From: Celeribacter ethanolicus
GTDB lineage: Bacteria; Pseudomonadota; Alphaproteobacteria; Rhodobacterales; Rhodobacteraceae
Direction: 5' to 3'
Assembly: GCF_001550095.1 (NCBI RefSeq)
Contig: NZ_LRUC01000052.1
Span: 186,001 to 250,000, forward strand
Length of the DNA stretch: 64,000 nt
Positions 1 through 64,000 of the stretch are shown here, one piece after another (position 1 is the stretch's first letter; the number at the start of each line of letters is the position of its first letter). The translations under genes were made by a program, and so were the position numbers. The notes below the pieces were generated by a model, which ran no database searches, was not told the DNA's origin, and was given only the letters and a program-made list of their open reading frames with translations.

Positions 1-795
1 TCGGAGGCGATCACCGTCGCCACCGGTATGGTCGCCACCTCGACACCCAAGCACAAATGGCTCTGGCCCTGGGTGCCGACTCTACATCTCTACTATCCGC
101 TCGCCACGCTTGCGGCGCTCAAAGGGCTCTGGGAGATGATCACCAAACCCTATTACTGGGACAAGACCGCCCACGGGGTGCATGATCTCGGCTTTCATGA
201 AGATCTGCCCGAGGAAGAACTCATGCCCGATCCTCCGCCATCGCACAGCCCGGATCGCCCCGCACCGTTGCTGCTGACCGGCACAAGCAGTGCCGCCGCC
301 AAGACGTCACATCCTCCCATGAGCCGCCCCCTGATCCTCTATCCCACGGCCGCCTCCGTCGCCCTTGCCGAGGCCGCCGAGGCGCCGCGCGGCTTTGCCG
401 AGCCCAGTACGGAATTCAGTGCCGGTTTCAGGGCCGGGTTCGCGGACAGCGCCCGGATCGAACAACAGGCCTTCGGAGCCCTGCCTGTGCCTGGCCGACG
501 GCTCACATTCGGGCTCGACATGACGCACAAACCGGAAAGCCCGGCGCTCAGACGCGCCCTGAATGCGGCCGTCATCGCCTTTGAGCCGGAGCGCCTGCGT
601 CCCACTCCCAAACCCAAACCCAAACCCGCCGCAGCCCCGCACGGCACCGAGGTCACACATCCCGCCGCCGTCAACGCCCCCGGCGCGCCCGACTGGGCCC
701 ATATCGCCGCCTTCGCCGAGAGGCCCATCTTCATTGCGCGCGCCGAAAAGGGGAGCCTGATGCCAGCGCCCCGGTTAAGAGGGATGACGGTTTAA
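1..795 (+). CDS. Glycosyltransferase family 2, C-terminal part with long Pro/Ala-rich tail (5' end outside window)
   Basis: The reading frame is open from base 1, so the true start lies upstream of the window and only the last 264 residues are visible. The visible part begins with a Trp/Leu-rich, membrane-like stretch (WLWPWVPTLHLYYPL) and continues to PYYWDKTAHG. I associate this motif with the C-terminal end of membrane-associated family 2 glycosyltransferases of Rhodobacteraceae; this is from memory of the family. The catalytic DxD part is not in the window, so the sugar donor and acceptor cannot be named. After the motif comes a tail of about 190 residues that is rich in Pro and Ala, has alternating Lys-Pro near its end (PKPKPKP) and is unlikely to be folded like the enzyme. 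The gene stands alone here; the next gene is convergent. Confidence 0.6.
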   Translation, partial: SEAITVATGMVATSTPKHKWLWPWVPTLHLYYPLATLAALKGLWEMITKPYYWDKTAHGVHDLGFHEDLPEEELMPDPPPSHSPDRPAPLLLTGTSSAAAKTSHPPMSRPLILYPTAASVALAEAAEAPRGFAEPSTEFSAGFRAGFADSARIEQQAFGALPVPGRRLTFGLDMTHKPESPALRRALNAAVIAFEPERLRPTPKPKPKPAAAPHGTEVTHPAAVNAPGAPDWAHIAAFAERPIFIARAEKGSLMPAPRLRGMTV

Positions 796-919
796 AGTGG
801 CTCGCCAAGCCATTGGGACACCGCTTTTGCAGGACCTCAGGACAAGATACGGGCGCTGCACGCGCCTTACCTGTATCCAGTGCCTTCATCCGGTGCCGAA
901 AGCTTAAAGGCGTGACGCT

Positions 920-1564
920 TTAGCGTTCCTTGTCCGCGTCGATTTTCAGACGGGTGATAAAGGCCTTGGAAATGTGATCCGACAATGCCTTGTGCGCCGC
1001 CTCGCCGTCGCCCGCCTCTATCGCGGACACGATCAGGTCGTGCTCCTTGATCGCTTCCTCGCCACGACCCTCGGCCGCCAGAGACGTGCTTGCCAGAAGC
1101 GCCATGGAGCGGTGCACCAAGTCGAGCTGCTGCACGAGATACTTGTTGTGCGAGGCCAGATGGATCTGTTTGTGAAAGCGGCGGTTGGCACGGGACATAT
1201 CGTCCGGGTGACCGATCAGGGCCCGGTCGTCCTCGACCATATCGCGCAGCACACGGACCTCCTCGGGGGTCGCATGCCGGGCAGCGAGACGCGCGGCCAG
1301 CCCTTCGAGTTCGGTACGAACGACGTAGAGATCGGCCATCTGATTGTGATCGAGCGAGGCCACAATGAGTGAGCGCCCGTCGCGGCTCAGCATCGACTGG
1401 GTCTCCAACCGCTGCAAGGCCTCACGCACCGGGGTGCGCGACACACCGAAGCGCTCCGCCAGCTCGCTTTCCACAAGCCGGTCGCCCGGGCGGTAAATCC
1501 CGGTGTCGATCGCCTCGAGGATCATCTCATAAGCGTCTTTCTGGCTGGCACGCTGGTCTTTCAT
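920..1564 (-). CDS. GntR family transcriptional regulator, FCD (FadR-like) subfamily
   Basis: This 214-residue protein has the usual size and layout of an FCD-type GntR regulator. Residues about 1-70 form the winged helix-turn-helix; the recognition part reads AERFGVSRTPVREALQRLE, the classic GntR signature. From about residue 78 an all-helical FCD effector-binding domain follows, with conserved metal/ligand-type positions such as the Asp/Arg-rich segment and two later His residues (RRFHKQIH, DHIS). Proteins of this group usually repress catabolic genes for organic acids or sugars and are released by an acid ligand; which one is not evident here. The gene is divergent from the nucleotidase gene and no catabolic operon sits beside it, so the target is unknown. 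A short palindrome 26 bp upstream of the start could be an autoregulatory site. Confidence 0.85.
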   Translation of the reverse strand: MKDQRASQKDAYEMILEAIDTGIYRPGDRLVESELAERFGVSRTPVREALQRLETQSMLSRDGRSLIVASLDHNQMADLYVVRTELEGLAARLAARHATPEEVRVLRDMVEDDRALIGHPDDMSRANRRFHKQIHLASHNKYLVQQLDLVHRSMALLASTSLAAEGRGEEAIKEHDLIVSAIEAGDGEAAHKALSDHISKAFITRLKIDADKER

Positions 1565-1589
1565 CGGACGTCACTTTTCTCAATCGGGA

Positions 1590-1600
1590 TCAGGACCTGA
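1590..1600. promoter_or_regulatory. 11-bp palindrome, possible GntR-type operator
   Basis: TCAGGACCTGA is a perfect palindrome around a central base. It lies between the divergent GntR regulator (start 1564) and the nucleotidase gene (start 1695). FCD-type GntR proteins bind short palindromes of about this size, and autoregulation from such a site is common. Length and position are the only evidence. Confidence 0.25.
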
Positions 1601-1694
1601 CCATAGCCAGCCCCGCCCCCCGCGATCAAGCGCTAACATCCCCTCCGCCAGCCATCTGCTTGCATGTGCCGCAGGCTGCGCCTAACAGGGAGGC

Positions 1695-2348
1695 ATGGTA
1701 GCCGATCATTTTTCCCATGTCAGAACCTGGGTCTTCGACCTCGACAACACGCTTTACCCGCCCGAGGCGGCACTTTTCGCGCAGATCGAGGTCAAGATGA
1801 CCGATTGGGTCTCCCGCGAACTGAACGTCACTTCAGAGGAGGCGAACCGGCTGCGGCACACCTACTGGCGCGAATTCGGCACGACGCTCTCCGGCATGAT
1901 GGCGAAACACGGCACCGACCCGCTGCCTTATCTCAGCTATGTGCATGACATCGACTTCTCCGGGCTGTCGCGCGATGCCGAGCTGAAAGCCGCGATCACG
2001 GCCCTGCCCGGGCGCAAGATCGTCTTCACCAACGGTTCCGCGCCCTATGCGGAGCGCGTGCTGGAGGCGCGCGGGCTGACCGGGATTTTCAACGCGGTCT
2101 ACGGCATCGAACACGCGGATTTCCACCCCAAGCCCCAGGCGGCCGCCTTCGATACCGTACTCGGTCGCGATGGGATCGACCCGCAAGCCGCCGCCATGTT
2201 CGAGGACGATCCGCGCAATCTCGAAGTGCCGCATGCGCTCGGGATGAAGACCGTGCATGTCGCGCCCTTGCCGCTCGATCCGCCCGCCCCGCATATCCAT
2301 CATCACACCGACGATCTGTCGGCCTTCCTGAGGGCCGTGACGGGCTGA
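1695..2348 (+). CDS. HAD-superfamily pyrimidine 5'-nucleotidase
   Basis: This 217-residue HAD hydrolase resembles the SDT1/pyrimidine 5'-nucleotidase subfamily, which removes phosphate from UMP or CMP-type nucleotides in the cytoplasm. Motif I is FDLDNTLY (nucleophile and acid Asp at residues 15 and 17), motif II is the FTNGS segment, the motif III Lys lies in HPKPQAAAF and motif IV is MFEDDPRNL. The helical cap between motifs I and II is of the small C1 type. The start is forced: an in-frame stop lies 12 bases upstream. The purine-rich AGGGAGG sits almost against the ATG, an unusually short spacing. The GntR regulator is divergent. Substrate choice within the subfamily is inferred from overall similarity only. 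Confidence 0.8.
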   Translation: MVADHFSHVRTWVFDLDNTLYPPEAALFAQIEVKMTDWVSRELNVTSEEANRLRHTYWREFGTTLSGMMAKHGTDPLPYLSYVHDIDFSGLSRDAELKAAITALPGRKIVFTNGSAPYAERVLEARGLTGIFNAVYGIEHADFHPKPQAAAFDTVLGRDGIDPQAAAMFEDDPRNLEVPHALGMKTVHVAPLPLDPPAPHIHHHTDDLSAFLRAVTG

Positions 2349-2524
2349 AACCCGGCGGGCGACGGTTAACGCAAACTGCGACAAATCGCCGCCGTGACCG
2401 AAGCGCACACAGCCCTGTATCTGTCTCCGGTACACAAATGCGCACAAACCCGCGCAGCCCCACGCACAAACCTTTCGCACTGACTTCTACAGATCACACA
2501 CGACCTCACAGCCGGAGCACGCAC

Positions 2525-2755
2525 ATGACCGACGCCGCCCTCGACACGACCAACGCTATCGACACTCACGACCACCACGAAGAAGGCCTTGCCACCACCC
2601 GTGGCGTCGTCCTCTTCCTTCTGTTCGTCGTCGTCGTGATCGCCGCCGTGATCTACGGCATGTTCGCCATCGGCCCCTGGGTGCTGGGCGTCACCGCCGT
2701 GGCCACCGTGCCGCTGATCTACATCGTCCTGCTCGTCCTCACCGTCGGAAAATAA
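2525..2755 (+). CDS. Small two-helix membrane protein, function unknown
   Basis: The product is 76 residues. Its N-terminal 20 residues are polar and His/Asp-rich (DTHDHHEE). Two hydrophobic helices follow, about residues 29-50 and 52-74, and the protein ends in TVGK. The ATG at 2525 was chosen because GGAG precedes it at normal spacing; an earlier in-frame start would add a basic stretch unlike the rest. I do not recognise a family. The His-rich N-terminus could bind metal, but that is only a possibility. It stands between the nucleotidase and the hydroxylase gene, and the 120-bp gap after it contains only the next gene's leader. Three copies of CACAAA in the 100 bp upstream are about helically spaced. 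Confidence 0.6.
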   Translation: MTDAALDTTNAIDTHDHHEEGLATTRGVVLFLLFVVVVIAAVIYGMFAIGPWVLGVTAVATVPLIYIVLLVLTVGK

Positions 2756-2874
2756 AGCGGCGCTGTCCCGGCGCCCGGAAAACGCCTGAGACAGCCTGCC
2801 CCTTGGACATTCCCCTCCTTTGCGCCTATCTCTTGGATACGCTTGAAAAGCGACCGCAGCGCAAAGGAGGTCTC

Positions 2875-4089
2875 ATGTCCGATCCAAGCACATCCCCGCA
2901 GACCGTTGACATCCTCGTTTCAGGCGGCGGCATCGCCGGTCTGATCGCGGCTGCGGCCTTTGGCGCCTCGGGCTTTCGCACCCTGATGGTCGATCCGACC
3001 CCGCCGGTTGTCACCGGCGACGAAGCGAGTTCGGACCTGCGCTCCACCGCCTTTTTACGCCCGGCCCGCGACCTCTTCGAGAAAATCGGCATTTGGGAGG
3101 CGCTCGCGCCACATGCCACCCCGCTCGAAGCCCTGCGCATCGTCGACACCGTGGGTCGCCCCGCGACAATCCGCACCGAACGGCAATTCGAAGGCCGGGA
3201 GACGGGCGACGAGCCCTTCGGCTGGAACTTCCTCAACTGGGTGATCCGTCGCGAACTGGCCCGTGCCGTGCCGGACATTCCCAATGTCGAGCTGCGCTAT
3301 GGCGTCGGCTTCAAGAGCCTGCTGACACGTTCTTCCGAGGCGATGGTGACCCTGACCGACGGCACGATGGTGCGCGCGAAACTCGTGGTGGCTGCCGACG
3401 GGCGCGACAGCCCGGTACGCGAGGCCGCCGGAATCGGCGTCAAAACCACGCGCTACGGCCAAAAATCTCTGGCCTTCACCGCCACCCACGACCTGCCGCA
3501 CAACAATGTCTCCACCGAGATCTACCGCGAAGGCGGCCCCTTCACGATGGTGCCGCTGCCGGACATCGACGACAAACCGGCCTCCGCCATCGTCTGGATG
3601 AACAAGGGCGCCTATGCGACCGAGCTTCTCAATCTGCCGCCCGACGCGTTCAACGCGGTGATGACCGAACGCTCTGCGGGTCTCTTTGGCGAAATGAAAC
3701 TGGCGTCCGGACGGGCGATTTTCCCGATCATCACCCGCGTAGCCGAACGCCTCGCCTCCGAGCGCGTTGCGATCATCGCCGAAGCCGCCCACGCCCTGCC
3801 CCCCATCGGCGCGCAGGGGCTGAATACCTCGCTCAACGATCTGGCCGAACTGCTGGCCCTCGCCGAAGCGCATCGCTCAGACCCCGGCACAGACGCCATG
3901 CTCGACACCTACGCGCGCAACCGTTTGAACGACATCTCCAAACGCGCCCGTGTCGTCGATCTGTTCAACCGGGTAACCCGCTCCGAAAGCGACATCCTGC
4001 AAATGGTGCGACTCTGGGGTCTCAAAGCGGTGCATGACGTCAAACCCGTGCGGATGAAGGTCATGCAGGCCGGGCTGGGACCGATCTGA
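2875..4089 (+). CDS. UbiH/UbiF-family FAD-dependent hydroxylase (ubiquinone biosynthesis)
   Basis: This 404-residue flavoprotein monooxygenase belongs to the UbiH/UbiF/UbiL group, which adds hydroxyl groups to the aromatic ring of ubiquinone precursors at the inner face of the membrane. The N-terminal dinucleotide-binding loop is ILVSGGGIAGL. The central NADPH/FAD motif is AADGRDSPVREAAG. The C-terminal FAD motif is AEAAHALPPIGAQGLN, where the family usually has GDAAH, so the Gly-Asp is replaced by Ala-Glu. The start at 2875 is set by a perfect AAAGGAGG five bases upstream; a frame extension to 2803 lacks one. Which ring position it hydroxylates cannot be told: alphaproteobacteria use differing sets (UbiH, UbiF, UbiL) and no other ubi gene is in the window. 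Confidence 0.8.
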   Translation: MSDPSTSPQTVDILVSGGGIAGLIAAAAFGASGFRTLMVDPTPPVVTGDEASSDLRSTAFLRPARDLFEKIGIWEALAPHATPLEALRIVDTVGRPATIRTERQFEGRETGDEPFGWNFLNWVIRRELARAVPDIPNVELRYGVGFKSLLTRSSEAMVTLTDGTMVRAKLVVAADGRDSPVREAAGIGVKTTRYGQKSLAFTATHDLPHNNVSTEIYREGGPFTMVPLPDIDDKPASAIVWMNKGAYATELLNLPPDAFNAVMTERSAGLFGEMKLASGRAIFPIITRVAERLASERVAIIAEAAHALPPIGAQGLNTSLNDLAELLALAEAHRSDPGTDAMLDTYARNRLNDISKRARVVDLFNRVTRSESDILQMVRLWGLKAVHDVKPVRMKVMQAGLGPI

Positions 4090-4095
4090 TCGCCG

Positions 4096-4176
4096 TTTCC
4101 TTTGTGCCTCTAAATACTCACGGCGCGCGGGCGATCATCCGTGCGCCGTTTTGAGTATTTGGGGCAGCAAAGGAAA
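4096..4176. terminator. Long imperfect inverted repeat, bidirectional terminator between convergent genes
   Basis: The arms 4096-4126 and 4143-4176 pair over most of their length, including CGGCGC with GCGCCG and AAATACTCA with TGAGTATTT. The element sits exactly between the stop of the UbiH-type gene (4089) and the stop of the convergent aminotransferase gene (4190). Each arm also carries a copy of a motif found again near 48.4 kb (see findings). Confidence 0.6.
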
Positions 4177-4189
4177 CATCGGAGGAAAC

Positions 4190-5320
4190 TCAGCCGAGAA
4201 CGTCGTCCAGAACAGCCTCCAGGCGCGCGACGGTTGCGTCCACATCGTAGAGCTTGTCGAGACCGAACAGGCCGAGACGGAAGGTCGAGAACCCCTCGCC
4301 CTCATCGCATTGCAGCGGCACTCCGGCGGCGATTTGCACCCCATGGGCAGCAAAGGCCGCGCCGGTCCTGATCATGGGATCGTCGGTGTAGCAGACCACC
4401 ACGCCGGGCGCCTCGACGCCTTCGGCGGCGACGGATTTGAACCCACGCCCGGCCAACAGGTGACGCACCCGGCGTCCCAGTTCCCATTGTGCCTCGGAGA
4501 GTTTGGCAAAGCCGTAATCCTTGGTCTCCAGCATCGCGTCCCGGAAGGCCCGCAGCGCATCGGTCGGCATGGTGGCGTGATAGGCATGACCACCGCCGGT
4601 ATAGGCCTCCATGATGGTCAGCCATTTTCCAAGGTCGATGGCAAAAGACGAGCTTTGCCGGGATTTCACCACTTCGGTGGCGCGGTCGTTCAGCATGACG
4701 AGCCCCGCAGACGGCTGCGCCGACCAGCCCTTTTGCGGGGCGGAGATCAGCACGTCGACACCGGTCTCCTTCATATCGACCCAAGCACAGCCGGAGGCGA
4801 TACAATCGAGCACCATCAGCCCGCCGTGGTCATGGACGGCCTCCGAAAGCGCGCGGATATAGGCGTCCGGCAGGATCATGCCGGAGGCGGTTTCGACATG
4901 CGGCGCGAAGATGGCAGCGGGCTTCAAATCGCGGATTTTCGCAATGGCCTCCTCCAGAGGCGCGGGCAGGAAACCGGAGGTCGGTTCATTGCCGACCCGG
5001 CGCGCTTTCAGCACGGTCTGCGAGGCGGGGATTTGCCCCACGTCGAAGATTTGCGACCAGCGGAAGGAAAAGAAACCGTTGCGGATCACCATCACGTCCT
5101 CGCCGCCCGCAATCTGGCGGGCGACCGCCTCCATCGCATAAGTGCCGCCGCCGGGGACGACCACAGCCGTGTCGGCATGATAAACCTCGCAGAGCGTGGC
5201 GTGGATGTCGGTCATCACCTTTTGAAAGGCTTTCGACATGTGATTGAGCGAGCGGTCGGTGAAGACCACGGAAAATTCGAGCAACCCGTCGGGGTCGATG
5301 TCGGTGCGCAATGCGGGCAT
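4190..5320 (-). CDS. Class V (PLP-dependent) aminotransferase, alanine/serine-glyoxylate aminotransferase-like
   Basis: This 376-residue fold type I PLP enzyme is the usual length for the alanine-glyoxylate/serine-glyoxylate/isc-like class V group. The Schiff-base Lys is K197 in SAPQKGWSA, followed by the family's small-residue patch. The Asp that holds the pyridine nitrogen is in LMVLDCIASG (D172). The Gly-rich phosphate loop is VVVPGGGTYAME near residues 53-64. It would move an amino group between an amino acid and a keto acid such as glyoxylate or pyruvate; the substrate pair is not decided by the sequence. The gene is monocistronic, convergent with the UbiH-type gene and divergent from the Hint-domain genes. 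GAGG precedes the ATG. Confidence 0.75.
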   Translation of the reverse strand: MPALRTDIDPDGLLEFSVVFTDRSLNHMSKAFQKVMTDIHATLCEVYHADTAVVVPGGGTYAMEAVARQIAGGEDVMVIRNGFFSFRWSQIFDVGQIPASQTVLKARRVGNEPTSGFLPAPLEEAIAKIRDLKPAAIFAPHVETASGMILPDAYIRALSEAVHDHGGLMVLDCIASGCAWVDMKETGVDVLISAPQKGWSAQPSAGLVMLNDRATEVVKSRQSSSFAIDLGKWLTIMEAYTGGGHAYHATMPTDALRAFRDAMLETKDYGFAKLSEAQWELGRRVRHLLAGRGFKSVAAEGVEAPGVVVCYTDDPMIRTGAAFAAHGVQIAAGVPLQCDEGEGFSTFRLGLFGLDKLYDVDATVARLEAVLDDVLG

Positions 5321-5440
5321 GAGAACCTCCTCTTCTCAGCTAACCTCTTCAGGCCAATCGGTGCCGTAACGACACATCCGATGCAACACCGCGGCCTAAA
5401 TCCCAGAAAACACTGGACAGAAACGCCCTGCGCCAGGATT

Positions 5441-5458
5441 ATGACACCAAAGCGTCAT
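5441..5458. promoter_or_regulatory. Inverted repeat ATGAC-N8-GTCAT, possible operator
   Basis: Perfect five-base arms separated by eight bases lie in the 297-bp gap between the aminotransferase (start 5320) and the first Hint-domain gene (start 5618). The rest of the gap shows no other gene or strong hairpin. Its function is inferred from symmetry and position only. Confidence 0.25.
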
Positions 5459-5617
5459 GTCTAGGGATCGGGCCAAACAAGAGCACCGCGCGAGGCAAAA
5501 CGCAAGCGACCGAAAACGCGGCCGAAGTTCGACGGGACATCCGACAGGACGGGAGATCGCCAAGGCGCATCGAGGCAGACCGGGGCACACACCCCGCAAC
5601 ATACGGGCAGAGCAGCA

Positions 5618-6745
5618 ATGCCGACAGAAGAACTCATCGTGATGGGCTCCTCCATCGTGAACAATCCGATCGGCTATTCTCAGGACCCCCGCGGCGATGA
5701 GAATGACGGCGCCTATCTGACCGGTGGCGAAAGCGTGTTCGAGGATGACGATGTGGTGGTCTTCACCGTGGCCAACGTCAATGCCGACGGCACGTTCGAC
5801 AATCAAACGCAGATCACCGGCATCACGGTCTATGACAGTGCGGCGGATTATCTCAACGGCGAGGCGAAATACGATTACACGCTGACGCACGGCGGTTGGT
5901 GGTGGGGCCAGAACACCAGTGGCCAGATCAGCACGGCCGTGCATGACATGGGCGACACCTACCTCTATATTGAGGCCAACAACTTCACCTCGACCGATCC
6001 GAATGCACCAGATCTCGACGGGCTGTTTCTCGCACCCGGGGTCGATCTGTCGGAGGAATTCCCGATCTGGCTCTCGCATGAGCAGGATGTCGATTATAAC
6101 GCCGACGGCACGATTGCCGGGAACGAGAGCGGCGACGGGGTATTCACCACCGACAACAACATTTTCGCGGAAGACGCGATCGCCGCCGCTGTCTGCCTTG
6201 CACGGGGCACATTGATCGACACGCCCGAGGGACCGCGTTTCATCGAGACGCTACAGGTCGGCGACCGGGTGCACACGCTCGATCACGGGCCGCAGGAAAT
6301 CCGCTGGACCGGATCGCGGCGGGTGGCCGCCAAGGGCGCGCTTGCGCCGATCCGGATCACGGCAGGCACGCTTGGCAACCTGCGCGATCTGACCGTGAGC
6401 CCGAACCACCGCATGCTGATCCGTGGCCCGATGGCCGAGATGCTGTTCGGCGAACGTGACGTGTTGGTGGCGGCGAAACATCTGGTGAATGACGACACGA
6501 TCCGCGCCGTGCCGGGCGGCCAGGTGGAGTATTTTCACCTGCTTCTCGACCGTCACGAGATCATCTTTGCCGAGACCTGCCCGACCGAAAGCCTGCACCC
6601 CGGCCAAGAGGCGCTCAAGGCGGTGGACGCGGCGGCCAGAGCCGAGATCCTGACGCTCTTCCCCGAGCTGGAAACCCGCCGCTGCGCCCTGTCCCGGTAC
6701 GAATTGAAGGCCTGGGAAGCCCAGGCCCTGCAACAGGCGTCCTGA
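5618..6745 (+). CDS. Hint-domain protein (Hint_2 type), first of tandem pair
   Basis: This 375-residue protein has two parts. Residues 1-190 form an Asp/Gly-rich, probably beta-rich domain ([32 protein letters not shown]). Residues 193-340 form a Hint (hedgehog/intein) module. C193 in AVCLARGTLIDTPEGP is the expected cleavage nucleophile. GDRVHTLDHG is block A/B-like, SPNHRML supplies the block-B His, and DRHEIIFAE with CPTESLHPG close the domain. There is no terminal His-Asn, so protein splicing is not expected; hedgehog-like cleavage or no cleavage is. There is no signal peptide. The start matches that of the downstream paralogue (MPTEELIVMGSS versus [12 protein letters not shown]). The function of this Rhodobacterales family is not known to me. 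Confidence 0.75.
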   Translation: MPTEELIVMGSSIVNNPIGYSQDPRGDENDGAYLTGGESVFEDDDVVVFTVANVNADGTFDNQTQITGITVYDSAADYLNGEAKYDYTLTHGGWWWGQNTSGQISTAVHDMGDTYLYIEANNFTSTDPNAPDLDGLFLAPGVDLSEEFPIWLSHEQDVDYNADGTIAGNESGDGVFTTDNNIFAEDAIAAAVCLARGTLIDTPEGPRFIETLQVGDRVHTLDHGPQEIRWTGSRRVAAKGALAPIRITAGTLGNLRDLTVSPNHRMLIRGPMAEMLFGERDVLVAAKHLVNDDTIRAVPGGQVEYFHLLLDRHEIIFAETCPTESLHPGQEALKAVDAAARAEILTLFPELETRRCALSRYELKAWEAQALQQAS

Positions 6746-6766
6746 ACGCCATGAGAAGGTGAATGA

Positions 6767-7870
6767 ATGGCCACCGAAGACATCCTCGTGATGGGATCAT
6801 CGCTTCTGGACAATGTCTCCGTCGGCACCAATTCCGGTGGCGGCCATGGCGGGCATATCATGATCCACGGCGGCACCTCGCCCTTCGAGGGGGACGATGT
6901 GGTCGTGATCACCGTCCAGAATGTCGAGAATGGCGAGGTCACCGGAGCGAGCCAGATCACCGGGATCGTGGTCTATGACAGCGCTGCCGATTACGTCAAC
7001 GGGGTCGCGAAATACACCTATCATCCGATGAACCCCGGCCAGACCGCCAATATCCAGAGCGATCTTTCGGGGCTGGGCGACACCTATCTGCGTTTCAACG
7101 CCAATGTGATGGTGTCCTCGGACGGGGGACCCGGCCTCAACAATGTGCTCGTCGCGCCCGGGCAGGACCTGACCGAGCTGCGCCCCGTCATCCAGATCGA
7201 CCATGAGACCGACATGGATTACGACAGCGACGGGGTGATCGACAACGAGGGCGACGGCAATTTCAACGTCGACAACAACCTCATCGCCGAAGAGATCATC
7301 AACGGTGCGGTCTGCCTCACCCGTGGCACCCTGATCGAGACGCCCGAGGGACCGCGCTTCATCGAGACGCTGCGGGCGGGCGATCTGGTGAACACGCTCG
7401 ATCACGGCGCCCAGCCCATCCGCTGGATCGGCGCGCGCCGCGTGCCTGCGGCAGGCAATCTCGCCCCGGTGCTGATCCGCATGGGCGCACTCGGCAACCT
7501 GCGCGACCTGAAGGTGAGCCAGAACCACCGCATGCTCATCCGGGGACCGCAGGCCGAGGTGCTGTTCGGCGAGCGCGACGTGTTGGTGGCGGCGAAACAT
7601 CTGGTGAACGATGGCACGATCCGCATCGTCGAGGGCGGTACCGTGGAGTATTTCCACATGCTGTTCGACACCCACCAGATCGTCTTTGCCGAGGCCTGCC
7701 CGACCGAAAGCCTCTACCCCGGCGAACAGGCGCTCAACACGGTCGGAGCGGAGGCAAGAGCGGAAATCGTGGCGCTCTTCCCGGAACTCACTCTCCGCCA
7801 GAACGACGCGCATCTGTCGCGCTACGAGCTGAAAGCTTGGGAGGCGGAAGCGCTCAGAAAGGCCGGCTGA
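6767..7870 (+). CDS. Hint-domain protein (Hint_2 type), second of tandem pair
   Basis: This 367-residue protein is a tandem paralogue of the preceding gene, 21 bp away and evidently in one operon with it. The Hint part (from C183 in [16 protein letters not shown] to about residue 330) is nearly identical in its core, including [15 protein letters not shown]. The N-terminal domain keeps [17 protein letters not shown] and the opening [12 protein letters not shown], but the middle has diverged, including a Gly/His-rich segment GGGHGGH and an acidic [14 protein letters not shown] stretch that looks like a calcium-binding loop. The conserved first eleven residues suggest the N-terminus itself matters. 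The last 17 bases overlap the stop of the convergent transglycosylase-like gene. A third, more distant Hint protein is encoded near 61-62 kb. Confidence 0.75.
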
Positions 7871-8594
7871 CGGCGGTCTCTTCGGCTGCGATGGTCAACG
7901 GGCGCGGCAATGGCAGGGGCGAGCTTTGCATCACCGGGCGGCAGAACGGCTGGGCACGCACCCAGCGCTGCATGTCGCTGCGCTTGGTCTCGGAATGGAA
8001 CGGCCCCCAGTCGGCCGCCACGCCGCGCATGCCCCGGCTCACCACGCCGTCGCGTGCCACCGTGCGGCTCATGATGCGGATCGCACAGGACAGGTTGCTG
8101 GCCCCGTCCTTGAGCGCCTCACCAGTGCCTGCGTTGCAATTATAATGTCGTGCGGTCGCAGGCGAGATCTGCACCAGACCGAACCACTGCCCGCCGCCGC
8201 CCACCGCCGTCTCGCGCCAGGTGCTTTCGTGATAGGACAGCGTCGACAGAAGTCCGGCCCAGAACGCCGCCCGACCGCTGTCGTCCTGCGTGGCATAACC
8301 CGGGCACCAGGCCGCAATATCCGCCGGAACCGTATCTACAAGCCCCTGCCCGTGCGACAGCACCGCCTTCATCGCGGCCCGGGTCCAGGCCGGACCCTGG
8401 CTCTGGTTCTTCCAGCGCAGTTTCGGCATGCGCACCACATAGGGGCGCGGGGCGGGAACGGGGCTTGCTTCCATCGGCGCGAGCGCAAAGGCAATTTGAT
8501 CTGGCAGGTTCTCTCTCAGTTCTCCGGCCGAGAGCTGAGACCCCACTCCGATGAAACACAGCGCCATCGCCGCCGCCCATTTTCGCATCCGCAT
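7854..8594 (-). CDS. Exported lytic-transglycosylase-like (SLT) protein
   Basis: This protein is 246 residues from the chosen start. The start at 8594 has GAGG six bases upstream; extension to 8639 adds a basic stretch before the signal peptide. A signal peptide ([18 protein letters not shown]) leads into a Pro-rich linker and then an SLT-like fold. The presumed catalytic Glu lies in YHESTWRE, followed by [20 protein letters not shown], the usual active-site Gly-Leu-Xaa-Gln-Ile substrate strand. Four or more Cys residues ([27 protein letters not shown]) suggest disulfides. Such enzymes cut the MurNAc-GlcNAc bond of peptidoglycan in the periplasm. It is convergent with the Hint pair, overlapping it by 17 bases, and divergent from gatB. 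Confidence 0.7.
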
Positions 8595-8726
8595 GCGGAA
8601 CCTCAAACGCACTTTACTCTGCCGGGCAATATGCCCCAAAGCGCCCCGTTTGCAAACCCGCCCCCTTGCCCCCCGGCAAGAGAGCGCCTAGAACGCCTGA
8701 AAGCCCTCGCTTTAAAGGACATGCGC

Positions 8727-10244
8727 ATGCTGGATCATCTCGAATATTCCGCACCGAAACCGAAGGTCATCTCCGGTGCGAAAGAAGACTGGGAACTCGT
8801 GATCGGGATGGAAATCCATGCGCAGGTCGCCTCCGAGGCGAAACTGTTTTCCGGCGCGTCCACCGGTTTCGGCGCAGAACCCAACTCGCATGTGTCCTTC
8901 GTGGATGCGGCGATGCCGGGCATGTTGCCGGTGATCAACGAATATTGCGTCGAACAGGCGGTGCGCACCGGGCTGGGCCTCAAGGCCGACATCAACCTGT
9001 TCTCCGCCTTTGACCGCAAGAACTACTTCTACCCCGACCTGCCGCAGGGCTATCAGATTTCCCAGCTTTACCACCCGATCGTGGGCGAAGGTGAAGTGAT
9101 CGTAGATATGGAGCCGGGTGTCGCCCGCAAGGTGCGGATCGAGCGCATTCACCTCGAACAGGACGCCGGCAAGTCGATCCACGACATGGACCCGACGATG
9201 TCTTTCGTCGACCTGAACCGCACCGGTGTGGCGCTGATGGAGATCGTCTCGCGCCCCGATATTCGCGGGCCGGAAGAGGCCGCCGCTTACGTGCTGAAAC
9301 TGCGCCAGATCCTGCGCTACTTGGGCACCTGCGATGGCAACATGCAGAACGGCAACCTGCGCGCCGACGTGAACGTGTCGGTCTGTCGTCCGGGTCAGTA
9401 TGAGAAATACCAGGAGACGCAGGATTTCTCGCATCTCGGCACCCGTTGCGAGATCAAGAACATGAACTCCACGCGCTTCATTCAGGCCGCCATCGACTAT
9501 GAGGCCCGTCGCCAGATCGCCATTCTCGAAGACGGCGGCACGGTCGATCAGGAAACCCGTCTCTATGACGCGGCCAAGAACGAAACCCGTTCGATGCGCT
9601 CGAAAGAAGAGGCGCATGACTACCGCTATTTCCCCTGCCCCGACTTGCTCCCGCTGGAGATCGAACAGGCGTGGGTGGACGACATCGCCAAAACCCTGCC
9701 AGAGCTGCCGGACGAGAAGAAAGCACGTTTCGTCAAGGACTTCGGCCTGTCGGAATATGACGCGGGCGTCTTGACCGCCGACACGGTGAACGCGGATTTC
9801 TTCGAGAAAGTCGTGGCGGTCGGCGAGGATGGCAAGCTCTCCGCCAACTGGGTGATCAACGAGCTGTTCGGTCGTCTGAAAAAGGACGACACGGATATTG
9901 CGGAAAGCCCGGTCAGCCCGGAGCAACTCGGCGAGATCGTCAAGCTGATCAAGGCGGACACGATCTCCGGCAAGATCGCGAAAGACCTGTTTGAGATCGT
10001 CTACACCGAGGGCGGCAACCCCGCTGAGATCGTCGAAGCGCGCGGCATGAAACAGGTGACGGACACCGGTGCCATTGAGGTCGCCGTAGACGAAATCATC
10101 GCCGCCAACCCGGCGCAGGTCGAAAAGGCCCAAGCCAACCCGAAACTCGCGGGCTGGTTCGTCGGTCAGGTGATGAAAGCCACTGGCGGCAAGGCCAACC
10201 CGAAAGCGGTGGACGAGCTGGTCAAATCCAAACTCGGCCTTTGA
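8727..10244 (+). CDS. gatB: Aspartyl/glutamyl-tRNA amidotransferase subunit B
   Basis: GatB is the tRNA-binding and kinase subunit of the GatCAB complex, which turns misacylated Glu-tRNA(Gln) or Asp-tRNA(Asn) into Gln- or Asn-tRNA in bacteria lacking the direct synthetases. The 505 residues match the family length. The N-terminal [13 protein letters not shown], the glycine-rich LPQGYQISQ stretch and [10 protein letters not shown] are hallmark segments, and the C-terminal helical GatB/YqeY tail ends in [11 protein letters not shown]. The frame is open far upstream, but the start at 8727 is supported by AAAGGA seven bases before it and by family N-termini; an ATG six bases earlier is too close to that site. 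gatA and gatC are not in the window. A strong terminator follows. Confidence 0.95.
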
Positions 10245-10260
10245 AACAAAGCCAAACATC

Positions 10261-10299
10261 AAAAGCCGTCCTTCACGTGTGAGAGTAGGGCGGCTTTTT
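10261..10299 (+). terminator. Rho-independent terminator after gatB
   Basis: AAAAGCCGTCC pairs with GGGCGGCTTTT (one G-U) across a short loop, and the 3' arm runs into five T residues. It lies 16 bases after the gatB stop and before the thioesterase gene. Confidence 0.8.
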
Positions 10300-10316
10300 C
10301 ATATCAGGAGCACAGC

Positions 10317-10802
10317 ATGACACTCCCCGCCCCGCATATCTCCACGCTGATCGACGTCCGCCCTGAGTGGGTGGATTACAACGGCCACATCAACATGGCC
10401 TATTACGCCGTGATCATGGATTTGGGCGGCGATCAGATGTACCCACTGATCGGGCTGGGCGAGACCTACGCCAAGACGCAACACCACACGAGCTACACCG
10501 CCGAGGTGCACATCTGTTACAAGCGCGAGCTGAAACTGGGTGACCGGGTGCGGGTACAGACGCAGTTGTTGGATTTCGATGCGAAACGCATGGTGCTATT
10601 TCACGAGATCCATCACGAGGACGGCTGGATCGCCGCCACCGCCGAAGAGCTGCTCTTGCATATCGACATGTCCGGCCCGCGTGTCGTGCCCTTCCCGCCG
10701 GGAATCGTGCAAAAGCTCTCGGCGCTGAAACAAGCCCACTCTGCCCTTCCCCGACCGGCGCAGGCAGGACGGTCGATTTCGCTGACCAACACAGCCGCCT
10801 AG
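10317..10802 (+). CDS. Hot-dog fold acyl-CoA thioesterase (4HBT type)
   Basis: This 161-residue protein has the 4-hydroxybenzoyl-CoA-thioesterase-like hot-dog fold. The hallmark is VDYNGHINMAYYAVIMD at residues 19-35, with D20 as the catalytic acid beside the HINMA helix. The later strand VHICYKRELKLGDRVRV is the usual second strand. A C-terminal tail after residue 135 is Pro/Arg-rich and probably disordered. Related proteins hydrolyse betainyl-CoA or other short acyl-CoAs next to carnitine dehydrogenase genes, but no such gene is present here, so the substrate is open. AGGAG lies at normal spacing. The gene stands alone behind the gatB terminator. Confidence 0.8.
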   Translation: MTLPAPHISTLIDVRPEWVDYNGHINMAYYAVIMDLGGDQMYPLIGLGETYAKTQHHTSYTAEVHICYKRELKLGDRVRVQTQLLDFDAKRMVLFHEIHHEDGWIAATAEELLLHIDMSGPRVVPFPPGIVQKLSALKQAHSALPRPAQAGRSISLTNTAA

Positions 10803-10830
10803 AACACAACCTGAGGCGTCAATCCCTTGT

Positions 10831-10846
10831 TAAGCCCATGGGCTTA
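10831..10846. promoter_or_regulatory. 16-bp perfect palindrome, possible operator of first DUF4177 gene
   Basis: TAAGCCCATGGGCTTA is a perfect 16-bp palindrome 26 bases upstream of the first DUF4177 start (10872), directly after CTTGT. A symmetric site of this length in a short leader suits a dimeric regulator. It could also form an RNA stem. No regulator gene can be tied to it. Confidence 0.35.
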
Positions 10847-10871
10847 TTGTGCTCCGGGGAAGGAGACCGCC

Positions 10872-11138
10872 ATGTCGCATTTCGAATACAAAGCCATCCC
10901 CGCGCCGCATGACGGCGAAGCCACCTCCGCCGCGCAGACGCCGGAGGCCCGGCTTGCGGAGGCGGTGACCACGCGCCTCAACGCCATGGCCGCCGAGGGC
11001 TGGATCTATCTGCGCTCCGACGCATTCGCGCTCAACGGCGTGGAGGGCAAACAGGCCGTGCTGATCTTTCGCCGGGAAAGCGATTTCGGTGTCTTCGCCG
11101 CCGACAAGCCAGAATACGGCACGTTCGTCGCAGAATAA
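10872..11138 (+). CDS. DUF4177 domain protein, first of two
   Basis: This small 88-residue cytoplasmic protein has no signal or membrane segment. Its core matches the DUF4177 pattern: an aromatic-rich first strand (FEYKAIPAP), a helix, then NAMAAEGWIYLRSDA and a closing strand KQAVLIFRRE. The middle motif Ala-Glu-Gly-Trp followed by a beta-strand is the family's signature. The start at 10872 is set by AGGAG at normal spacing; a longer frame from 10827 runs through the palindromic leader and was rejected. It is paired with a longer paralogue 233 bp downstream. No biochemical function is known to me for the family. Confidence 0.7.
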   Translation: MSHFEYKAIPAPHDGEATSAAQTPEARLAEAVTTRLNAMAAEGWIYLRSDAFALNGVEGKQAVLIFRRESDFGVFAADKPEYGTFVAE

Positions 11139-11315
11139 GGCAGCGCACCCCAAAACTGAGCCACGAGGATTTTGGCGCGGCGCGTGCGGCGCTCATATGT
11201 TGCACCTGTGACACGGTCTCCCGCCACATCTCCTGTCTCAGCGATCGGGCGGCAGGCTTTCGGCACGGCTCTGCCGATCTGACGCGCGCGTGATCCATCT
11301 GTGGCCCGGCCCGGC

Positions 11316-11343
11316 TTGACCCGGGCGCAGGGGCCGCTAAACC
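11316..11343 (+). promoter_or_regulatory. Candidate sigma-70-type promoter for second DUF4177 gene
   Basis: TTGACC (-35) is separated by 16 bases from TAAACC (-10), placing a start of transcription some 20-25 bases before the ATG at 11372. The -35 matches the consensus in five of six positions and the -10 in four of six. The rest of the 233-bp gap shows nothing else I can name. Confidence 0.4.
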
Positions 11344-11371
11344 TTGCGCCAAAGGCAAGGAGACCCCCGCG

Positions 11372-11827
11372 ATGCCCCGTTTCGAATACCTGACCGTACC
11401 CGCGCCGCGCAAAGGCGAGAAAGCCAAAGGCGTGAAAACCCCGGAAGCACGCATCGCGCAGGCCATGCAGAGCCTCCTCAACGAAAAGGGCGCCGAGGGC
11501 TGGGAGTATCTGCGCGCCGATCTGGTGCCGATGGAGGAACGCGCCGGGATCACTTCGAAGACCGTGAGCTACCACACGGTTCTGGTGTTCCGCCGCGAAC
11601 GCGACGCCACAGACGTCAGCCGGGTGTTCAGCGCCTATCCCGACACGGAGGAGACCAGCGACACGACCGACGAGACCAGGCCCGCGCGCCGCTCCCCGGT
11701 CGCGGACCGCAACGCCCCGCCCCCCGCCGTCCCCTTCCCCGCCAAGGTGGAGAAAGGTGCGGGCGCCCAGGCGCGCAAACTGTCCCCCGAAGTGGCAGAG
11801 GAAATCGCGGAAGATCGCGAATCCTGA
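11372..11827 (+). CDS. DUF4177 domain protein with acidic/Pro-rich tail, second of two
   Basis: This 151-residue protein is a paralogue of the gene at 10872. The first 75 residues align with it throughout: FEYLTVPAPRKGEK against FEYKAIPAPHDGEA, EKGAEGWEYLRADL against AAEGWIYLRSDA, and TVLVFRRE against AVLIFRRE. It adds about 75 residues of Thr/Asp/Pro-rich, probably flexible sequence ending in a short helix. AAGGAGA sits eight bases before the start. Its stop abuts the stop of the convergent bolA without a gap. The pair is probably a local duplication in which one copy gained a tail. Function unknown. Confidence 0.7.
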   Translation: MPRFEYLTVPAPRKGEKAKGVKTPEARIAQAMQSLLNEKGAEGWEYLRADLVPMEERAGITSKTVSYHTVLVFRRERDATDVSRVFSAYPDTEETSDTTDETRPARRSPVADRNAPPPAVPFPAKVEKGAGAQARKLSPEVAEEIAEDRES

Positions 11828-12085
11828 TCACACATCCAGATCGAGCGCCAGCGCATGAATGCGCGGCACGAGATCGCCCAGCGCCTTGTGCACCATGCGG
11901 TGCCGCATGACCCGCGACTGGCCGGTAAAACCCGCCGCGCGGATTTTCACGTTGAAATGCGTCTCGCCCGAGGCGCCCTCGACACCGGCATGTCCGGCAT
12001 GGCGCGCGCTGTCGTCAACGACCTCCAACACACTGGGTTGAAAAGCCTTTTCAAGTCGGTCACGCATTTGATCGGCAATCTTCAT
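11828..12085 (-). CDS. bolA: BolA family protein
   Basis: This 85-residue protein is the family's usual size. BolA proteins pair with monothiol glutaredoxins, bind a shared [2Fe-2S] cluster and take part in iron-sulfur trafficking or stress-linked gene control in the cytoplasm. The helix-turn-helix-like class II KH core is visible: the conserved HFNVKI strand and QSRVMRHRMVHKAL, where the invariant His of the RHR-V region is a cluster ligand. An internal Gly/Ala/Glu-rich loop precedes it. The start at 12085 follows an AGGGG site. It is divergent from the J-domain gene across 69 bp, an arrangement often seen in this group, and its stop touches the DUF4177 gene. Confidence 0.9.
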   Translation of the reverse strand: MKIADQMRDRLEKAFQPSVLEVVDDSARHAGHAGVEGASGETHFNVKIRAAGFTGQSRVMRHRMVHKALGDLVPRIHALALDLDV

Positions 12086-12154
12086 GCTCTGCCCCTTTCG
12101 CATTTGGCCTTTCTCATCTAAAGTCTCGCGTCCGAGTCGAAAAGGTTGAGGCAG

Positions 12155-12790
12155 ATGGATAAAAAAGATCCTTTCGGTTTTGATATGTCGGTATCTTCCG
12201 CGAAAAAGAACAAGCGCGGAGGGCGACGCGGCATGTCTGGCGCGTTCGAGACCTCCAAGCGGACCTGCGAGTGGGAGGGCTGCAACGAGCCGGGGCAGTA
12301 TCGCGCGCCGCGCTCTCCGGATCATCTGGACGAGTACAAATGGTTCTGCAAGGAACACGTGCGCGAATATAATTTGCAGTGGAATTTCTTCACCAATGCG
12401 ACCGAGGCCGAGATGGATGCGGCCTACAAGTCGTCGCAGACGGGCGATCGCCCGACCCAGCCCTTCGGGCGCAAATCGGTGGAGCAACGCGCCTGGGAGC
12501 GCCTCGGCATCGACGATGCCCATGAGGTCCTGGGAGAGAATGCGACACGCAACCCGGGCAAATCCGACCCGAGCGCGCCGACCCGCAAGCTGCCGCCCGT
12601 CGAGCGTCAGGCCATCGACATTCTCGAGGCCAAGGACCACTGGACCAAGGCGGAGATCAAGAAACAGTACCGCGCCCTCATCAAGGTGTTGCATCCGGAC
12701 GTGAACGGCGGCGACCGCTCGCAGGAAGAGCAGTTGCAACAGGTGGTCTGGGCCTGGGATCAGCTCAAGGACAGCCGCTGGTTCAAGTAA
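12155..12790 (+). CDS. J-domain protein with N-terminal Cys/His motif
   Basis: This 211-residue protein has its J domain at the C-terminus (residues about 150-210): YRALIKVLHPDVNGGD contains the HPD tripeptide needed to stimulate DnaK ATPase. The N-terminal half has a Cys/His set, TCEWEGCNEPGQ followed by WFCKEHVREYN, compatible with one zinc site. This N-terminal part is typical of alphaproteobacterial DnaJ-like proteins beside bolA rather than of classical DnaJ, which has its J domain first. The ATG at 12155 follows GAGG; a TTG nine bases upstream is a weaker choice. It probably brings particular clients to DnaK, but the client is not known. A terminator follows at 12812. Confidence 0.8.
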   Translation: MDKKDPFGFDMSVSSAKKNKRGGRRGMSGAFETSKRTCEWEGCNEPGQYRAPRSPDHLDEYKWFCKEHVREYNLQWNFFTNATEAEMDAAYKSSQTGDRPTQPFGRKSVEQRAWERLGIDDAHEVLGENATRNPGKSDPSAPTRKLPPVERQAIDILEAKDHWTKAEIKKQYRALIKVLHPDVNGGDRSQEEQLQQVVWAWDQLKDSRWFK

Positions 12791-12811
12791 AACCCGACAT
12801 GGCAGCCGCCG

Positions 12812-12836
12812 AAAGCCGCCCTCCGGGGCGGTTTTT
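12812..12836 (+). terminator. Rho-independent terminator after J-domain gene
   Basis: AAAGCCGCCC pairs with GGGCGGTTTTT around a four-base TCCG loop, beginning 22 bases after the stop of the J-domain gene. The 3' arm ends in five T residues. Confidence 0.85.
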
Positions 12837-12918
12837 CATGTGTCTGGCAGTTTTCAACATCCCGGTAACTTTCACCGTCTATCCCGGAGATCAGTCTTTT
12901 TGGGAGAGGCGGAGGCCG

Positions 12919-13467
12919 ATGAAACGCGCATCACATCACATATCACATATCGTCTGGGACACAGGCTTTCATCTGTCCTTCGTCTGGACCAGTGTGGTGA
13001 GCCTGCGCCTCTCGGCCTATGACCATTTCATGCGGGAGTTTGGGCGCGACACCACGGTTTTGTTGATGACTGTCGCAATCGTTGCCGCGACACTCATCGG
13101 CCCGCGCCTGCGCCCGTTCTGGGCCTCGGGACCGATCAATGTGTTCTGGGCGGCCTCCGTCACCTCGCTTCTGGCCTCGGGAACGGCGCTGGCCTTTACT
13201 CAGACGGTCAGGATTCTGGTCTTCGGCGATCCCTTGCTCAGCTTCCTGTCGCTGCCAGTGACCTTCGCCGCAGCGGCCTTTCTCGTGCCAATCGAGCTGA
13301 TCTCTCACCCGATGGCCGCACTCGCCTGGGGGATGGGCAGCGTGCTCACCGCGGCCCTCGCCCGGCTGAGCCTGCGCCCCGGACATCGGGGGCCGCCAAG
13401 CCCCCCGCGCCTCAATGCCCGGCGTCCCCTGCCTTTTGCCCGCGCACGGCACGGATCAGCGGGTTGA
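12919..13467 (+). CDS. Predicted inner-membrane protein, about four helices, function unknown
   Basis: This protein is 182 residues from the ATG at 12919, which follows GGAGG at short spacing; longer frames run back through the terminator and were rejected. Hydrophobic segments lie at about residues 40-58 (TTVLLMTVAIVAATLIGP), 66-84, 95-120 and 128-148. The N-terminus is His-rich (ASHHISHIVWD). The C-terminal 35 residues are basic and Pro-rich and overlap the 3' end of the convergent DUF808 gene by 56 bases, so the tail may be fortuitous coding. I recognise no family. Confidence 0.5.
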   Translation: MKRASHHISHIVWDTGFHLSFVWTSVVSLRLSAYDHFMREFGRDTTVLLMTVAIVAATLIGPRLRPFWASGPINVFWAASVTSLLASGTALAFTQTVRILVFGDPLLSFLSLPVTFAAAAFLVPIELISHPMAALAWGMGSVLTAALARLSLRPGHRGPPSPPRLNARRPLPFARARHGSAG

Positions 13468-14389
13468 TCCCTTTCGCCACGACCGGAGTGAGGATCAGGC
13501 CATAAACGAGGCCGAAAATGCCATCGAAAAACGCGGTGACGCCCCATTGGACAAAACCTTGCGCCGCAGCGGCCGCCTCCGCCGCAAGAACGGACACATG
13601 ATGGATCGCCTCATAGGGCTGATGCATCCCCAGCTCGTGCAACCCATGGATCACGATGGAGCCTCCGACCCAGATCATCGCCGCCGTGCCGACGATCATC
13701 AGGAGCTTCATGAACAGCGGCATGAATTTGACGATGCCGCGCCCCAGCGCACGCGTCACGGAGAGCCGTCCGACCCGGCTGAGCCAGAGACCGAAATCGT
13801 CCGCCTTCACGATCAGCGCCACACCGCCATACACCACCGCCGTGATGATGAGCCCGGCCAGCGCCAGCGCACCTGCCTCGACCCAGATCGACTGGCCCGG
13901 TTCGAGAGCGGCGAGGATGATGGTCATGATTTCGGCGGAGAGGATGAAATCGGTTTTCACCGCACCCGCCACCTTTTGCTCCTCGAGATGGCTCGGATCG
14001 CCATTCATCACCTGCCCGTCGGCATGCGGCGTGTGCGGCTTGAACAGGTGATAGACCTTTTCCGCGCCCTCGAAACACAGGTAGGAGCCGCCAAGCATCA
14101 AGAGCGGCGTGATCAGCCAGGGCGCAAAGCTCGACAGCAGAAGCGCCAGCGGCAACAGGATCACCAGCTTGTTGCGGACCGAACCGAGCGCGATCTTGCC
14201 CACGATGGGCAATTCACGCGCAGGAGCAAAGCCATGGACGTATTTCGGCGTCACCGCCGCGTCGTCGATCACCGCGCCGGCTGCCTTGGCCGAGGCCTTG
14301 GCCGCCTGCCCGGCCACGTCATCGACCTGCGCCGCCGCCACTTTCGCAATCCCTGCGACATCGTCCAGAAGAGCCAGAAGGCCGCTCAT
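13412..14389 (-). CDS. DUF808 (YedI-like) inner-membrane protein
   Basis: This 325-residue protein is the typical length and layout of the DUF808/YedI family. The hallmark N-terminus is [19 protein letters not shown], followed by an Ala-rich segment and [25 protein letters not shown]. About seven hydrophobic helices follow, one with [17 protein letters not shown], a strongly conserved family segment. The start at 14389 fits family N-termini; an open frame extends upstream but has no matching sequence. Its role is not established; members are thought to be transport-like membrane proteins. It is divergent from cobS and overlaps the small membrane-protein gene at its 3' end. Confidence 0.85.
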
Positions 14390-14616
14390 GCCAATCCCCT
14401 TTGTCAAAGCTTTGCCGCAATGTAGGCGGCGCGGGCAACGAGGCAAAGCCCCCGAAGCGGGGAATTTTGCCGCGTCCGCATGCATCTTCGTCACAGGCCG
14501 CCGTTTTCTGGCATCCCCCTTTGAGCATTTCTGCGACGCCTCGCCCCTTGCACCCGCCGCCCCGACAGGGCAAGAAGTCAGGTGAGTTCCAAATTTTCAA
14601 GAAAACGGGCAAGATC

Positions 14617-15585
14617 ATGGACGCGACCGCAAAACCGACCGAAACCATTTCCGTTCGCGATGTTTTCGGCATCGACACCGACATGACCGTGAAAGGCTTC
14701 GCCGAGCCGACCGACCGCGTGCCCGCGCTTGACCCGACCTACAAATTCGATCCGGACACCACGCTGGCGATCCTTGCCGGCTTTTCCCACAACCGCCGCG
14801 TGATGATCCAGGGCTATCACGGCACCGGCAAATCCACCCATATCGAACAGGTCGCCTCCCGGCTGAACTGGCCCTCCGTGCGCGTCAACCTCGACAGCCA
14901 CATTTCCCGGATCGACCTGATCGGGAAAGACGCGATCAAGCTCGTGGACGGCAAGCAGATCACCGTGTTTCAGGAAGGCATCCTGCCCTGGGCCCTGCGC
15001 AACCCCTGCGCCATCGTGTTCGACGAATACGATGCGGGCCGCGCCGACGTGATGTTCGTGATCCAGCGCGTGCTGGAAACCGACGGCAAACTCACCCTTC
15101 TGGACCAGAACGAGGTGATCACGCCGAACCCGTATTTCCGCCTCTTCGCCACGGCCAACACCGTCGGCCTCGGCGACACGACGGGTCTTTATCACGGCAC
15201 GCAACAGATCAACCAAGCGCAGATGGACCGCTGGTCGCTCGTCGCCACGCTCAACTACCTGAGCCACGACGCCGAAGCCGCCATCGTCCTGTCGAAAGCG
15301 CCGCATTACAACAATGAAAAAGGCCGCAAGCAGATCAACCAGATGGTTGCCGTGGCCGATCTCACTCGTACTGCCTTCATGAACGGCGATCTTTCGACCG
15401 TGATGAGCCCGCGGACGGTGATCACATGGGCGCAGAACGCGGAGATCTTCCGCAACATCGGCTATGCTTTCCGCCTGACCTTCCTCAACAAATGCGATGA
15501 GTTGGAACGTCAGACCGTGGCCGAGTTCTATCAACGCTGTTTCGATGAAGAACTGCCCGAGTCGGCGGTCTCTCTGGCCGGGTAA
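14617..15585 (+). CDS. cobS: Aerobic cobaltochelatase subunit CobS
   Basis: CobS is the AAA+ ATPase subunit of the CobN-CobS-CobT cobaltochelatase, which inserts Co2+ into hydrogenobyrinic acid a,c-diamide in the aerobic cobalamin pathway. The 322 residues match the family. The Walker A motif is GYHGTGKST at residues 66-74. Walker B is IVFDEYDAG. Sensor and arginine-finger regions follow around [12 protein letters not shown] and MDRWSLVA. It resembles the magnesium-chelatase I subunit. The start at 14617 matches family N-termini ([12 protein letters not shown]). cobT lies 1.9 kb downstream on the same strand, separated by two small secreted-protein genes and an opposite-strand reductase; cobN is not in the window. 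Confidence 0.95.
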
Positions 15586-15607
15586 TCTCTCCGCCATTCC
15601 ATGCGTC

Positions 15608-15633
15608 AAAGCGGGCCTTCGGGTCCGCTTTTT
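15608..15633 (+). terminator. Rho-independent terminator after cobS
   Basis: AGCGGGCC pairs with GGTCCGCT (one G-U) around a TTCG-type loop, ending in five T residues, 22 bases after the cobS stop. It separates cobS from the frameshifted gene that follows. Confidence 0.8.
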
Positions 15634-15709
15634 CTTTGTGACCAAAGGCGTAACGCAACGCACGCCGTGGTTAAACGGCTGGCAACCAATTTGTGCCACG
15701 CTCTCTGCC

Positions 15710-16106
15710 ATGCGTGGACTTGCGATCATACTCGCCGCGACAGTCACAACCCTGCTTGCGGCCCTGCCCGCCCCGGCCATCCCGGCTCGGGAGATGGATC
15801 CTATCGCGCGTGAGTTCGCCTATTGCGTAGGGCGTCTTTCGGCCACGATGGAGCACCAATGGCTGCTCTCCGATCCCGCCTCCGATCTGACCGAACGCCA
15901 ACGCGGCGCGATGATTTCGCTGTTGGAAACGGTCAGCCCGCCCGATCAGGGGGGGCGCGCTGATGACCCTTCGACTTTCGGCAAAATTCGCCCATGCCGA
16001 TCTGTTGCGCCGCGTCGCGTTCGAACAGGACCCGGCGCACGCCGAAACTACACAGAAGTACGCCGGAAACGCGCTTGGACGATGTCTCTCTCTGATCCTG
16101 ACCTAG
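15710..16106 (+). pseudogene. Small secreted protein gene, frameshifted at a G7 tract
   Basis: The N-terminus is intact: a signal peptide (MRGLAIILAATVTTLLAALP) and then DPIAREFAYCVGRLSA, which aligns with NPLARDFAYCAGRLSA of the next gene. The frame is lost at seven consecutive G residues, 15949-15955. One base out of frame the homology resumes: FAHADLLRRVAFEQDPAHAE matches the paralogue's VSQTELLALSRFSFDTEEAH, and NALGRCLSLIL matches SNIRHCRNMLL, with the stop at 16104-16106. Removing one G would give an intact product of 131 residues, close to the paralogue's 143. In the present frame the product continues with unrelated sequence to 16189. It could be a true pseudogene, a phase-variable tract or a base-call error in a homopolymer. 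Confidence 0.75.
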
Positions 16107-16213
16107 CGCCAAATCGTATATCTCGCGTATATACAAATTCCTTGCCAGACTCGCAAAACGCGCCTAGCCTCAATGTAACACTTCGATGACAAGGACAAAC
16201 ACAGAGACAGACC

Positions 16214-16645
16214 ATGCCCGAATTTCTCCACAGGTTTTCGATGCGAAAGACCCTTTGGGCGCTGGTGTTGCCCGCGCTGTGGAATGCTGTGTGGATACCT
16301 GCGGCGCAGGGCGCGCCTCAAAGCGATCCTCCGGTCGATCCTCGGGCAGACAATCCTTTGGCCCGCGATTTCGCCTATTGCGCCGGGCGGCTCTCGGCGG
16401 AGGCCGCGCATCGCGAAGACCGGGAGTTGATGGCGCTCAAACGCGCGATGCAAGACCTGCTTGCCGCCGTCATTGCACCGGAGACCGCGCCCTCCTATGA
16501 GGAATTGCGCATCGCGGGCCACGTCTCTCAGACCGAACTTCTGGCCTTGTCGCGGTTTTCCTTCGACACGGAAGAAGCGCATCGGGCCGAGACGCTGGCG
16601 GAAAGCAACATCCGCCACTGTCGGAACATGTTGCTGGGCGGCTAA
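16214..16645 (+). CDS. Small exported protein, intact paralogue of the frameshifted gene
   Basis: This 143-residue protein has a hydrophobic signal segment at about residues 10-34 (MRKTLWALVLPALWNAVW to AAQGA). The mature part is helical with two conserved Cys residues, FAYCAGRLSA and IRHCRNML, spaced like those of the upstream frameshifted copy. An internal ATG at 16241 is an alternative start that would begin directly at the signal peptide. The mature protein is about 110 residues and probably periplasmic. No family name comes to mind. The pair lies between cobS and cobT, but nothing ties it to cobalamin synthesis. A shared terminator separates it from the convergent reductase gene. Confidence 0.65.
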   Translation: MPEFLHRFSMRKTLWALVLPALWNAVWIPAAQGAPQSDPPVDPRADNPLARDFAYCAGRLSAEAAHREDRELMALKRAMQDLLAAVIAPETAPSYEELRIAGHVSQTELLALSRFSFDTEEAHRAETLAESNIRHCRNMLLGG

Positions 16646-16664
16646 ACTTCCTGAGTTGCGCAAA

Positions 16665-16693
16665 GAAAAAGGCCCGCTTTCGCGGGCCTTTCT
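16665..16693. terminator. Bidirectional terminator between secreted-protein gene and FMN reductase gene
   Basis: AAAGGCCCGC pairs perfectly with GCGGGCCTTT around TTTC. A-rich sequence on the left and T-rich sequence on the right make it usable in both directions; the two flanking genes are convergent (stops at 16645 and 16724). Confidence 0.8.
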
Positions 16694-16723
16694 GCCTGAT
16701 AAATGTGCGTGATTTTATAAGAA

Positions 16724-17311
16724 TTATGCGTCGCGGGCAGCTTTGGTGGCTTTGGTCCACCAGGCCAGATCGCCCAGCATGGCTTCGACGGAGGGCAGAA
16801 TGCCCGCTTCGATCTCGCTCATCTCGCCATTGGCACCCAGCGGCGAAACCTTGAAGAAATCGGAACCGGAAATGTAGACGGCGGAGCGCACCGGCACCAT
16901 TTGCAGGTTGATCACCACGGCGCGCAGATGCTCGACGGCACGGGCCGCACCGACTGCACCATAGCCCATGACAGCGGCGGGTTTGCGGACCCATTCCTTA
17001 CCGGCCTGATCCAGCGCGTTTTTCAGCGAGGCCGGGATCGAGGAGTTGTATTCCGGCGTCACGAAGATATAGCCGTCGAATTCGGCCATTTTTTCCTGCC
17101 ATTTGATCGCGTTCTCATCCGAGGACGGCATCCAGAGGTTGGAAGCCATTTCGTTGAACATCGGCAGATCGAAATCTTTCAGATCGACGAGCTCGAAATC
17201 AAGCTCAGAGGACAGCTCTTGCGCCTTGGAGAACAGCCACTGGGCCGGTTTGTCCGCGAAACGAGCATCGCGGGTGGAGCCGATGACGATGGCAATCTTG
17301 GGATTGGACAT
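16724..17311 (-). CDS. NAD(P)H-dependent FMN reductase (flavodoxin-like fold)
   Basis: This 195-residue protein is of the NADPH-dependent FMN/azo/chromate reductase family. The flavin phosphate loop is IAIVIGSTRDARFADKPAQW at residues 6-25. The family motif FVTPEYNSSIPASLKNALDQ lies in the middle, and PAAVMGYGAVGAARAVEHL forms the last flavin-contacting loop. It would pass electrons from NAD(P)H through bound FMN to small acceptors such as quinones in the cytoplasm. The start at 17311 follows AAAAGGAATT; an upstream frame extension has no family similarity. The 202-bp gap to the divergent cobT holds both promoters; I could not define them. Confidence 0.85.
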   Translation of the reverse strand: MSNPKIAIVIGSTRDARFADKPAQWLFSKAQELSSELDFELVDLKDFDLPMFNEMASNLWMPSSDENAIKWQEKMAEFDGYIFVTPEYNSSIPASLKNALDQAGKEWVRKPAAVMGYGAVGAARAVEHLRAVVINLQMVPVRSAVYISGSDFFKVSPLGANGEMSEIEAGILPSVEAMLGDLAWWTKATKAARDA

Positions 17312-17513
17312 GTTGAATTCCTTTTCACGGCACGCCGGTTGGAAAAACAATCGAGGGAGGAGCGCACCTTTGCGCCAGTCGTAAATCCGCACAGGGCCGC
17401 GCATCAATGCCAATCTCTGCGCACAAACACACAAAACCTGTGCGACCTCGCGCCGACCCTGTTGCGCATCTCTTTCGCTTGCCCGGCCCCGCGCCGCGTG
17501 ATTTAACGAAGCC

Positions 17514-19388
17514 ATGAAAAAGCCCAGCGACAACCCGGCAGATCCCTTCAAGAAAGCGCTCGCGGAAGCGACCAAAGTGCTGGCCGACGACAGCGAGTTG
17601 ACGGTCACCTACACGATGGACCCCTCGGGCCTCTCCGGCGACACGATGCGCCTGCCGCAAGTGTCGCGGCGGATGTCGAAAGAAGAGGTGCTGATCGCGC
17701 GCGGCACGGCCGATGCGCTGGCGCTACGCCACAAGTTCCACAACGAGGCCACTTTCCAGCGCTACGCCCCGCCAGGCCAGATGGCTTTTGACATTTATAA
17801 CGCTCTGGAGAGCGCGCGCTGCGAAGCGGCGGGAGCGCGTTACATGCCCGGCACCGCGGGCAATATCGACGCCAAGATCGGAAACGAGGCGCTGCGGCGC
17901 GGTTATGACGGCATTTCCCGGCGCGAAGATGCGCCGCTCGCTCAGGCCATGGGCTATTACCTGCGGGAAAAGGCCACCGGACGCACCATGCCGGACGCGG
18001 CGGAAAACATCCTCGATCTCTGGCGCGACTTCATAGACGGCCAGACTCAGGACACGTTCGAGGACCTCGACAGCCTTCTGGAAGATCAACAGGGCTTTGC
18101 CCGCCTCGCCCGCCGCGTGATCGAGGAACTGGGCTATGGCGATCAGCTTGGTGACGACCCGGATCAGACCGATCCCGAAGAGGACCAGAGCGCCGAGACC
18201 GACGAGCAGGAGGAAGAGCCCGACAGCCAGGGCGAAGAGCAGGACCAGGACGACGAGAACGAGGCCAGCGCCGAGGACAGCCAGGAACAGCAGCAGGACA
18301 TGCAGGAGGCTTCCGTCTCCTCCGACGACATGGCCGACGAGGAGTTCTCGGAAGAGGTCGAGCTGCCGCAGGACGAGGCCGATGTCGAGCCGCCGCAACC
18401 CGCCCCCGTCTCCGATGCCGATCCGAATTATCAGGTGTTCACCTCCGCCCATGACGAAGAGATCATGGCCGAGGAGCTCGCGGAACCCGCCGAGCTCGAA
18501 CGCCTGCGCGCCTATCTCGACCAGCAGCTCGAACCGCTCAAAGGTGCCGTGTCGCGCCTCGCGAACAAACTGCAACGTCGTCTTCAGGCACAGCAGAACC
18601 GGTCGTGGGAATTCGACCTCGAAGAGGGCATTCTCGACGCCGGGCGTCTGGCGCGTGTGGTGGCGAACCCGACGACGCCCCTGTCCTTCAAGGTCGAAAA
18701 AGACACGGAATTCCGCGACACGGTGGTGACGCTGCTTCTGGACAACTCCGGCTCGATGCGCGGTCGCCCGATCTCCATCGCCGCAATCTGTGCCGATGTT
18801 TTGGCGCGCACGCTGGAGCGCTGCAGCGTCAAGGTCGAGGTGTTGGGCTTTACCACACGGGCTTGGAAAGGCGGGCTGTCGCGCGAGGAATGGCTGGCCG
18901 CCGGTCGCCCGCAACAGCCGGGCCGGTTGAACGATCTGCGCCACATCGTCTACAAATCCGCCGACGCGCCGATGCGTCGAACGCGGGCCAATCTCGGCCT
19001 GATGATGAAAGAGGGACTGCTCAAGGAAAACATCGACGGTGAGGCGCTTGAATGGGCGCACCGGCGGATTTCTGCACGGCCTGAGGCGCGCAAGATCCTC
19101 ATGGTGATTTCCGACGGCGCGCCGGTCGATGACAGTACCTTGTCGGTCAACCCTGCGAATTATCTGGAAAAACACCTGCGCGACGTGATCGCCATGGTCG
19201 AAAAACGCCGTCAGGTCGAGCTTCTGGCCATCGGCATCGGCCATGACGTCACGCGATACTACAACCGCGCCGTGACCATCACCGACGCCGAACAACTGGC
19301 CGGCGCGATGACCGAACAGCTCGCCTCGCTCTTCGACAGCGATCCGCGCGCCCGCGCCCGTGTCATGGGCATGCGCCGCGCCTCCTGA
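17514..19388 (+). CDS. cobT: Aerobic cobaltochelatase subunit CobT
   Basis: CobT forms with CobS the ATPase part of the cobaltochelatase for aerobic cobalamin synthesis. The 624 residues have the standard layout. Residues 1-205 are the family-specific helical domain. Residues 206-310 form a long Asp/Glu/Gln-rich linker. After that comes a von Willebrand A domain with the metal-ion-dependent adhesion motif DNSGSM at residues 410-415 and later T/D positions (ISDGAPVDD). The domain plan equals that of magnesium-chelatase subunit D. The start has only a weak ribosome site. The next gene, an aminopeptidase P, begins 45 bases later, so the two could be cotranscribed. Confidence 0.95.
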
Positions 19389-19432
19389 GCGGGGCCGTCC
19401 GAAATGTGAACAACCGAAAGGACCATTGCAAA

Positions 19433-21217
19433 ATGTTCCAAAGCTTTGACGTGACCGCGCGACCGGAACAGGCCGCTCCCCGCGTGACTGCCCTGCGCGC
19501 AGAAATGCAGGAAATCGGCCTCGACGCCTTCATTGTGCCCCGCGCAGATGCCCATCAGGGGGAATATGTCGCCCCCTGCGACGACCGACTGGCCTGGCTC
19601 ACGGGTTTCACCGGATCGGCGGGCTTCGCCGTCATCCTTGCGGGCCGCGCGGCGGTGTTCACCGACGGGCGCTACACGGTGCAGGTCCGTGCACAATGCG
19701 ATCCGGCGATTTTCGACTATGTCGACTGGCCCGCGACGACACTAGCGGACTGGATTCTGGCGAGCGATGTGCAGAAGATCGGCTTTGACCCGTGGCTGCA
19801 CACCATACGCGAAATCGAGGGGCTGCGATGCGCGCTCGAAGGCACCGGCAAGGAGTTGATCGCCAGCCCCAATCTGGTCAATCGCATCTGGAAAGACCGC
19901 CCCGACCGCCCCGCCGAACCGGTCAGCGTGCAGCCGTTCGAGCTTTCGGGCAAAACCTCAGAGGAAAAATTTGCTCAAATCGGCGCGGCGGTCGCCGCAA
20001 CCGGCGCGGAGGCGGTGGTGCTCACCCTACCCGACAGCATTTCCTGGCTGCTGAACATTCGCGGATCGGACATTGCGCACAACCCGGTGGTGCAGACCTT
20101 TGCCATTCTGACCACCACAGGTCGCTTGCAACTCTTTGACGATGCCTCAAAATATGCTCATCTCGGGCCAGATCCACGGATTTCCCTGCGCCCGCGCTCC
20201 GAGTTTTCCGAGGCTCTGGGCGAGGTGACAGGCAAGGTTCTGGTCGATCCCGGATCGGCGCCGCAGGCGGTCAAGACGCTGCTGAAACAGGCCCGGATCG
20301 TCGCGGGCGAAGACCCCTGCATCCTGCCAAAAGCCTGTAAAACGCCGGAAGAAATCGCGGGCACGCGCGAGGCGCATTTGCGCGACGGGGCGGCAATGGT
20401 CGAATTCCTCGCATGGTTGTCGGAACAGGCACCACAGGACCTGACCGAGATCGAGGTTGTGAAACACCTCGAAGCCTGCCGGGCGGCGACGAACCGGCTC
20501 AAGGAGATTTCCTTCGACACCATCTGCGGCTCCGGCCCAAATGGCGCCATCGTGCATTACCGGGTGACGGAGGACACCAACCGCGCGCTGAAAGAGGGCG
20601 AGCTTCTGCTGATCGACAGCGGCGCGCAATATCAGGACGGCACAACCGACATCACCCGCACCGTCGCTCTGGGCGATCCGGGCGCGGAGGAACGCGCGGC
20701 CTTCACCGCCGTGTTGCAGGGCATGATCGCGATCTCCACGGCGCGGTTTCCGCGCGGCGTGGCGGGCAGCCATCTCGACGCGCTGGCCCGTGCGCCCCTG
20801 TGGCGCATGGGACGGGATTACGACCACGGTACGGGCCACGGCGTCGGCGCCTATCTGTCGGTCCACGAAGGCCCGCAACGGATTTCGCGCCTCTCGGCCC
20901 TGTCGCTTCGTGAAGGCATGATCCTGTCGAACGAGCCCGGCTATTATCGCGAGGGTGCCTATGGCATCCGCATTGAGAACCTGATCGTGGTGACCCCTGC
21001 TCCGCCGCTCGAGAGCGCCGATCCGCAACGCGACATGCTGAGCTTCGAGACGCTGACATGGGTGCCGATCGACCGCCGCCTGATCCTCGCCGATGAGCTT
21101 GCGCCTTGGGAGCGGGACTGGCTCAACGATTACCACGATGAAGTCTGGGACAAGCTCAAGGACCGGGTGTCGGAACCGGCACGCGCCTGGCTGCGGCAAG
21201 CGGTTGCACCAGTCTGA
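19433..21217 (+). CDS. Xaa-Pro aminopeptidase (aminopeptidase P, three-domain long form, family M24B)
   Basis: This 594-residue protein is the long, three-domain form of aminopeptidase P. It removes N-terminal residues before Pro in the cytoplasm. Two creatinase-like N-terminal domains (residues about 1-305) precede the pita-bread catalytic domain. Metal ligands are visible in order: the Asp of LLIDSGAQYQDGTTDITRT (two Asp), the His of GTGHGVGAYLSVHEGP, the Glu of NEPGYYREGAYGIRIEN and the final Glu of that same segment. The ATG at 19433 has AAAGGA at ten bases; an in-frame GTG further up lacks one. It lies 44 bp after cobT, but cotranscription would be coincidental to function. Confidence 0.9.
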   Translation: MFQSFDVTARPEQAAPRVTALRAEMQEIGLDAFIVPRADAHQGEYVAPCDDRLAWLTGFTGSAGFAVILAGRAAVFTDGRYTVQVRAQCDPAIFDYVDWPATTLADWILASDVQKIGFDPWLHTIREIEGLRCALEGTGKELIASPNLVNRIWKDRPDRPAEPVSVQPFELSGKTSEEKFAQIGAAVAATGAEAVVLTLPDSISWLLNIRGSDIAHNPVVQTFAILTTTGRLQLFDDASKYAHLGPDPRISLRPRSEFSEALGEVTGKVLVDPGSAPQAVKTLLKQARIVAGEDPCILPKACKTPEEIAGTREAHLRDGAAMVEFLAWLSEQAPQDLTEIEVVKHLEACRAATNRLKEISFDTICGSGPNGAIVHYRVTEDTNRALKEGELLLIDSGAQYQDGTTDITRTVALGDPGAEERAAFTAVLQGMIAISTARFPRGVAGSHLDALARAPLWRMGRDYDHGTGHGVGAYLSVHEGPQRISRLSALSLREGMILSNEPGYYREGAYGIRIENLIVVTPAPPLESADPQRDMLSFETLTWVPIDRRLILADELAPWERDWLNDYHDEVWDKLKDRVSEPARAWLRQAVAPV

Positions 21218-21290
21218 CATATACCTGATGCAATAACCCTGATAAGGTCTGTGCGAAAACAGATAAGAAGACGAACAAAAGGACGAGAAC

Positions 21291-21632
21291 ATGGGAGATC
21301 ACATCACAATCCGCCCGGCGAGCGGCAAATGGGTCGTGCGGGCGGGCGGCGCCGTGTTGGGGGAGACCGACCGGGCGCTGGAGCTGAGCGAAGGAGAGTT
21401 CCCGCCGGTGATCTATTTCCCGCGCGAGGACCTTGCCATGGCCTTTCTCGAACCGACCGAGATCGTCTCCGTCTGCCCGTTCAAGGGCGAGGCGAAACAC
21501 TTTGATATTCATACGAAATCCGTCGTGATCGCCAATGCGGCATGGTCCTACGAAGACCCAAAACCTCGCGCCGCCGAGGTCAAAGGCTACGTCGCTTTCT
21601 ACCCGCAAAAGGCGGCTGTCGAACAGCTTTGA
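21291..21632 (+). CDS. DUF427 domain protein
   Basis: This 113-residue protein consists of a single DUF427 domain. Family landmarks are visible: the opening ITIRPASGKWVVRAGG, then PPVIYFPREDLAMAFLEPT, CPFKGEAKHFDI, and the closing WSYEDPKPRAAEVKGYVAFY. It is soluble, without a signal or membrane segment, and of normal family length. DUF427 members have a beta-sandwich fold and no agreed function. AAAGGACG lies in front of the ATG. A perfect 11-bp stem-loop follows the stop. Confidence 0.9.
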   Translation: MGDHITIRPASGKWVVRAGGAVLGETDRALELSEGEFPPVIYFPREDLAMAFLEPTEIVSVCPFKGEAKHFDIHTKSVVIANAAWSYEDPKPRAAEVKGYVAFYPQKAAVEQL

Positions 21633-21638
21633 CAGACA

Positions 21639-21674
21639 AACGCCGTCCATGGGAGCTCTCTCTTGGACGGCGTT
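21639..21674 (+). terminator. Perfect 11-bp stem-loop after DUF427 gene
   Basis: AACGCCGTCCA pairs perfectly with TGGACGGCGTT around a 14-base loop, starting seven bases after the stop. No T-run follows, so it may be a weak terminator, an mRNA 3' stabiliser or a protein-binding site. Confidence 0.45.
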
Positions 21675-22133
21675 CCCAGCGGTCGGCAAAGTGTCGGACT
21701 TCTGTCGGACTTTTGTCGGACCCTGCTCCGAGTACGGGAAGACACCAGAGCACTCCGTGAACATGGACTTTGTTTGAACCCTATGATGTCTTTTCAGATC
21801 ACATGAACCACATGCGGCGGGACGAAATGATCGACAGATATGTCTCGCCAATTTCAGGATTTGAAACCATCGCAGACGCTCACGCAAGGCGCGTTTGAGG
21901 TGTAAAGGGGGCTTCCTGACGTTCTCTGCGCTCAGGACGAACGACCACTTAGCGTAAGTCTCCGATGAACCTGAAGGCGGTTCGCCCATTCGCGTGCCCA
22001 CATGAGCCATCCGGGCGAGCGACGAATTCTTCGACGCAAATTTATTTCAGTCCGGCTGAAACTATTCCACACCACACGCCGTGTCTCCTCGGTAGCTGCG
22101 AAAGAAAGCGGCTCATTCAGAGAGGAGACTAAA
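21675..22133. other. Gene-poor stretch with 11-bp tandem repeats upstream of fasciclin gene
   Basis: No convincing gene is present. Open frames on either strand lack ribosome sites and resemble nothing known. Between 21692 and 21721 the octamer TGTCGGAC occurs three times with an exact 11-base period. From about 21780 to 22130 the base composition is less GC-rich than the surroundings and codes for nothing I recognise; the fasciclin promoter must lie at its right end. The stretch may be the remains of an old insertion. Confidence 0.4.
21692..21721. repeat. Three tandem copies of TGTCGGAC with 11-bp period
   Basis: The copies begin at 21692, 21703 and 21714. They are separated by three bases each (TTC, TTT), so the repeats fall on the same face of the helix, as iteron-like protein-binding sites do. 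They lie 18 bases after the stem-loop that ends the DUF427 gene. Confidence 0.7.
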
Positions 22134-22685
22134 ATGAAAACCATGTCCAAACTGGCAACCGCCGCCGCAGCCTTGACCATTGCAACCGCGGCCTATGCTG
22201 AAAACCCGATGGTGGGTGGCGCGCCCATGTTCGAGACCAAGAACATCGTTGAGAACGCGGTGAACTCGGCAGATCACACCACCCTGGTCGCCGCTGTTCA
22301 GGCCGCAGGTCTGGTCGAGACGCTGCAAGGCCCCGGCCCGTTCACAGTCTTTGCCCCCGTGAACGATGCCTTTTCTGCCCTTCCGGCGGGAACGGTGGAG
22401 ACGCTCCTGAAACCGGAAAACAAGGACATGCTCGTCAAAGTGCTGACGGCGCATGTGGTGGCCGGTGACTGGTCCGCAGCACAGATCGCACGTCAAGCGC
22501 GCGCCTCAGCCGATGGCTTTTATCACTTCAATGCTGTCTCGGGCGACGCCCTGTCGGCACAGGTCAAAGGCAACAATGTATATATCTACGACGAAAGCGG
22601 CAACGCCGCTCGCGTGACCATTGCAGATGTCGATCAGTCGAACGGCGTGATCCACGTTGTCGACACCGTCCTCGTTCCGAAGTAA
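22134..22685 (+). CDS. Secreted fasciclin (FAS1) domain protein
   Basis: This 183-residue exported protein has a signal peptide (MKTMSKLATAAAALTIATAAYA) and one complete FAS1 domain. The two FAS1 signature boxes are visible: H1 as GPGPFTVFAPVNDAFSALP and H2 as NGVIHVVDTVLVPK at the very C-terminus; the YH-like motif is represented by LTAHVV. Bacterial single-domain fasciclins are periplasmic or surface proteins linked to adhesion or stress; its partner is unknown. AGAGGAG precedes the start. The gene sits alone between a gene-poor stretch and a signal-peptide remnant. Confidence 0.9.
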   Translation: MKTMSKLATAAAALTIATAAYAENPMVGGAPMFETKNIVENAVNSADHTTLVAAVQAAGLVETLQGPGPFTVFAPVNDAFSALPAGTVETLLKPENKDMLVKVLTAHVVAGDWSAAQIARQARASADGFYHFNAVSGDALSAQVKGNNVYIYDESGNAARVTIADVDQSNGVIHVVDTVLVPK

Positions 22686-22701
22686 GTCGGACAGATCCGC
22701 T

Positions 22702-22745
22702 CGGATGGGCCAAGCACATTTGGCAGGCCTATCCGGGCATTTTCT
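22702..22745 (+). terminator. Stem-loop terminator after fasciclin gene
   Basis: CGGATGGGCC pairs with GGCCTATCCG (one G-U) around a loop that itself can form GCCAA/TTGGC. A short T-rich stretch (CATTTTC) follows. It begins 16 bases after the stop. Confidence 0.6.
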
Positions 22746-22746
22746 A

Positions 22747-22888
22747 ATGGAAACGCAGAACATTTCTTTTGACGACGGGGGCCGTCCTGATCGCGCTGGC
22801 ACCTGCCGTTGTTTTGCCGAATGGCCGTTGGAGTAAGCTGACTATATCGTGGGCTCGAAGGTTGCTCTGGGCCGAAGCGTCAACCTGA
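22747..22888 (+). pseudogene. Remnant of a twin-Arg/signal-peptide N-terminus
   Basis: One frame reads KRRTFLLTTGAVLIALAPAV, a textbook export signal with a twin Arg, and then decays to a stop at 22888. It has no start of its own: ATG-G-AAACGC stands where ATG-AAACGC would open the frame, so a single inserted G after the ATG (22747-22750) breaks it. Only about 45 codons remain and no mature domain is identifiable. A remnant of a deleted secreted-protein gene is the simplest reading; chance cannot be excluded. Confidence 0.35.
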
Positions 22889-22957
22889 TGGCGAGCGCAG
22901 AGCTTCGGACCCATGTCCGATTGTGCGCCAGACACCCCCCATGCTTCGTCAGATCCC

Positions 22958-24643
22958 TCACGAATGCTCTTCCGCCGCCGTTTCGGCCAGTTTGCGCGAG
23001 AACACCCGGAGCGCATCGACCTGGAACAGCGCACCATGCAGTTCCGGCCCGGTGTCCTCGTGCAGCGTCACGACGGGAACGAAGATCAGGTTGTTCTTCT
23101 CGAACAAGGGCATGGCACGTTCCAGCGTGGCGTTGGGAGAGATGTAAATCCCCTGCCCGATCAGCTCCTTGCAAGCCTCTTCCGTGGCGGCGCGCGGCGC
23201 GTCGGGTTTGCGGTAGCATTGGTGGACGCGCACGGTGGCGAGCAAATAGGCCTGCGGTCCGGCGGCGAGGTGGACGCCGCGACGTTCGAGCTGGGTGAGG
23301 AAGAAAGAGCGGTCGACGAGGCGCGAGGCCAGCGCGGTCGAGAGCGACACGGCGACCATCACGGCCAGCCCGGTTTGCCAGTCGCCGGTGAGTTCGAAGA
23401 CGATCAAAGTTGTTGAGATCGGCGCGCCGAGGACGGCCGCCGCCACCGCCCCCATCCCCGCCAGCGCATAGAGCGTGACCGTGCCGGAAACGTCGGGGAA
23501 GATCCCGGTGGCGATCAGCCCGAAGGACAGGCCGGTGAGCGCGCCGACCATGAGCGCGGGGGAAAATACGCCCCCGCCCATGCGCCCCGCCATGGTGATC
23601 GCGACGGCAATGACCTTGAGTACGGCATAGACCACAGCCTGCCAGAGGATCAGTTGCCCGGTGAGGGCGGCGGAGGTGGTTTCATAGCCGACGCCGATGA
23701 TATGCGGAAAGAAGATCGCGATACAGCCGAGCAAAAGCCCCGCTGCCGCAGGCCGCAGCACGGGCGGCAGGTGCAGTTTTTCCTGCACCCAGGAGCCGAA
23801 ATCGTCAGCCATGAAAATCGTGCGCATCAGCAGCACGGCGACGAGGCCGGACAGGAGCCCGAGCATGAGAAAGGCGGGCAGTTCGACATAGAAGGACAGC
23901 GCCCCGTCATCGGCGAGGGTGAACTCGGTGACGCCACCGAATTCTATCCGATTGATCACCGTACCTGCGACGGAGGCGATGGCGATGGGGGCGAAGGCAT
24001 GAACGGCGAAATGGCGCAGCACCACTTCGAGGGCGAAAAGCGCGCCCGCAATCGGTGCGTTAAAGGAGGCGGAGACGGCGGCGGCGACGGCGCAGCCCAG
24101 GAGATCGCGCCCGGTGATGCCGTCGGCGTGGAGGCGGTTCGAGACCCATGTGGCGATGACGCCTGCAAGGTGGACCACGGGGCCTTCGCGGCCCGAGGAG
24201 CCGCCGGTGGAGAGGGTGATGAGAGAGGCCGCGGCGGAGGCGAGGCCCGCGCGTTTTTCGACCCGACCGTCGTTGAGGGCCGCGCCTTCGATCACATCGG
24301 CGACGGAACGCACACGGCCGTCGGGGGTGAACCAGTTGAGGATGATGCCGACGACCAGCCCGCCGATCACCGGCAGGGCGAGCACCCAGAACCACGGCAG
24401 GTCGCGGGCGACCGTGTGCAGATGGCGCAGATCGTGCGTGCCGTAGAGAAAGGCCTGAAGTTTCTCGATCCCGAGGCGGAAGAACAGCGCGGCCCCGCCC
24501 GAGGCGATGCCGATGACCAGCGCGATGAACCAGAACTGGATCTGGCTCGGACCGCGACGGCGGATCAACATCAGGGTGTCGCGCAGCCCGTCGCGGATCT
24601 CGTTCAGCGCCTTGGCCGGATAGGCCGGTTTTTCCTCTGACAT
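22958..24643 (-). CDS. ClC-family chloride channel/transporter with C-terminal CBS region
   Basis: This 561-residue integral membrane protein carries the ClC signatures in order: GGSSGREGPVVHL (the gating Glu is E153 of GREGP), SFNAPIAGALFALEVVL, and GRMGGGVFSPALMVGA, the GxFxP-type anion loop, followed by GAPISTTLIVFELTG. After residue 470 comes a soluble tail of about 90 residues with one recognisable CBS half (GIYISPNATLERAMPLFEKNN). At the position of E. coli ClC-ec1 E203, the internal proton glutamate, this protein has Val (V207, directly after E206). In known family members this loss favours uncoupled, channel-like flux. The start at 24643 follows GGAAGGGG. It is divergent from the flavoprotein gene. 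Confidence 0.9.
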   Translation of the reverse strand: MSEEKPAYPAKALNEIRDGLRDTLMLIRRRGPSQIQFWFIALVIGIASGGAALFFRLGIEKLQAFLYGTHDLRHLHTVARDLPWFWVLALPVIGGLVVGIILNWFTPDGRVRSVADVIEGAALNDGRVEKRAGLASAAASLITLSTGGSSGREGPVVHLAGVIATWVSNRLHADGITGRDLLGCAVAAAVSASFNAPIAGALFALEVVLRHFAVHAFAPIAIASVAGTVINRIEFGGVTEFTLADDGALSFYVELPAFLMLGLLSGLVAVLLMRTIFMADDFGSWVQEKLHLPPVLRPAAAGLLLGCIAIFFPHIIGVGYETTSAALTGQLILWQAVVYAVLKVIAVAITMAGRMGGGVFSPALMVGALTGLSFGLIATGIFPDVSGTVTLYALAGMGAVAAAVLGAPISTTLIVFELTGDWQTGLAVMVAVSLSTALASRLVDRSFFLTQLERRGVHLAAGPQAYLLATVRVHQCYRKPDAPRAATEEACKELIGQGIYISPNATLERAMPLFEKNNLIFVPVVTLHEDTGPELHGALFQVDALRVFSRKLAETAAEEHS

Positions 24644-24760
24644 CCCCGCCCCTTCCAGACGCATTCGACCGCCACCGCCCGGACCTGTCGTTTCGGTCCG
24701 CTTTTCCCGACCGCTCGCTTCCTTTATGGTCGCCGGACCCCAACAGACAGCGAGTCGACC

Positions 24761-26128
24761 ATGATTTCCGAAACCGTATATGCCGAGCTTTCCACCGTTC
24801 TAGAGGGTCGGATCAGCCGATCCAAGTCCGAACTGGACCAGCACGGGCTGTCGGAGACGTGGTTTCCGCCGACCCCACCGGAGGCCGTGGCCTATCCCGA
24901 GACCACCGAAGAGGTCTCCGAACTGATGAAGATTTGTCACGCCCATGAGGTCCCGGTGACAGGCTTTGGCGCGGGCACGTCTCTGGAGGGCCAGACGCTT
25001 GCGGTGAAGGGCGGTCTCGTCGTGGACTTCTCGCGGATGAACCGGGTCATCCGGGTCAACGACGCGGATATGGACGCGGTCGTCCAGCCCGGCATCACCC
25101 GCGAGGCGCTCAATGTCGAGCTTCGGACCACGGGGCTGATGTTTCCGGTCGATCCGGGGGCCAATGCAAGCCTTGGCGGCATGGCGATGACGCGGGCCTC
25201 GGGGACGACGGCGGTGAAATACGGCACGATGAAGGAAAATGTCATCGGGCTCGAGGTGGTGCTGGCCGACGGGACGGTGATTCACACCGGTTCGCGGGCG
25301 CGCAAATCGGCCTCGGGTTATGATCTCACCTCGCTTTTCGTTGGCTCCGAAGGCACGCTGGGCCTGATCACGGAAATGACCGTGCGGCTTCATGGTCAGC
25401 CGGAGGCGATCTCCGCCGCCGTTTGTTCGTTTGACGAAATCAGCCCCGCGGTGCAGGCCGTAATCGCCACCATTCAGGTCGGGCTGCCGATGGCGCGGAT
25501 CGAATTTCTCGATGCGGAAAGCGTCGACGCGGTGAACAAATATTCCGGTGCCGATTTCCCGCTCAAACCGCATCTCTTCGTCGAGTTCCACGGCTCGGAG
25601 AGCGGAGTGGCCGAACAGGTCGAGATGTTCGGCGAGATCGTGCATGAATTCGGTGGTTCGGATTTCCAATGGGCCTCGAAAGCGGAGGATCGCAACGCGC
25701 TCTGGACCATGCGTCACCATGCCTATTGGGCCTGTCTGGCGCTCCGGAAAGGCGCGAAGGCGGTGGTGACGGATATTTCCGTGCCGATCTCGAAACTGGC
25801 GCAGGCGGTGGAGGAAACCGCGGCGGATATTGCGGCTTCGCCCATCGACGGGCCGATTCTCGGCCATGTCGGCGACGGCAATTTCCATGCGATCCTGCTG
25901 GTCGACCCGAACGACGCCGAAGAGATCAAGCTGGCGAAAGATCTGGCGCATCGCATGGCCGAACGCGCGCTGGCGCTCGGCGGCACGATCACCGGCGAAC
26001 ATGGCATCGGCATGGGCAAGAAAAGCCTTATGGCAGAGGAACATGGCGCGGCCTGGGGCCTCATGGGGCAGATCAAGGCGGCGATGGACCCGAAGAACAT
26101 CCTAAATCCGGGCAAGATGGTGCCCTGA
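24761..26128 (+). CDS. FAD-linked oxidoreductase, D-lactate dehydrogenase (cytochrome)/GlcD family
   Basis: This 455-residue member of the vanillyl-alcohol oxidase fold group oxidises a D-2-hydroxy acid, probably D-lactate, with FAD. The FAD_binding_4 domain spans residues about 35-215: VPVTGFGAGTSLEGQTL is the pyrophosphate loop, and GLMFPVDPGANASLGGMAM and SGYDLTSLFVGSEGTLG are further FAD contacts. The C-terminal cap shows GPILGHVGDGNFH (metal/substrate His) and GGTITGEHGIGMGKK near the end. Its length fits the D-lactate dehydrogenase/glycolate-oxidase D subunit class. Substrate choice (lactate, glycolate, 2-hydroxyglutarate) cannot be settled by eye. It is monocistronic and ends in a strong terminator. 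Confidence 0.85.
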   Translation: MISETVYAELSTVLEGRISRSKSELDQHGLSETWFPPTPPEAVAYPETTEEVSELMKICHAHEVPVTGFGAGTSLEGQTLAVKGGLVVDFSRMNRVIRVNDADMDAVVQPGITREALNVELRTTGLMFPVDPGANASLGGMAMTRASGTTAVKYGTMKENVIGLEVVLADGTVIHTGSRARKSASGYDLTSLFVGSEGTLGLITEMTVRLHGQPEAISAAVCSFDEISPAVQAVIATIQVGLPMARIEFLDAESVDAVNKYSGADFPLKPHLFVEFHGSESGVAEQVEMFGEIVHEFGGSDFQWASKAEDRNALWTMRHHAYWACLALRKGAKAVVTDISVPISKLAQAVEETAADIAASPIDGPILGHVGDGNFHAILLVDPNDAEEIKLAKDLAHRMAERALALGGTITGEHGIGMGKKSLMAEEHGAAWGLMGQIKAAMDPKNILNPGKMVP

Positions 26129-26151
26129 GCCGCGTTCCGCAAGAGAAAGCA

Positions 26152-26185
26152 GGCGCGAAAAGGTCCCCCCTTTCGCGCCGTTTTC
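26152..26185. terminator. Perfect stem-loop between flavoprotein gene and recN
   Basis: GGCGCGAAA pairs perfectly with TTTCGCGCC over nine bases around a ten-base loop, followed by G-TTTT. It lies 23 bases after the flavoprotein stop; the convergent recN stop is 110 bases further on. The remaining gap to 26294 shows nothing else. Confidence 0.75.
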
Positions 26186-26294
26186 GTGAAACAAAGCCAC
26201 TCGGAATATGCGGGCAGCTTAGCAAGACATCATTAAACTTCCGTGAAAATGCGACGGGCGACCTGTTCAACACGCCCAAAGCGCTCAGGTTAAG

Positions 26295-27947
26295 TCAGCG
26301 TGCCAAAAGCGCACGGGCCGCCTCACGCGCCGCTTCCGTGATCGTGTCGCCCGAGAGCATCCGCGCCAGCTCATCAATCCGGTTGTCCGCATCGAGCGGC
26401 GTCACCTCGGACAACGTCATCCCCGCCTCGACCCGTTTCGCGACGCGCCAGTGATGACCGCCAAGGGCCGCGACCTGCGGGCTGTGGGTGACGACGAGCA
26501 CCTGCCCCTCGTCCGAGAGCGCCTTGAGGCGGCGGCCTACGGCATCGGCGGTCGCGCCACCGACGCCGCGGTCGATCTCGTCGAAAATCATCGTCACACC
26601 GGTCTGATCGCGGGTGAGACAGACCTTGAGCGCCAACAGGAAGCGCGACAGCTCACCGCCCGAGGCGATCTTGTTCAAAGGCCCCGCGGGCGCCCCGGGG
26701 TTGGTCGCCACGGTGAAGGCCACGGCGTCACGACCTTCGGGGCCCGGTTCGCCGGGGGTGATCTCGGTCGCAAACACCGCCCGCTCCATCTTGAGCGGAG
26801 CCAGTTCGCGGCCCATCATCGCGTCGAGCTCCTGCGCCGCTTTCATGCGGGCCTCGGTGAGCGCCATGGCGGCGGCGTCATAGGCAGATTCGGCGTCACG
26901 TACGGTTTTGCCAAGCTTCGCCAGATCGCCTTCCCCGCCATCGAGGGCGGCGAGTTTCTCTCGCAGACCGTCGGCAAAGGAGCCAAGCTCGTCGGGCAGT
27001 ACATTGTGTTTGCGCGCGAGACCGCGAATGGCGAAAAGCCGCTCTTCGACCCGCTCCAACTCATGCGGATTGAATTGCAATGCTTCGATACAATCCTCGA
27101 CGCCCGCTTGCGCCTCCGCCAGTTCGTTGAGCGCCCGGCCCAGCGCGTCGATCGCCGCGTCCAGCCGCCCGTCGGCGCGATCAGACGCCCCTTCGAGCCA
27201 TTTCAGCGCATCCGTCAACATCCCTTCGCCGCCATCGTAGGACAGGGCCTGATGGGCTTTCGCCACATCGCCAGCGATCTTTTCCGCCGATTGCATCAGC
27301 CGGCGTTCGGCGTCGAGTTTGGCCTCCTCGCCCGGCTCCGGGTTCAGCCCGTCAAGCTCGCCCACCGCATGACGAAGGAACTCTTCCTCGGATTTCAAGG
27401 CGGCCTGCCGGGTCTCAGCCTCGGCAAGCGCTTTGCGTGCGGCACTTAGGGCTTTCCAAGCGCCGCGCGATGTTTCCAGAAGCGGCGCCATGCCGCCGAA
27501 GGCATCGAGCAAAAGCCGGTGCCCGCGCGGGTTCAGAAGCCCGCGGTCGTCATGTTGACCATGCAATTCCACGAGAACGTCGGACAGCCGCCGCAGCACA
27601 TCGCCCGAGACCCGCCGATCATTGACCCATGCAGTCTTGCGCCCGTCCGCCGTATTGACCCGGCGCAGGATCAGCTCACCGTCGTCGGTGTCCATGCCCA
27701 GCTCGGCCAGAACCTCTTCGGCATCGTGGCCTCTCGGCAGATCGAACACCGCCGTGACCTCGCCCTGCGCCGCGCCCGTGCGCACTAGATCGGCGCGCCC
27801 GCGCCAGCCGAGGACAAAGCCGAGACTGTCGAGGAGGATGGATTTGCCCGCGCCGGTCTCGCCGGTCAAGACATTGAGACCCGGCTGAAATTCCAATTCC
27901 AGCCGGTCGATGATCAGCATGTCCCGGATGTCGAGACTTCTCAGCAT
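26295..27947 (-). CDS. recN: DNA repair protein RecN
   Basis: RecN is an SMC-like ATPase that acts early in recombinational repair of double-strand breaks. The 550 residues match the family. Walker A is GETGAGKS at residues 29-36. The central part is coiled coil (long Ala/Glu/Arg helices from about 150 to 350). The C-terminal ABC part has the signature SGGELSRFLLAL and Walker B MIFDEIDRGVGG. The N-terminus MLRSLDIRDMLIIDRLELEF is typical. It is the last gene of the minus-strand dcw run, 13 bp after bamD, an order (lpxC-bamD-recN) common in alphaproteobacteria, so it is probably read through from upstream. Confidence 0.97.
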   Translation of the reverse strand: MLRSLDIRDMLIIDRLELEFQPGLNVLTGETGAGKSILLDSLGFVLGWRGRADLVRTGAAQGEVTAVFDLPRGHDAEEVLAELGMDTDDGELILRRVNTADGRKTAWVNDRRVSGDVLRRLSDVLVELHGQHDDRGLLNPRGHRLLLDAFGGMAPLLETSRGAWKALSAARKALAEAETRQAALKSEEEFLRHAVGELDGLNPEPGEEAKLDAERRLMQSAEKIAGDVAKAHQALSYDGGEGMLTDALKWLEGASDRADGRLDAAIDALGRALNELAEAQAGVEDCIEALQFNPHELERVEERLFAIRGLARKHNVLPDELGSFADGLREKLAALDGGEGDLAKLGKTVRDAESAYDAAAMALTEARMKAAQELDAMMGRELAPLKMERAVFATEITPGEPGPEGRDAVAFTVATNPGAPAGPLNKIASGGELSRFLLALKVCLTRDQTGVTMIFDEIDRGVGGATADAVGRRLKALSDEGQVLVVTHSPQVAALGGHHWRVAKRVEAGMTLSEVTPLDADNRIDELARMLSGDTITEAAREAARALLAR

Positions 27948-27960
27948 GGGGGTCTGAGCC

Positions 27961-28797
27961 TCAGAGCCATTCGCCGCGGATCATCTGACGATAGATCGCG
28001 CCAAGCCAGTTGTTCTCGAAGACTTTCGGTTCCAGCCCCTGCCCGGTCAGCAGCTTGTAGCTGTGCTGATACCATTCGGAGGACTGGTAGTTGTGACCCA
28101 GAATCGCGCCTGCGGTCTGTGCCTCTTCGGTGAGACCCAGCGACAGGTAGCTTTCGACCAGACGATGCAACGCCTCCGGCGTATGCTGGGTGGTCTGGAA
28201 CTGTTCCACCACCACACGGAAACGATTCACGGCGGCAGTGTAATGTTTCTTTTTCAGATAATAGCGCCCGATCTCCATTTCCTTCGCCGCGAGGTGGTCG
28301 AAGGCGAGATCGAATTTCAGGATCGCGGAGCGGGCATATTCGCTGTTGGGATAGCGTTCAATGACCACACGCAGCGCCTGCAGCGCCTGGAAGGTGAGGC
28401 CCTGATCGCGCCCCACGTCGTCGATCTGGTCGTAATAGGACAGGGCCAGCAGATACTGGGCATAGGCGGCATCTTCGTCCGCCGGGTAGAAGTCGAGGAA
28501 ACGCTGTGCCGCAACACGGGCGTTCTCATAATCCTTGTCGCGGTGATAGGAGAAGGCCTGCATGATCAACGCGCGCTTGGCCCAGTCGGAATAGGGATAA
28601 AGCCGCTCCACCTCGCCGAAATAGAAGGCCGCATCGCCGAAATCCTTTTGCGTGATCTCGAACTCGGCCCGCTCATAGATGTCATCCGCCGGATAGCCCT
28701 CGAGGTTCTCGCGCGGCGAATAATTCCCGCAGGCCGTCAGAAAAGCCATGGAAACACCGAGCGTTAAAGCCAGTTTGCCTGTTTTACATGCCGTCAT
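27961..28797 (-). CDS. bamD: Outer-membrane assembly lipoprotein BamD
   Basis: BamD is the essential lipoprotein of the BAM complex that inserts beta-barrel proteins into the outer membrane. The 278 residues start with a lipoprotein signal whose lipobox is LTAC (Cys at about residue 23). The mature part is built of TPR helices: AEFEITQKDFGDAAFYFGEV, FSYHRDKDYENARVAAQRFL, LALSYYDQI and later copies. The YPNSEYARSA segment and the opening EGYPADDIYERAE are family hallmarks. The ATG at 28797 was preferred to one six codons earlier because it begins the signal peptide directly and is preceded by AGGG. It lies between lpxC and recN. Confidence 0.93.
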   Translation of the reverse strand: MTACKTGKLALTLGVSMAFLTACGNYSPRENLEGYPADDIYERAEFEITQKDFGDAAFYFGEVERLYPYSDWAKRALIMQAFSYHRDKDYENARVAAQRFLDFYPADEDAAYAQYLLALSYYDQIDDVGRDQGLTFQALQALRVVIERYPNSEYARSAILKFDLAFDHLAAKEMEIGRYYLKKKHYTAAVNRFRVVVEQFQTTQHTPEALHRLVESYLSLGLTEEAQTAGAILGHNYQSSEWYQHSYKLLTGQGLEPKVFENNWLGAIYRQMIRGEWL

Positions 28798-29004
28798 GAA
28801 AGGCCCTACCCTCACCGTTCACCGCCCGTTTGACCGGGTCGTGTCCACACTCCTAGCACAGAAAAATCCGGTGCAAAACGCCTTAACGGCGGAAAAGTCA
28901 TCACGGCATGGAGAGTGTGCTTTGTGCGGCCAGTTTGCCCCCTGGCCTTCCCCCTGCCTCGCCCCGGTTTCCCCGCCCGGACGCACCGGGCATGGGGAGG
29001 GAGA

Positions 29005-29940
29005 TCAGGCGCAGACCGCCAGATCGGCAGGGCTGACGCCCGCGCCGGGAAGCCGCGCGGCGGTGGCCGCATCGACGGTGACGAAAGCCCAGGCACCGGG
29101 CGTGTCGAACAGCTTGCGCAGAAGCTTGTTGGTCACCGCATGGCCCGCCTTTTCGCCGACATAACGGCCAAGGATCGGCGCGCCCGCAAGGTAGAGATCG
29201 CCCAGAGCGTCGAGCATCTTGTGACGCACCGGCTCGTCATCATGGCGCAGACCGCCCGGAGAAAGCACCGCATCGCCATCGACCACCACGGCGTTCTCGA
29301 AGGTGCCACCAAGGGCCAGACCGTTTTCGCGCATGTAATCGACGTCCGCCTTGCGGCAGAAGGTGCGACAGTTCGACAGTTCGCGGACGAACGCACCATT
29401 GGCCATCACCAGATGCTTGTCCTGAACGCCGATCGCCGGGTCGGCGAAGTCGATGTGAAAGTCGATCTCCATCGTCTCGGACGGCTCGAGACGGGCGCGC
29501 GCCGTGTCGGTGACAAGCTCGACGGGCTTGAGGATTTTCAGCGCGCGGGTCGGGCCGTCCTGACGGCGCAGACCGGCGGCGAGAATAGCGTCGACGAAGG
29601 GCGCGGCAGAACCGTCGAGAATCGGCACTTCCGGCCCGTCGACGGTGATCACCGCATTGCCGATGCCACAGCCCGCAAGCGCGGCCATGATGTGTTCGAT
29701 GGTCGAAAGCTCGACCCCCTCGTCGTTGCGGATCAGCGTGCAAAGCTGAGAGGGAACGACCGCGTCCCAACGCGCCGGGATCAGCGCATCGCGGGTGTCC
29801 GACGCATCGGCTTCGATGTCGGACCGCAGGAAGGTGATGCCGCTGTTGGCGGGCGCTGGCAGGATATCCATGCGCACGGGGGCGCCGGAGTGGAGCCCCA
29901 CACCGTCGAAGCGAATTCGTTTTGCAACTGTGCTCTGCAC
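29005..29940 (-). CDS. lpxC: UDP-3-O-acyl-N-acetylglucosamine deacetylase LpxC
   Basis: LpxC is the zinc enzyme for the first committed step of lipid A synthesis. Zinc ligands are visible: H83 in STIEHIMAAL, and H240 and D244 in RHKMLDALGD; the general acid/base His is H267 in GEKAGHAVTNKL. The protein is 311 residues, the family's usual length. The start is a GTG at 29940 (VQSTVAKRIRF): GAGG lies exactly six bases upstream, whereas a GTG at 29952 lies upstream of that site and an ATG is absent. It sits between ftsZ and bamD. A 312-bp gap towards ftsZ contains the ftsZ terminator, so lpxC probably has its own promoter. Confidence 0.96.
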   Translation of the reverse strand: MQSTVAKRIRFDGVGLHSGAPVRMDILPAPANSGITFLRSDIEADASDTRDALIPARWDAVVPSQLCTLIRNDEGVELSTIEHIMAALAGCGIGNAVITVDGPEVPILDGSAAPFVDAILAAGLRRQDGPTRALKILKPVELVTDTARARLEPSETMEIDFHIDFADPAIGVQDKHLVMANGAFVRELSNCRTFCRKADVDYMRENGLALGGTFENAVVVDGDAVLSPGGLRHDDEPVRHKMLDALGDLYLAGAPILGRYVGEKAGHAVTNKLLRKLFDTPGAWAFVTVDAATAARLPGAGVSPADLAVCA

Positions 29941-30158
29941 CACCGGCCTCACAATCTTTCAATCTTGTTGCGCATCGGAGTTCGCGGACAGATTTGGGTT
30001 TCTCCGCGCCGACGCGTCTTGTTAACCCGCACCTAACCAATCCGGTTCACCAAGCTCAACTCAATCTTTGTAACCGATTGAAACATGGTCACGCGGAGAG
30101 AGGCAAAAACCCGCGCACATCTTTGCCGAAACGCGGCAACTCCCTTGAAACAAAAGAA
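29941..30158. other. lpxC leader region
   Basis: This is the left part of the 312-bp gap between ftsZ (stop 30253) and lpxC (start 29940); no gene is visible. It must hold the lpxC promoter because a terminator closes ftsZ at 30159-30182. The one recognisable motif is the near-consensus CtrA-type box at 30022-30036. A clear -35/-10 pair was not found. Confidence 0.4.
30022..30036. promoter_or_regulatory. CtrA-like box (TTAG-N7-TTAA on the minus strand) upstream of lpxC
   Basis: TTAACCCGCACCTAA matches the alphaproteobacterial CtrA consensus TTAA-N7-TTAA in seven of eight positions with the correct seven-base spacer. It lies 82-96 bases before the lpxC start. CtrA control of envelope and division genes is established in Caulobacter; a role here is inference and chance is possible. 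Confidence 0.3.
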
Positions 30159-30182
30159 AAAGGCCGCCTTCTGGCGACCTTT
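30159..30182 (-). terminator. Rho-independent terminator of ftsZ
   Basis: On the minus strand AAAGGTCGCC pairs with GGCGGCCTTT (one mismatch) around a four-base loop and is followed by a T-rich run (complement of 30148-30158). It begins 70 bases after the ftsZ stop and closes the ftsQ-ftsA-ftsZ segment. Confidence 0.7.
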
Positions 30183-30252
30183 CAAATGCTGCAATCTTCG
30201 TGAATGTGATCTTGAGACCGGGGCCTCAAAGCGCTCCACTCACGGATTTATG

Positions 30253-31887
30253 TCAGTTCGCCTGACGACGCAGGAAGGCCGGGATTTCGATCTTTTCCTG
30301 CTCCGGGTTCGGATCCTGATCCTCGTCATAGGCCTGATGCACCTGCGGGCGGACCTGCGGCTGGGCACCGAAACGGGCCTGCGGCTGCGGTGCCGCGGAA
30401 CGGGCTTCCGGCTCATTGTGCCCGGTCATGCGTCCGATCAGCGAGTTGATCCCGAAGCGACCACCCTTGGCTTCCGCGGCGGGCTGCTGATGCTGCGGCG
30501 CGGGCTGGTGCTGCTGCGGACGCATGTCGGCCCGGGGCTGTTTCGACACGGCGGCCTGCAGACGGGCCAGAGCCTCCGGCGAAGGCGTGCCCGGTGCGGG
30601 AGCGCGCGGAGCAACGAAGCTTTCGGCTTCGGGCTCGTGCATCGCCGGTTGCGGCATCGGCTGCGGACGCGGCTGATAGGCGGGCGGCGGCAGATCGTCG
30701 TCGAGCGCACGGAACTCTTCGCGGCGCTCTTCACGACGGTGGCTTTCCTGCGGATCGAACACGTCGAGGGTCGGCTGAGCCGGTTCGGCCGCATGTTCCA
30801 CCGCAGCGGCGGCTGCGACGGCGGCGGGCGCGGCCTGCTCCATCTTCTCTTCGACCACATCCGGGGTTTGCAGCGGCTCGGCCAGACGGCGACGCGGCAC
30901 CGGCATTTCTTCGAGCGTCGTGCGGGCGTCAATGCCCGTGGCCACCACGGAGACGCGCATCGCGCCGTCCATATCGGTGTCCAGCGTGGAGCCGACGATG
31001 ATGTTGGCGTCCGGATCGACCTCTTCACGGATGCGGTTCGCGGCTTCGTCCAGTTCGAACAGGGTCAGGTCGTAGCCACCGGTGATGTTGATCAGCACGC
31101 CTTTCGCGCCTTTGAGCGAAATCTCGTCGAGGAGCGGGTTGGCGATGGCTTTTTCGGCGGCCTGAATGGCGCGATCTTCGCCGGTCGCATCGCCCGTGCC
31201 CATCATCGCCTTGCCCATTTCGTCCATCACGGAACGTACATCGGCGAAGTCGAGGTTGATGAGGCCCGGACGGACCATCAGGTCGGAGATGCCCTTGACG
31301 CCTTGGTAAAGCACGTCATCGGCCATGGAGAAGGCCTCGGTGAAGGTGGTTTTCTCGTTGGCGAGACGGAACAGGTTCTGGTTCGGAATCACGATCAGCG
31401 TGTCGACCATCTTCTGAAGCTGATCGACGCCCTCGTCGGCCTGACGCATGCGTTTCGCGCCTTCGAACTGGAACGGCTTGGTCACGACGCCGACGGTCAG
31501 CACGCCCAGTTCACGGGCAGCCTGCGCGATGATCGGAGCGGCGCCTGTGCCAGTGCCACCGCCCATGCCGGCGGTGATGAAGCACATGTGGGCCCCTGCC
31601 AGGTGATCGACGATCTGTTCGATGCTCTCTTCGGCAGCCGCCGCGCCGACGGAGGGGCGCGCACCGGCGCCAAGACCCTCGGTCACTTTCACACCCATCT
31701 GGATGCGGTGTTGCGCCTTGGCGTGTTGCAGCGCCTGCGCGTCGGTGTTCGCCACGACGAAATCGACGCCTTCAAGCTGCTTCTCGATCATGTTGTTGAC
31801 CGCGTTGCCGCCAGCACCACCGACACCAAACACCGTGATTTTCGGTTTCAACTCGTCCCGCTCGGGCATCGTCAGATTCAAAGCCAT
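30253..31887 (-). CDS. ftsZ: Cell division protein FtsZ
   Basis: FtsZ is the tubulin-like GTPase that forms the cytokinetic ring. The protein is 544 residues, long because of a linker that is rich in Ala, Pro and Gln and extends from about 320 to 525, typical of alphaproteobacteria. The GTP-binding tubulin signature GGGTGTG is at residues 109-115, the N-terminal loop is [14 protein letters not shown] and the T7 catalytic loop is in [11 protein letters not shown]. The last residues IPAFLRRQ are the conserved C-terminal peptide that binds FtsA and others. The start at 31887 matches family N-termini; the frame stays open further up. A 399-bp gap separates it from ftsA, room for its own promoters. 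Confidence 0.98.
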
Positions 31888-32286
31888 GAGTACCGCCTGT
31901 GTTCTTTTAGCTGTTGTGCTCAGGGTCGTCGCACCTTCTGCACGCTTCCCCGACTGTCCCCACCCCTGAATCGGGGCAAAATTCACCTATTCACGATAAA
32001 TCCTATGGGGTTTCGCCCGTCTCGTCATCCCCAAAACATGAGATTGCCACAAAATATGGGGATACGGCCCGCTTATTTAGGCGGGATTTTGCGCAAAACG
32101 GCAGATTTAGGGGATAGATTCCGACAGAACCCAAGAGCACGCATCACGAACGCGCGCCCGAAGCCTCACGGGCTTCGCCTTTCAACCATCATGCCGGGGC
32201 CCTGCTCGACCACTCTCCTGCGCGTCGCGAGGCGGAGACTTTGTTATGGCAAACCCTAACACAGCCCCCCGCCCGGCCGCAATCTC
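31888..32286. other. ftsZ upstream region with symmetric elements
   Basis: No gene is visible in this 399-bp gap between ftsA and ftsZ. It contains a perfect 12-bp palindrome TTTTGCGCAAAA at 32087-32098, directly next to CCCGC/GCGGG arms around TTATTTAG, and three ATCCCC/GGGGAT elements at 32027, 32058 and 32110. Near ftsA a CGAAGCC/GGGCTTCG hairpin (32160-32178) could mark the ftsA mRNA end. Such a long leader fits the separate regulation of ftsZ known in other alphaproteobacteria. I could not assign a promoter. Confidence 0.45.
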
Positions 32287-33618
32287 TTACCAGTTGTCCT
32301 TGAACCAGCGCATCGCGCGTTTGAGCGAGCGCGCCGGGTAGCGTTCGGCGGGAATCTCGAAATCCCACCATTCGTCTTGCGGATTGGCCGCGAAGAGGCA
32401 CAACCCGACGGCAGAGGCAAAGGCCGCGCCGGTCGCAGCCTGCGGCAGGCCCTGAACCCGCAGGGGGCGGCCAATGCGCACATTCTGACCGAGGATCTTC
32501 GGCGCCAGCGTGTCCAGGCCGGGGATTTGCGAACCGCCGCCGGTCAGCACGATCTGCTGGCTGGGCATGTGCTCGAACCCCGCCGCATCGAGACATTCGC
32601 GCACGCCTTCGAGGATTTCCTCGACGCGCGGGCGGATGATGCCGATCAGTTCGGCGCGCGACACGGTGCGACGGTCTTTCTCCCAATCGCCGCAATCGCT
32701 GCCCACTTCGATCATCTCGCGGTCATCCATGCCGGTGGCGACAAGCCCGCCGTAAAAGGTCTTGATCCGCTCGGCGGTGGCAAAGGGAATTTGCAGCCCC
32801 ATGGCAATGTCGGAGGTCACATGCTCGCCGCCCATGCGCACGCTATCGGCATAGATCATGTGTTTCTTCATGAAGATCGACACATCGGTCGCGCCACCGC
32901 CGAGATCGACACAGGCCGCGCCCAGCTCCTGCTCATCCTCGACGAGGGCGGAAATGCCGGAGACATAAGCGCCCGAGGCCAGCCCCGCGACTTCGAGATC
33001 GCAACGCTTGATACAGTACAGAAGGTTCTGGATCGTCGCCGTGTCCACCGTCAGCATATGCATGTCGACGGCAAGGCTCTGGCCGATCTGACCGCGCGGG
33101 TCCTTGAGGCCGGAGCGGTGGTCGAGCTGGAAGTTCACCGGCTGGGCGTGCAACACTTCGCGATGGGTGCCGTACTCCGGCACGTCGGAGGAGGCGAGCA
33201 CGCGGGCGACGTCCTGTTCGGACACGGTGTCATATTCCACATCCACCTGCCCCGCGATGCCGTAGGAGCGCGGGCTGCCGCCGGAGAAACAGGCGATGAC
33301 GTGGTCGACCCGGGTCTGCGCCATTTTCTGGGCGGCCTGAACCGCGGTACGGATCGCGCGTTCGGTCTCCGGCATGGAATCGATCTCGCCGAAACGCACC
33401 CCGCGCGAGCGCGTGGTGGCGGCCCCGATGACGCGGAAGGACGACTGACCGGCCAGCGCCCCGACCCCATCGCCGCCCATGAAGCGTTCGCCGTCGAAGC
33501 GCAACACCAGACAGGCAATCTTGGAGGTGCCGACATCGAGAATGGCGATCACGCCACGCTGCAGAGCGGCCTTGCGCATGTTCCGCATGGCCCGCTGGGC
33601 CTCGTACAAATCGGTCAT
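32287..33618 (-). CDS. ftsA: Cell division protein FtsA
   Basis: FtsA is the actin-like protein that anchors FtsZ filaments to the membrane and recruits later division proteins. The 443 residues show the actin-fold phosphate loops: IAILDVGTSKIACLVL near residues 24-39 and ACVDLGGGATDVSIF near 235-249, plus the adenosine loop IVLTGGGSQIPGLD. The C-terminus (PARSLKRAMRWFKDNW) is the expected amphipathic membrane-targeting helix. The start overlaps the ftsQ stop by four bases (ATGA), indicating coupled translation. Between residues 1 and 23 there is a short basic extension. Confidence 0.97.
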   Translation of the reverse strand: MTDLYEAQRAMRNMRKAALQRGVIAILDVGTSKIACLVLRFDGERFMGGDGVGALAGQSSFRVIGAATTRSRGVRFGEIDSMPETERAIRTAVQAAQKMAQTRVDHVIACFSGGSPRSYGIAGQVDVEYDTVSEQDVARVLASSDVPEYGTHREVLHAQPVNFQLDHRSGLKDPRGQIGQSLAVDMHMLTVDTATIQNLLYCIKRCDLEVAGLASGAYVSGISALVEDEQELGAACVDLGGGATDVSIFMKKHMIYADSVRMGGEHVTSDIAMGLQIPFATAERIKTFYGGLVATGMDDREMIEVGSDCGDWEKDRRTVSRAELIGIIRPRVEEILEGVRECLDAAGFEHMPSQQIVLTGGGSQIPGLDTLAPKILGQNVRIGRPLRVQGLPQAATGAAFASAVGLCLFAANPQDEWWDFEIPAERYPARSLKRAMRWFKDNW

Positions 33619-34598
33619 CTGTAAGACACTCCAAGTTCGACGCCGCGCAGGCGCTTGAGTTCGTCCTGAGCGGCCTCGGTCAGCCGCACTGTCGGTCGGG
33701 TCGGGCGGCGCATGTCGACGCTTGCGACATCGCGGCCCAAAAGGTCTTTCGCCTGATCGAGCGCCACCACCTGCGCCAGCGCGCCGAGCGGGTTCTCTTC
33801 CGGCAGCATGATCACCTGATCGCGGTCCAGAACGACGTTCCAGCGCCGCTCGCCCACGCGCACCAGCCCGCGCATCCGCGGCAGAAGCGGACCGGCGGAC
33901 TTGAGAAGTGCCAGCGCCTCGACCACCGCGCGCTCCGCGCCCTCGCCCGCGATCAGCGGCAGGTCGGGCCGGTCGCCCCGATGCGGCAATTCCGCCACCC
34001 GGTGGCCTTCGGCATCGAGCATTTCGAGCCCGGCGGAAGAGCGCCAGATCACGGCGGGGGTGCGTTCGGTGATGTCGATCTGAAGAATGCCGCCCGCACG
34101 CACATGCAGCCCGGCGGACGCGACGGCGTCGAGATCCTCGATCTGCTCGAGCATTTCCGGCAGATCGAGATCGAAGGAGGAAATCGGGAAATCCACCGCA
34201 GCAATCTCGCGAATGTCCTCGGCCAGAGGTGCGGAGGCACCGTCAATCGCCATGAGTTTCACCATGAACTCGGGACGGTTCTGGATCTCGCTTTTCCACA
34301 GCGCGATCTGATCGGTGAAAGCGGTACGGTTGTCCTCGGACGCGAACCACAGCCCGACGCAGGCCGCCACGGCCGCCATCGGCGCGATGCGGCGCAGGAA
34401 GAAACGAAAGGACGGCGTGAGCCAGAGCCGGTTCATCCGGTAAGCGGCGCGCGACGGCGCCGGGTCACGAGGGCGCTGAGGGGCGGCCTCCGTGTCCCCC
34501 CGGCGGGCCCGGATCGCACGGGCCACGGCCTCGGAGACACGGGCAGAGCCGCCTGCGGTCGGGCCTTTGGCAAACTCGATCGGATCTACCGGTCGCAT
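33615..34598 (-). CDS. ftsQ: Cell division protein FtsQ
   Basis: FtsQ is the bitopic membrane protein that links the cytoplasmic ring to the periplasmic FtsL/FtsB and septal synthase. It is 327 residues. Residues 1-70 are a basic, Arg/Pro-rich cytoplasmic tail, one membrane helix follows ([16 protein letters not shown], about 70-88), then the POTRA domain ([21 protein letters not shown]) and the beta domain ending near [20 protein letters not shown] is the family's conserved POTRA-beta junction. The ATG at 34598 lies inside the end of ddlB (13-base overlap), with GGAGG seven bases upstream; a longer frame is the antisense of nothing known and was rejected. Confidence 0.93.
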
Positions 34599-35497
34599 GA
34601 GGCGTCCTCCACCATCCAGGCACAGAACTGACCGAAGCTGATGCCGCTTTTTTGCGCCTGTTCCGGCGACAGAGAGGTCGGCGTCATCCCCGGCTGGGTG
34701 TTGGTTTCCAAAAGCACGAGACCGTCGATGCCGCGGGCTTCGTCCCAGCGGAAATCGGTACGCGACAGGCCGCGGCAACCGAGCGCCTTGTGGGCACGCA
34801 GCGCATAGTCCTGACAGGCGGCGGTGATCTCGGCGGGGATCTCGGCCGGGCAGACATGGCGCGAACCGCCCGCCTTGTATTTGGCGTCGTAATCGTACCA
34901 GCCGTCGGTGAGGATATCGGTGACGGAAAGCGCCTTGTCGCCCATCACGGAGCAGGTCAGCTCGCGGCCCGGCGCATAGGCTTCGACCATCACGACGGCA
35001 GGCATGTCTTCCGACAGGCGCGGCGCGTTGGAGCCTTCGCGCACGATATAGACCCCCACAGACGAGCCTTCGTTATAGGGTTTCACCACATAGGGCGGGT
35101 CCATCACATGACCGGCTTCGACCTCGAGACGCGAGGCCAGCGTGGAGGGCACGACCGGCAGACCGGCGGCACGGTAGACCTCTTTGGTCTTTTCCTTGTC
35201 CATGGCGAGGGCCGAGGCCAGCACGCCGGAATGGGTGTAGGGGAGGCGCAGCCATTCCAGAAGCCCCTGCACACAACCGTCTTCGCCGAACCGGCCATGC
35301 AGCGCGTTGAACACGACATCGGGCTGACACGCGGCCAATTGCGCGCACAGATCCTCGCCCGCGTCGATCTCAACAACTTCGAATCCTTCACCCCGAAGCG
35401 CCTTGGCGCATTCCAGACCGGAGGACAAAGACACTTCGCGCTCTGACGAAGGCCCGCCCTTGATCACGGCCACTTTCGGGGACTGCCTGCTCGACAT
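34586..35497 (-). CDS. ddlB: D-alanine--D-alanine ligase
   Basis: DdlB joins two D-Ala with ATP to make the dipeptide that MurF adds to the peptidoglycan precursor. The protein is 303 residues, an ATP-grasp enzyme. [15 protein letters not shown] is the N-terminal D-Ala site, [22 protein letters not shown] the second landmark, [11 protein letters not shown] the ATP-grasp loop, and [15 protein letters not shown] the metal-binding end. The start at 35497 ([15 protein letters not shown]) fits the family; GAGG lies nine bases upstream. The 3' end overlaps ftsQ. It follows murB after a 129-bp gap with self-complementary CGACCC/GGGTCG elements. Confidence 0.96.
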
Positions 35498-35529
35498 GTC
35501 CACTCGCCTCAATATGGGATCGTCTTTTG

Positions 35530-35564
35530 CGACCCGCTCCATTTTGGGTCGTCTAGCGCGACCC
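35530..35564. promoter_or_regulatory. CGACCC / GGGTCG / CGACCC three-arm element before ddlB
   Basis: The first and third arms (35530-35535, 35559-35564) can each pair with the middle arm (35546-35551), so two mutually exclusive stems are possible in the mRNA leader of ddlB. It lies in the 129-bp gap after murB, 33-67 bases upstream of the ddlB start. Whether it acts as a weak terminator, attenuator or nothing is open. Confidence 0.3.
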
Positions 35565-35626
35565 TTTGAAAAACGCCCCGTTTCGGGATCTGTCTTCACG
35601 CCCTGCTCAGGACGCTGTTCCAGCTC

Positions 35627-36592
35627 TTATGCGCCGGACTGCTGTGCTTCGGCAAGACCGTCCGGGATCGGATCGCCGGAAAATTCACCGATGCGTTTGA
35701 TTTCCCATTGTAACGTGAGACCCGCGTTTTGAAATACCTTTTTTCGCACCGTTTCTCCCAAAAGCTCGAGATCGTGCGCGGTGGCCACACCGGTGTTGAT
35801 CATGAAGTTGGAATGTTTTTCGCTCATTTGTGCCCCGCCGATGGAAAAACCCCTGAGCCCGGCCTCGTCGATCACCTTCCAGGCCTTGAGATCGTGCACG
35901 TCATCGGCGCGCCCTGTCGAACTGAATCCCGCCGGGTTGCGAAAGGTCGAGCCCGCGCTGCGCTCCTTGACGGGCTGCGTGGCGTCGCGTTTGGCAAGCT
36001 GGTCGTCCATGCGGGAGTTGAGCATCTCGGGATCGGCGCTCTCGGCCTCAAACGTGGCTTCGACGATGACCCAGCCTTCGGGCAGGTCGGTCTGGCGATA
36101 TTGGAAGCTCAGGTCTTCGGCGGTGAGCGTCACCAACTCCCCTGCCCGCGTCACGGCCCTGGCCGAGACGAAATGATCGGCGACATAGGAGCCGTAGCAG
36201 CCAGCATTCATCCGCACAGCGCCACCGATGGCACCTGGGATGGTGCGCAGGAAAGTCAGGTCGAGCCCGGCCTCGGCGGCCTTGCGCGCCACATGAGCGT
36301 CGAGCGCCGCGACACCTGCGGTCACGCGATTGCCCTCGATCCCAATGCCGTTAAAGCCCCGCCCCATGCGGATCACCACGGCCCGAATGCCGCCATCGCG
36401 CACGATCAGGTTCGACCCCACGCCCATCGGAAAAACCGCAACGGAGGGATCGAGCGCGGCAAGAAATCCCTGCAAATCCGCAAGATCGGCAGGCTGAAAC
36501 AACGCATCCGCCGGCCCGCCCACACGCAGCCACGTGAGATCGGAAAGCGTCCGGTTCTCGGTCAGCTTGCCACGGGTTTCGGGATAGATCAT
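35627..36592 (-). CDS. murB: UDP-N-acetylenolpyruvoylglucosamine reductase MurB
   Basis: MurB reduces UDP-GlcNAc-enolpyruvate to UDP-MurNAc with NADPH and FAD. The protein is 321 residues. The FAD domain shows [12 protein letters not shown] and [35 protein letters not shown] contains the conserved Gly-rich substrate loop; SAGSTFRNP carries the catalytic Ser; the C-terminal Glu lies in [12 protein letters not shown]. It resembles the type IIa (Bacillus-like) MurB lacking the extra C-terminal loop. The start ATG at 36592 overlaps the stop of the upstream DUF2484 gene by four bases, so translation is coupled. The stop is followed by the ddlB leader. Confidence 0.96.
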
Positions 36593-36849
36593 TCCGCAGG
36601 GTCCTTTGCCAATGTGCGCCGCATCCACCGGCCCAGATACACCACAGGCCAGCGCAGGATCGAGACGCCCGCCGCGAAGACAAAAAGCCCGATCCATGGA
36701 CCGTTCTCATAGGTGACAAATCCTAGAAGAGGAACCCCCAGCGCAATCAGCGCATAGGCCGCAGGCCAGTGATTGCGTCGCGAGGGAAACATCGCGATCA
36801 CATTGGCGAGCACCGCCCAGAGACAGGCAAGGGTGAGGGACAGAGTCAT
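36589..36849 (-). CDS. Small DUF2484-like membrane protein
   Basis: This 86-residue protein has three hydrophobic stretches: [18 protein letters not shown] (4-21), [16 protein letters not shown] (30-45) and [15 protein letters not shown] (51-65). It ends in a basic tail with [15 protein letters not shown]. The arrangement matches the DUF2484 proteins that sit between murC and murB in Rhodobacteraceae; that association is from memory. Its stop overlaps the murB start (ATGA), so it is part of the same transcript and probably translated in coupling. Its function is unknown; a helper role in wall or division assembly is plausible only from its place. Confidence 0.7.
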
Positions 36850-36854
36850 GCGGC

Positions 36855-37109
36855 CTACTTCCTGGTTCGCCGCACAAGTCGCCTCCACAGCACCTTGAGC
36901 GGCTTTCGAAACAAAGACACGGCAGCAGCGAAACCGAGCAACACCGGCAGGTATCCATGCACCCGACCGGTCCAGAGAAGCACCACGGGCAGCACGAGCA
37001 AAAGCGCCAATCCGGGGAGAATCTGATAGCGCAAGGGTAACGGAGCGAGGGCCATGGTGGCAAGCGCCCAAATTGCGAGCGCCACCAATGGTTCCTGCAA
37101 CAGGGTCAC
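36855..37109 (-). CDS. Small DUF2484-like membrane protein, second copy
   Basis: This 84-residue protein starts at a GTG (37109), with GGAGG seven bases upstream, and its start overlaps the stop of the permease gene (GTGA). Three hydrophobic segments have the same layout as the next gene: LVALAIWALATMALAP, LPGLALLLVLPVVLLW and PVLLGFAAAVSLF, then a basic end (FRKPLKVLWRRLVRRTRK). The similar size, helix pattern and R-W-x-R-R tail suggest that the two are diverged paralogues, separated by only five bases. The function is unknown. Confidence 0.7.
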   Translation of the reverse strand: MTLLQEPLVALAIWALATMALAPLPLRYQILPGLALLLVLPVVLLWTGRVHGYLPVLLGFAAAVSLFRKPLKVLWRRLVRRTRK

Positions 37110-38308
37110 GACACGCCTCCGAGGGCGAAGGCCAGAAGCGCCAGAACGGCGAAGACCAGGCCCGCCACGGGCACCCAGTCCGCAATACGGAAGGGCGCCT
37201 GCGGGGTGCGGCGCTTCAACAGGATGAGCGCGCCGTTCACCAGAGCGAAGACGACCAGAAGGATCGTCGAGGTCACCCCCGCGAGATCGGCGACCGGCAA
37301 GGCGAGGCTCGCCCCCAGAACCGCCCCCCCGATCAGCAGCGTGGCCAGAACCGGCGTGCCAAAACGCGGATGGGCGTGATGGAACAGGCCCAGAAAACCG
37401 CCGCGTTTGCCAAGACCGAAGAGCACACGGGCCGCCATGACGATCTGCGCCAGCACACCGTTCAGCGCGGCGGCAACGGCGATGGCGGAGAGCACGGCCA
37501 CCGGCCCGCCGCCCGCTTCGAAAACCAATGCGAGCGGGCGCTCGGAGCCGACGAGATTTTCGAGCGGCACGGCACGCACGGCGGTGATGGTGACACCGGC
37601 ATAAAGCAGCGTCGTGATGACCAGAGAAGCGATGATGGCAATGGGGAGAGTGCGTTCGGGGCGCTTGACCTCCTCGGCCATATTGACGATGTCTTCGAAC
37701 CCGATGAAGGCAAAAAAGGCCAGCGTCGCGGCCACCCCGATGCCCGGGAAATACGGCTCTGCGGGGCTGAGGAAATCCGGGGAGACCGGAGCATGCCAAC
37801 CGGACCAGATCACCAGTGCCAGCCCGCCGACCTCGACCACGGTAAACAGCGCCGCAACGGCGAGGCTCTCCAACACCCCCACCAGGGCGACCGCGATCAG
37901 CGCGAGGCCGAGCCCCACCACGGCAACGGCGAATGGGACATCGACGACCCCGATGAGATAGCCTGCCCCGCCCCTGAGCACCGCCGCCGCCGACAGGGTG
38001 CCCCCCGCGACGATGGCGAGCCCGACGAGCAGGCCGAGAAAACGCGATCCGGTTCCCGCCTCGACATAGGCCGCCTCGCCCGCCGCCTCGGGGATACGGG
38101 TGGACAATTCGGCATAAGAGAGCGCGGAGGGCGCGGCGATCAGCCCGGCCAAAAGGAAGGCCAGGGGCGCGTAAAGCCCGGCCTCGGCCGCGACCGTGCC
38201 GACGAGCACGTAAATCCCCGCCCCGACCATGACGCCCACGCCGTAAGCCGTGAGCAATCCGGGGCCAATGCGGCGTTTGAGTTGGGAAGCTTGGGGTTTG
38301 GGGGACAT
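37106..38308 (-). CDS. APC-family amino-acid permease
   Basis: This 400-residue polytopic protein has about 12 hydrophobic helices and no signal peptide. The first helix has the broken substrate-site motif of the amino acid-polyamine-organocation family (AYGVGVMVGAGIYVLVG). The conserved FFAFIGFEDIVNMAEEVKRPERTLP lies near residues 199-223, the family's second signature. The substrate cannot be told. It stands inside the dcw cluster on the same strand, between murC and the DUF2484 genes, and is translationally coupled to the latter. Its products have no known role in wall synthesis, although an amino-acid carrier next to D-Ala ligase genes is suggestive. Confidence 0.85.
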   Translation of the reverse strand: MSPKPQASQLKRRIGPGLLTAYGVGVMVGAGIYVLVGTVAAEAGLYAPLAFLLAGLIAAPSALSYAELSTRIPEAAGEAAYVEAGTGSRFLGLLVGLAIVAGGTLSAAAVLRGGAGYLIGVVDVPFAVAVVGLGLALIAVALVGVLESLAVAALFTVVEVGGLALVIWSGWHAPVSPDFLSPAEPYFPGIGVAATLAFFAFIGFEDIVNMAEEVKRPERTLPIAIIASLVITTLLYAGVTITAVRAVPLENLVGSERPLALVFEAGGGPVAVLSAIAVAAALNGVLAQIVMAARVLFGLGKRGGFLGLFHHAHPRFGTPVLATLLIGGAVLGASLALPVADLAGVTSTILLVVFALVNGALILLKRRTPQAPFRIADWVPVAGLVFAVLALLAFALGGVS

Positions 38309-38351
38309 GAGAGTGCCTCAACAGGGACGACATAAGCCGAGAGTATCAACT

Positions 38352-38675
38352 TCAACCGGCCTTGTATCTGAGATGGCGCAAAAGCTTTCGAGCGCCGCGT
38401 CCGAGAGCGAAAAACAACAGTGCTGAAACCGCATTATAGATCAGCACGCGCGGCCACATAAACAAGGCGTAAGCGGCATAATACTGCATATCCAAGATCG
38501 CATCGACCGAAAGCACCCCGAACCTGACCCAAAGAAGCCCAAGACAGAAGAGCACCCCCCAAGGCAGAAGCAGCGCCAAGAGCCCGCGTTTCGTCCGCAC
38601 CTGTGAAAAGGCCATGAACAGCCCCGTGAGACCACCCAGTCCGCAAAAGATCAGAACAATGATCAGCCGCTCCAT
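38352..38675 (-). CDS. Small predicted membrane protein of unknown function
   Basis: This 107-residue protein has hydrophobic segments at about 4-22 (LIIVLIFCGLGGLTGLFMAF), 32-52 (LLALLLPWGVLFCLGLLWVRF) and 77-95, and a basic C-terminus (GARKLLRHLRYKAG). No family is recognised. The start lies within the 3' arm of a nine-base inverted repeat (38673-38681 with 38737-38745) and also within the local GTGAG-C-CTCAC hairpin, so its translation start may be masked in the mRNA. It follows murC by 86 bp and precedes the permease by 43 bp on the same strand. Confidence 0.6.
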   Translation of the reverse strand: MERLIIVLIFCGLGGLTGLFMAFSQVRTKRGLLALLLPWGVLFCLGLLWVRFGVLSVDAILDMQYYAAYALFMWPRVLIYNAVSALLFFALGRGARKLLRHLRYKAG

Positions 38676-38761
38676 GTGAGGCTCACCTTTCTCATCACAC
38701 GACCTGTCGGAATATGTGTGCCCCCACAGACGCGGACCTCACATGACACGGCCTGCGATGC

Positions 38762-40165
38762 TCAGCCTTTCGACAGGCGCTCGGGCAGGTTATGCGCCCA
38801 AGCCGAGATGGTCCCGGCCCCGAGGCAGACAACCATGTCGCCGGGACGGGTCTGTTCGCGCACCAGCCGTTCGAGATCGTCTTCGCAGGTCACCGCACGG
38901 GCGTGGCGGTGGCCGTGACGGATGAGACCGGCCACAAGATCGTCGCGGGACGCGCCGGGGATCGGCTCCTCGCCTGCGGCGTAAACCTCGGCGATGCCGA
39001 CGACATCGGCTTCGTTGAAACAGGTGCAGAAATCGTCGAACAGGCTATGCAGACGCGAGTAGCGGTGCGGCTGATGCACGGCGATGACGCGCCCCTCGGA
39101 GGCCTGACGCGCGGCTTTCAGAACGGCCGCGATCTCGACCGGGTGGTGGCCGTAATCGTCGATGATGGTGACGCCGTTCACCTCACCCACACGGGTGAAG
39201 CGCCGGTTGACGCCGCCGAAAGCGGCCAGCGCTTTTTTGATCTCTTCGGCTTTCATCCCGAGATGACGCGCCACAGCAACGGCGGCCAAAGCATTGGACA
39301 CGTTGTGATCTCCGGGCATGGGCAGGGTGCAACCTTCGATCACCATATTGTCGGCGGCCAGAACGATGTCGAAATGCGCCACACCTTTCTTGTAGGTCAG
39401 ATTGACAGCACGCACATCGGCCTGAGCATTGAACCCGTAGGTGACGACGCGGCGGTCGGTGATCCTGCCGACGAGGCTCTGAACCTCCGGGTGATCCGTG
39501 CAGCAGACCGCGAGGCCGTAGAACGGAATGCCGGAGACGAAATCGTAGAAGCCCTGACGCAGGTTCTCGATCGTACCCCAGTGTTCCATGTGCTCAGGGT
39601 CGATGTTGGTCACGATGGCGATGGTGGCGGGCAGACGGTTGAACGTGCCGTCGCTCTCATCGGCCTCGACGACCATCCAGTCGCCCTGCCCCATCCGGGC
39701 GTTGGAGCCGTAAGCGTGGATGATGCCGCCGTTGATCACGGTCGGGTCGATGCCGCCCGCGACGAGCAATTCAGCGACGAGCGTGGTGGTCGTGGTCTTG
39801 CCGTGGGTGCCCGCGATGGCGACGTTGGATTTCAGGCGCATCAGCTCGGCCAGCATCTCGGCGCGGCGTACCACCGGCAGGCCTTTGGCGCGGGCGGTAT
39901 CAAGCTCCGGGTTGCCGGGTTTGATCGCGCTTGAGATCACCACGACCTCGGCATTGTCCAGATTTTCCGCGCGCTGCCCCTCGTAGATCACCGCACCCAG
40001 CGCCTTGAGCCGGTCGGTGATTTTCGACGCTTTCAGATCGGAGCCCTGCACCTGATAGCCATGGTTCAAAAGCACCTCGGCAATCCCCGACATGCCGATG
40101 CCGCCAATGCCGACAAAATGGATTGCGCCCATCTCTGTGGGAAGCTTGGTCACGGAAGCGTTCAT
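38762..40165 (-). CDS. murC: UDP-N-acetylmuramate--L-alanine ligase MurC
   Basis: MurC adds L-Ala to UDP-MurNAc with ATP, the first amino acid of the stem peptide. The 467 residues show the three Mur-ligase domains: the UDP-binding [18 protein letters not shown] at residues 15-32, the ATP loop [12 protein letters not shown] near 110-121, the central Asp/His segment [22 protein letters not shown], and the C-terminal domain with [10 protein letters not shown]. The ATG at 40165 ([19 protein letters not shown]) fits the family; the ribosome site is weak (GAGA), suggesting coupling to murG upstream. It lies 37 bp after murG. Confidence 0.97.
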
Positions 40166-40202
40166 CTGTTTCGTCTCACTCGTCTGTCGCCCGTTCGGGC
40201 CA

Positions 40203-41300
40203 TCATTGTTTGTTGAAGGCCAGCTCTTCGACCAGAGCCGCCAGTTCCTCTGCCGCCATCGGTTTCGAGACCGAAAGCGCGGCATGGGCCATCATCGTTG
40301 CGCCCTGCGGGTGAGCCAGCACGTTGTAAATCTGTTCGGCCAGGCTCTCCGGCGTCAGTTGGCTTTCGGGGATCATCACGGCGGCATCTGCTTCGACCAA
40401 CCCGCGCGCATTGGCGGTTTGATGATCGCCAGCGGCGGCCGCATAGGGGATCAGGATCGACGGACGCCCGATCACGGAAATATCCGCAACGGTCGAGGCG
40501 CCGGAGCGGGAGATCACCAGTTGCGCCTCGCTCATCCGGGTCGGGATGTCGTCGAAGAACGGGCGCACATCGGCCTGAATGCCCTGAGTGTGATAGAATT
40601 CGGTGACGCGGTCGAGATCTTCGGGACGCGCCTGCTGGCTCACCCGCAGATGCGACAGCATGTGTTCCGGCAGACGCGAGATCGCATCCGGCACTACGTC
40701 GGAGAGGATGCGCGCGCCCTGCGAGCCGCCGACGATCAGAAGCTCCATCGGATAATCCCCAGGCGGAATATAGGGCGCAGCGTGTTTTTCAAGCACCGCA
40801 CCACGCACCGGGTTGCCGACATAATAGCCCTCGACGCCCTGCGGCAGAGTGGTCGGCCATGTGCCGCAGGCGACCGTGTTGACGCGTTTGGCAAAGGCCT
40901 GATTGACCCGCCCCAGAACGCCGTTCTGTTCGTGAATCATCCGCGGCAGTTTCAGAAGCGTCGCCGCCGCCACCGCCGGGATCGCCGGGTAGCCACCGAA
41001 GCCCACAACGACGGCGGGCTTGTCGGAGACGAATTTGGTGAGCGCCGAAAGCACGCCACCCGCGATGCGAAACGGCACCAGAGCTTTCGCCAGGATGCCG
41101 CCGCGCGCGAAGGTGGCCGAGGGCACGGTGTCGATCGCGACCGCTTTCGGGAACGCGCCAGTGTAACGCGCGCCACGGTCGTCGGTCGACAGTTTCACCC
41201 GCCAGCCCCGGGCCAGCATCACCTCGGCCAGCGATTGTGCCGGGAACATATGCCCGCCGGTGCCGCCGGCGGCGATGACGAGAAGGGGGGCTTGGGTCAT
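40203..41300 (-). CDS. murG: UDP-GlcNAc--lipid I GlcNAc transferase MurG
   Basis: MurG is the peripheral membrane GT28 glycosyltransferase that turns lipid I into lipid II. The protein is 365 residues. The first Gly-loop is [12 protein letters not shown] at residues 10-21, the second [11 protein letters not shown], and the third [14 protein letters not shown]; the C-terminal donor site contains [24 protein letters not shown] followed by GDHQTANAR. These are all diagnostic. The ATG at 41300 matches family N-termini; upstream frame extension is spurious. It lies 35 bp after ftsW and 37 bp before murC in the same run. Confidence 0.97.
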
Positions 41301-41335
41301 GTCAGTCTCTTTTTGGTCTTGCGGTCGTACGGAGC

Positions 41336-42505
41336 TCAGCGCCCGCGCCGGATCAGGATGTCGCCGATCTCGCCCTGCGGACGGGTGCGGGTAAAGGCCA
41401 GAAGTGCGCCGAGCGCAATGCCCGAGGCGATCACGGACGAGCCACCATATGACACGAACGGGAGAGTCATGCCTTTGGCAGGCAGAAGCCGGACGGCCAC
41501 GCCCATGTTGATGAAGGCCTGAATGCCGAAAGCACAGGCCAGCCCGGTGCCTGCCAGCCGAATGAACGGATCGCGTTCGCGCAGAAGCCGCCACAGGGAC
41601 CGCACGGTGATCGTGGCGTAAAGTGCGATGATGATGCCCACAAGGATGAGCCCGTATTCCTCGGCGGCAACGGCGATGATGAAATCGGTATGCGCATCCG
41701 GCAGGGACCACTTCACCGTCCCCTCACCTACGCCGACGCCGAAAATCCCGCCCTCGCGAATAGCGTTGGTGGCATAGCCGATCTGGGTCGTGGGGTCGAT
41801 GGTCGGGTTCAGGAAGCCGTCGATACGACGCGCGAAGTGTTCGGAATTGTGATAGGCGAACGTCCCGCCCGCGACGACCAACCCGGCAATGCCGACAAGC
41901 AGCGTCAGAGGCGCCCCGGAGACGAAATACATCACGCCCCAGGCGAAGAGAATGAGCGAGGCCTGACCGAAATCCGGCTGCAACGCCAGCAGGATAACGA
42001 TGAAAGACGCCAGAAGGAAGGAATACATCCGCCCCGGAGGCCCGCCGATTTCATGGGCGGCGGCCATCAGCCAGGCGGCGGTGATGACGAAGGCGGGTTT
42101 GAGGAATTCCGACGGCTGGACCGAAGCGAAACCGAGCGAGAACCACCGGGTCGCGCCTTTGCCGAAATCCGTGCCGAAGAACGGCAGGAGCAAAAGCGAC
42201 AGCATGGCGATCCCGAAGCCGACCACAGCGACACGACGCACACGCGCCGGGTCCATCATGGTGATGCCGATCATGACGACAAGACCGACACCGCCGAAAA
42301 ACGCCTGACGTTTGACGTAGTGAAACAGGTCGGTGAAGTGGTTTTTCTCGGCCAGGGGTGGCGAGGCCGCCAGCCCGAGCAAAAGCCCGATGCCAAAGAG
42401 AATGAAGACGCAGGACAGCGTCCATTTGTCGATTGTCCGCCACCAACGCGGAAGGATCGGCTCTCCCACGCGCATCGGCGCCGAGCCATACACCATCTCT
42501 GTCAT
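41336..42505 (-). CDS. ftsW: Septal peptidoglycan polymerase / lipid II-handling protein FtsW (SEDS family)
   Basis: FtsW is the SEDS-family membrane glycosyltransferase that polymerises lipid II at the septum together with FtsI. It is 389 residues with about ten hydrophobic helices. The SEDS landmarks are present: [17 protein letters not shown] near residues 128-144, [12 protein letters not shown] with the conserved DFG-type Asp, and the C-terminal [25 protein letters not shown] precedes the first. It is divergent from the lactate dehydrogenase gene across 261 bp, so it heads the second half of the cluster and must have its own promoter there. Confidence 0.97.
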
Positions 42506-42677
42506 GATACCGCCTACATCTGCCTCATGCCCGATTTTCCGGGTCTATACCGATCAGAATAGCGGCATTCGCGCCCGCACGCCACTACAGATTGCGGTCA
42601 GACCGATCGGGAGCCGCAGGAAAGCGGGGTTTTGCCCAAAACAGTCTCTCTGCTGCGCCTCTTATGCAAAAACGCGA

Positions 42678-43699
<1,022 letters not shown>

Positions 43700-43771
43700 G
43701 CCCTGACCGGCAAGCACTATATCCGGTCGGAGCCACTCTCGCAGGGCTCATCAATATCGAGGAACACGAGA

Positions 43772-44038
43772 ATGCGCCTTTCTATCATTAGTGTTGCTGT
43801 GCTGGTCGTTTGGGCCTTGAGCCTCTTGGCCACGTACACCGCCACACGCAACAAATGGCAGGCGCTTGGGGAGGCAAGCGGAGAAATCCACGGGAAAAGC
43901 CAGATTCTCTCCGAGCTGTGCGGTTTTGCGGCACCCGGCGGTCTCGATCCCCAGGCCGATCTGCAACTGGACGTGAAGGCCTCAAGTGTGACCCTGACCC
44001 GGCGTGACGGGCATGTTGAAATCAGATGTGCACAATGA
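43772..44038 (+). CDS. Small membrane-anchored or exported protein, unknown
   Basis: This 88-residue protein has one N-terminal hydrophobic segment (LSIISVAVLVVWALSLLATY, residues 3-22) that could be an uncleaved anchor. A polar part follows with two Cys residues, ELCGFAAPGG and EIRCAQ at the end, able to form one disulfide in the periplasm. GAGGAAC lies before the ATG. It follows ldh by 72 bp and precedes another exported-protein gene by 75 bp. I recognise no family. Confidence 0.55.
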   Translation: MRLSIISVAVLVVWALSLLATYTATRNKWQALGEASGEIHGKSQILSELCGFAAPGGLDPQADLQLDVKASSVTLTRRDGHVEIRCAQ

Positions 44039-44113
44039 GTTCCGGCCCAACCTCCGGGTTTCCACTGGTCACAGGCCAAACACCTTGAAACCCAATTTCG
44101 AAAGGAAAATTTC

Positions 44114-44626
44114 ATGAAGACTCCCCTTTTCCCCGCAATGCTTCTGGCTGGGCTCGCCACCACTCCGATTGCAGCCCAAACCCCGGCAACATTCGACGAA
44201 ACCTATTCGGCTTTCGTCGATACGCTGCGCACCCGTTGCACCGGGTTTGAGAACGGTGCATTCGACGCCCCGGCGGAGGCCGTCAGCCGCACCACCGATT
44301 TCAACGGCGACGGCATCACCGATCCGATTGTCGAGGAATGGCGGTTTTCCTGCTCCAGTTCCGCCACGATATTCAGCGGCGGAACGGGCGGGAGCTATGT
44401 CCACCTCTTCGTCTCTCAGCCCGATGGCGGCTATAGCCGGTTCGAATTTCTGGCCTATGCCGCGATGATCGTCACCCCGCAGGGCCGCCCGGACCGGCCG
44501 GTCCTTCTGTTGCCGGAACATGGCACAAATTGTGACGTGACCGCCGAGTCCTGCTATGCCGCCTATGTCTGGTCGGAAACCGGCCGTTTCGTTTCGACCG
44601 GCGGTGTGGTCGAGGCCTCGCAATAA
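44114..44626 (+). CDS. Exported protein with one calcium-loop-like motif, unknown
   Basis: This 170-residue protein has a clear signal peptide (MKTPLFPAMLLAGLATTPIAA, cleavage before QTPA). The mature protein has Cys pairs (TRCTGFE, RFSCSSSA, TNCDVTAESCYAA) and a DFNGDGITDP loop of the Asp-x-Asn-x-Asp-Gly type, usually a calcium-binding turn in FG-GAP or dockerin-like proteins. It is therefore probably a periplasmic, disulfide-bonded protein. AAAGGAAA precedes the start. It is part of the plus-strand block with ldh and convergent with the AraC regulator. Function unknown. Confidence 0.6.
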   Translation: MKTPLFPAMLLAGLATTPIAAQTPATFDETYSAFVDTLRTRCTGFENGAFDAPAEAVSRTTDFNGDGITDPIVEEWRFSCSSSATIFSGGTGGSYVHLFVSQPDGGYSRFEFLAYAAMIVTPQGRPDRPVLLLPEHGTNCDVTAESCYAAYVWSETGRFVSTGGVVEASQ

Positions 44627-44675
44627 CCTCACCGGCTTTACGCGTTTCCGGCAGGGTGAGCGTTTCCGCGCGCCC

Positions 44676-45482
44676 TCACCGGAACGCGGAAGGCGGTGCG
44701 CCCAAGTCCCGCTTGAACGCCGCGATAAAGGCTGAGGGACTGGAATAGCCCAGACGTGCGGCCAGATCCGTACTGCTTTCGCCCTGCTCCAACCGTTCCA
44801 AAGCGAATAAAATCCGCCGCCGGGCGCGCCAGTCGCGAAAACTCTTGCCGGTTTCCGTCACGAACAATCGCGCGAGCGTGCGCTCCGAGGTGCCGACCTC
44901 ATGGGCGATCTCGGCAAGGCCGCGGCGCTCTTCCGGATGCTCCAGAAAGATCGACATGGCGGCCACCAGGCGCGGGTCGCGCCCGCCCGGCAGATGCATC
45001 GCGGCCGGTTTCAGGCGCCCGATCTCGTCCAAAGCCACCCAGGCCAGCCGACGGGTTTCCGCTTGCGTCAGCCCCCCCTCCATTCTCTGCTCCACCATCC
45101 GCTCGACCACCCCGCGCAGCAGAGGAGAGGTCCGCAACACCGTCATCTCCTGCGGCAAACCTGCCCGGCTCACATAGGCCGGCGCGACATAGAGATGATG
45201 GGTCAGGACGGCAGATTGCGTGCTGAGTTGATGCTCCACATCGGACGGAATCCAGATCGCGTGTTTGTGCGGGATGATCCAGACATCTTTGCCCGCCTGC
45301 AACCGCATCACCCCATTGTAACACATGGCCAGTTGCGCCCTCGGATGGCTGTGCGGTTCGACCGTGTAGCCGCCGGTGAATTGTTCGCGGCGGGCAATCA
45401 CCGGGCGGCCCGGGGTCAGGTCGAAACCGATCCCCGTGGGTGGCGCATCGGCATTTGGCAGATATTCGACATGATTTGGCAT
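44676..45482 (-). CDS. AraC-family transcriptional regulator (cupin sensor)
   Basis: This 268-residue protein has two parts. The N-terminal cupin (residues 15-110) carries the His-x-His ligand pair VEPHSHPRAQLAMCYNG. The C-terminal part holds the double helix-turn-helix of AraC/XylS: GLAEIAHEVGTSERTLARLF and TDLAARLGYSSPSAFIAAFKRDLG. Such proteins usually activate a neighbouring catabolic or transport gene in response to a small molecule. It is divergent, 103 bp away, from the DASS permease, which is its most likely target. The start at 45482 fits the domain. It is convergent with the exported-protein gene. Confidence 0.88.
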   Translation of the reverse strand: MPNHVEYLPNADAPPTGIGFDLTPGRPVIARREQFTGGYTVEPHSHPRAQLAMCYNGVMRLQAGKDVWIIPHKHAIWIPSDVEHQLSTQSAVLTHHLYVAPAYVSRAGLPQEMTVLRTSPLLRGVVERMVEQRMEGGLTQAETRRLAWVALDEIGRLKPAAMHLPGGRDPRLVAAMSIFLEHPEERRGLAEIAHEVGTSERTLARLFVTETGKSFRDWRARRRILFALERLEQGESSTDLAARLGYSSPSAFIAAFKRDLGAPPSAFR

Positions 45483-45585
45483 AATGTCGCTCTACCGTAT
45501 TTCCGACATTTTTTCTACATCTTTCGCAAAAGGTGCAGCCCCCAAAGCCAGCGCCTGTTTTCGCATTCACATCGCAGGACAGCCC

Positions 45586-46962
45586 ATGACCTATTTCCGA
45601 GAAGCCGTCATCACGGCCATCACCCTGATCGCGCTTGCGATCGCCATCACGGTTCCCGGCATATTCGCCGCCAACCAGGCACTGATCTTCGCCATCGTCC
45701 TCGTGACACTGGGACTTTGGGCCACCGGGCTCGTGCCCGGCTATCTGGCCTCGTTGTTCTTCTTCACGGCGCTTCTGCTACCGGGGCTGGCCGCACCCGA
45801 CGTGGTGTTCTCGGGCTTCACCTCCACCGCGATGTGGCTGATCATCGCGGGGTTTGTCATCGGGGCGGCGATCACGCATTCCGGGCTTGGCGCGAAGATC
45901 GGCGAAGTGGCCCGACCGCATTTGTCGAAAAACTATCCGATGCTGATCGGCGGGCTGATGGTGATCGGCATGGCCTTGGGCTTTGTCATGCCCTCGTCGC
46001 TGGGTCGTTCCGCCGTTCTGGTGCCCGTCGGCATGGCGCTGTCCGATATGCTGGGGCTTGAGAAGGGCTCTAAGGGGCGCATTGGTGTGGCGGTGATCAT
46101 CGCCTTCGGCACCAATATGCCGAGCTTTGCGATCCTGCCGTCGAACATTCCGAACATCGTGCTCTCGGGCATGGCGGACAAGATCTTTGGCATGGAGTTC
46201 TCCTATGCCGATTATCTGCTGCTGCATTATCCGGTTCTGGGCGTGTTGAAATCCATCGCTCTGGTGCTTCTGACGCTCTATTTCTTCCCGGCCAAGGTCG
46301 AGCCGACACCCATCGAAGTCACCAAGGACACACCCGCCTCCTCGCGCAAGCAAATGATCCTGATGGTGATCCTGCTCGCCACCATCGGCTTCTGGGCCAC
46401 CGACCAGTTGCACCATATCAACGCCGCCTGGATCGGCCTCGCGGCCACGCTGGTGCTGCTGGTGCCGCGTCTGGGCCTTGTGCCGCCGCCGGTGTTCAAG
46501 GGCGCGGTCGATTTCGGCATGCTGATGTTCGTCTCGGGCGCCCTGGCACTTGGCGCCGTGGTCAACAGCTCAGGTCTCGGCGCCATCATCGCCCATCAGG
46601 TCGTGGGGGTGCTTCCCTTGGCAGAGGGCCGCGACTTCCTCAACTTCTACTCGCTTTCGACACTCGGCGCGCTGACATCCGTGTTTACCACCATGCCGGG
46701 CGTGCCCGCCGTGCTGACGCCTCTGGCCGAAGAACTGTCACAGGCCACCGGATTTTCGCTTGAGAGTGTGCTGATGACCCAGGTCATCGGATTTTCGACG
46801 GTGATTTTCCCCTATCAGGTCGGGCCGCTCATCGTCGCCATGGGGCTTGCGGGCGAAAGCACCCGCCACCTGATGAAGATGACCCTTTCGATGGCGGCGC
46901 TGACCTTCCTGATCTTCATCCCGCTCGATTACCTGTGGTGGGTGGCTCTGGGCTGGATTTAA
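45586..46962 (+). CDS. DASS/SLC13-type divalent anion:Na+ symporter
   Basis: This 458-residue polytopic membrane protein has about 11-12 helices. The SLC13/DASS family hallmarks are a first half with GFTSTAMWLIIAGFVIGAAI and PSSLGRSAVLVPVG, and a second half with VNSSGLGAIIAHQVVG and TTMPGVPAVLTPLAEEL; the paired Ser-Asn/Thr motifs that bind Na+ and the anion appear at SNIPNIVLSG. It would import a di- or tricarboxylate or sulfate. The start at 45586 (MTYFREAV) has AGGAC upstream; an earlier frame lacks one. The divergent AraC regulator probably controls it. Its stop faces that of murD, 15 bp away. Confidence 0.85.
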   Translation: MTYFREAVITAITLIALAIAITVPGIFAANQALIFAIVLVTLGLWATGLVPGYLASLFFFTALLLPGLAAPDVVFSGFTSTAMWLIIAGFVIGAAITHSGLGAKIGEVARPHLSKNYPMLIGGLMVIGMALGFVMPSSLGRSAVLVPVGMALSDMLGLEKGSKGRIGVAVIIAFGTNMPSFAILPSNIPNIVLSGMADKIFGMEFSYADYLLLHYPVLGVLKSIALVLLTLYFFPAKVEPTPIEVTKDTPASSRKQMILMVILLATIGFWATDQLHHINAAWIGLAATLVLLVPRLGLVPPPVFKGAVDFGMLMFVSGALALGAVVNSSGLGAIIAHQVVGVLPLAEGRDFLNFYSLSTLGALTSVFTTMPGVPAVLTPLAEELSQATGFSLESVLMTQVIGFSTVIFPYQVGPLIVAMGLAGESTRHLMKMTLSMAALTFLIFIPLDYLWWVALGWI

Positions 46963-46977
46963 CGCCAGCCCAGTCAC

Positions 46978-48372
46978 TCAGAGCTTTTCGACCTCGGCGG
47001 CGAAGGCATCGCCGCGTTTCTCGAAATTCGGGAACTGGTCGAACGAGGCGGCGGCGGGGGCGAGCAAAACGGTCTCGCCCTCTTCCGCCTCGCTTGCGGC
47101 CTTGGCGACGGCCACCTCCATGGTTTCGCAAATCTCATAGGGCGTCTCACCGATCTGAAGCGCGAAATCACGCGCTGAAAAGCCGATGAGATAGGCTTTC
47201 GACACCGAACCTAAGAAGGGCTGCAACGCTTCGATCCCGCCCTCCTTGCCAAGCCCGCCCGCGATCCAGCGGATGCGTGGGAAGGCCTGAAGCGCCTTGG
47301 CGGCAGCATCGACATTGGTGGCTTTCGAGTCGTTCACATAACGCACACCATTCAACTCACGCACAAGCTGCGAGCGATGCGGCAGGCCTTTAAAACTGCG
47401 CAACGCCGCCTCGATGCCCTTGGGCGCGAGGTTCAGCGCCCGCGCGGCGGCATAGGCGGCACAGGCGTTCTGATGGTTGTGCGCGCCGGGCAGCCCATCC
47501 ATATCGCGCAGGTCAATCGACGCGGTCTGCTTGCCCTTGCGATATTCCGACAGGAACCCTTTGCGGGCAAAGACGTTCCAGCCCGGCCCGCCAAGCTTCT
47601 GCCCCGAAGAGATCCGAATGAGCCGCAAATCCTCCGGGTCCTCCACCATCTGGTTCGCCAGATAGCGGCCTTCCTTTTCATCGACGCCGATCACGGCGCG
47701 GTCCGGCCCGCCCTCCGCGAACAGCCGTCGCTTGGCCGCAAAATAGCCGCCCATGCCGCCGTGACGGTCGAGATGATCGGGCGAGAGATTGGTGAACACG
47801 GCCACATCGGGCGTCAACGCGCGGGCGAGATCGGTCTGGTAGCTCGACAACTCCAACACGATCACCTCGCCATCGGCAGGCTCGTCAATGTCGAGAACCC
47901 CACGCCCGATATTGCCCGCAAGCTGGCACGGCGTGCCGTTCGCTTCGAAGATGTGGTGAATGAGTGCCGAGGTGGTGGATTTGCCATTCGATCCGGTCAC
48001 CGCGATGACACGCGGCGGCGTGTCGTGCTCCATCCAGTCGCCCTGCCCCAGCGAGCGGAAAAACAGCCCGATGTCATTGTCGACCGGCACGCCCGCGTCC
48101 CAGGCGAGCGCGATTACCTTGTTCGGCTCAGGGTAGAGATGCGGAATGCCCGGCGAGACGACAAGACAGGACACGCCATCAAACGCACCCGTTTTGTGCA
48201 GGTCATGAATGACGAAGCCCTCGGCCTCCGCCCGCTCCCGCGCCTCGACGGAATCGTCCCAGCACAAAGCCTCGGCCCCACCCGCCTCAAGCGCCTTCGC
48301 CGTCGCCAGACCGGACCGCCCAAGGCCCAGAACGGCCACTTTCTTACCTTCGTATCCAAGCACAGGGATCAT
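46978..48372 (-). CDS. murD: UDP-N-acetylmuramoyl-L-alanine--D-glutamate ligase MurD
   Basis: MurD adds D-Glu to UDP-MurNAc-L-Ala with ATP. The 464 residues show the Rossmann-like N-terminal UDP site [15 protein letters not shown], the ATP loop [13 protein letters not shown] near residues 122-134, the central ELSSYQ and [12 protein letters not shown] segments and the C-terminal [10 protein letters not shown]. It lies 61 bp after mraY, but a strong terminator stands between them, so it is either read through or has its own start. AAAGGAG precedes the ATG and lies within a dispersed repeat (see findings). On its 3' side the inserted plus-strand block converges on it. Confidence 0.97.
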
Positions 48373-48403
48373 CGCGCGCTCACTCCTTTGCTGTCCAAAT
48401 ACT

Positions 48404-48427
48404 CAAAAAAGGGGGCCGCGGCCCCCT
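48404..48427 (-). terminator. Rho-independent terminator between mraY and murD
   Basis: On the minus strand the perfect palindrome GGGGGCCGCGGCCCCC runs directly into six T residues. It starts only seven bases after the mraY stop and ends 32 bases before the murD start, so it should limit transcription within the dcw cluster. Confidence 0.85.
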
Positions 48428-48433
48428 CTCGTC

Positions 48434-49516
48434 TTACCGCAGTTTCAGAGTCGCCAGACCGATCAGCGCCAGCACCAGAGAAATGATCCAGAACCGGATC
48501 ACGATGGTCGGCTCCGACCAGCCCTTTTTCTCATAATGGTGATGGATCGGCGCCATCAGGAACACGCGCTTGCCGGTGCGTTTGAAATAGGCCACCTGAA
48601 TGATCACCGACAGGGCCTCCACAACAAACAGCCCGCCAACGATGGCCAGAACGATCTCGTGTTTGGTGGCGACCGCAATCGCGCCAAGCGCACCGCCCAA
48701 AGCCAGCGACCCGGTGTCGCCCATGAACACAGCGGCAGGCGGCGCGTTGAACCACAGAAAGCCAAGCCCGCCCCCGATCAAGGCTGCGGTGAACACGAGG
48801 ATTTCACCCGTGCCCGGCACGTAATGCAGGCCGAGATAGTCGGTAAAGTCGACGCGGCCCACGACATAGGCAATCGCGCCCAGCGTCCCCGCCGCGATCA
48901 TCACTGGCATGATGGCAAGCCCGTCGAGACCGTCGGTGAGGTTCACCGCATTCGCCGCACCGACGATGACGATCATCGCGAAGGGGATGAAGAACCACCA
49001 CAGATTGATCAGCAGATCCTTGAACACCGGCAGCGCCAGCTGGAACTGCAACTCGGCGGGATGCACCATGGTCGACCAGACCGAGGCGATGAAGGCAATG
49101 AGGAAGCCAAGCGCCAGCCGCACCTTGCCCGAGACGCCCTTGGTGTTGGATTTCGACACTTTGGCATAGTCGTCGGCAAAGCCGATCAAGCCGTAACCAA
49201 AGGTCACGAACATCACGATCCAGACATAGGGATTGTCAAGCCGTGCCCACAAAAGCGTCGAGATCAGAAGTGCCGTCAGGATCAGCAAACCGCCCATGGT
49301 GGGCGTTCCGGCCTTGGCGAAATGGGTTTCGGGACCGTCATCGCGGATCGGTTGGCCCCGGCCCTGACGGCGGCGCAGCAGGTCGATCAGAGGACGCCCG
49401 AAGACCATTGCGAAGATCAGCGCCGTAAAGAACGCCCCGCCCGAGCGCATGGTGATATAGCGAAACAGGTTGAACAGGTCGCCCCCGTCCGACAGGCTGG
49501 AAATCCAATACAGCAT
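48434..49516 (-). CDS. mraY: Phospho-MurNAc-pentapeptide transferase MraY
   Basis: MraY joins UDP-MurNAc-pentapeptide to undecaprenyl phosphate, giving lipid I, in the inner membrane. It is 360 residues with about ten helices. The diagnostic sites are present: [11 protein letters not shown] near residue 70, the acidic FADDYAK loop, [13 protein letters not shown] with the catalytic Asp/Asn, [14 protein letters not shown], and the cytoplasmic [15 protein letters not shown] His-rich loop. It follows murF by nine bases. The terminator between mraY and murD makes it the probable end of the mraZ-proximal transcript. Confidence 0.98.
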
Positions 49517-49525
49517 ACGCTCAAC

Positions 49526-50929
49526 TCACCTTTCGTCTGTTTGCTGCGGCACTTGTCCCAATTCGCGCAGCGCGTCAACCAGAAGGCTGACCTTGGAGCC
49601 TTTCGAGCCTTTCACAAGCACGACATCGCCGGGGCCGACGAGGGTCTGGAGCGCCGGAACGGCGTCTTTCGCGGTCTCGAACCAGACGCCGCGCCGCTCG
49701 GCGGGCAAGGCATCGTAAAGCGCCCGCATCAAAGGCCCAACGCAATGCACCGCATCGACAGCGGCGAACCACGGCAGCGCCGCGAGGCCTTCGTGAATCG
49801 CCCGCTCCTTTACGCCGAGTTCCAGCATATCGCCCAGAATGGCGATCCGGCGACCGGTGTCATGCGGCTCGGCCTTGGCCAGAACTTCGAGTGCTGCGGC
49901 CATGGAGGTCGGGTTGGCGTTGAACGCATCGTCGATCAAATCGACCGGCGCGCCGACGGCAAGCTGAACCTGCTCGCGCGCACCGCGGCCCTCGGGCGGA
50001 GCCCAGAGCACCAGATCGGCGGCAGCTTTTTCCAGATCGAGCCCCAACGCATAGGCCACCGCGAGGCAGCCCACGGCATTGGCGGCGAAATGCCGCCCGG
50101 CAGTGGAGAGGCGAAACTCCAGATGTGTCGTGTCGATCACGGCGGAGCCTTGGGTTGCGCCATCGGACAGCTCAACAGAGGTGAGCTGCGCCGCACAGGC
50201 CTCGTCCTCGCCAAAGCGGATCGTGTCGCCATCCCAAGCGGCGGCAAGGATGTCGGAGACCTCCAGATCGCCGTTGAACACGGCCACGCCACCCGGCACA
50301 AGCCCTTTGAAAATATCGGATTTTTCCCGCGCGATACCTTCAAGACTTTCAAACGCCGCCATATGAGCGGGGGCGACCGTGGTGATCATCGCCACATCGG
50401 GACGGGCAAGTTTCGCCAGAGGCGCGATCTCGCCGGGGTGGTTCATGCCGATCTCGATCACAGCAAAGTCCGTGTCGGCTGGCATGCGGGCGAGCGTCAG
50501 TGGCACGCCCCAATGGTTGTTATAGCTGGCCTCGGCGGCGTGGGTTTTGCCCTGCCCGGAGAGGATCGCGCGGAGCATTTCCTTGGTCGAAGTCTTGCCG
50601 ACGGAGCCTGTGACCCCGATCACCTTGCCGGTCATGCGCGCGCGCGCAGCAGCACCCAAGCGCTCCAAAGCGGGCAGCACCTCGTCCACGATCAACAGCG
50701 GCGCGTCTGCCGTGACACCTTCGGGAATGCGCGACACCAGAGCGGCGGCGGCACCTTTGTCCAGAGCTTGTGCAACAAACTCATGGCCGTCTCGCACATC
50801 TTTGAGGGCGACAAACAAATCGCCCGGCTGGATCGTCCGCGTGTCGATGGAGACACCCGAGATATCAAACGCTTGTGTCGCCCGCCCGCCGGTGGCCTTG
50901 GCCGCTTCTTCCGAGGTCCAGAGCGCCAT
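49526..50929 (-). CDS. murF: UDP-MurNAc-tripeptide--D-Ala-D-Ala ligase MurF
   Basis: MurF adds the D-Ala-D-Ala dipeptide made by DdlB to the UDP-MurNAc-tripeptide. It is 467 residues. The ATP loop is GKVIGVTGSVGKTSTKEML, the central metal/peptide part EIGMNHPGEIAPLA, and DDAFNANPTSMAAAL is the strongly conserved C-terminal-domain opening; ILGDMLELG follows. The start is the ATG that overlaps the murE stop by one base; a GTG three bases upstream is an alternative with a four-base overlap. Either way the two ligases are translationally coupled. Confidence 0.97.
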   Translation of the reverse strand: MALWTSEEAAKATGGRATQAFDISGVSIDTRTIQPGDLFVALKDVRDGHEFVAQALDKGAAAALVSRIPEGVTADAPLLIVDEVLPALERLGAAARARMTGKVIGVTGSVGKTSTKEMLRAILSGQGKTHAAEASYNNHWGVPLTLARMPADTDFAVIEIGMNHPGEIAPLAKLARPDVAMITTVAPAHMAAFESLEGIAREKSDIFKGLVPGGVAVFNGDLEVSDILAAAWDGDTIRFGEDEACAAQLTSVELSDGATQGSAVIDTTHLEFRLSTAGRHFAANAVGCLAVAYALGLDLEKAAADLVLWAPPEGRGAREQVQLAVGAPVDLIDDAFNANPTSMAAALEVLAKAEPHDTGRRIAILGDMLELGVKERAIHEGLAALPWFAAVDAVHCVGPLMRALYDALPAERRGVWFETAKDAVPALQTLVGPGDVVLVKGSKGSKVSLLVDALRELGQVPQQTDER

Positions 50930-52401
50930 CACAGCGCCCCGTCCAGCGCCGAGACCGCCAGAGAGGCCTGTTCCACATCGTCAAACGGGTAGACCGTATC
51001 GCCCACGGTCTGGCCGCTCTCATGCCCCTTGCCGCAGATCAGCAGAGCATCGCCGGGTTGCAGCGCATCGACGCCTCTGAGGATGGCTTCGGCGCGGTCC
51101 CCGACCTCCATCGCCTCGGGCGCACCAGCCAGAACCTCCGCCCGGATCGAGGCCGGGTCTTCGGAGCGCGGGTTGTCATCGGTCACGATCACCAGATCGG
51201 CGTTTTCCGCAGCGGCCTTGCCCATCAGCGGGCGTTTCGTCTTGTCGCGATCCCCGCCCGCGCCGACAATGGCAATGATGCGGCCCATGACATGGGGCCG
51301 GAGCGCCGTGATCGCGGTCGAAACCGCGTCGGGCGTATGGGCGTAATCGACAAACACCGCCGCGCCATTGTCGCGCGTCGCGGCATGTTGCATCCGGCCC
51401 CGCACGCCCACCAGCTCGGGCAGGCAGGAGAACACCTCTTCCGGATCCGCCCCGGAGGCCATGACGAGCCCGGCAGCGGCCATGACGTTTTCAGCCTGAA
51501 ACCCGCCGATGAGATCGAGGCGGATCTGATAGATATTGCCAACGAAATCGACGCGCAGGTCCTGCCCGGTGGCATCAAACCGCTGGCCGACGATGCGCAG
51601 ATCGGCGGCATCCGAGCGCCCGACGCGCATCACGTCGATGCCGCGCTCGGCGCAAAGCCCCTCGACCTCCATGCCTCTGGCATCGTCGATATTCACGATC
51701 GCCACGCCGTCTTCCGGCAAAACGCGGGTGAAGAGCCCGGCCTTGGCGGAGAAATAGGCCTCGAACGTGGCGTGATAATCCAGGTGGTCCTGGGTGAAAT
51801 TGGTAAAGGCGGCGGCGGTGAGGCGGACGCCATCGAGACGGCGCTGCGCCAGACCGTGCGAGCTTGCCTCCATCGCGCCATGGGTGACACCGGCGTGGGC
51901 GGCCTCGGACAGCATACGGTGCAGTGTGATCGGCTCCGGCGTGGTGTGCGGGCTCGGCGCCTGCCAGTCGCCCTCGACGCCGGTGGTGCCGACATTGATC
52001 GCGCGCGCGCCCAGAAGTTGCCAGATCTGGCGGGTGAAGGTGGCGACCGAGGTCTTGCCATTGGTGCCGGTGACGGCGACCATCACCTCTGGCTGCACAC
52101 CGTAATAAAGGGCTGCCGCATAGGCCAGCGCCTGACGCGGGTCTTCAACCACGACCAGCGCCGGCTCGTATTCGGCAATCGCTCCGGCGGCGATGCGCGC
52201 GCCTTCCGGATCGGTCAGAACCGCACGCGCGCCCATCGACAGGGCCATCGGCAGATATTCCGCGCCATGCGCCCGCGCCCCGGGAAGCGCAGCAAAGAGG
52301 TGCCCCTCCTCAACCTTGCGGCTGTCGACGGACAGGCCGGTGATCTGCGCCTCACGGCCGCTTTGGGCGGTCAATCCGAGTTCCGAAAGAGATTTCATCA
52401 T
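50929..52401 (-). CDS. murE: UDP-MurNAc-L-Ala-D-Glu--meso-diaminopimelate ligase MurE
   Basis: MurE adds the third residue of the stem peptide. The 490 residues show the ATP loop VAVTGTNGKTSVATF, the carbamoylated-Lys region after THGAMEASSHGLAQ, and DNPR within VTDDNPRSEDP near residues 407-411, the motif that reads meso-diaminopimelate rather than L-Lys, as expected for a Gram-negative. GKGHESGQ is the C-terminal end motif. Two in-frame ATGs stand together at the start (MMKSL); GAAGGG is eight to eleven bases upstream. It follows ftsI by 15 bp and overlaps murF. Confidence 0.97.
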   Translation of the reverse strand: MMKSLSELGLTAQSGREAQITGLSVDSRKVEEGHLFAALPGARAHGAEYLPMALSMGARAVLTDPEGARIAAGAIAEYEPALVVVEDPRQALAYAAALYYGVQPEVMVAVTGTNGKTSVATFTRQIWQLLGARAINVGTTGVEGDWQAPSPHTTPEPITLHRMLSEAAHAGVTHGAMEASSHGLAQRRLDGVRLTAAAFTNFTQDHLDYHATFEAYFSAKAGLFTRVLPEDGVAIVNIDDARGMEVEGLCAERGIDVMRVGRSDAADLRIVGQRFDATGQDLRVDFVGNIYQIRLDLIGGFQAENVMAAAGLVMASGADPEEVFSCLPELVGVRGRMQHAATRDNGAAVFVDYAHTPDAVSTAITALRPHVMGRIIAIVGAGGDRDKTKRPLMGKAAAENADLVIVTDDNPRSEDPASIRAEVLAGAPEAMEVGDRAEAILRGVDALQPGDALLICGKGHESGQTVGDTVYPFDDVEQASLAVSALDGAL

Positions 52402-52416
52402 GGCCGCGCCCTTCCC

Positions 52417-54219
52417 TTAATGCGTCGCGGTCAGTGTTAGCCCAGCTTGCGAGGGGGTTTCAATCTCGGGACGCAGCCCCATGAGCGGTGCGGTGCGACG
52501 GATCACCTCGCCCGCCACGGGAACGGCGGTCCAACCGGCGGTGCGGCGCGGTTTCGGCCCGGAGGTCTCCACCGCCTCGTCGAGCGTCACGATCAACACA
52601 TATTTCGGATCGTCCGCCGGGTAGACGGAGGCAAAGGTGTTGATGGTCTTGTCGTCGTAATAACCGCCCGTGGGTTTCGGCTTGTCGGCGGTGCCGGTCT
52701 TGCCGCCAATACGATACCCCGGCACCTCGGCAAAGGAGGCCGTGCCCGCCGGATCGGCCACCACGGCGCGCAGCATCTCGCGCGCCGCCGCCGAGACGTC
52801 TTCGCGCACGATGCGCTCGCCCGGCGCGACATAGCCGTCGCGTTTGAGCAGCGTCGGGGTAACTTTCGTGCCACCGTTCAAGAGCGTGGAGTAGGCCGTC
52901 GCCAGATGCAGCGGCGAGGCGGACAGACCGTGACCGTAGCCGATGGTCAGCGTCGAGAGCTCGGACCAGTTGGGCGGCAGAAGCGGTTTGCCGGTGGGCG
53001 CCTCAGCCAGTTCTACCGTGGTCGGTTCGAAAAAGCCCAAGGACTTTAGGAAAGCCTGTTGCCGCTCCACGCCGATCTGCTGCGCCACATGGGCGGTCGC
53101 GACGTTGGAGGATTTGACGATCATCCCCCTGAGCGACAGGAAGGGGCCGTAATTGTGGCCCTCGAACTCGCCGATCCTGAACTTTCCCCAGCGAAACGGC
53201 GGGGTGGCGGGGATTTGCGTGTCCGGGGTTGCAAGACCAAGCTCCATGGCCTGGGCGGCGGCAAAGATTTTGAAGGTCGAGCCAAGCTCATAGACCCCCT
53301 GCACCGCACGGTTGAACCGCGGGTTGGCACTCGGGTCCTTGCCCTCGAAAAACTCGGGACGCGAGTTCGGGTCGAAATCCGGCAGGGACACCAGGGCAAT
53401 GATCTCGCCGGTGTGAACGTCCATCATCACCGCGGCCGCGCCCTTGGCGCCGAGCATGCGCATACCGCCATCGAGCACTTCGCGCACCGTCGACTGCACC
53501 GTCAGATCGAGCGACAGTTGCAGCGGCGCATCGCCATTGGCCGGATCGCGCAGATAGGCGTCCATCTGTTTCTCGATCCCGGCCTGACCGACGATCTCGG
53601 CGCTCATCACGCCCTCGCGGCCGAATTTCGTGCCGCCCAGAACGTGGGCGGCCAGCTTGCCATTCGGATAGAGCCGCTCCTCGCGCGGACCGAACAGAAG
53701 CCCCGGCTCGCCGATGTCATGCACGGCCTGCTGTTGCTCGGGGGCGATTTTCTTCTTGATCCAGAGGAATTTGCGTTTGCCGGTGAAATCGCGGATCAGC
53801 CGCTCGCGGTCGAGATCGGGGAAGATGCGCACCAGCTCCTCGGCGGCGTGGACCGGGTCGATCATCTCCTGCGGCTGGGCGTAGAGCGAATTGGTCACGC
53901 GGTTGGTCGCAAGGATACGGCCATTGCGGTCGACGATGTCGGCGCGCTGCGCGAGGATCGGCGTGCCGGAGGCCTCGGCGCGCGGTTCCTCGGGGACGGT
54001 GGCGGCCACCTGCCCCATGCGCGCGCCCACGACGACGAAGGCGGAGACGAAACACAGGCCCAGAACCAGAAGCCGCCCCTCGGCCCGAAGGCGGGAGCGG
54101 TCGCGCATTTCCTCGTGACGCAGGCGCAGGTTCTCGCGCTCGATGGCGTCGGGATTTTCGCCCCGGGAGCGGGCGGTCAGGACGCGGGCCAGGGGGCGAA
54201 GCGGGGTGCGGATACTCAT
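52417..54219 (-). CDS. ftsI: Septal transpeptidase FtsI (PBP3)
   Basis: FtsI is the class B penicillin-binding protein that crosslinks septal peptidoglycan together with FtsW. The 600 residues begin with a basic cytoplasmic tail of about 47 residues and one membrane helix (LLVLGLCFVSAFVVVGA), then the dimerisation/pedestal domain. The transpeptidase has SxxK at S314-K317 (ELGSTFKIF), SxN at S370-N372 (VKSSNVAT) and KTG at K507-G509 (GGKTGTA). The ATG overlaps the ftsL stop (ATGA), so translation is coupled. A longer frame upstream reads into antisense of nothing known. Confidence 0.97.
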   Translation of the reverse strand: MSIRTPLRPLARVLTARSRGENPDAIERENLRLRHEEMRDRSRLRAEGRLLVLGLCFVSAFVVVGARMGQVAATVPEEPRAEASGTPILAQRADIVDRNGRILATNRVTNSLYAQPQEMIDPVHAAEELVRIFPDLDRERLIRDFTGKRKFLWIKKKIAPEQQQAVHDIGEPGLLFGPREERLYPNGKLAAHVLGGTKFGREGVMSAEIVGQAGIEKQMDAYLRDPANGDAPLQLSLDLTVQSTVREVLDGGMRMLGAKGAAAVMMDVHTGEIIALVSLPDFDPNSRPEFFEGKDPSANPRFNRAVQGVYELGSTFKIFAAAQAMELGLATPDTQIPATPPFRWGKFRIGEFEGHNYGPFLSLRGMIVKSSNVATAHVAQQIGVERQQAFLKSLGFFEPTTVELAEAPTGKPLLPPNWSELSTLTIGYGHGLSASPLHLATAYSTLLNGGTKVTPTLLKRDGYVAPGERIVREDVSAAAREMLRAVVADPAGTASFAEVPGYRIGGKTGTADKPKPTGGYYDDKTINTFASVYPADDPKYVLIVTLDEAVETSGPKPRRTAGWTAVPVAGEVIRRTAPLMGLRPEIETPSQAGLTLTATH

Positions 54220-54572
54220 GGCTCGATGGCCTCCAGAGAGCCGACCACATCGACGGAGTCGGTCAGATCCAAAATGAGATCGTCTTCCTGCGGAAAGGCG
54301 ATCTGGTCGACCCGCCCGAATTGTTCCGGCTGGAAGGGCAGAAGACCGAGACGGTCGTAATTGATCGCGGCGAGATCGCGCAGGCGGTCGGGACGGTTGA
54401 GATAGGCCCATTCGGCATTGAGCACGGCCAGCTCTTCGCGTTGATGTCCGATGTCGCGCTGGATCTGGCTGATCTCGCGCAGCACATGCTGGGTCGCGTA
54501 ATTTTCCCGGTAGGCCCAGACGCCGAGCATCATGACCACCAGACCTGCCAATATCAGATAAACCCCACGCAT
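54216..54572 (-). CDS. ftsL: Cell division protein FtsL
   Basis: FtsL is a small bitopic division protein that pairs with FtsB/FtsQ and activates FtsWI. It is 118 residues with one N-terminal membrane helix (VYLILAGLVVMMLGVWAY, 4-21) and a heptad-like coiled coil (REISQIQRDIGHQREELAVLNAEWAYL). The segment LNRPDRLRDLAAINYDRLGLLPF matches the alphaproteobacterial FtsL. The C-terminal 35 residues are acidic. It stands between rsmH (14 bp) and ftsI (4-base overlap), exactly where ftsL is expected. Confidence 0.92.
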   Translation of the reverse strand: MRGVYLILAGLVVMMLGVWAYRENYATQHVLREISQIQRDIGHQREELAVLNAEWAYLNRPDRLRDLAAINYDRLGLLPFQPEQFGRVDQIAFPQEDDLILDLTDSVDVVGSLEAIEP

Positions 54573-54586
54573 CTCTTACCCTTGCC

Positions 54587-55579
54587 TCACGAGACCGACC
54601 TCAAAACAGGTTTCGGCAGGCCCATTGCCGCACGGTCCACCGGCACTGCCGGGGCCGTGGTACGCCGACCGACCCGCAGCCGCGCCGAGCGCGCACGCGG
54701 GTTTATGTCTAGCTCGTCCGCATCGGGACCGATGGCTTTGGAGAGCTGCTCGAAACCGGGTGTTTTCACCTCTTGTTCAGGAGCATAGCGCGAGCCGCCA
54801 CCACCCGTCGAGGCCCTTTCCTGAAAGAAGCGCTTGACCACCCGGTCCTCGAGCGAATGAAAGCTCACGACGGCCAGTTGCCCGCCGGGTTTAAGCGCGC
54901 GCTCGGCGGCTTCCAACCCCTCGATGAGCTGACCGAATTCGTCGTTCACCGCGATGCGAATGGCCTGAAAACTCCGGGTCGCCGGATGGCTTTGCCCCGG
55001 TTTCTTGCGCGGCAGCAGCCGTTCGATCAGGTTCGCGAGTTGCAGCGTCGTAGTGAACGGTTCTTTTTCGACGCGGTCCTTTACGATGGCGCGGGCGATT
55101 TTGCGCGACTGTTTTTCCTCGCCGTAGTGAAACAGCACCTCGGCGATCTCCGCCTCGTCCGCTGTATTGACGAAATCGGCCGCCGTCGGCCCGTCCTGCG
55201 ACATGCGCATATCCAGAGGCCCGTCTTTCATGAAGGAAAAACCGCGCTCCGGCAGGTCGAGCTGCATCGAAGACACCCCGAGATCGAGCACCACGCCGTC
55301 GAGACCCGAAGCATATTGGTCCATCTCGCCGAAGGTCCCCAGAACGAGGTCGATTTTACCGGCATAAGGCGGCTCGTTGATCCAAGTCGCGGCCATCTCA
55401 TGCGCCAGCGGATCGCGATCGACGCCGGTGACGTGATCGGCGCCCTCTGCGATCAGGCCCTTGGTATAGCCGCCTGCGCCGAAGGTGCCATCGAGCCAAC
55501 GGCCCGAAATGGGTGCGCATTCGCGCAGCAACGGGTTCAGCAGGACCGGAATGTGGGGCTTTTTCTCATCCGAGGCCAT
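54587..55579 (-). CDS. rsmH: 16S rRNA (cytosine-1402-N4) methyltransferase RsmH (MraW)
   Basis: RsmH uses S-adenosylmethionine to methylate N4 of C1402 in the ribosomal P site. It is 330 residues. The start [15 protein letters not shown], the SAM-binding [14 protein letters not shown] near residues 30-43, [15 protein letters not shown], and [15 protein letters not shown] are all diagnostic, as is the C-terminal [18 protein letters not shown]. It starts one base after the mraZ stop with GGAGG at six bases. It lies second in the dcw cluster as usual. Confidence 0.97.
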
Positions 55580-55580
55580 C

Positions 55581-56081
55581 TCAGCCCTCCAGATCGTCCA
55601 GAAGGCTCAGCGGATCGAAATCCTCGCCCTGCTCTTCCAACCATTTCTCGGAGATCATCGCATCGACCGCCTCGTGGGTCTCCGGCTTCCAGATCTCGAA
55701 GGTTTCGCCCATGCCGGCGAAATAGGCCACGCCGTCGAGCGCGATCTTGTCACGCAGCGGCTGCGGCAACACCAGACGGCCATCGTTGTCCACCTCGGTC
55801 GGGCGGGCACGGTTGAGAATCATGCGCTCCATGATCTTGCGCTTTTCCGAGCCGCGCGGCAGGCGCGCGATGTCGGAGGCCAGCGCCCGATAGCCCTCGT
55901 AAGTATGCACGATCAGTTGTTTTTGTTTGTCGTGGCCATAGACGATGACCATGCGGGGACGGCCGGTTTCCGCAGCCAGAGGATCGCCAAGCTCGAGTTC
56001 GCGACGAAAATCGGCGGGGATCGACACGCGTCCCTTTCCGTCCACCTTAAAGGTGTGTTCGCCGATGAACATGCCAACCAA
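55581..56081 (-). CDS. mraZ: Transcriptional regulator MraZ
   Basis: MraZ is the AbrB-fold ring-shaped DNA-binding regulator that begins dcw clusters and, in E. coli, represses its own operon. The 166 residues contain the two MraZ half-domains: [18 protein letters not shown] near residues 12-29 and the second [19 protein letters not shown] near 97-115. A TTG start at 56081 is preferred: AAAGGAG lies exactly seven bases upstream, whereas the first ATG is 16 bases from it, too far. An extended C-terminus of about 20 residues (acidic, [15 protein letters not shown]) goes beyond the E. coli form. Confidence 0.95.
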
Positions 56082-56129
56082 GTGGCGGCTCCTTTACTGT
56101 CCCTGCCCCGTCATGAGGCCTTTTAAGCG

Positions 56130-56450
56130 AAACGGCGGAATGAGCTGCTGCCACCGCTCAATCCGCCGCCCTCGTCCCGATATTTCGGGCTGTCCGGACT
56201 GCGCGCGCCACCTGGGGGGATGTCTGCTCGCTCGCGCGCCGGATCTCTTTGTTCCGATGAGGCTGGGTGCCTGTATGAACCTGACTTATGGGTCTTTATT
56301 CGCGGTCTTGGATGCGCCGCTCATTCCCGTCTCATCGCGTAAAGCCAAGATGCCACGGGAATTCATGGTAATCAACGGATATTTTCTCCACAGCCCCCAA
56401 ATCTTGCTTTCCAGGACAGGGCGAATCTAGGTATAGAAACGCCCCTCACG
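56130..56450 (-). ncRNA. Candidate UpsM-like sRNA / structured mraZ leader
   Basis: In Rhodobacter sphaeroides an abundant sRNA, UpsM, is made from the 5' leader of mraZ (established knowledge). Here the same position holds strong minus-strand stems. GGCGGATTGAGC pairs with GCTCATTCCGCC (56133-56168, one mismatch) and is followed by CGTTTCGCTTAAAA, which looks like a partial terminator before mraZ. Next to it is a perfect CCCGA-AATA-TCGGG hairpin (56176-56189), and a longer stem joins 56193-56207 with 56234-56243. The RNA's 5' end is a guess (a TATACC-like -10 lies near 56430). Sequence similarity to UpsM could not be tested. Confidence 0.45.
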
Positions 56451-56591
56451 AAATTGAGAGCACATATAGGCAAACAAAGCCTAAATTTAACCACATTTAG
56501 TGGTCGCATTTTCCCATGAGTTTTCCCAAGGAAGTTTCGATAAATCCACAGAATTCACAGGGTTCTCCACAAATCCACCGAGTTATCCACA
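56384..56591. promoter_or_regulatory. DnaA-box cluster upstream of mraZ
   Basis: TTATCCACA at 56583-56591 is the perfect bacterial DnaA box. Related nine-mers are TTCTCCACA at 56384-56392 and 56563-56571 and AAATCCACA at 56542-56550, all in the same orientation, three of the four within 50 bp. This is unusual density in a GC-rich genome. DnaA is known to act as a transcription factor on division genes in Caulobacter; whether it controls dcw here is inference. Confidence 0.5.
56509..56528. repeat. Two TTTTCCCA direct repeats, 12-bp period, possible MraZ or other operator
   Basis: TTTTCCCATGAG and TTTTCCCAAGGA lie head to tail (56509 and 56521); on the mraZ strand they read TGGGAAAA twice. E. 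coli MraZ binds TGGG-type repeats with a ten-base period, so motif and place fit but the period does not. An adjoining CTAAAT/ATTTAG inverted repeat (56481-56500) adds symmetry. Confidence 0.35.
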
Positions 56592-56690
56592 GGATTGTGA
56601 TTCGCATTGAAGATTGCGACCATGATTTCCCGGAAGTTCCATGAAGTCCCACCACTCACCCCTGACCTGTACCATGAAATCCCGAAACAC

Positions 56691-56714
56691 AAAAAAGGGG
56701 CCCGAAGGCCCCTT
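56691..56714 (-). terminator. Rho-independent terminator of the TonB-dependent receptor gene
   Basis: AAAGGGGCC and GGCCCCTTT pair perfectly around CGAA, with a T-run (complement of AAAAAA) on the minus-strand 3' side, 24 bases after the receptor stop. Confidence 0.85.
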
Positions 56715-56737
56715 TCCGTCGTCACATCGCTCCGGGA

Positions 56738-58717
56738 TCAGAAATCCAGCGTCAAGGACAGACTCACCGTGCGCCCCGAGGCATAGGCCGGGTAGACCGT
56801 CCGGGTGGCGCTGATCTCGCGATAGACATAACTCGAACGCTCGTAATAGGTTTCATCGAAGAGGTTATCGACCCCGAGCCGAACCTTAGCCCCTTCGATC
56901 TGCGGCGGCTGCCACTCGGCATAGGCATTGACCACCGTGTAGGAGGCATGCGCCTCATAACCCGCGCTTTCCATCAGATCGTCATCGAGCTTACCGGCCC
57001 ACTCCACGGTCGCGCCGAGCGTCATATTCGCCGCAGGCAGTTCCTGATCGACGTAAAGCGTCGCCACATCGCTCACCGGCATCACCGTACCGCCATCCGG
57101 GATAACGAAATCGCCGTCCTCGGTCACGTCCGCCTTGGTATAGCTCGCACCGAGCCGCCCGGAACCCCAGTTGTACTGGCCGTTCAGCGTCACCCCCTTG
57201 GAACGCACCTCACCCGAGTTGTTGACCTCGTCATTGCTCGAATCGTAATTCGCCAAATCCTTGATCTTCGTATCGAAATAGGTGATCCCGCCGGAAAAGT
57301 CGCCAAGACTTCCATTGAAACCGAGCTTGAAGTTGGTCGCAGAGCCAGCCTTGTAATCGGCGTCGAAGTCGTAATCCCGGGCATGCATCAATCCGAATTC
57401 GCCGATGTCATAGCCCAGCCAGGTGCGCGACCCACCCGCGAAGACCTCGAGACCGGGGACGATCTCATAAGATACGGTCGCATTGGCGCTCAGCCCCGTG
57501 TCGTTGAAGGTCTGGCCATCCATATCCTCGAGACGATGATAATCGGCCCGAAGCCCGGTCGAAAGGTCGATGCCGCTGGCGAAGGCGAACCGCCCCTGCG
57601 CGAAGGCACCGATCTGCTTGGTGGTCAGCTTCTGGAGACGCGGCGTGTTGGCGACATCGCCGTAATTGTCGATGCTGTAGTCGGTCTGCGCGAAATCGAG
57701 TCCGGCGGTGATCGTGCCGGCATCGAGGGTGAAGGTGTTCTTCACCACCCCGCCGATGGCATCGTCATCGAGGACCATGTCGCCATTGCGCCCACCGACG
57801 ACATAGTTCGGACGCCAGTAATCGTTCTGCGTGGCATAGATCATAACCTCCGGGTCCCACAGGTCCGTGGGCGCGGTGGACGTGTATTTCAGACTGATCG
57901 TGTCACGCGTCACGTCGAGCGGATAGACCGTGTCGTCATGGTTGAGATCCATGTTCATCTTGATCACGCGATCGGCATCATCCTCGGAGCGCTCATAGGC
58001 GAGTTCGAGCCGCGAGGTGCCGAATTCATAGCCGAATTTCGACAGAATGCCCTTGGCCGCCGGTTCGGTGCCCGGCATTTCCTCACCATTCCCGGCCTTG
58101 TAATTGTCGCCGTCCTGCGCGTGGATCATCACCATCCAGTCGACCGCACCATAGACGCCGAAGCTCGCCAGCGAGCCGGAAAGCCCCTGCCCGTTGTCGC
58201 CATAGGTCAGGTTCACGCGCCCGCCCGCGACCTCGCCCTCGGCCAGCAGATCGAAGGCCGAAACGGTCTCATAGCGCACCGCACCCGCGGCCGCGGCAAC
58301 GCCCGCGTCGGCGGCGGCGGCGCCCGCCTCGACCTCGACGGATTTCAGGAAAGCCGGATCGACGACGTTGGAGCCGGTGTGGTGCCAGCTTGTGCCCCCT
58401 TGCGGGACCCCGTCGACCGTCACGGCCAGATTGGATTGTTCCATGCCGAACACGTGGATCCGCTTCGACGGGCCCGCGCCGCCCGAGACCGTCACAGCGG
58501 ATTCGCGGGCGAAAAGTTCAGAAACGTTTTGTGGCTGCAGGGCTTCGAGTTCCTCTTCGGAAATCAACGCTCCCCCGGTGGCTTCGACGTTTTCCTGCCC
58601 CTCATCGACGAGAGACACGGTGATCATATCCAGTTCAAATGCATCCTGAGCAAAACCAGCAGATGCAAACGCGGCGTAAGACACGCCGCACAGCGCCACA
58701 AAACGCGCCATAGTCAT
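56738..58717 (-). CDS. TonB-dependent outer-membrane receptor
   Basis: This 659-residue outer-membrane receptor has a signal peptide (MTMARFVALCGVSYAAFASA) cleaved before about residue 24. Shortly after comes a TonB-box-like DMITVS and then the plug domain (PQNVSELFARESAVTVSG, LAVTVDGVPQGG, AFLKSVEVEAG). From about residue 170 on, the sequence is that of a 22-strand barrel, ending in VSLSLTLDF with the required terminal Phe. VDNLFDETYYERSSYV is a typical near-C-terminal segment. The substrate is probably an iron chelate or haem, but this cannot be read from the plug. No periplasmic binding protein or ABC genes are adjacent. AGGGG precedes the start, and the AT-rich leader holds a symmetric site. 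Confidence 0.88.
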   Translation of the reverse strand: MTMARFVALCGVSYAAFASAGFAQDAFELDMITVSLVDEGQENVEATGGALISEEELEALQPQNVSELFARESAVTVSGGAGPSKRIHVFGMEQSNLAVTVDGVPQGGTSWHHTGSNVVDPAFLKSVEVEAGAAAADAGVAAAAGAVRYETVSAFDLLAEGEVAGGRVNLTYGDNGQGLSGSLASFGVYGAVDWMVMIHAQDGDNYKAGNGEEMPGTEPAAKGILSKFGYEFGTSRLELAYERSEDDADRVIKMNMDLNHDDTVYPLDVTRDTISLKYTSTAPTDLWDPEVMIYATQNDYWRPNYVVGGRNGDMVLDDDAIGGVVKNTFTLDAGTITAGLDFAQTDYSIDNYGDVANTPRLQKLTTKQIGAFAQGRFAFASGIDLSTGLRADYHRLEDMDGQTFNDTGLSANATVSYEIVPGLEVFAGGSRTWLGYDIGEFGLMHARDYDFDADYKAGSATNFKLGFNGSLGDFSGGITYFDTKIKDLANYDSSNDEVNNSGEVRSKGVTLNGQYNWGSGRLGASYTKADVTEDGDFVIPDGGTVMPVSDVATLYVDQELPAANMTLGATVEWAGKLDDDLMESAGYEAHASYTVVNAYAEWQPPQIEGAKVRLGVDNLFDETYYERSSYVYREISATRTVYPAYASGRTVSLSLTLDF

Positions 58718-58796
58718 GAGATATCCCCTCTTGTTGTGCGATATTTGAGGAGCTACGGGACCAGAGATTGATTCACAAGTATTTTTGTCGGGAATT

Positions 58797-58809
58797 TATC
58801 ATATTGATA
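58797..58809. promoter_or_regulatory. Symmetric site TATCATATTGATA upstream of the TonB-dependent receptor
   Basis: This perfect five-base inverted repeat with a three-base centre lies in an AT-rich stretch 80-92 bases before the receptor start. Iron regulators of alphaproteobacteria bind AT-rich symmetric sites in such places, but the sequence does not match a consensus that I can name with confidence. Confidence 0.3.
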
Positions 58810-58900
58810 GATATTGAATTTTCATAACCTCAACCGAAATCGACCGCTTCGCCCCATAAAAACACATAAAAACTGTAAGGTATGACGCAAGACAGAAGAA

Positions 58901-58926
58901 AACCCGCACGGTTTCCCGTGCGGGTT
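58901..58926 (-). terminator. Rho-independent terminator of mrp
   Basis: AACCCGCACGG and CCCGTGCGGGTT pair over 11 bases around TTT, with a T-rich tail on the minus strand (complement of AGACAGAAGAAAA). It begins 33 bases after the mrp stop. Confidence 0.85.
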
Positions 58927-58959
58927 CGATGTCGATCTGTGGCGCGAAAGCCGCAGCCG

Positions 58960-60063
58960 TCAGGCCAGCCCGACCTGAACCAGACGCTCGGCAAGCTTCA
59001 TATAGGGCTCGGCCAGCGGGCTGTCGGTCGCCGCGACCGGCACGCCGGAGTCGCCCGCAAGCCGCGCTTCGAGCGCCAGCGGCAACTCGGCCAGAAGCGG
59101 CACGTCGAGCTTCGCCGCCTCCGCCGCCACCCCGCCATGGCCGAAGATATGCTCTTCATGGCCACAGTTCGGACAGACATAGGTGGACATATTCTCAATC
59201 AACCCCAAAACCGGCACTTTCAGCTTTTCGAACATCGAAATCCCGCGCCGCGCGTCGATCAGCGCCACGTCCTGCGGCGTCGAAACCACCAGCGCGCCGG
59301 TGAGTTCGGTTTTCTGGCCCAGCGTCAACTGCACATCGCCGGTGCCCGGCGGCATGTCGATCAACAAAACGTCCAGCTCACCCCAAGCCACCTGCCCGAG
59401 CATCTGCTGCATCGCCCCCATGAGCATCGGCCCGCGCCAGACCACCGCTTCCCCGTCGGGTATCATGAATCCGATCGACATCAGCGTGACGCCATGAGCG
59501 TGCAGCGGCTCGATGGTTTGACCGTCTGGGGAGGCCGGGCGTTTATTGATCCCCATCATGCGCGGCTGCGACGGGCCGTAGATGTCGGCGTCGAGCAACC
59601 CGACCTTGCGCCCCTGACGCGCCAGCGCCACGGCGAGGTTGGCGGAGACTGTGGATTTGCCCACGCCGCCCTTGCCCGAGGCGATGGCGATGATGTGTTT
59701 GACTCCCGGCACGCCTTGCTTGCCCTGCTGCGGGGTCGGATGGCGTCCGATCTTGAGGCTCGGCGGCTCACCCGCGGGCGCGGCAGGCTTGGCGGCAGGC
59801 CCAGGCTTGGCGGCAGGCCCATGTGCCGTGGTCACGATGGACACCTTCGTCACGCCGGGCAGCGATTCGAGCCTGGCGCGCGCCACGGCCTCGACCCCAC
59901 CCAGAGCCTGCGCCGTCGCCGCATCCGGCGCTTCGATCACGAAACTGACCGCCCCCTCCTTCACCGAAAGCGCCCGAATGAGGTCACGCTCAACCAGCGA
60001 AGTGCCATCCGGCAGCTTCACCCCCGCGAGCGCCGTCATAATCCTGTCTTGATCTGCGGACAT
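58960..60063 (-). CDS. mrp: Mrp/ApbC-type Fe-S cluster carrier ATPase
   Basis: Mrp is a P-loop ATPase that carries and delivers [4Fe-4S] clusters to apoproteins in the cytoplasm. The 367 residues have an N-terminal DUF59/MIP18-like domain (residues 1-80, RDLIRALSVKEGAVSFVIEA), an Ala/Pro/Gly-rich linker with an AAKPGP-type repeat, and the ATPase. The deviant Walker A motif is IASGKGGVGKST, DADIYGPSQPRMMG follows, and VCPNCGHEEHIFGHGG holds the CxxC that binds the cluster. The start at 60063 follows AAAGGAAG at normal spacing; the longer frame is unsupported. The stop is followed by a strong terminator. Confidence 0.95.
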   Translation of the reverse strand: MSADQDRIMTALAGVKLPDGTSLVERDLIRALSVKEGAVSFVIEAPDAATAQALGGVEAVARARLESLPGVTKVSIVTTAHGPAAKPGPAAKPAAPAGEPPSLKIGRHPTPQQGKQGVPGVKHIIAIASGKGGVGKSTVSANLAVALARQGRKVGLLDADIYGPSQPRMMGINKRPASPDGQTIEPLHAHGVTLMSIGFMIPDGEAVVWRGPMLMGAMQQMLGQVAWGELDVLLIDMPPGTGDVQLTLGQKTELTGALVVSTPQDVALIDARRGISMFEKLKVPVLGLIENMSTYVCPNCGHEEHIFGHGGVAAEAAKLDVPLLAELPLALEARLAGDSGVPVAATDSPLAEPYMKLAERLVQVGLA

Positions 60064-60417
60064 ACGTCTTCCTTTCCGCCACGTCTCATGGTCTGACCCT
60101 TTACCCCGAAATAGGCCCTTTGCTGACCCTTTTCCACAGCGGTTTGACGCTCCCGGTCCGAAACCTGCCCCCAAAGGTGAAAATAGGTCAGTATTGGTCA
60201 TGCATTTTCTGCATAGCGGCATTGCCGACAGGGCGGATTGTGCATTCGCAGCAATTCCCCGATATTGAAATCAACGAAAGCAGCCGAGGCTTGCACCCTT
60301 GATCGCTCCAAAGCGGTTTGCCTCCCGAAAGGAGGCGTTGGCAAAACGCCAGCGAGGACGAGACACGGCAGCGCAGGTCGCGGGGGGTCCCGCACGCACA
60401 TCTAAGGTTGAAAGCTT
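60064..60417. other. Divergent leader region of mrp and the DUF1127 gene
   Basis: No gene is seen in these 354 bp. The right third is the 5' leader of the DUF1127 gene and contains two neighbouring hairpins. GCCTCC pairs with GGAGGC around CCGAAA-type bases (60320-60336), and GTTGGC pairs with GCCAGC around AAAAC (60337-60353). The first contains both an anti-ribosome-site-like CCTCC and an AGGAGG, echoing the loops of the RNAs downstream. In R. sphaeroides the equivalent operon is driven by heat-shock-type sigma factors; a CTTG at about 60290 could be a -35, but no matching -10 is convincing. Confidence 0.45.
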
Positions 60418-60633
60418 ATGGCTTACGCAAACGACATCGACAGTGCCGCTCCGGCGTCCCCCACCCTCTTCGGTGGGCTGTTCAAATCCATCGCGGAACG
60501 CGTTGCGCGCTACCGGGTCTACCGTGAGACCGTGCTTGAGCTGTCGGACCTGAAGGATCGCGACCTCGCCGATCTCGGATTGTCCCGCGCGTCGATCCGG
60601 GCCGTGGCCTACGAAGCCGCTTACGGCAACTGA
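60418..60633 (+). CDS. ccaF1: DUF1127 small RNA-binding protein, CcaF1-like
   Basis: This 71-residue, basic, helical protein has the DUF1127 domain at its C-terminus: LSDLKDRDLADLGLSRASIR, with the Leu-Asp-Leu-Gly-Leu turn typical of the family. In Rhodobacter sphaeroides the 71-residue DUF1127 protein CcaF1 is encoded directly upstream of, and cotranscribed with, the CcsR1-4 sRNAs; it binds RNA and affects sRNA maturation (established knowledge). The same order is found here: the gene is followed 14 bases later by eight CCTCCTCCC-loop hairpins. The symbol is assigned from this context, not from a sequence search. The leader has two hairpins, and the ribosome site is poor (AAGG at ten bases). 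Confidence 0.8.
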   Translation: MAYANDIDSAAPASPTLFGGLFKSIAERVARYRVYRETVLELSDLKDRDLADLGLSRASIRAVAYEAAYGN

Positions 60634-60647
60634 AGAATAGACATCAC

Positions 60648-60715
60648 GGCCCTCTCCTCCTCCCTGGGCCCTGATACCTGCGGCAGCTCCTCTCCTCCTC
60701 CCTGGGGCTGCCGCA
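60648..60715 (+). ncRNA. CcsR/cuckoo-type sRNA 1 (two CCTCCTCCC-loop hairpins)
   Basis: Hairpin a (60648-60670) has GGCCC/GGGCC arms; hairpin b (60679-60715) has TGCGGCAGC/GCTGCCGCA arms. Both loops contain CCTCCTCCC (60656-60664 and 60694-60702). The RNA starts 14 bases after the DUF1127 stop, as in CcsR1 of R. sphaeroides. The loop can base-pair with ribosome-binding-site-like GGGAGGAGG. RNA ends are inferred from the stems. Confidence 0.8.
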
Positions 60716-60731
60716 TCAGATACCGGAATTC

Positions 60732-60799
60732 GGGGCCTCTCCTCCTCCCTTGGCCCTGATGACCAGAGCGGCGATGCTTCCTCCTCCCTGCATCGTCGC
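60732..60799 (+). ncRNA. CcsR/cuckoo-type sRNA 2 (two CCTCCTCCC-loop hairpins)
   Basis: Hairpin a (60732-60757) has GGGGCC/GGCCCT arms; hairpin b (60768-60799) has GCGGCGATGC/GCATCGTCGC arms. Loop motifs lie at 60741-60749 and 60780-60788. The spacing to copy 1 is 16 bases. The stems differ in sequence from copy 1 while the loops are identical, as expected when selection acts on structure plus loop. Confidence 0.8.
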
Positions 60800-60808
60800 A
60801 CCTATACC

Positions 60809-60820
60809 GGGCGAAAGCCC
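60809..60820 (+). other. Small GAAA-tetraloop hairpin between sRNAs 2 and 3
   Basis: GGGC-GAAA-GCCC is a compact GNRA-type stem-loop in the 28-base spacer between the second and third RNA, the only spacer of this array that is long and structured. It could be a processing or protein-binding signal. Confidence 0.4.
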
Positions 60821-60827
60821 AAGAAAT

Positions 60828-60901
60828 CGGTCCCTCTCTCCTCCTCCCTGAGGGGTCGTGACTGAAGGCGGCGGTGCCTTCCTCCTCCCTGGTACCGCCG
60901 C
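60828..60901 (+). ncRNA. CcsR/cuckoo-type sRNA 3 (two CCTCCTCCC-loop hairpins)
   Basis: Hairpin a (60828-60858) has CGGTCCCTC/GAGGGGTCG arms; hairpin b (60868-60901) has GCGGCGGTGCC/GGTACCGCCGC arms. Loop motifs lie at 60840-60848 and 60881-60889. Compensatory G-U/A changes in the second stem relative to other copies support a structured RNA. Confidence 0.8.
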
Positions 60902-60917
60902 ATTTCTTTTCAGAATA

Positions 60918-61002
60918 CGGGTCCTCTCCTCCTCCCTTGGGGCCCGATACCAAGAGACACCCGTGCCCCTCCTCCTCCCTGGGCGCGGGTGTCTTGCTTT
61001 TT
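60918..61002 (+). ncRNA. CcsR/cuckoo-type sRNA 4 with terminator
   Basis: Hairpin a (60918-60946) has CGGGTCC/GGGGCCCG-type arms. Hairpin b (60955-60994) is the longest, with AGACACCCGTGCCC/GGGCGCGGGTGTCT arms, and is followed by TGCTTTTT, making it the Rho-independent terminator of the whole DUF1127-sRNA operon. Loop motifs lie at 60928-60936 and 60971-60979. Confidence 0.8.
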
Positions 61003-61070
61003 ACCGATCAGACATCAGAAACTTTGAGCAGCCTCCTCCGGCTGGGGAAACGCGCAAGGCAATCACCGGC

Positions 61071-62228
61071 TCAGGCGGCGCGGTCGATCACCCGCTCGAA
61101 GGCCGGCAGGCCAACCAGCCCGGGGGCGCCCGCGTATTTCATCGGGTCGAGCGGGTATGGCCGGGCGTGCTTGCGCCCCGGGCGGAGCAACATCACCGGC
61201 TTGCGTTCCGGCGCACCGGAAATCCGTCGGATCAGCGCACTGCCCTCCTTGGGCGTCAGCAAGGGACGCGCCGGATGCTGTGCCCTTTTCCCCGTGAAGA
61301 GATCGAGCAGGCTCTCCACCGAGCCCTGCTCAACCCCACCCGGCAGATACTGGGCCACCGGACCAAGCACATCGCGCGCCATCTGGCCGAGGTACAGGCT
61401 TTCGCAGACCACCCCCCGGCAGGCAATCAACTCGTGATTGGCGCATAACAGATGGACATAGGAAATCGCATCGCGCGGACACAGGCGAATCGCATCGCCA
61501 TCAAGGAAGGACACCGCCGGGACCAGCACCTCTGCCCCTCGCCCGTCCTGCATCTCCTCCGGCAGATCGAGAAGGATGCGATGTTGCTGGCTCAACACCA
61601 GAGGCGCCTCATTGCCGAGACTGCCCGGGGCGAAGACCACCGGGGCATGACGCCCCCAGCCCCGCACCCGACGCGCGGCGATCCAGGCAATCGGCTGAAC
61701 GCCATGATCGAGCGTCACGACCCGGTCGCCGGGACGCAACTCCCCCGCCGCGCGCGGCCCCTCCGGGGTTTCGATCGGCATGGACGCCTCGAAACAGACC
61801 GCCTGATAGGTGGTCGTGGCCGATTGGTCGGTGTTGTAGAAACCCGGCGATTGCCCGGCATTGAAACTGCCCCAATACCATGTTTCGAGATCGAATTCCG
61901 GGGTCCAGACGATCTGGACCAACTCGCCGTTGCTATCGAGCCCCTCGAACACCACGGCATAGCCCTCATCCCCGTTGAGGTTGATATAATCGGAGCGCAC
62001 CACCGTGGCGTTTTCGATCGTATCGCCCCCCTGCCCGGAAAAGGTCAACGTATAGGTATCGCCGGGGGAGAAGACATAGGGACTTTCGTCTCCCTCCTGC
62101 GATTCGATGGTCAGAGAGTTTGTCGAAGTCGGCGGATAGTCGAATTGCGACGTGCCCGGTCCCGAATTCACATTCGAGCCGGTCGATGCCGCGAACTGAC
62201 TGTCGATGGCCTCGATTAAGATGGTCAT
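61071..62228 (-). CDS. Hint-domain protein (Hint_2 type), third copy, with different N-terminal domain
   Basis: This 385-residue protein contains a Hint module that begins at C145 (AVCFEASMPIETPEGP), continues with GELRPGDRVVTLDHGVQPIAWIAARRV and SQQHRILLD (block-B His), and ends near ANHELIACRGVVCESLYLGQ. It shares the Hint core with the tandem pair at 5.6-7.9 kb. Its first 140 residues are unrelated to theirs: Ser/Thr/Gly/Asp-rich, beta-like (PYVFSPGDTYTLTFSGQGGDTI), without a signal peptide. The C-terminal 80 residues are basic and include LLTPKEGSALIRRISGAP. GAGG lies before the ATG. Its 3' end faces the sRNA array across 70 bp. The function is unknown. Confidence 0.75.
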   Translation of the reverse strand: MTILIEAIDSQFAASTGSNVNSGPGTSQFDYPPTSTNSLTIESQEGDESPYVFSPGDTYTLTFSGQGGDTIENATVVRSDYINLNGDEGYAVVFEGLDSNGELVQIVWTPEFDLETWYWGSFNAGQSPGFYNTDQSATTTYQAVCFEASMPIETPEGPRAAGELRPGDRVVTLDHGVQPIAWIAARRVRGWGRHAPVVFAPGSLGNEAPLVLSQQHRILLDLPEEMQDGRGAEVLVPAVSFLDGDAIRLCPRDAISYVHLLCANHELIACRGVVCESLYLGQMARDVLGPVAQYLPGGVEQGSVESLLDLFTGKRAQHPARPLLTPKEGSALIRRISGAPERKPVMLLRPGRKHARPYPLDPMKYAGAPGLVGLPAFERVIDRAA

Positions 62229-62314
62229 GACGCCTCATCCTGATGATCCGGCGCCAGATTAGATGAAAAGGGTTAACCCACGATCAACACGGAAGAATGC
62301 CCCGGCCCCACGCG

Positions 62315-64000
62315 TCAGAACGGCACGTCGTCCGCCTGATCGGCGGGCATCACGAATCCCGCCTTGAGCTTTTTCGTGCCCGAATGATCGAATTCCACCG
62401 TGAGGTTTTCGCCCTCGATCTCCATTACCTCGCCATAGCCGAATTTCTTGTGGAACACCCGATCCCCAAGGGTGAAAGAGGCGCTGGCCTTCATGTCGAT
62501 GGTCATGGGCGCGCGCGGCGTACCCGCCCGCTGCGTACGGCTTTGCATCCGCTTCCATCCCGGCGAATTATAGACATCGGCCTTGGCGGCGCGCTGTTCG
62601 AACGTGGTGGATGGCTGGCTGTCATAGGAGGCCGTCTCGTAAGAGGCGACCGCCGGGCTGCGCTGTCCGCCATAGAGGCCCGACGGCGTCAGGATATCGA
62701 CATGCTCGGGCGGCAGTTCGTCGATGAAGCGCGAGGCCAGTTGCGATTGCCATTGGCCGTACACCCGGCGGTTGGCGGCGAAGGAAATGGTGCAAAGCTC
62801 CTCGGCGCGGGTGATGCCGACATAGGCCAGACGACGCTCTTCCTCGAGACCCTTGGTGCCGTTTTCATCCATCGAACGCTGCGACGGGAACAGCCCCTCT
62901 TCCCAGCCGGGCAGGAAGACGACCGGGAACTCAAGCCCCTTGGCGCCGTGCAGCGTCATGATCGTGACCTTCTCGCCGTCTTCACCGCTGTCATTGTCCA
63001 TGATCAGCGCGACGTGTTCGAGAAAGCCCGCCAGATTGTCGAATTGTTCCAAGGCTTTGACGAGTTCCTTGAGGTTCTCGAGCCGCCCCGGCGCCTCAGG
63101 TGTTTTGTCGTTCTGCCACATGGTGGTGTAGCCGCTCTCATCGAGAATTTTCTCGGCCAATTCGATATGGCCGATCTCGGCGGGGTCATAAGCGACATCT
63201 TCCACCAGCGCGTCTGGGTCATCGTCCAAACGATTGACACGCCTCATTTTATGGCCTTCGTAACCAATATCCTCGAAAACATCCATTTCATCATCCGACA
63301 TGCGCTCATCTTCGAACAGCATGTCGTCCTCTTCCTGAATGTCTTCTCCGTCAACGACATAGCGAATTCTCGTGCCATTGAGCGACGACCAGCGCGCGAT
63401 GTCCGCCACAAGTTGCGCGACACCCGACTTGGCCTTGCCCTTCAAAAGACCCTCTTCCACGGCAATCCCCGCCGCTTCCAAAAGCGGCACGCCATGGCGG
63501 CGGGCGCACATCTGGATCTCTTGCAGCGCCTTGTCGCCCACACCGCGTTTCGGCGTGTTGATGATGCGCTCGAAGGCCAGATCGTCCTCAGCCTGGGTGA
63601 CGATGCGGAAATAGGCCATGGCATCGCGGATCTCCATCCGCTCGTAAAACCGCGGCCCGCCGATCACGCGATATGGCAGGCCGATGGAGAGGAACCGATC
63701 CTCGAAAGCGCGCATCTGATGCGAGGCGCGGACCAGAATGGCCATGTCATCGAGGGAATATTTACGAAGGCGGCTCCGCGTGCCACCATGCAGCGCCTCG
63801 ATTTCTTCACCGACCCAACGCGCCTCTTCCTCGCCATCCCAATGGCCGATGAGACGCACCAATTCGCCCTCGGTCTCCGAGGTCCAAAGCTCCTTGCCCA
63901 GACGATCCCGGTTGCCCGCAATCACCGAAGAGGCGGCGGCGAGGATGTGTGGCGTGGAGCGGTAGTTCTGCTCAAGGCGCACGACTTTAGCGCCGGGAAA
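62315..64000 (-). CDS. uvrD: ATP-dependent DNA helicase UvrD (C-terminal part, 5' end outside window)
   Basis: The frame is open to the last base of the window, so the N-terminal 1A domain with Walker A lies beyond it; 561 residues are visible. Motif IV reads VRLEQNYRSTPHIL, motif V MTLHGAKGLEFPVVFLPGWEEGLFPSQRS and motif VI EEERRLAYVGITRAEELC, all diagnostic of the UvrD/PcrA superfamily 1A helicases of nucleotide-excision and mismatch repair. An acidic insertion (EEDDMLFEDERMSDDEMDVF) lies in the 2B region. The C-terminal tail (FTLGDRVFHKKFGYGEVMEIEG) is the RNA-polymerase-binding Tudor-like domain. It is 86 bp upstream of the Hint gene on the same strand. Confidence 0.93.
   Translation of the reverse strand, partial: FPGAKVVRLEQNYRSTPHILAAASSVIAGNRDRLGKELWTSETEGELVRLIGHWDGEEEARWVGEEIEALHGGTRSRLRKYSLDDMAILVRASHQMRAFEDRFLSIGLPYRVIGGPRFYERMEIRDAMAYFRIVTQAEDDLAFERIINTPKRGVGDKALQEIQMCARRHGVPLLEAAGIAVEEGLLKGKAKSGVAQLVADIARWSSLNGTRIRYVVDGEDIQEEDDMLFEDERMSDDEMDVFEDIGYEGHKMRRVNRLDDDPDALVEDVAYDPAEIGHIELAEKILDESGYTTMWQNDKTPEAPGRLENLKELVKALEQFDNLAGFLEHVALIMDNDSGEDGEKVTIMTLHGAKGLEFPVVFLPGWEEGLFPSQRSMDENGTKGLEEERRLAYVGITRAEELCTISFAANRRVYGQWQSQLASRFIDELPPEHVDILTPSGLYGGQRSPAVASYETASYDSQPSTTFEQRAAKADVYNSPGWKRMQSRTQRAGTPRAPMTIDMKASASFTLGDRVFHKKFGYGEVMEIEGENLTVEFDHSGTKKLKAGFVMPADQADDVPF

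Follow-up and report, generated by a model that had tools for sequence, protein, structure and literature searches.

A ccaF1-CcsR ('cuckoo') sRNA operon of the Rhodobacteraceae with LysR-type promoter boxes resembling LsrB/VtlR sites

The 64-kb stretch of DNA analysed here (the window) carries a locus that is almost certainly a Rhodobacteraceae member of the ccaF1-CcsR ('cuckoo', CIN1) operon. The best full explanation, which is likely to hold, is that this operon is served by an LsrB/VtlR-type activator and an RpoH-like promoter and gives rise to four sRNAs with anti-Shine-Dalgarno (anti-SD) loops. Control of the operon by an LsrB-type regulator, probably together with RpoH, is proposed with moderate confidence. 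The observed basis consists of the motif, the hairpins, their covariation, the gene order, the promoter boxes and an LsrB-like gene. The array itself is a well-conserved addition to an already known RNA family. Feature coordinates are listed in Table 1.

Table 1. Positions in the window of the promoter elements, gene and RNAs of the operon
Feature	Position	Strand	Basis and remarks
Distal LysR-type site TGCATTTTCTGCAT (TGCA-N6-GCAT)	60201..60214	+	Conserved; equals the LsrB motif of the S. meliloti NfeR1 promoter (PMC10746234)
VtlR-box-like 15-mer TGCATAGCGGCATTG	60210..60224	+	13/15 to the reverse complement of the Brucella VtlR motif (PMC12595884)
Predicted promoter core ATTGTG-N16-CCGATAT	60237..60265	+	RpoH-like -10, 6/7 to CCTATAT
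Proximal LysR-type site TTGTGCATTCGCAGCA	60238..60253	+	Overlies the predicted -35; start-to-start distance from the distal site 37 bp
DUF1127 gene, 71 aa, counterpart of ccaF1	60418..60633	+	PF06568; homologues in the genus and family of the window
CcsR-like RNA 1	60643..60715	+	H1 60643-60675, H2 60679-60715; Rfam, fold, covariation
CcsR-like RNA 2	60730..60799	+	H3 60730-60759, H4 60768-60799; Rfam, fold, covariation
CcsR-like RNA 3	60827..60901	+	H5 60827-60865, H6 60868-60901; Rfam, fold, covariation
CcsR-like RNA 4	60918..60995	+	H7 60918-60946, H8 60954-60995; Rfam (weakest match), fold; covariation for H7 only
T-run, presumed Rho-independent terminator	60998..61002	+	Five T after the 15-bp stem of H8; sequence and fold

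Exactly eight copies of CCTCCTCCC are present in the window, all on the + strand and spanning 60656-60979 (starts at 60656, 60694, 60741, 60780, 60840, 60881, 60928 and 60971), whereas 100 dinucleotide shuffles of the window held 0.77 copies on average and 4 at most, none reaching eight. Each motif can sit in the loop of a hairpin, in agreement with the eight identical-loop hairpins described in the initial annotation. The 4.2-Mb genome (52 contigs) contains 52 matches, against 36 for a reversed-pattern control. As 16 of the 52 are accounted for by the array, which is present on two contigs, 36 fall outside it; there the motif is at background level (36 versus 36 in the control), and no second cluster was found in the genome. 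The assembly carries the locus twice (contigs C10 and C48), identical over 3,079 bp and with a constant offset for matches across ~10 kb, representing either redundant contigs or a recent duplication.

The product of the DUF1127 gene matches PF06568 with 44.2 bits (cut-off 23.3). An Rfam search of the window at gathering threshold returned nothing, and the family was visible only in searches by E-value. The covariance-model search proposed in the initial annotation was accordingly positive by one measure and negative by the other: in a 1-kb search CcsR1 (RF02791) was found on units 1-4 with 43.6, 33.8, 37.3 and 25.8 bits (E 3.8e-9 to 6.9e-4), but none of the four reached the gathering score of 65.3. 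Likewise, ar14 matched three stretches with 51.7, 42.2 and 34.2 bits, short of its gathering score of 58.8. In the family, CcsR1 is matched at E <= 1e-3 by 324 of 394 genomes but at the gathering score by only 17, which makes this cut-off a narrow one; 1 of 14 control genomes matches at the same E-value, with none above the gathering score. The CcsR1 gathering score thus seems to mark an R. sphaeroides-like subgroup rather than the whole kind; both CcsR1 and SorY are, we presume, Rfam families that originate from R. sphaeroides.

The identity of the operon was settled by its neighbourhood. In a set of 80 loci, a few of them with fewer than two motifs, 75 (the window's own among them) have an mrp-like gene oriented divergently from the motif strand, and 77 have a DUF1127 homologue. 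The name mrp-like is a reading of the gene, backed by Pfam ParA/NUBPL and FeS_assembly_P matches. Cereibacter johrii and C. azotoformans, which we take to be relatives of R. sphaeroides, both have the mrp-like gene, upstream and divergent, together with eight motifs and a DUF1127 protein of 71 aa. The comparison with R. sphaeroides was made through these two species, R. sphaeroides being absent among the 20 named stretches, and the record titled Luteovulum azotoformans is assumed to be C. azotoformans under a synonym. The locus has the features that mark the cuckoo/CcsR family, namely shared loops on variable stems, compensatory stem changes and a co-oriented DUF1127 gene upstream. The CcsR layout and the link to DUF1127 that had been suggested from the sequence are upheld by the PF06568 gene, the CcsR1 matches on all four units and a gene order as in Cereibacter-type records. 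As described for ccaF1-CcsR1-4 of R. sphaeroides (PMC10253847), four RNAs with CCUCCUCCC loops and then a terminator come after a 71-aa DUF1127 gene. However, the stems and spacers differ here, the CcsR1 scores are 26-44 bits against 65.3, and the -10 is CCGATAT whereas many CcsR1-type loci have CCCATGTT.

LysR-type promoter boxes were missing from the account of regulation in the initial annotation. Alignment of 19 loci from the genus revealed a conserved block of ~70 bases upstream of the DUF1127 gene, and TGCAT.TTCTGCAT is invariant in all 19. The distal and proximal sites both fit T-N11-A. In 58 array loci the proximal form was found in 53, the strict distal form in 36 and both in 34; the other strand of these loci, 188.5 kb in all, gave 1 distal and 0 proximal matches. 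The proximal box is present in 72 of 78 array loci; for L164, one of the six without it, the retrieved stretch lacks upstream DNA. Anchoring on the proximal box alone placed 72 of 81 loci, and every one of these matches the reverse complement of the VtlR motif at 12-14 of 15 positions (best of three offsets; 13 in the window), whereas 2000 shuffled motifs, scored alike, averaged 5.4 and did not exceed 9.6. The 72 promoters are homologous to one another and are therefore not independent trials. Taken alone, the VtlR 15-mer with 3 mismatches is no rarity, being found twice in the window where 2.6 matches are expected; the weight of the match comes from its fixed place and conservation.

With a transcription start predicted 7 bases after GATATT, the distal site would occupy -72 to -59, a position that hangs on the predicted start. 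By sequence, a TGCA-N6-GCAT site and a VtlR 15-mer would thus be located at about -72. In S. meliloti, LsrB is reported to activate NfeR1 from a site at -72 to -57, with the TGCA-N6-GCAT motif at -72 to -60 (PMC10746234), and VtlR is reported to regulate DUF1127 genes positively (PMC12595884). Alpha-r14/NfeR1 of S. meliloti resembles the present system in having identical anti-SD loops on hairpins with variable stems, as well as the LsrB motif at -72, but comprises three hairpins with CCUCCUCCC and, according to part of the published description, apparently has its own promoter with a sigma-70 signature. A sigma-70 scan of the window's promoter region found nothing.

A search of the window's own genome with TGCATTTTCTGCATAGCGGCA, allowing up to 3 mismatches, gave three distinct places and none for the reversed control: the cuckoo operon (on both contigs), the interval separating a LysR-type from a purL-like gene (the latter named by a reading of the gene), and the region upstream of a second DUF1127 gene. 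That second gene (L052:1501-1845; G000:C22:17673-18017) has a box with 3 mismatches upstream and no CCTCCTCCC in its 3-kb locus. Across the genus, TGCATTTTCTGCATAGCGGCAATG occurs in 20 of 20 genomes, at 24 places (control 0); judged by position, 21 of these belong to the DUF1127/cuckoo locus and the remaining 3 to the LysR gene. Class-wide, the strict two-box pattern was detected in 1 of 142 genomes, the window's own, and was absent from one member of the same family (G253). Either this search was overly stringent, or the arrangement is confined to Rhodobacteraceae.

The genome has, as judged by sequence, one clear LsrB-like LysR gene. The LysR protein encoded beside the box has 9HH1 as its best PDB match (251 bits; next 118), and 9HH1, searched against the genome, finds this gene first (251 bits; next 131), so that the two are each the top match of the other and the gene is a putative lsrB orthologue. 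9HH1 is given as the A. tumefaciens LsrB (PMC11975290). Among 142 genomes of the class, 83 have a homologue of this LysR protein at E <= 1e-40. In Rhizobiales, adjacency to trxB is a mark of lsrB, and trxB is next door in 26 of 28 LysR homologue loci from outside the family. It does not adjoin the LysR gene in either of the two Rhodobacteraceae loci checked; in the window's own genome, where this mark is absent, trxB adjoins a gene that reads like an Lrp-type regulator. Of 60 chosen family genomes, 58 have the LysR gene, some at only 49-52% identity. No joint loss of gene and array was seen in this set, 16 of the 17 genomes without an Rfam CcsR1 match having kept the gene.

A SorY-like core follows the LysR gene in all 30 best-matching loci (two seemingly from the same genome taken twice), and Rfam SorY matches three loci with 62-66 bits (cut-off 111). 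The strict box lies between the LysR gene and the SorY-like sRNA in only 8 of these 30. The sRNA, with a ACCTCCCTGTTGGACTT core and a strong terminator, is placed directly after the LysR stop codon at L051:1584-1661 (G000:C2) and in L074, L075 and L165-L194. For Agrobacterium the order trxB-vtlR followed by abcR1 and abcR2 is described (PMC7486931). Since a SorY-like sRNA follows the LsrB-like gene as abcR1 and abcR2 follow vtlR, SorY and AbcR may be positional counterparts.

The VtlR/LsrB regulon of Brucella, Agrobacterium and Sinorhizobium, which includes DUF1127 genes, the AbcR sRNAs and NfeR1, shares with the Rhodobacteraceae loci a LysR gene near an sRNA and a box before DUF1127 genes and anti-SD sRNAs. 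It differs in that the two family loci checked are without trxB beside the LysR gene and in that the neighbouring sRNA is SorY-like here. The LsrB-NfeR1 and VtlR-DUF1127 links in Rhizobiales are already in print, as is the conservation of LsrB across the class, with one dissenting statement: LsrB has been called conserved in the class (PMC7486931) but also unique to Rhizobiales (PMC11975290; both statements from parts of these papers). No published link of LsrB/VtlR to CcsR or CcaF1 was found in a search mainly of titles and abstract starts, nor, among the titles and abstract starts examined, any report of LsrB acting on Rhodobacter sRNAs.

An LsrB/VtlR-type activator has to be weighed against a promoter driven by RpoHI/RpoHII alone, with the same RNAs produced and the upstream boxes binding another LysR-type protein or retaining an UP-like element. 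This alternative is possible but rather unlikely. CcsR and SorY of R. sphaeroides are reported to be RpoHI/RpoHII-dependent (PMC5036791, PMC8307010), and the reports on the ccaF1-CcsR promoter, as far as their text was available, name RpoHI/RpoHII and no LysR protein. Compared with the S. meliloti RpoH1 consensus CTTGAA-N16-CCTATAT (PMC8844928), the window's -10 is close, and 47 of 72 loci match the -10 at 5 or 6 of 7 positions, but the window's -35 agrees at only 3 of 6. Use of RpoH is consequently taken as likely only, by fit to the core together with the R. sphaeroides reports. Other LysR proteins would also be available, the genome giving 30 matches to LsrB at E <= 1e-3. Against this alternative stand two T-N11-A sites held at a constant spacing of 36-37 bp in all 34 loci with both, agreement at 12-14/15 positions with a box to which VtlR is reported to bind, and the presence of the same box next to the LsrB-like gene itself. 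These points favour control by an LsrB-type protein, probably acting with RpoH.

Turning to the RNAs, the 372-nt stretch folds with z = -7.1 (0 of 100 shuffles equally good). When hairpin energies were compared with shuffled arms, H2, H4, H6 and H8 were never equalled (0/500), and H1, H3, H5 and H7 gave 4, 3, 3 and 2 of 500, respectively. The energies alternate between weak and strong in each of the four pairs (-13.5/-24.7, -17.1/-18.1, -14.1/-26.0 and -12.7/-29.5 kcal/mol), the second being nearly equal, and this bears out the earlier proposal, made from alternating short and long stems, of four two-hairpin RNAs. Distances from motif to motif are 38, 39, 41 and 43 within pairs and 47, 60 and 47 between pairs. 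When H5 is folded freely, an alternative pairing that buries part of the motif is slightly favoured (-15.2 versus -14.1) and is also present in the minimum-energy fold, in which 7 of 8 motifs are therefore exposed in loops. The terminator noted at the outset has the expected five T after the H8 stem. However, a scanner restricted to loops of 3-8 found a single 5-pair stem (60985-60997) before the T-run, about as many as expected by chance (1 against 0.9), and the call is for this reason a reading of sequence and fold.

It is improbable that the array remains mainly uncut, as a polyvalent 3' UTR whose eight anti-SD loops damp translation broadly or protect the DUF1127 mRNA. The identity of the loops would suit such a role, and across 78 loci the number of motifs ranges from 2 to 15, as if dose outweighed the identity of the units. 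On the other hand, 8 motifs is the commonest number (27 of 78), the pair spacing and the weak/strong alternation favour two-hairpin units, and CcsR1-4 of R. sphaeroides are reported to arise by processing (PMC10253847, PMC8625941). At one extreme, locus L028 (G025:C38) has an expanded array of 15 CCTCCTCCC motifs behind the DUF1127 gene. In one genus member (locus L022, G014) the first three units are intact but the fourth CcsR unit is lost, with H7 and H8 degenerate.

The DUF1127 protein was searched in 61 genomes, with 35 matched at E <= 1e-3, and the array is present in all 19 loci of the genus (the window's genome and 18 genus-mates). Covariation was assessed in 14 of these 19, over 64 pairs of H1-H7. 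The stems had been said to differ and yet pair, and they do so in 98.5% of cells, whereas controls slid by 1-3 columns pair in only 34-50%. Pairs changed on both sides number 12 against 5.9 in shuffles (0/500), but the measure of 'further pair types' does not rise above shuffles (42 versus 40.1; 93/500). Alignment-free arm swaps between species favoured the hairpin's own 3' arm in the majority of cases for every one of H1-H8, from 149/168 for H2 down to 97/146 for H4, and swaps between hairpin positions favoured the own arm in 731 of 758. The mean pairwise difference per column over H1-H7 is 0.023 in loops, 0.130 in stems and 0.243 in the rest. Exact loops were found in 14/14 for H1-H5, 13/14 for H6, 8/13 for H7, the least conserved, and 13/13 for H8. 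As 109 of 110 hairpins are most like their own position class in other species, the units are position-specific within the genus and not recent copies. A protein-coding stretch or a REP/CRISPR-type DNA repeat in place of RNA is extremely improbable: long open frames do cross the array (e.g. 196 aa at 60858-61448), but there is a single cluster in the genome, the motif flanks are not repeated, and the compensatory stem changes, together with indels of one or two bases between orthologues, speak against both.

In the proposed mechanism, an LsrB/VtlR-type LysR activator would bind twice, at -72 to -59 and over the -35, and act together with the RpoH-like core. A single transcript would run from near 60273 to near 61000 and contain the DUF1127 mRNA with a long 3' region. 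If the case of R. sphaeroides is a guide, it would be cleaved into four two-hairpin sRNAs by RNase E together with the DUF1127 protein; cleavage of the ccaF1-CcsR transcript by RNase E is reported (PMC10253847), and the CcsR RNAs of R. sphaeroides are described as stress-induced, RNase E-processed, Hfq-bound and pairing with target mRNAs. We infer the transcript ends and the processing, and likewise the use of Hfq and the signal of the regulator. The 9-nt anti-SD loop of each hairpin would pair with GGGAGGAGG-like ribosome sites and thereby block translation, and the stems would drift, but in pairs, because they hold up the loop. The locus would thus act as a stress operon in which the activator and an RpoH-type polymerase produce the DUF1127 mRNA and four sRNAs that block selected ribosome sites.

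In the scan for targets that the initial annotation had named, GGGAGGAGG was found 3-14 nt before an ATG at 10 places in the genome (control 2), two of which are the array's own other strand on the two contigs. Three sites precede long credible genes, for a FAD monooxygenase-type protein, an ABC transporter ATPase and a GAF/Fis-type regulator, and a further site (L040) opens a 199-aa frame. The L048 site (G000:C49:144021) places GGGAGGAGG 8 nt upstream of the ATG that opens a GAF/HTH_8 regulator gene. Loop-target pairings of fewer than the full 9 bases are probably used as well.

The promoter evidence ties the cuckoo operon and the SorY-like sRNA of Rhodobacteraceae to a regulator studied in Rhizobiales. 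The case is evenly balanced for a wider reading, in which an LsrB/VtlR-type regulator is an old shared controller of anti-SD sRNAs and DUF1127 proteins across alphaproteobacteria and is required with RpoH for ccaF1-CcsR and SorY in Rhodobacteraceae, R. sphaeroides included. If this is true, sRNAs that have been studied as RpoH-regulated would form one LsrB regulon.
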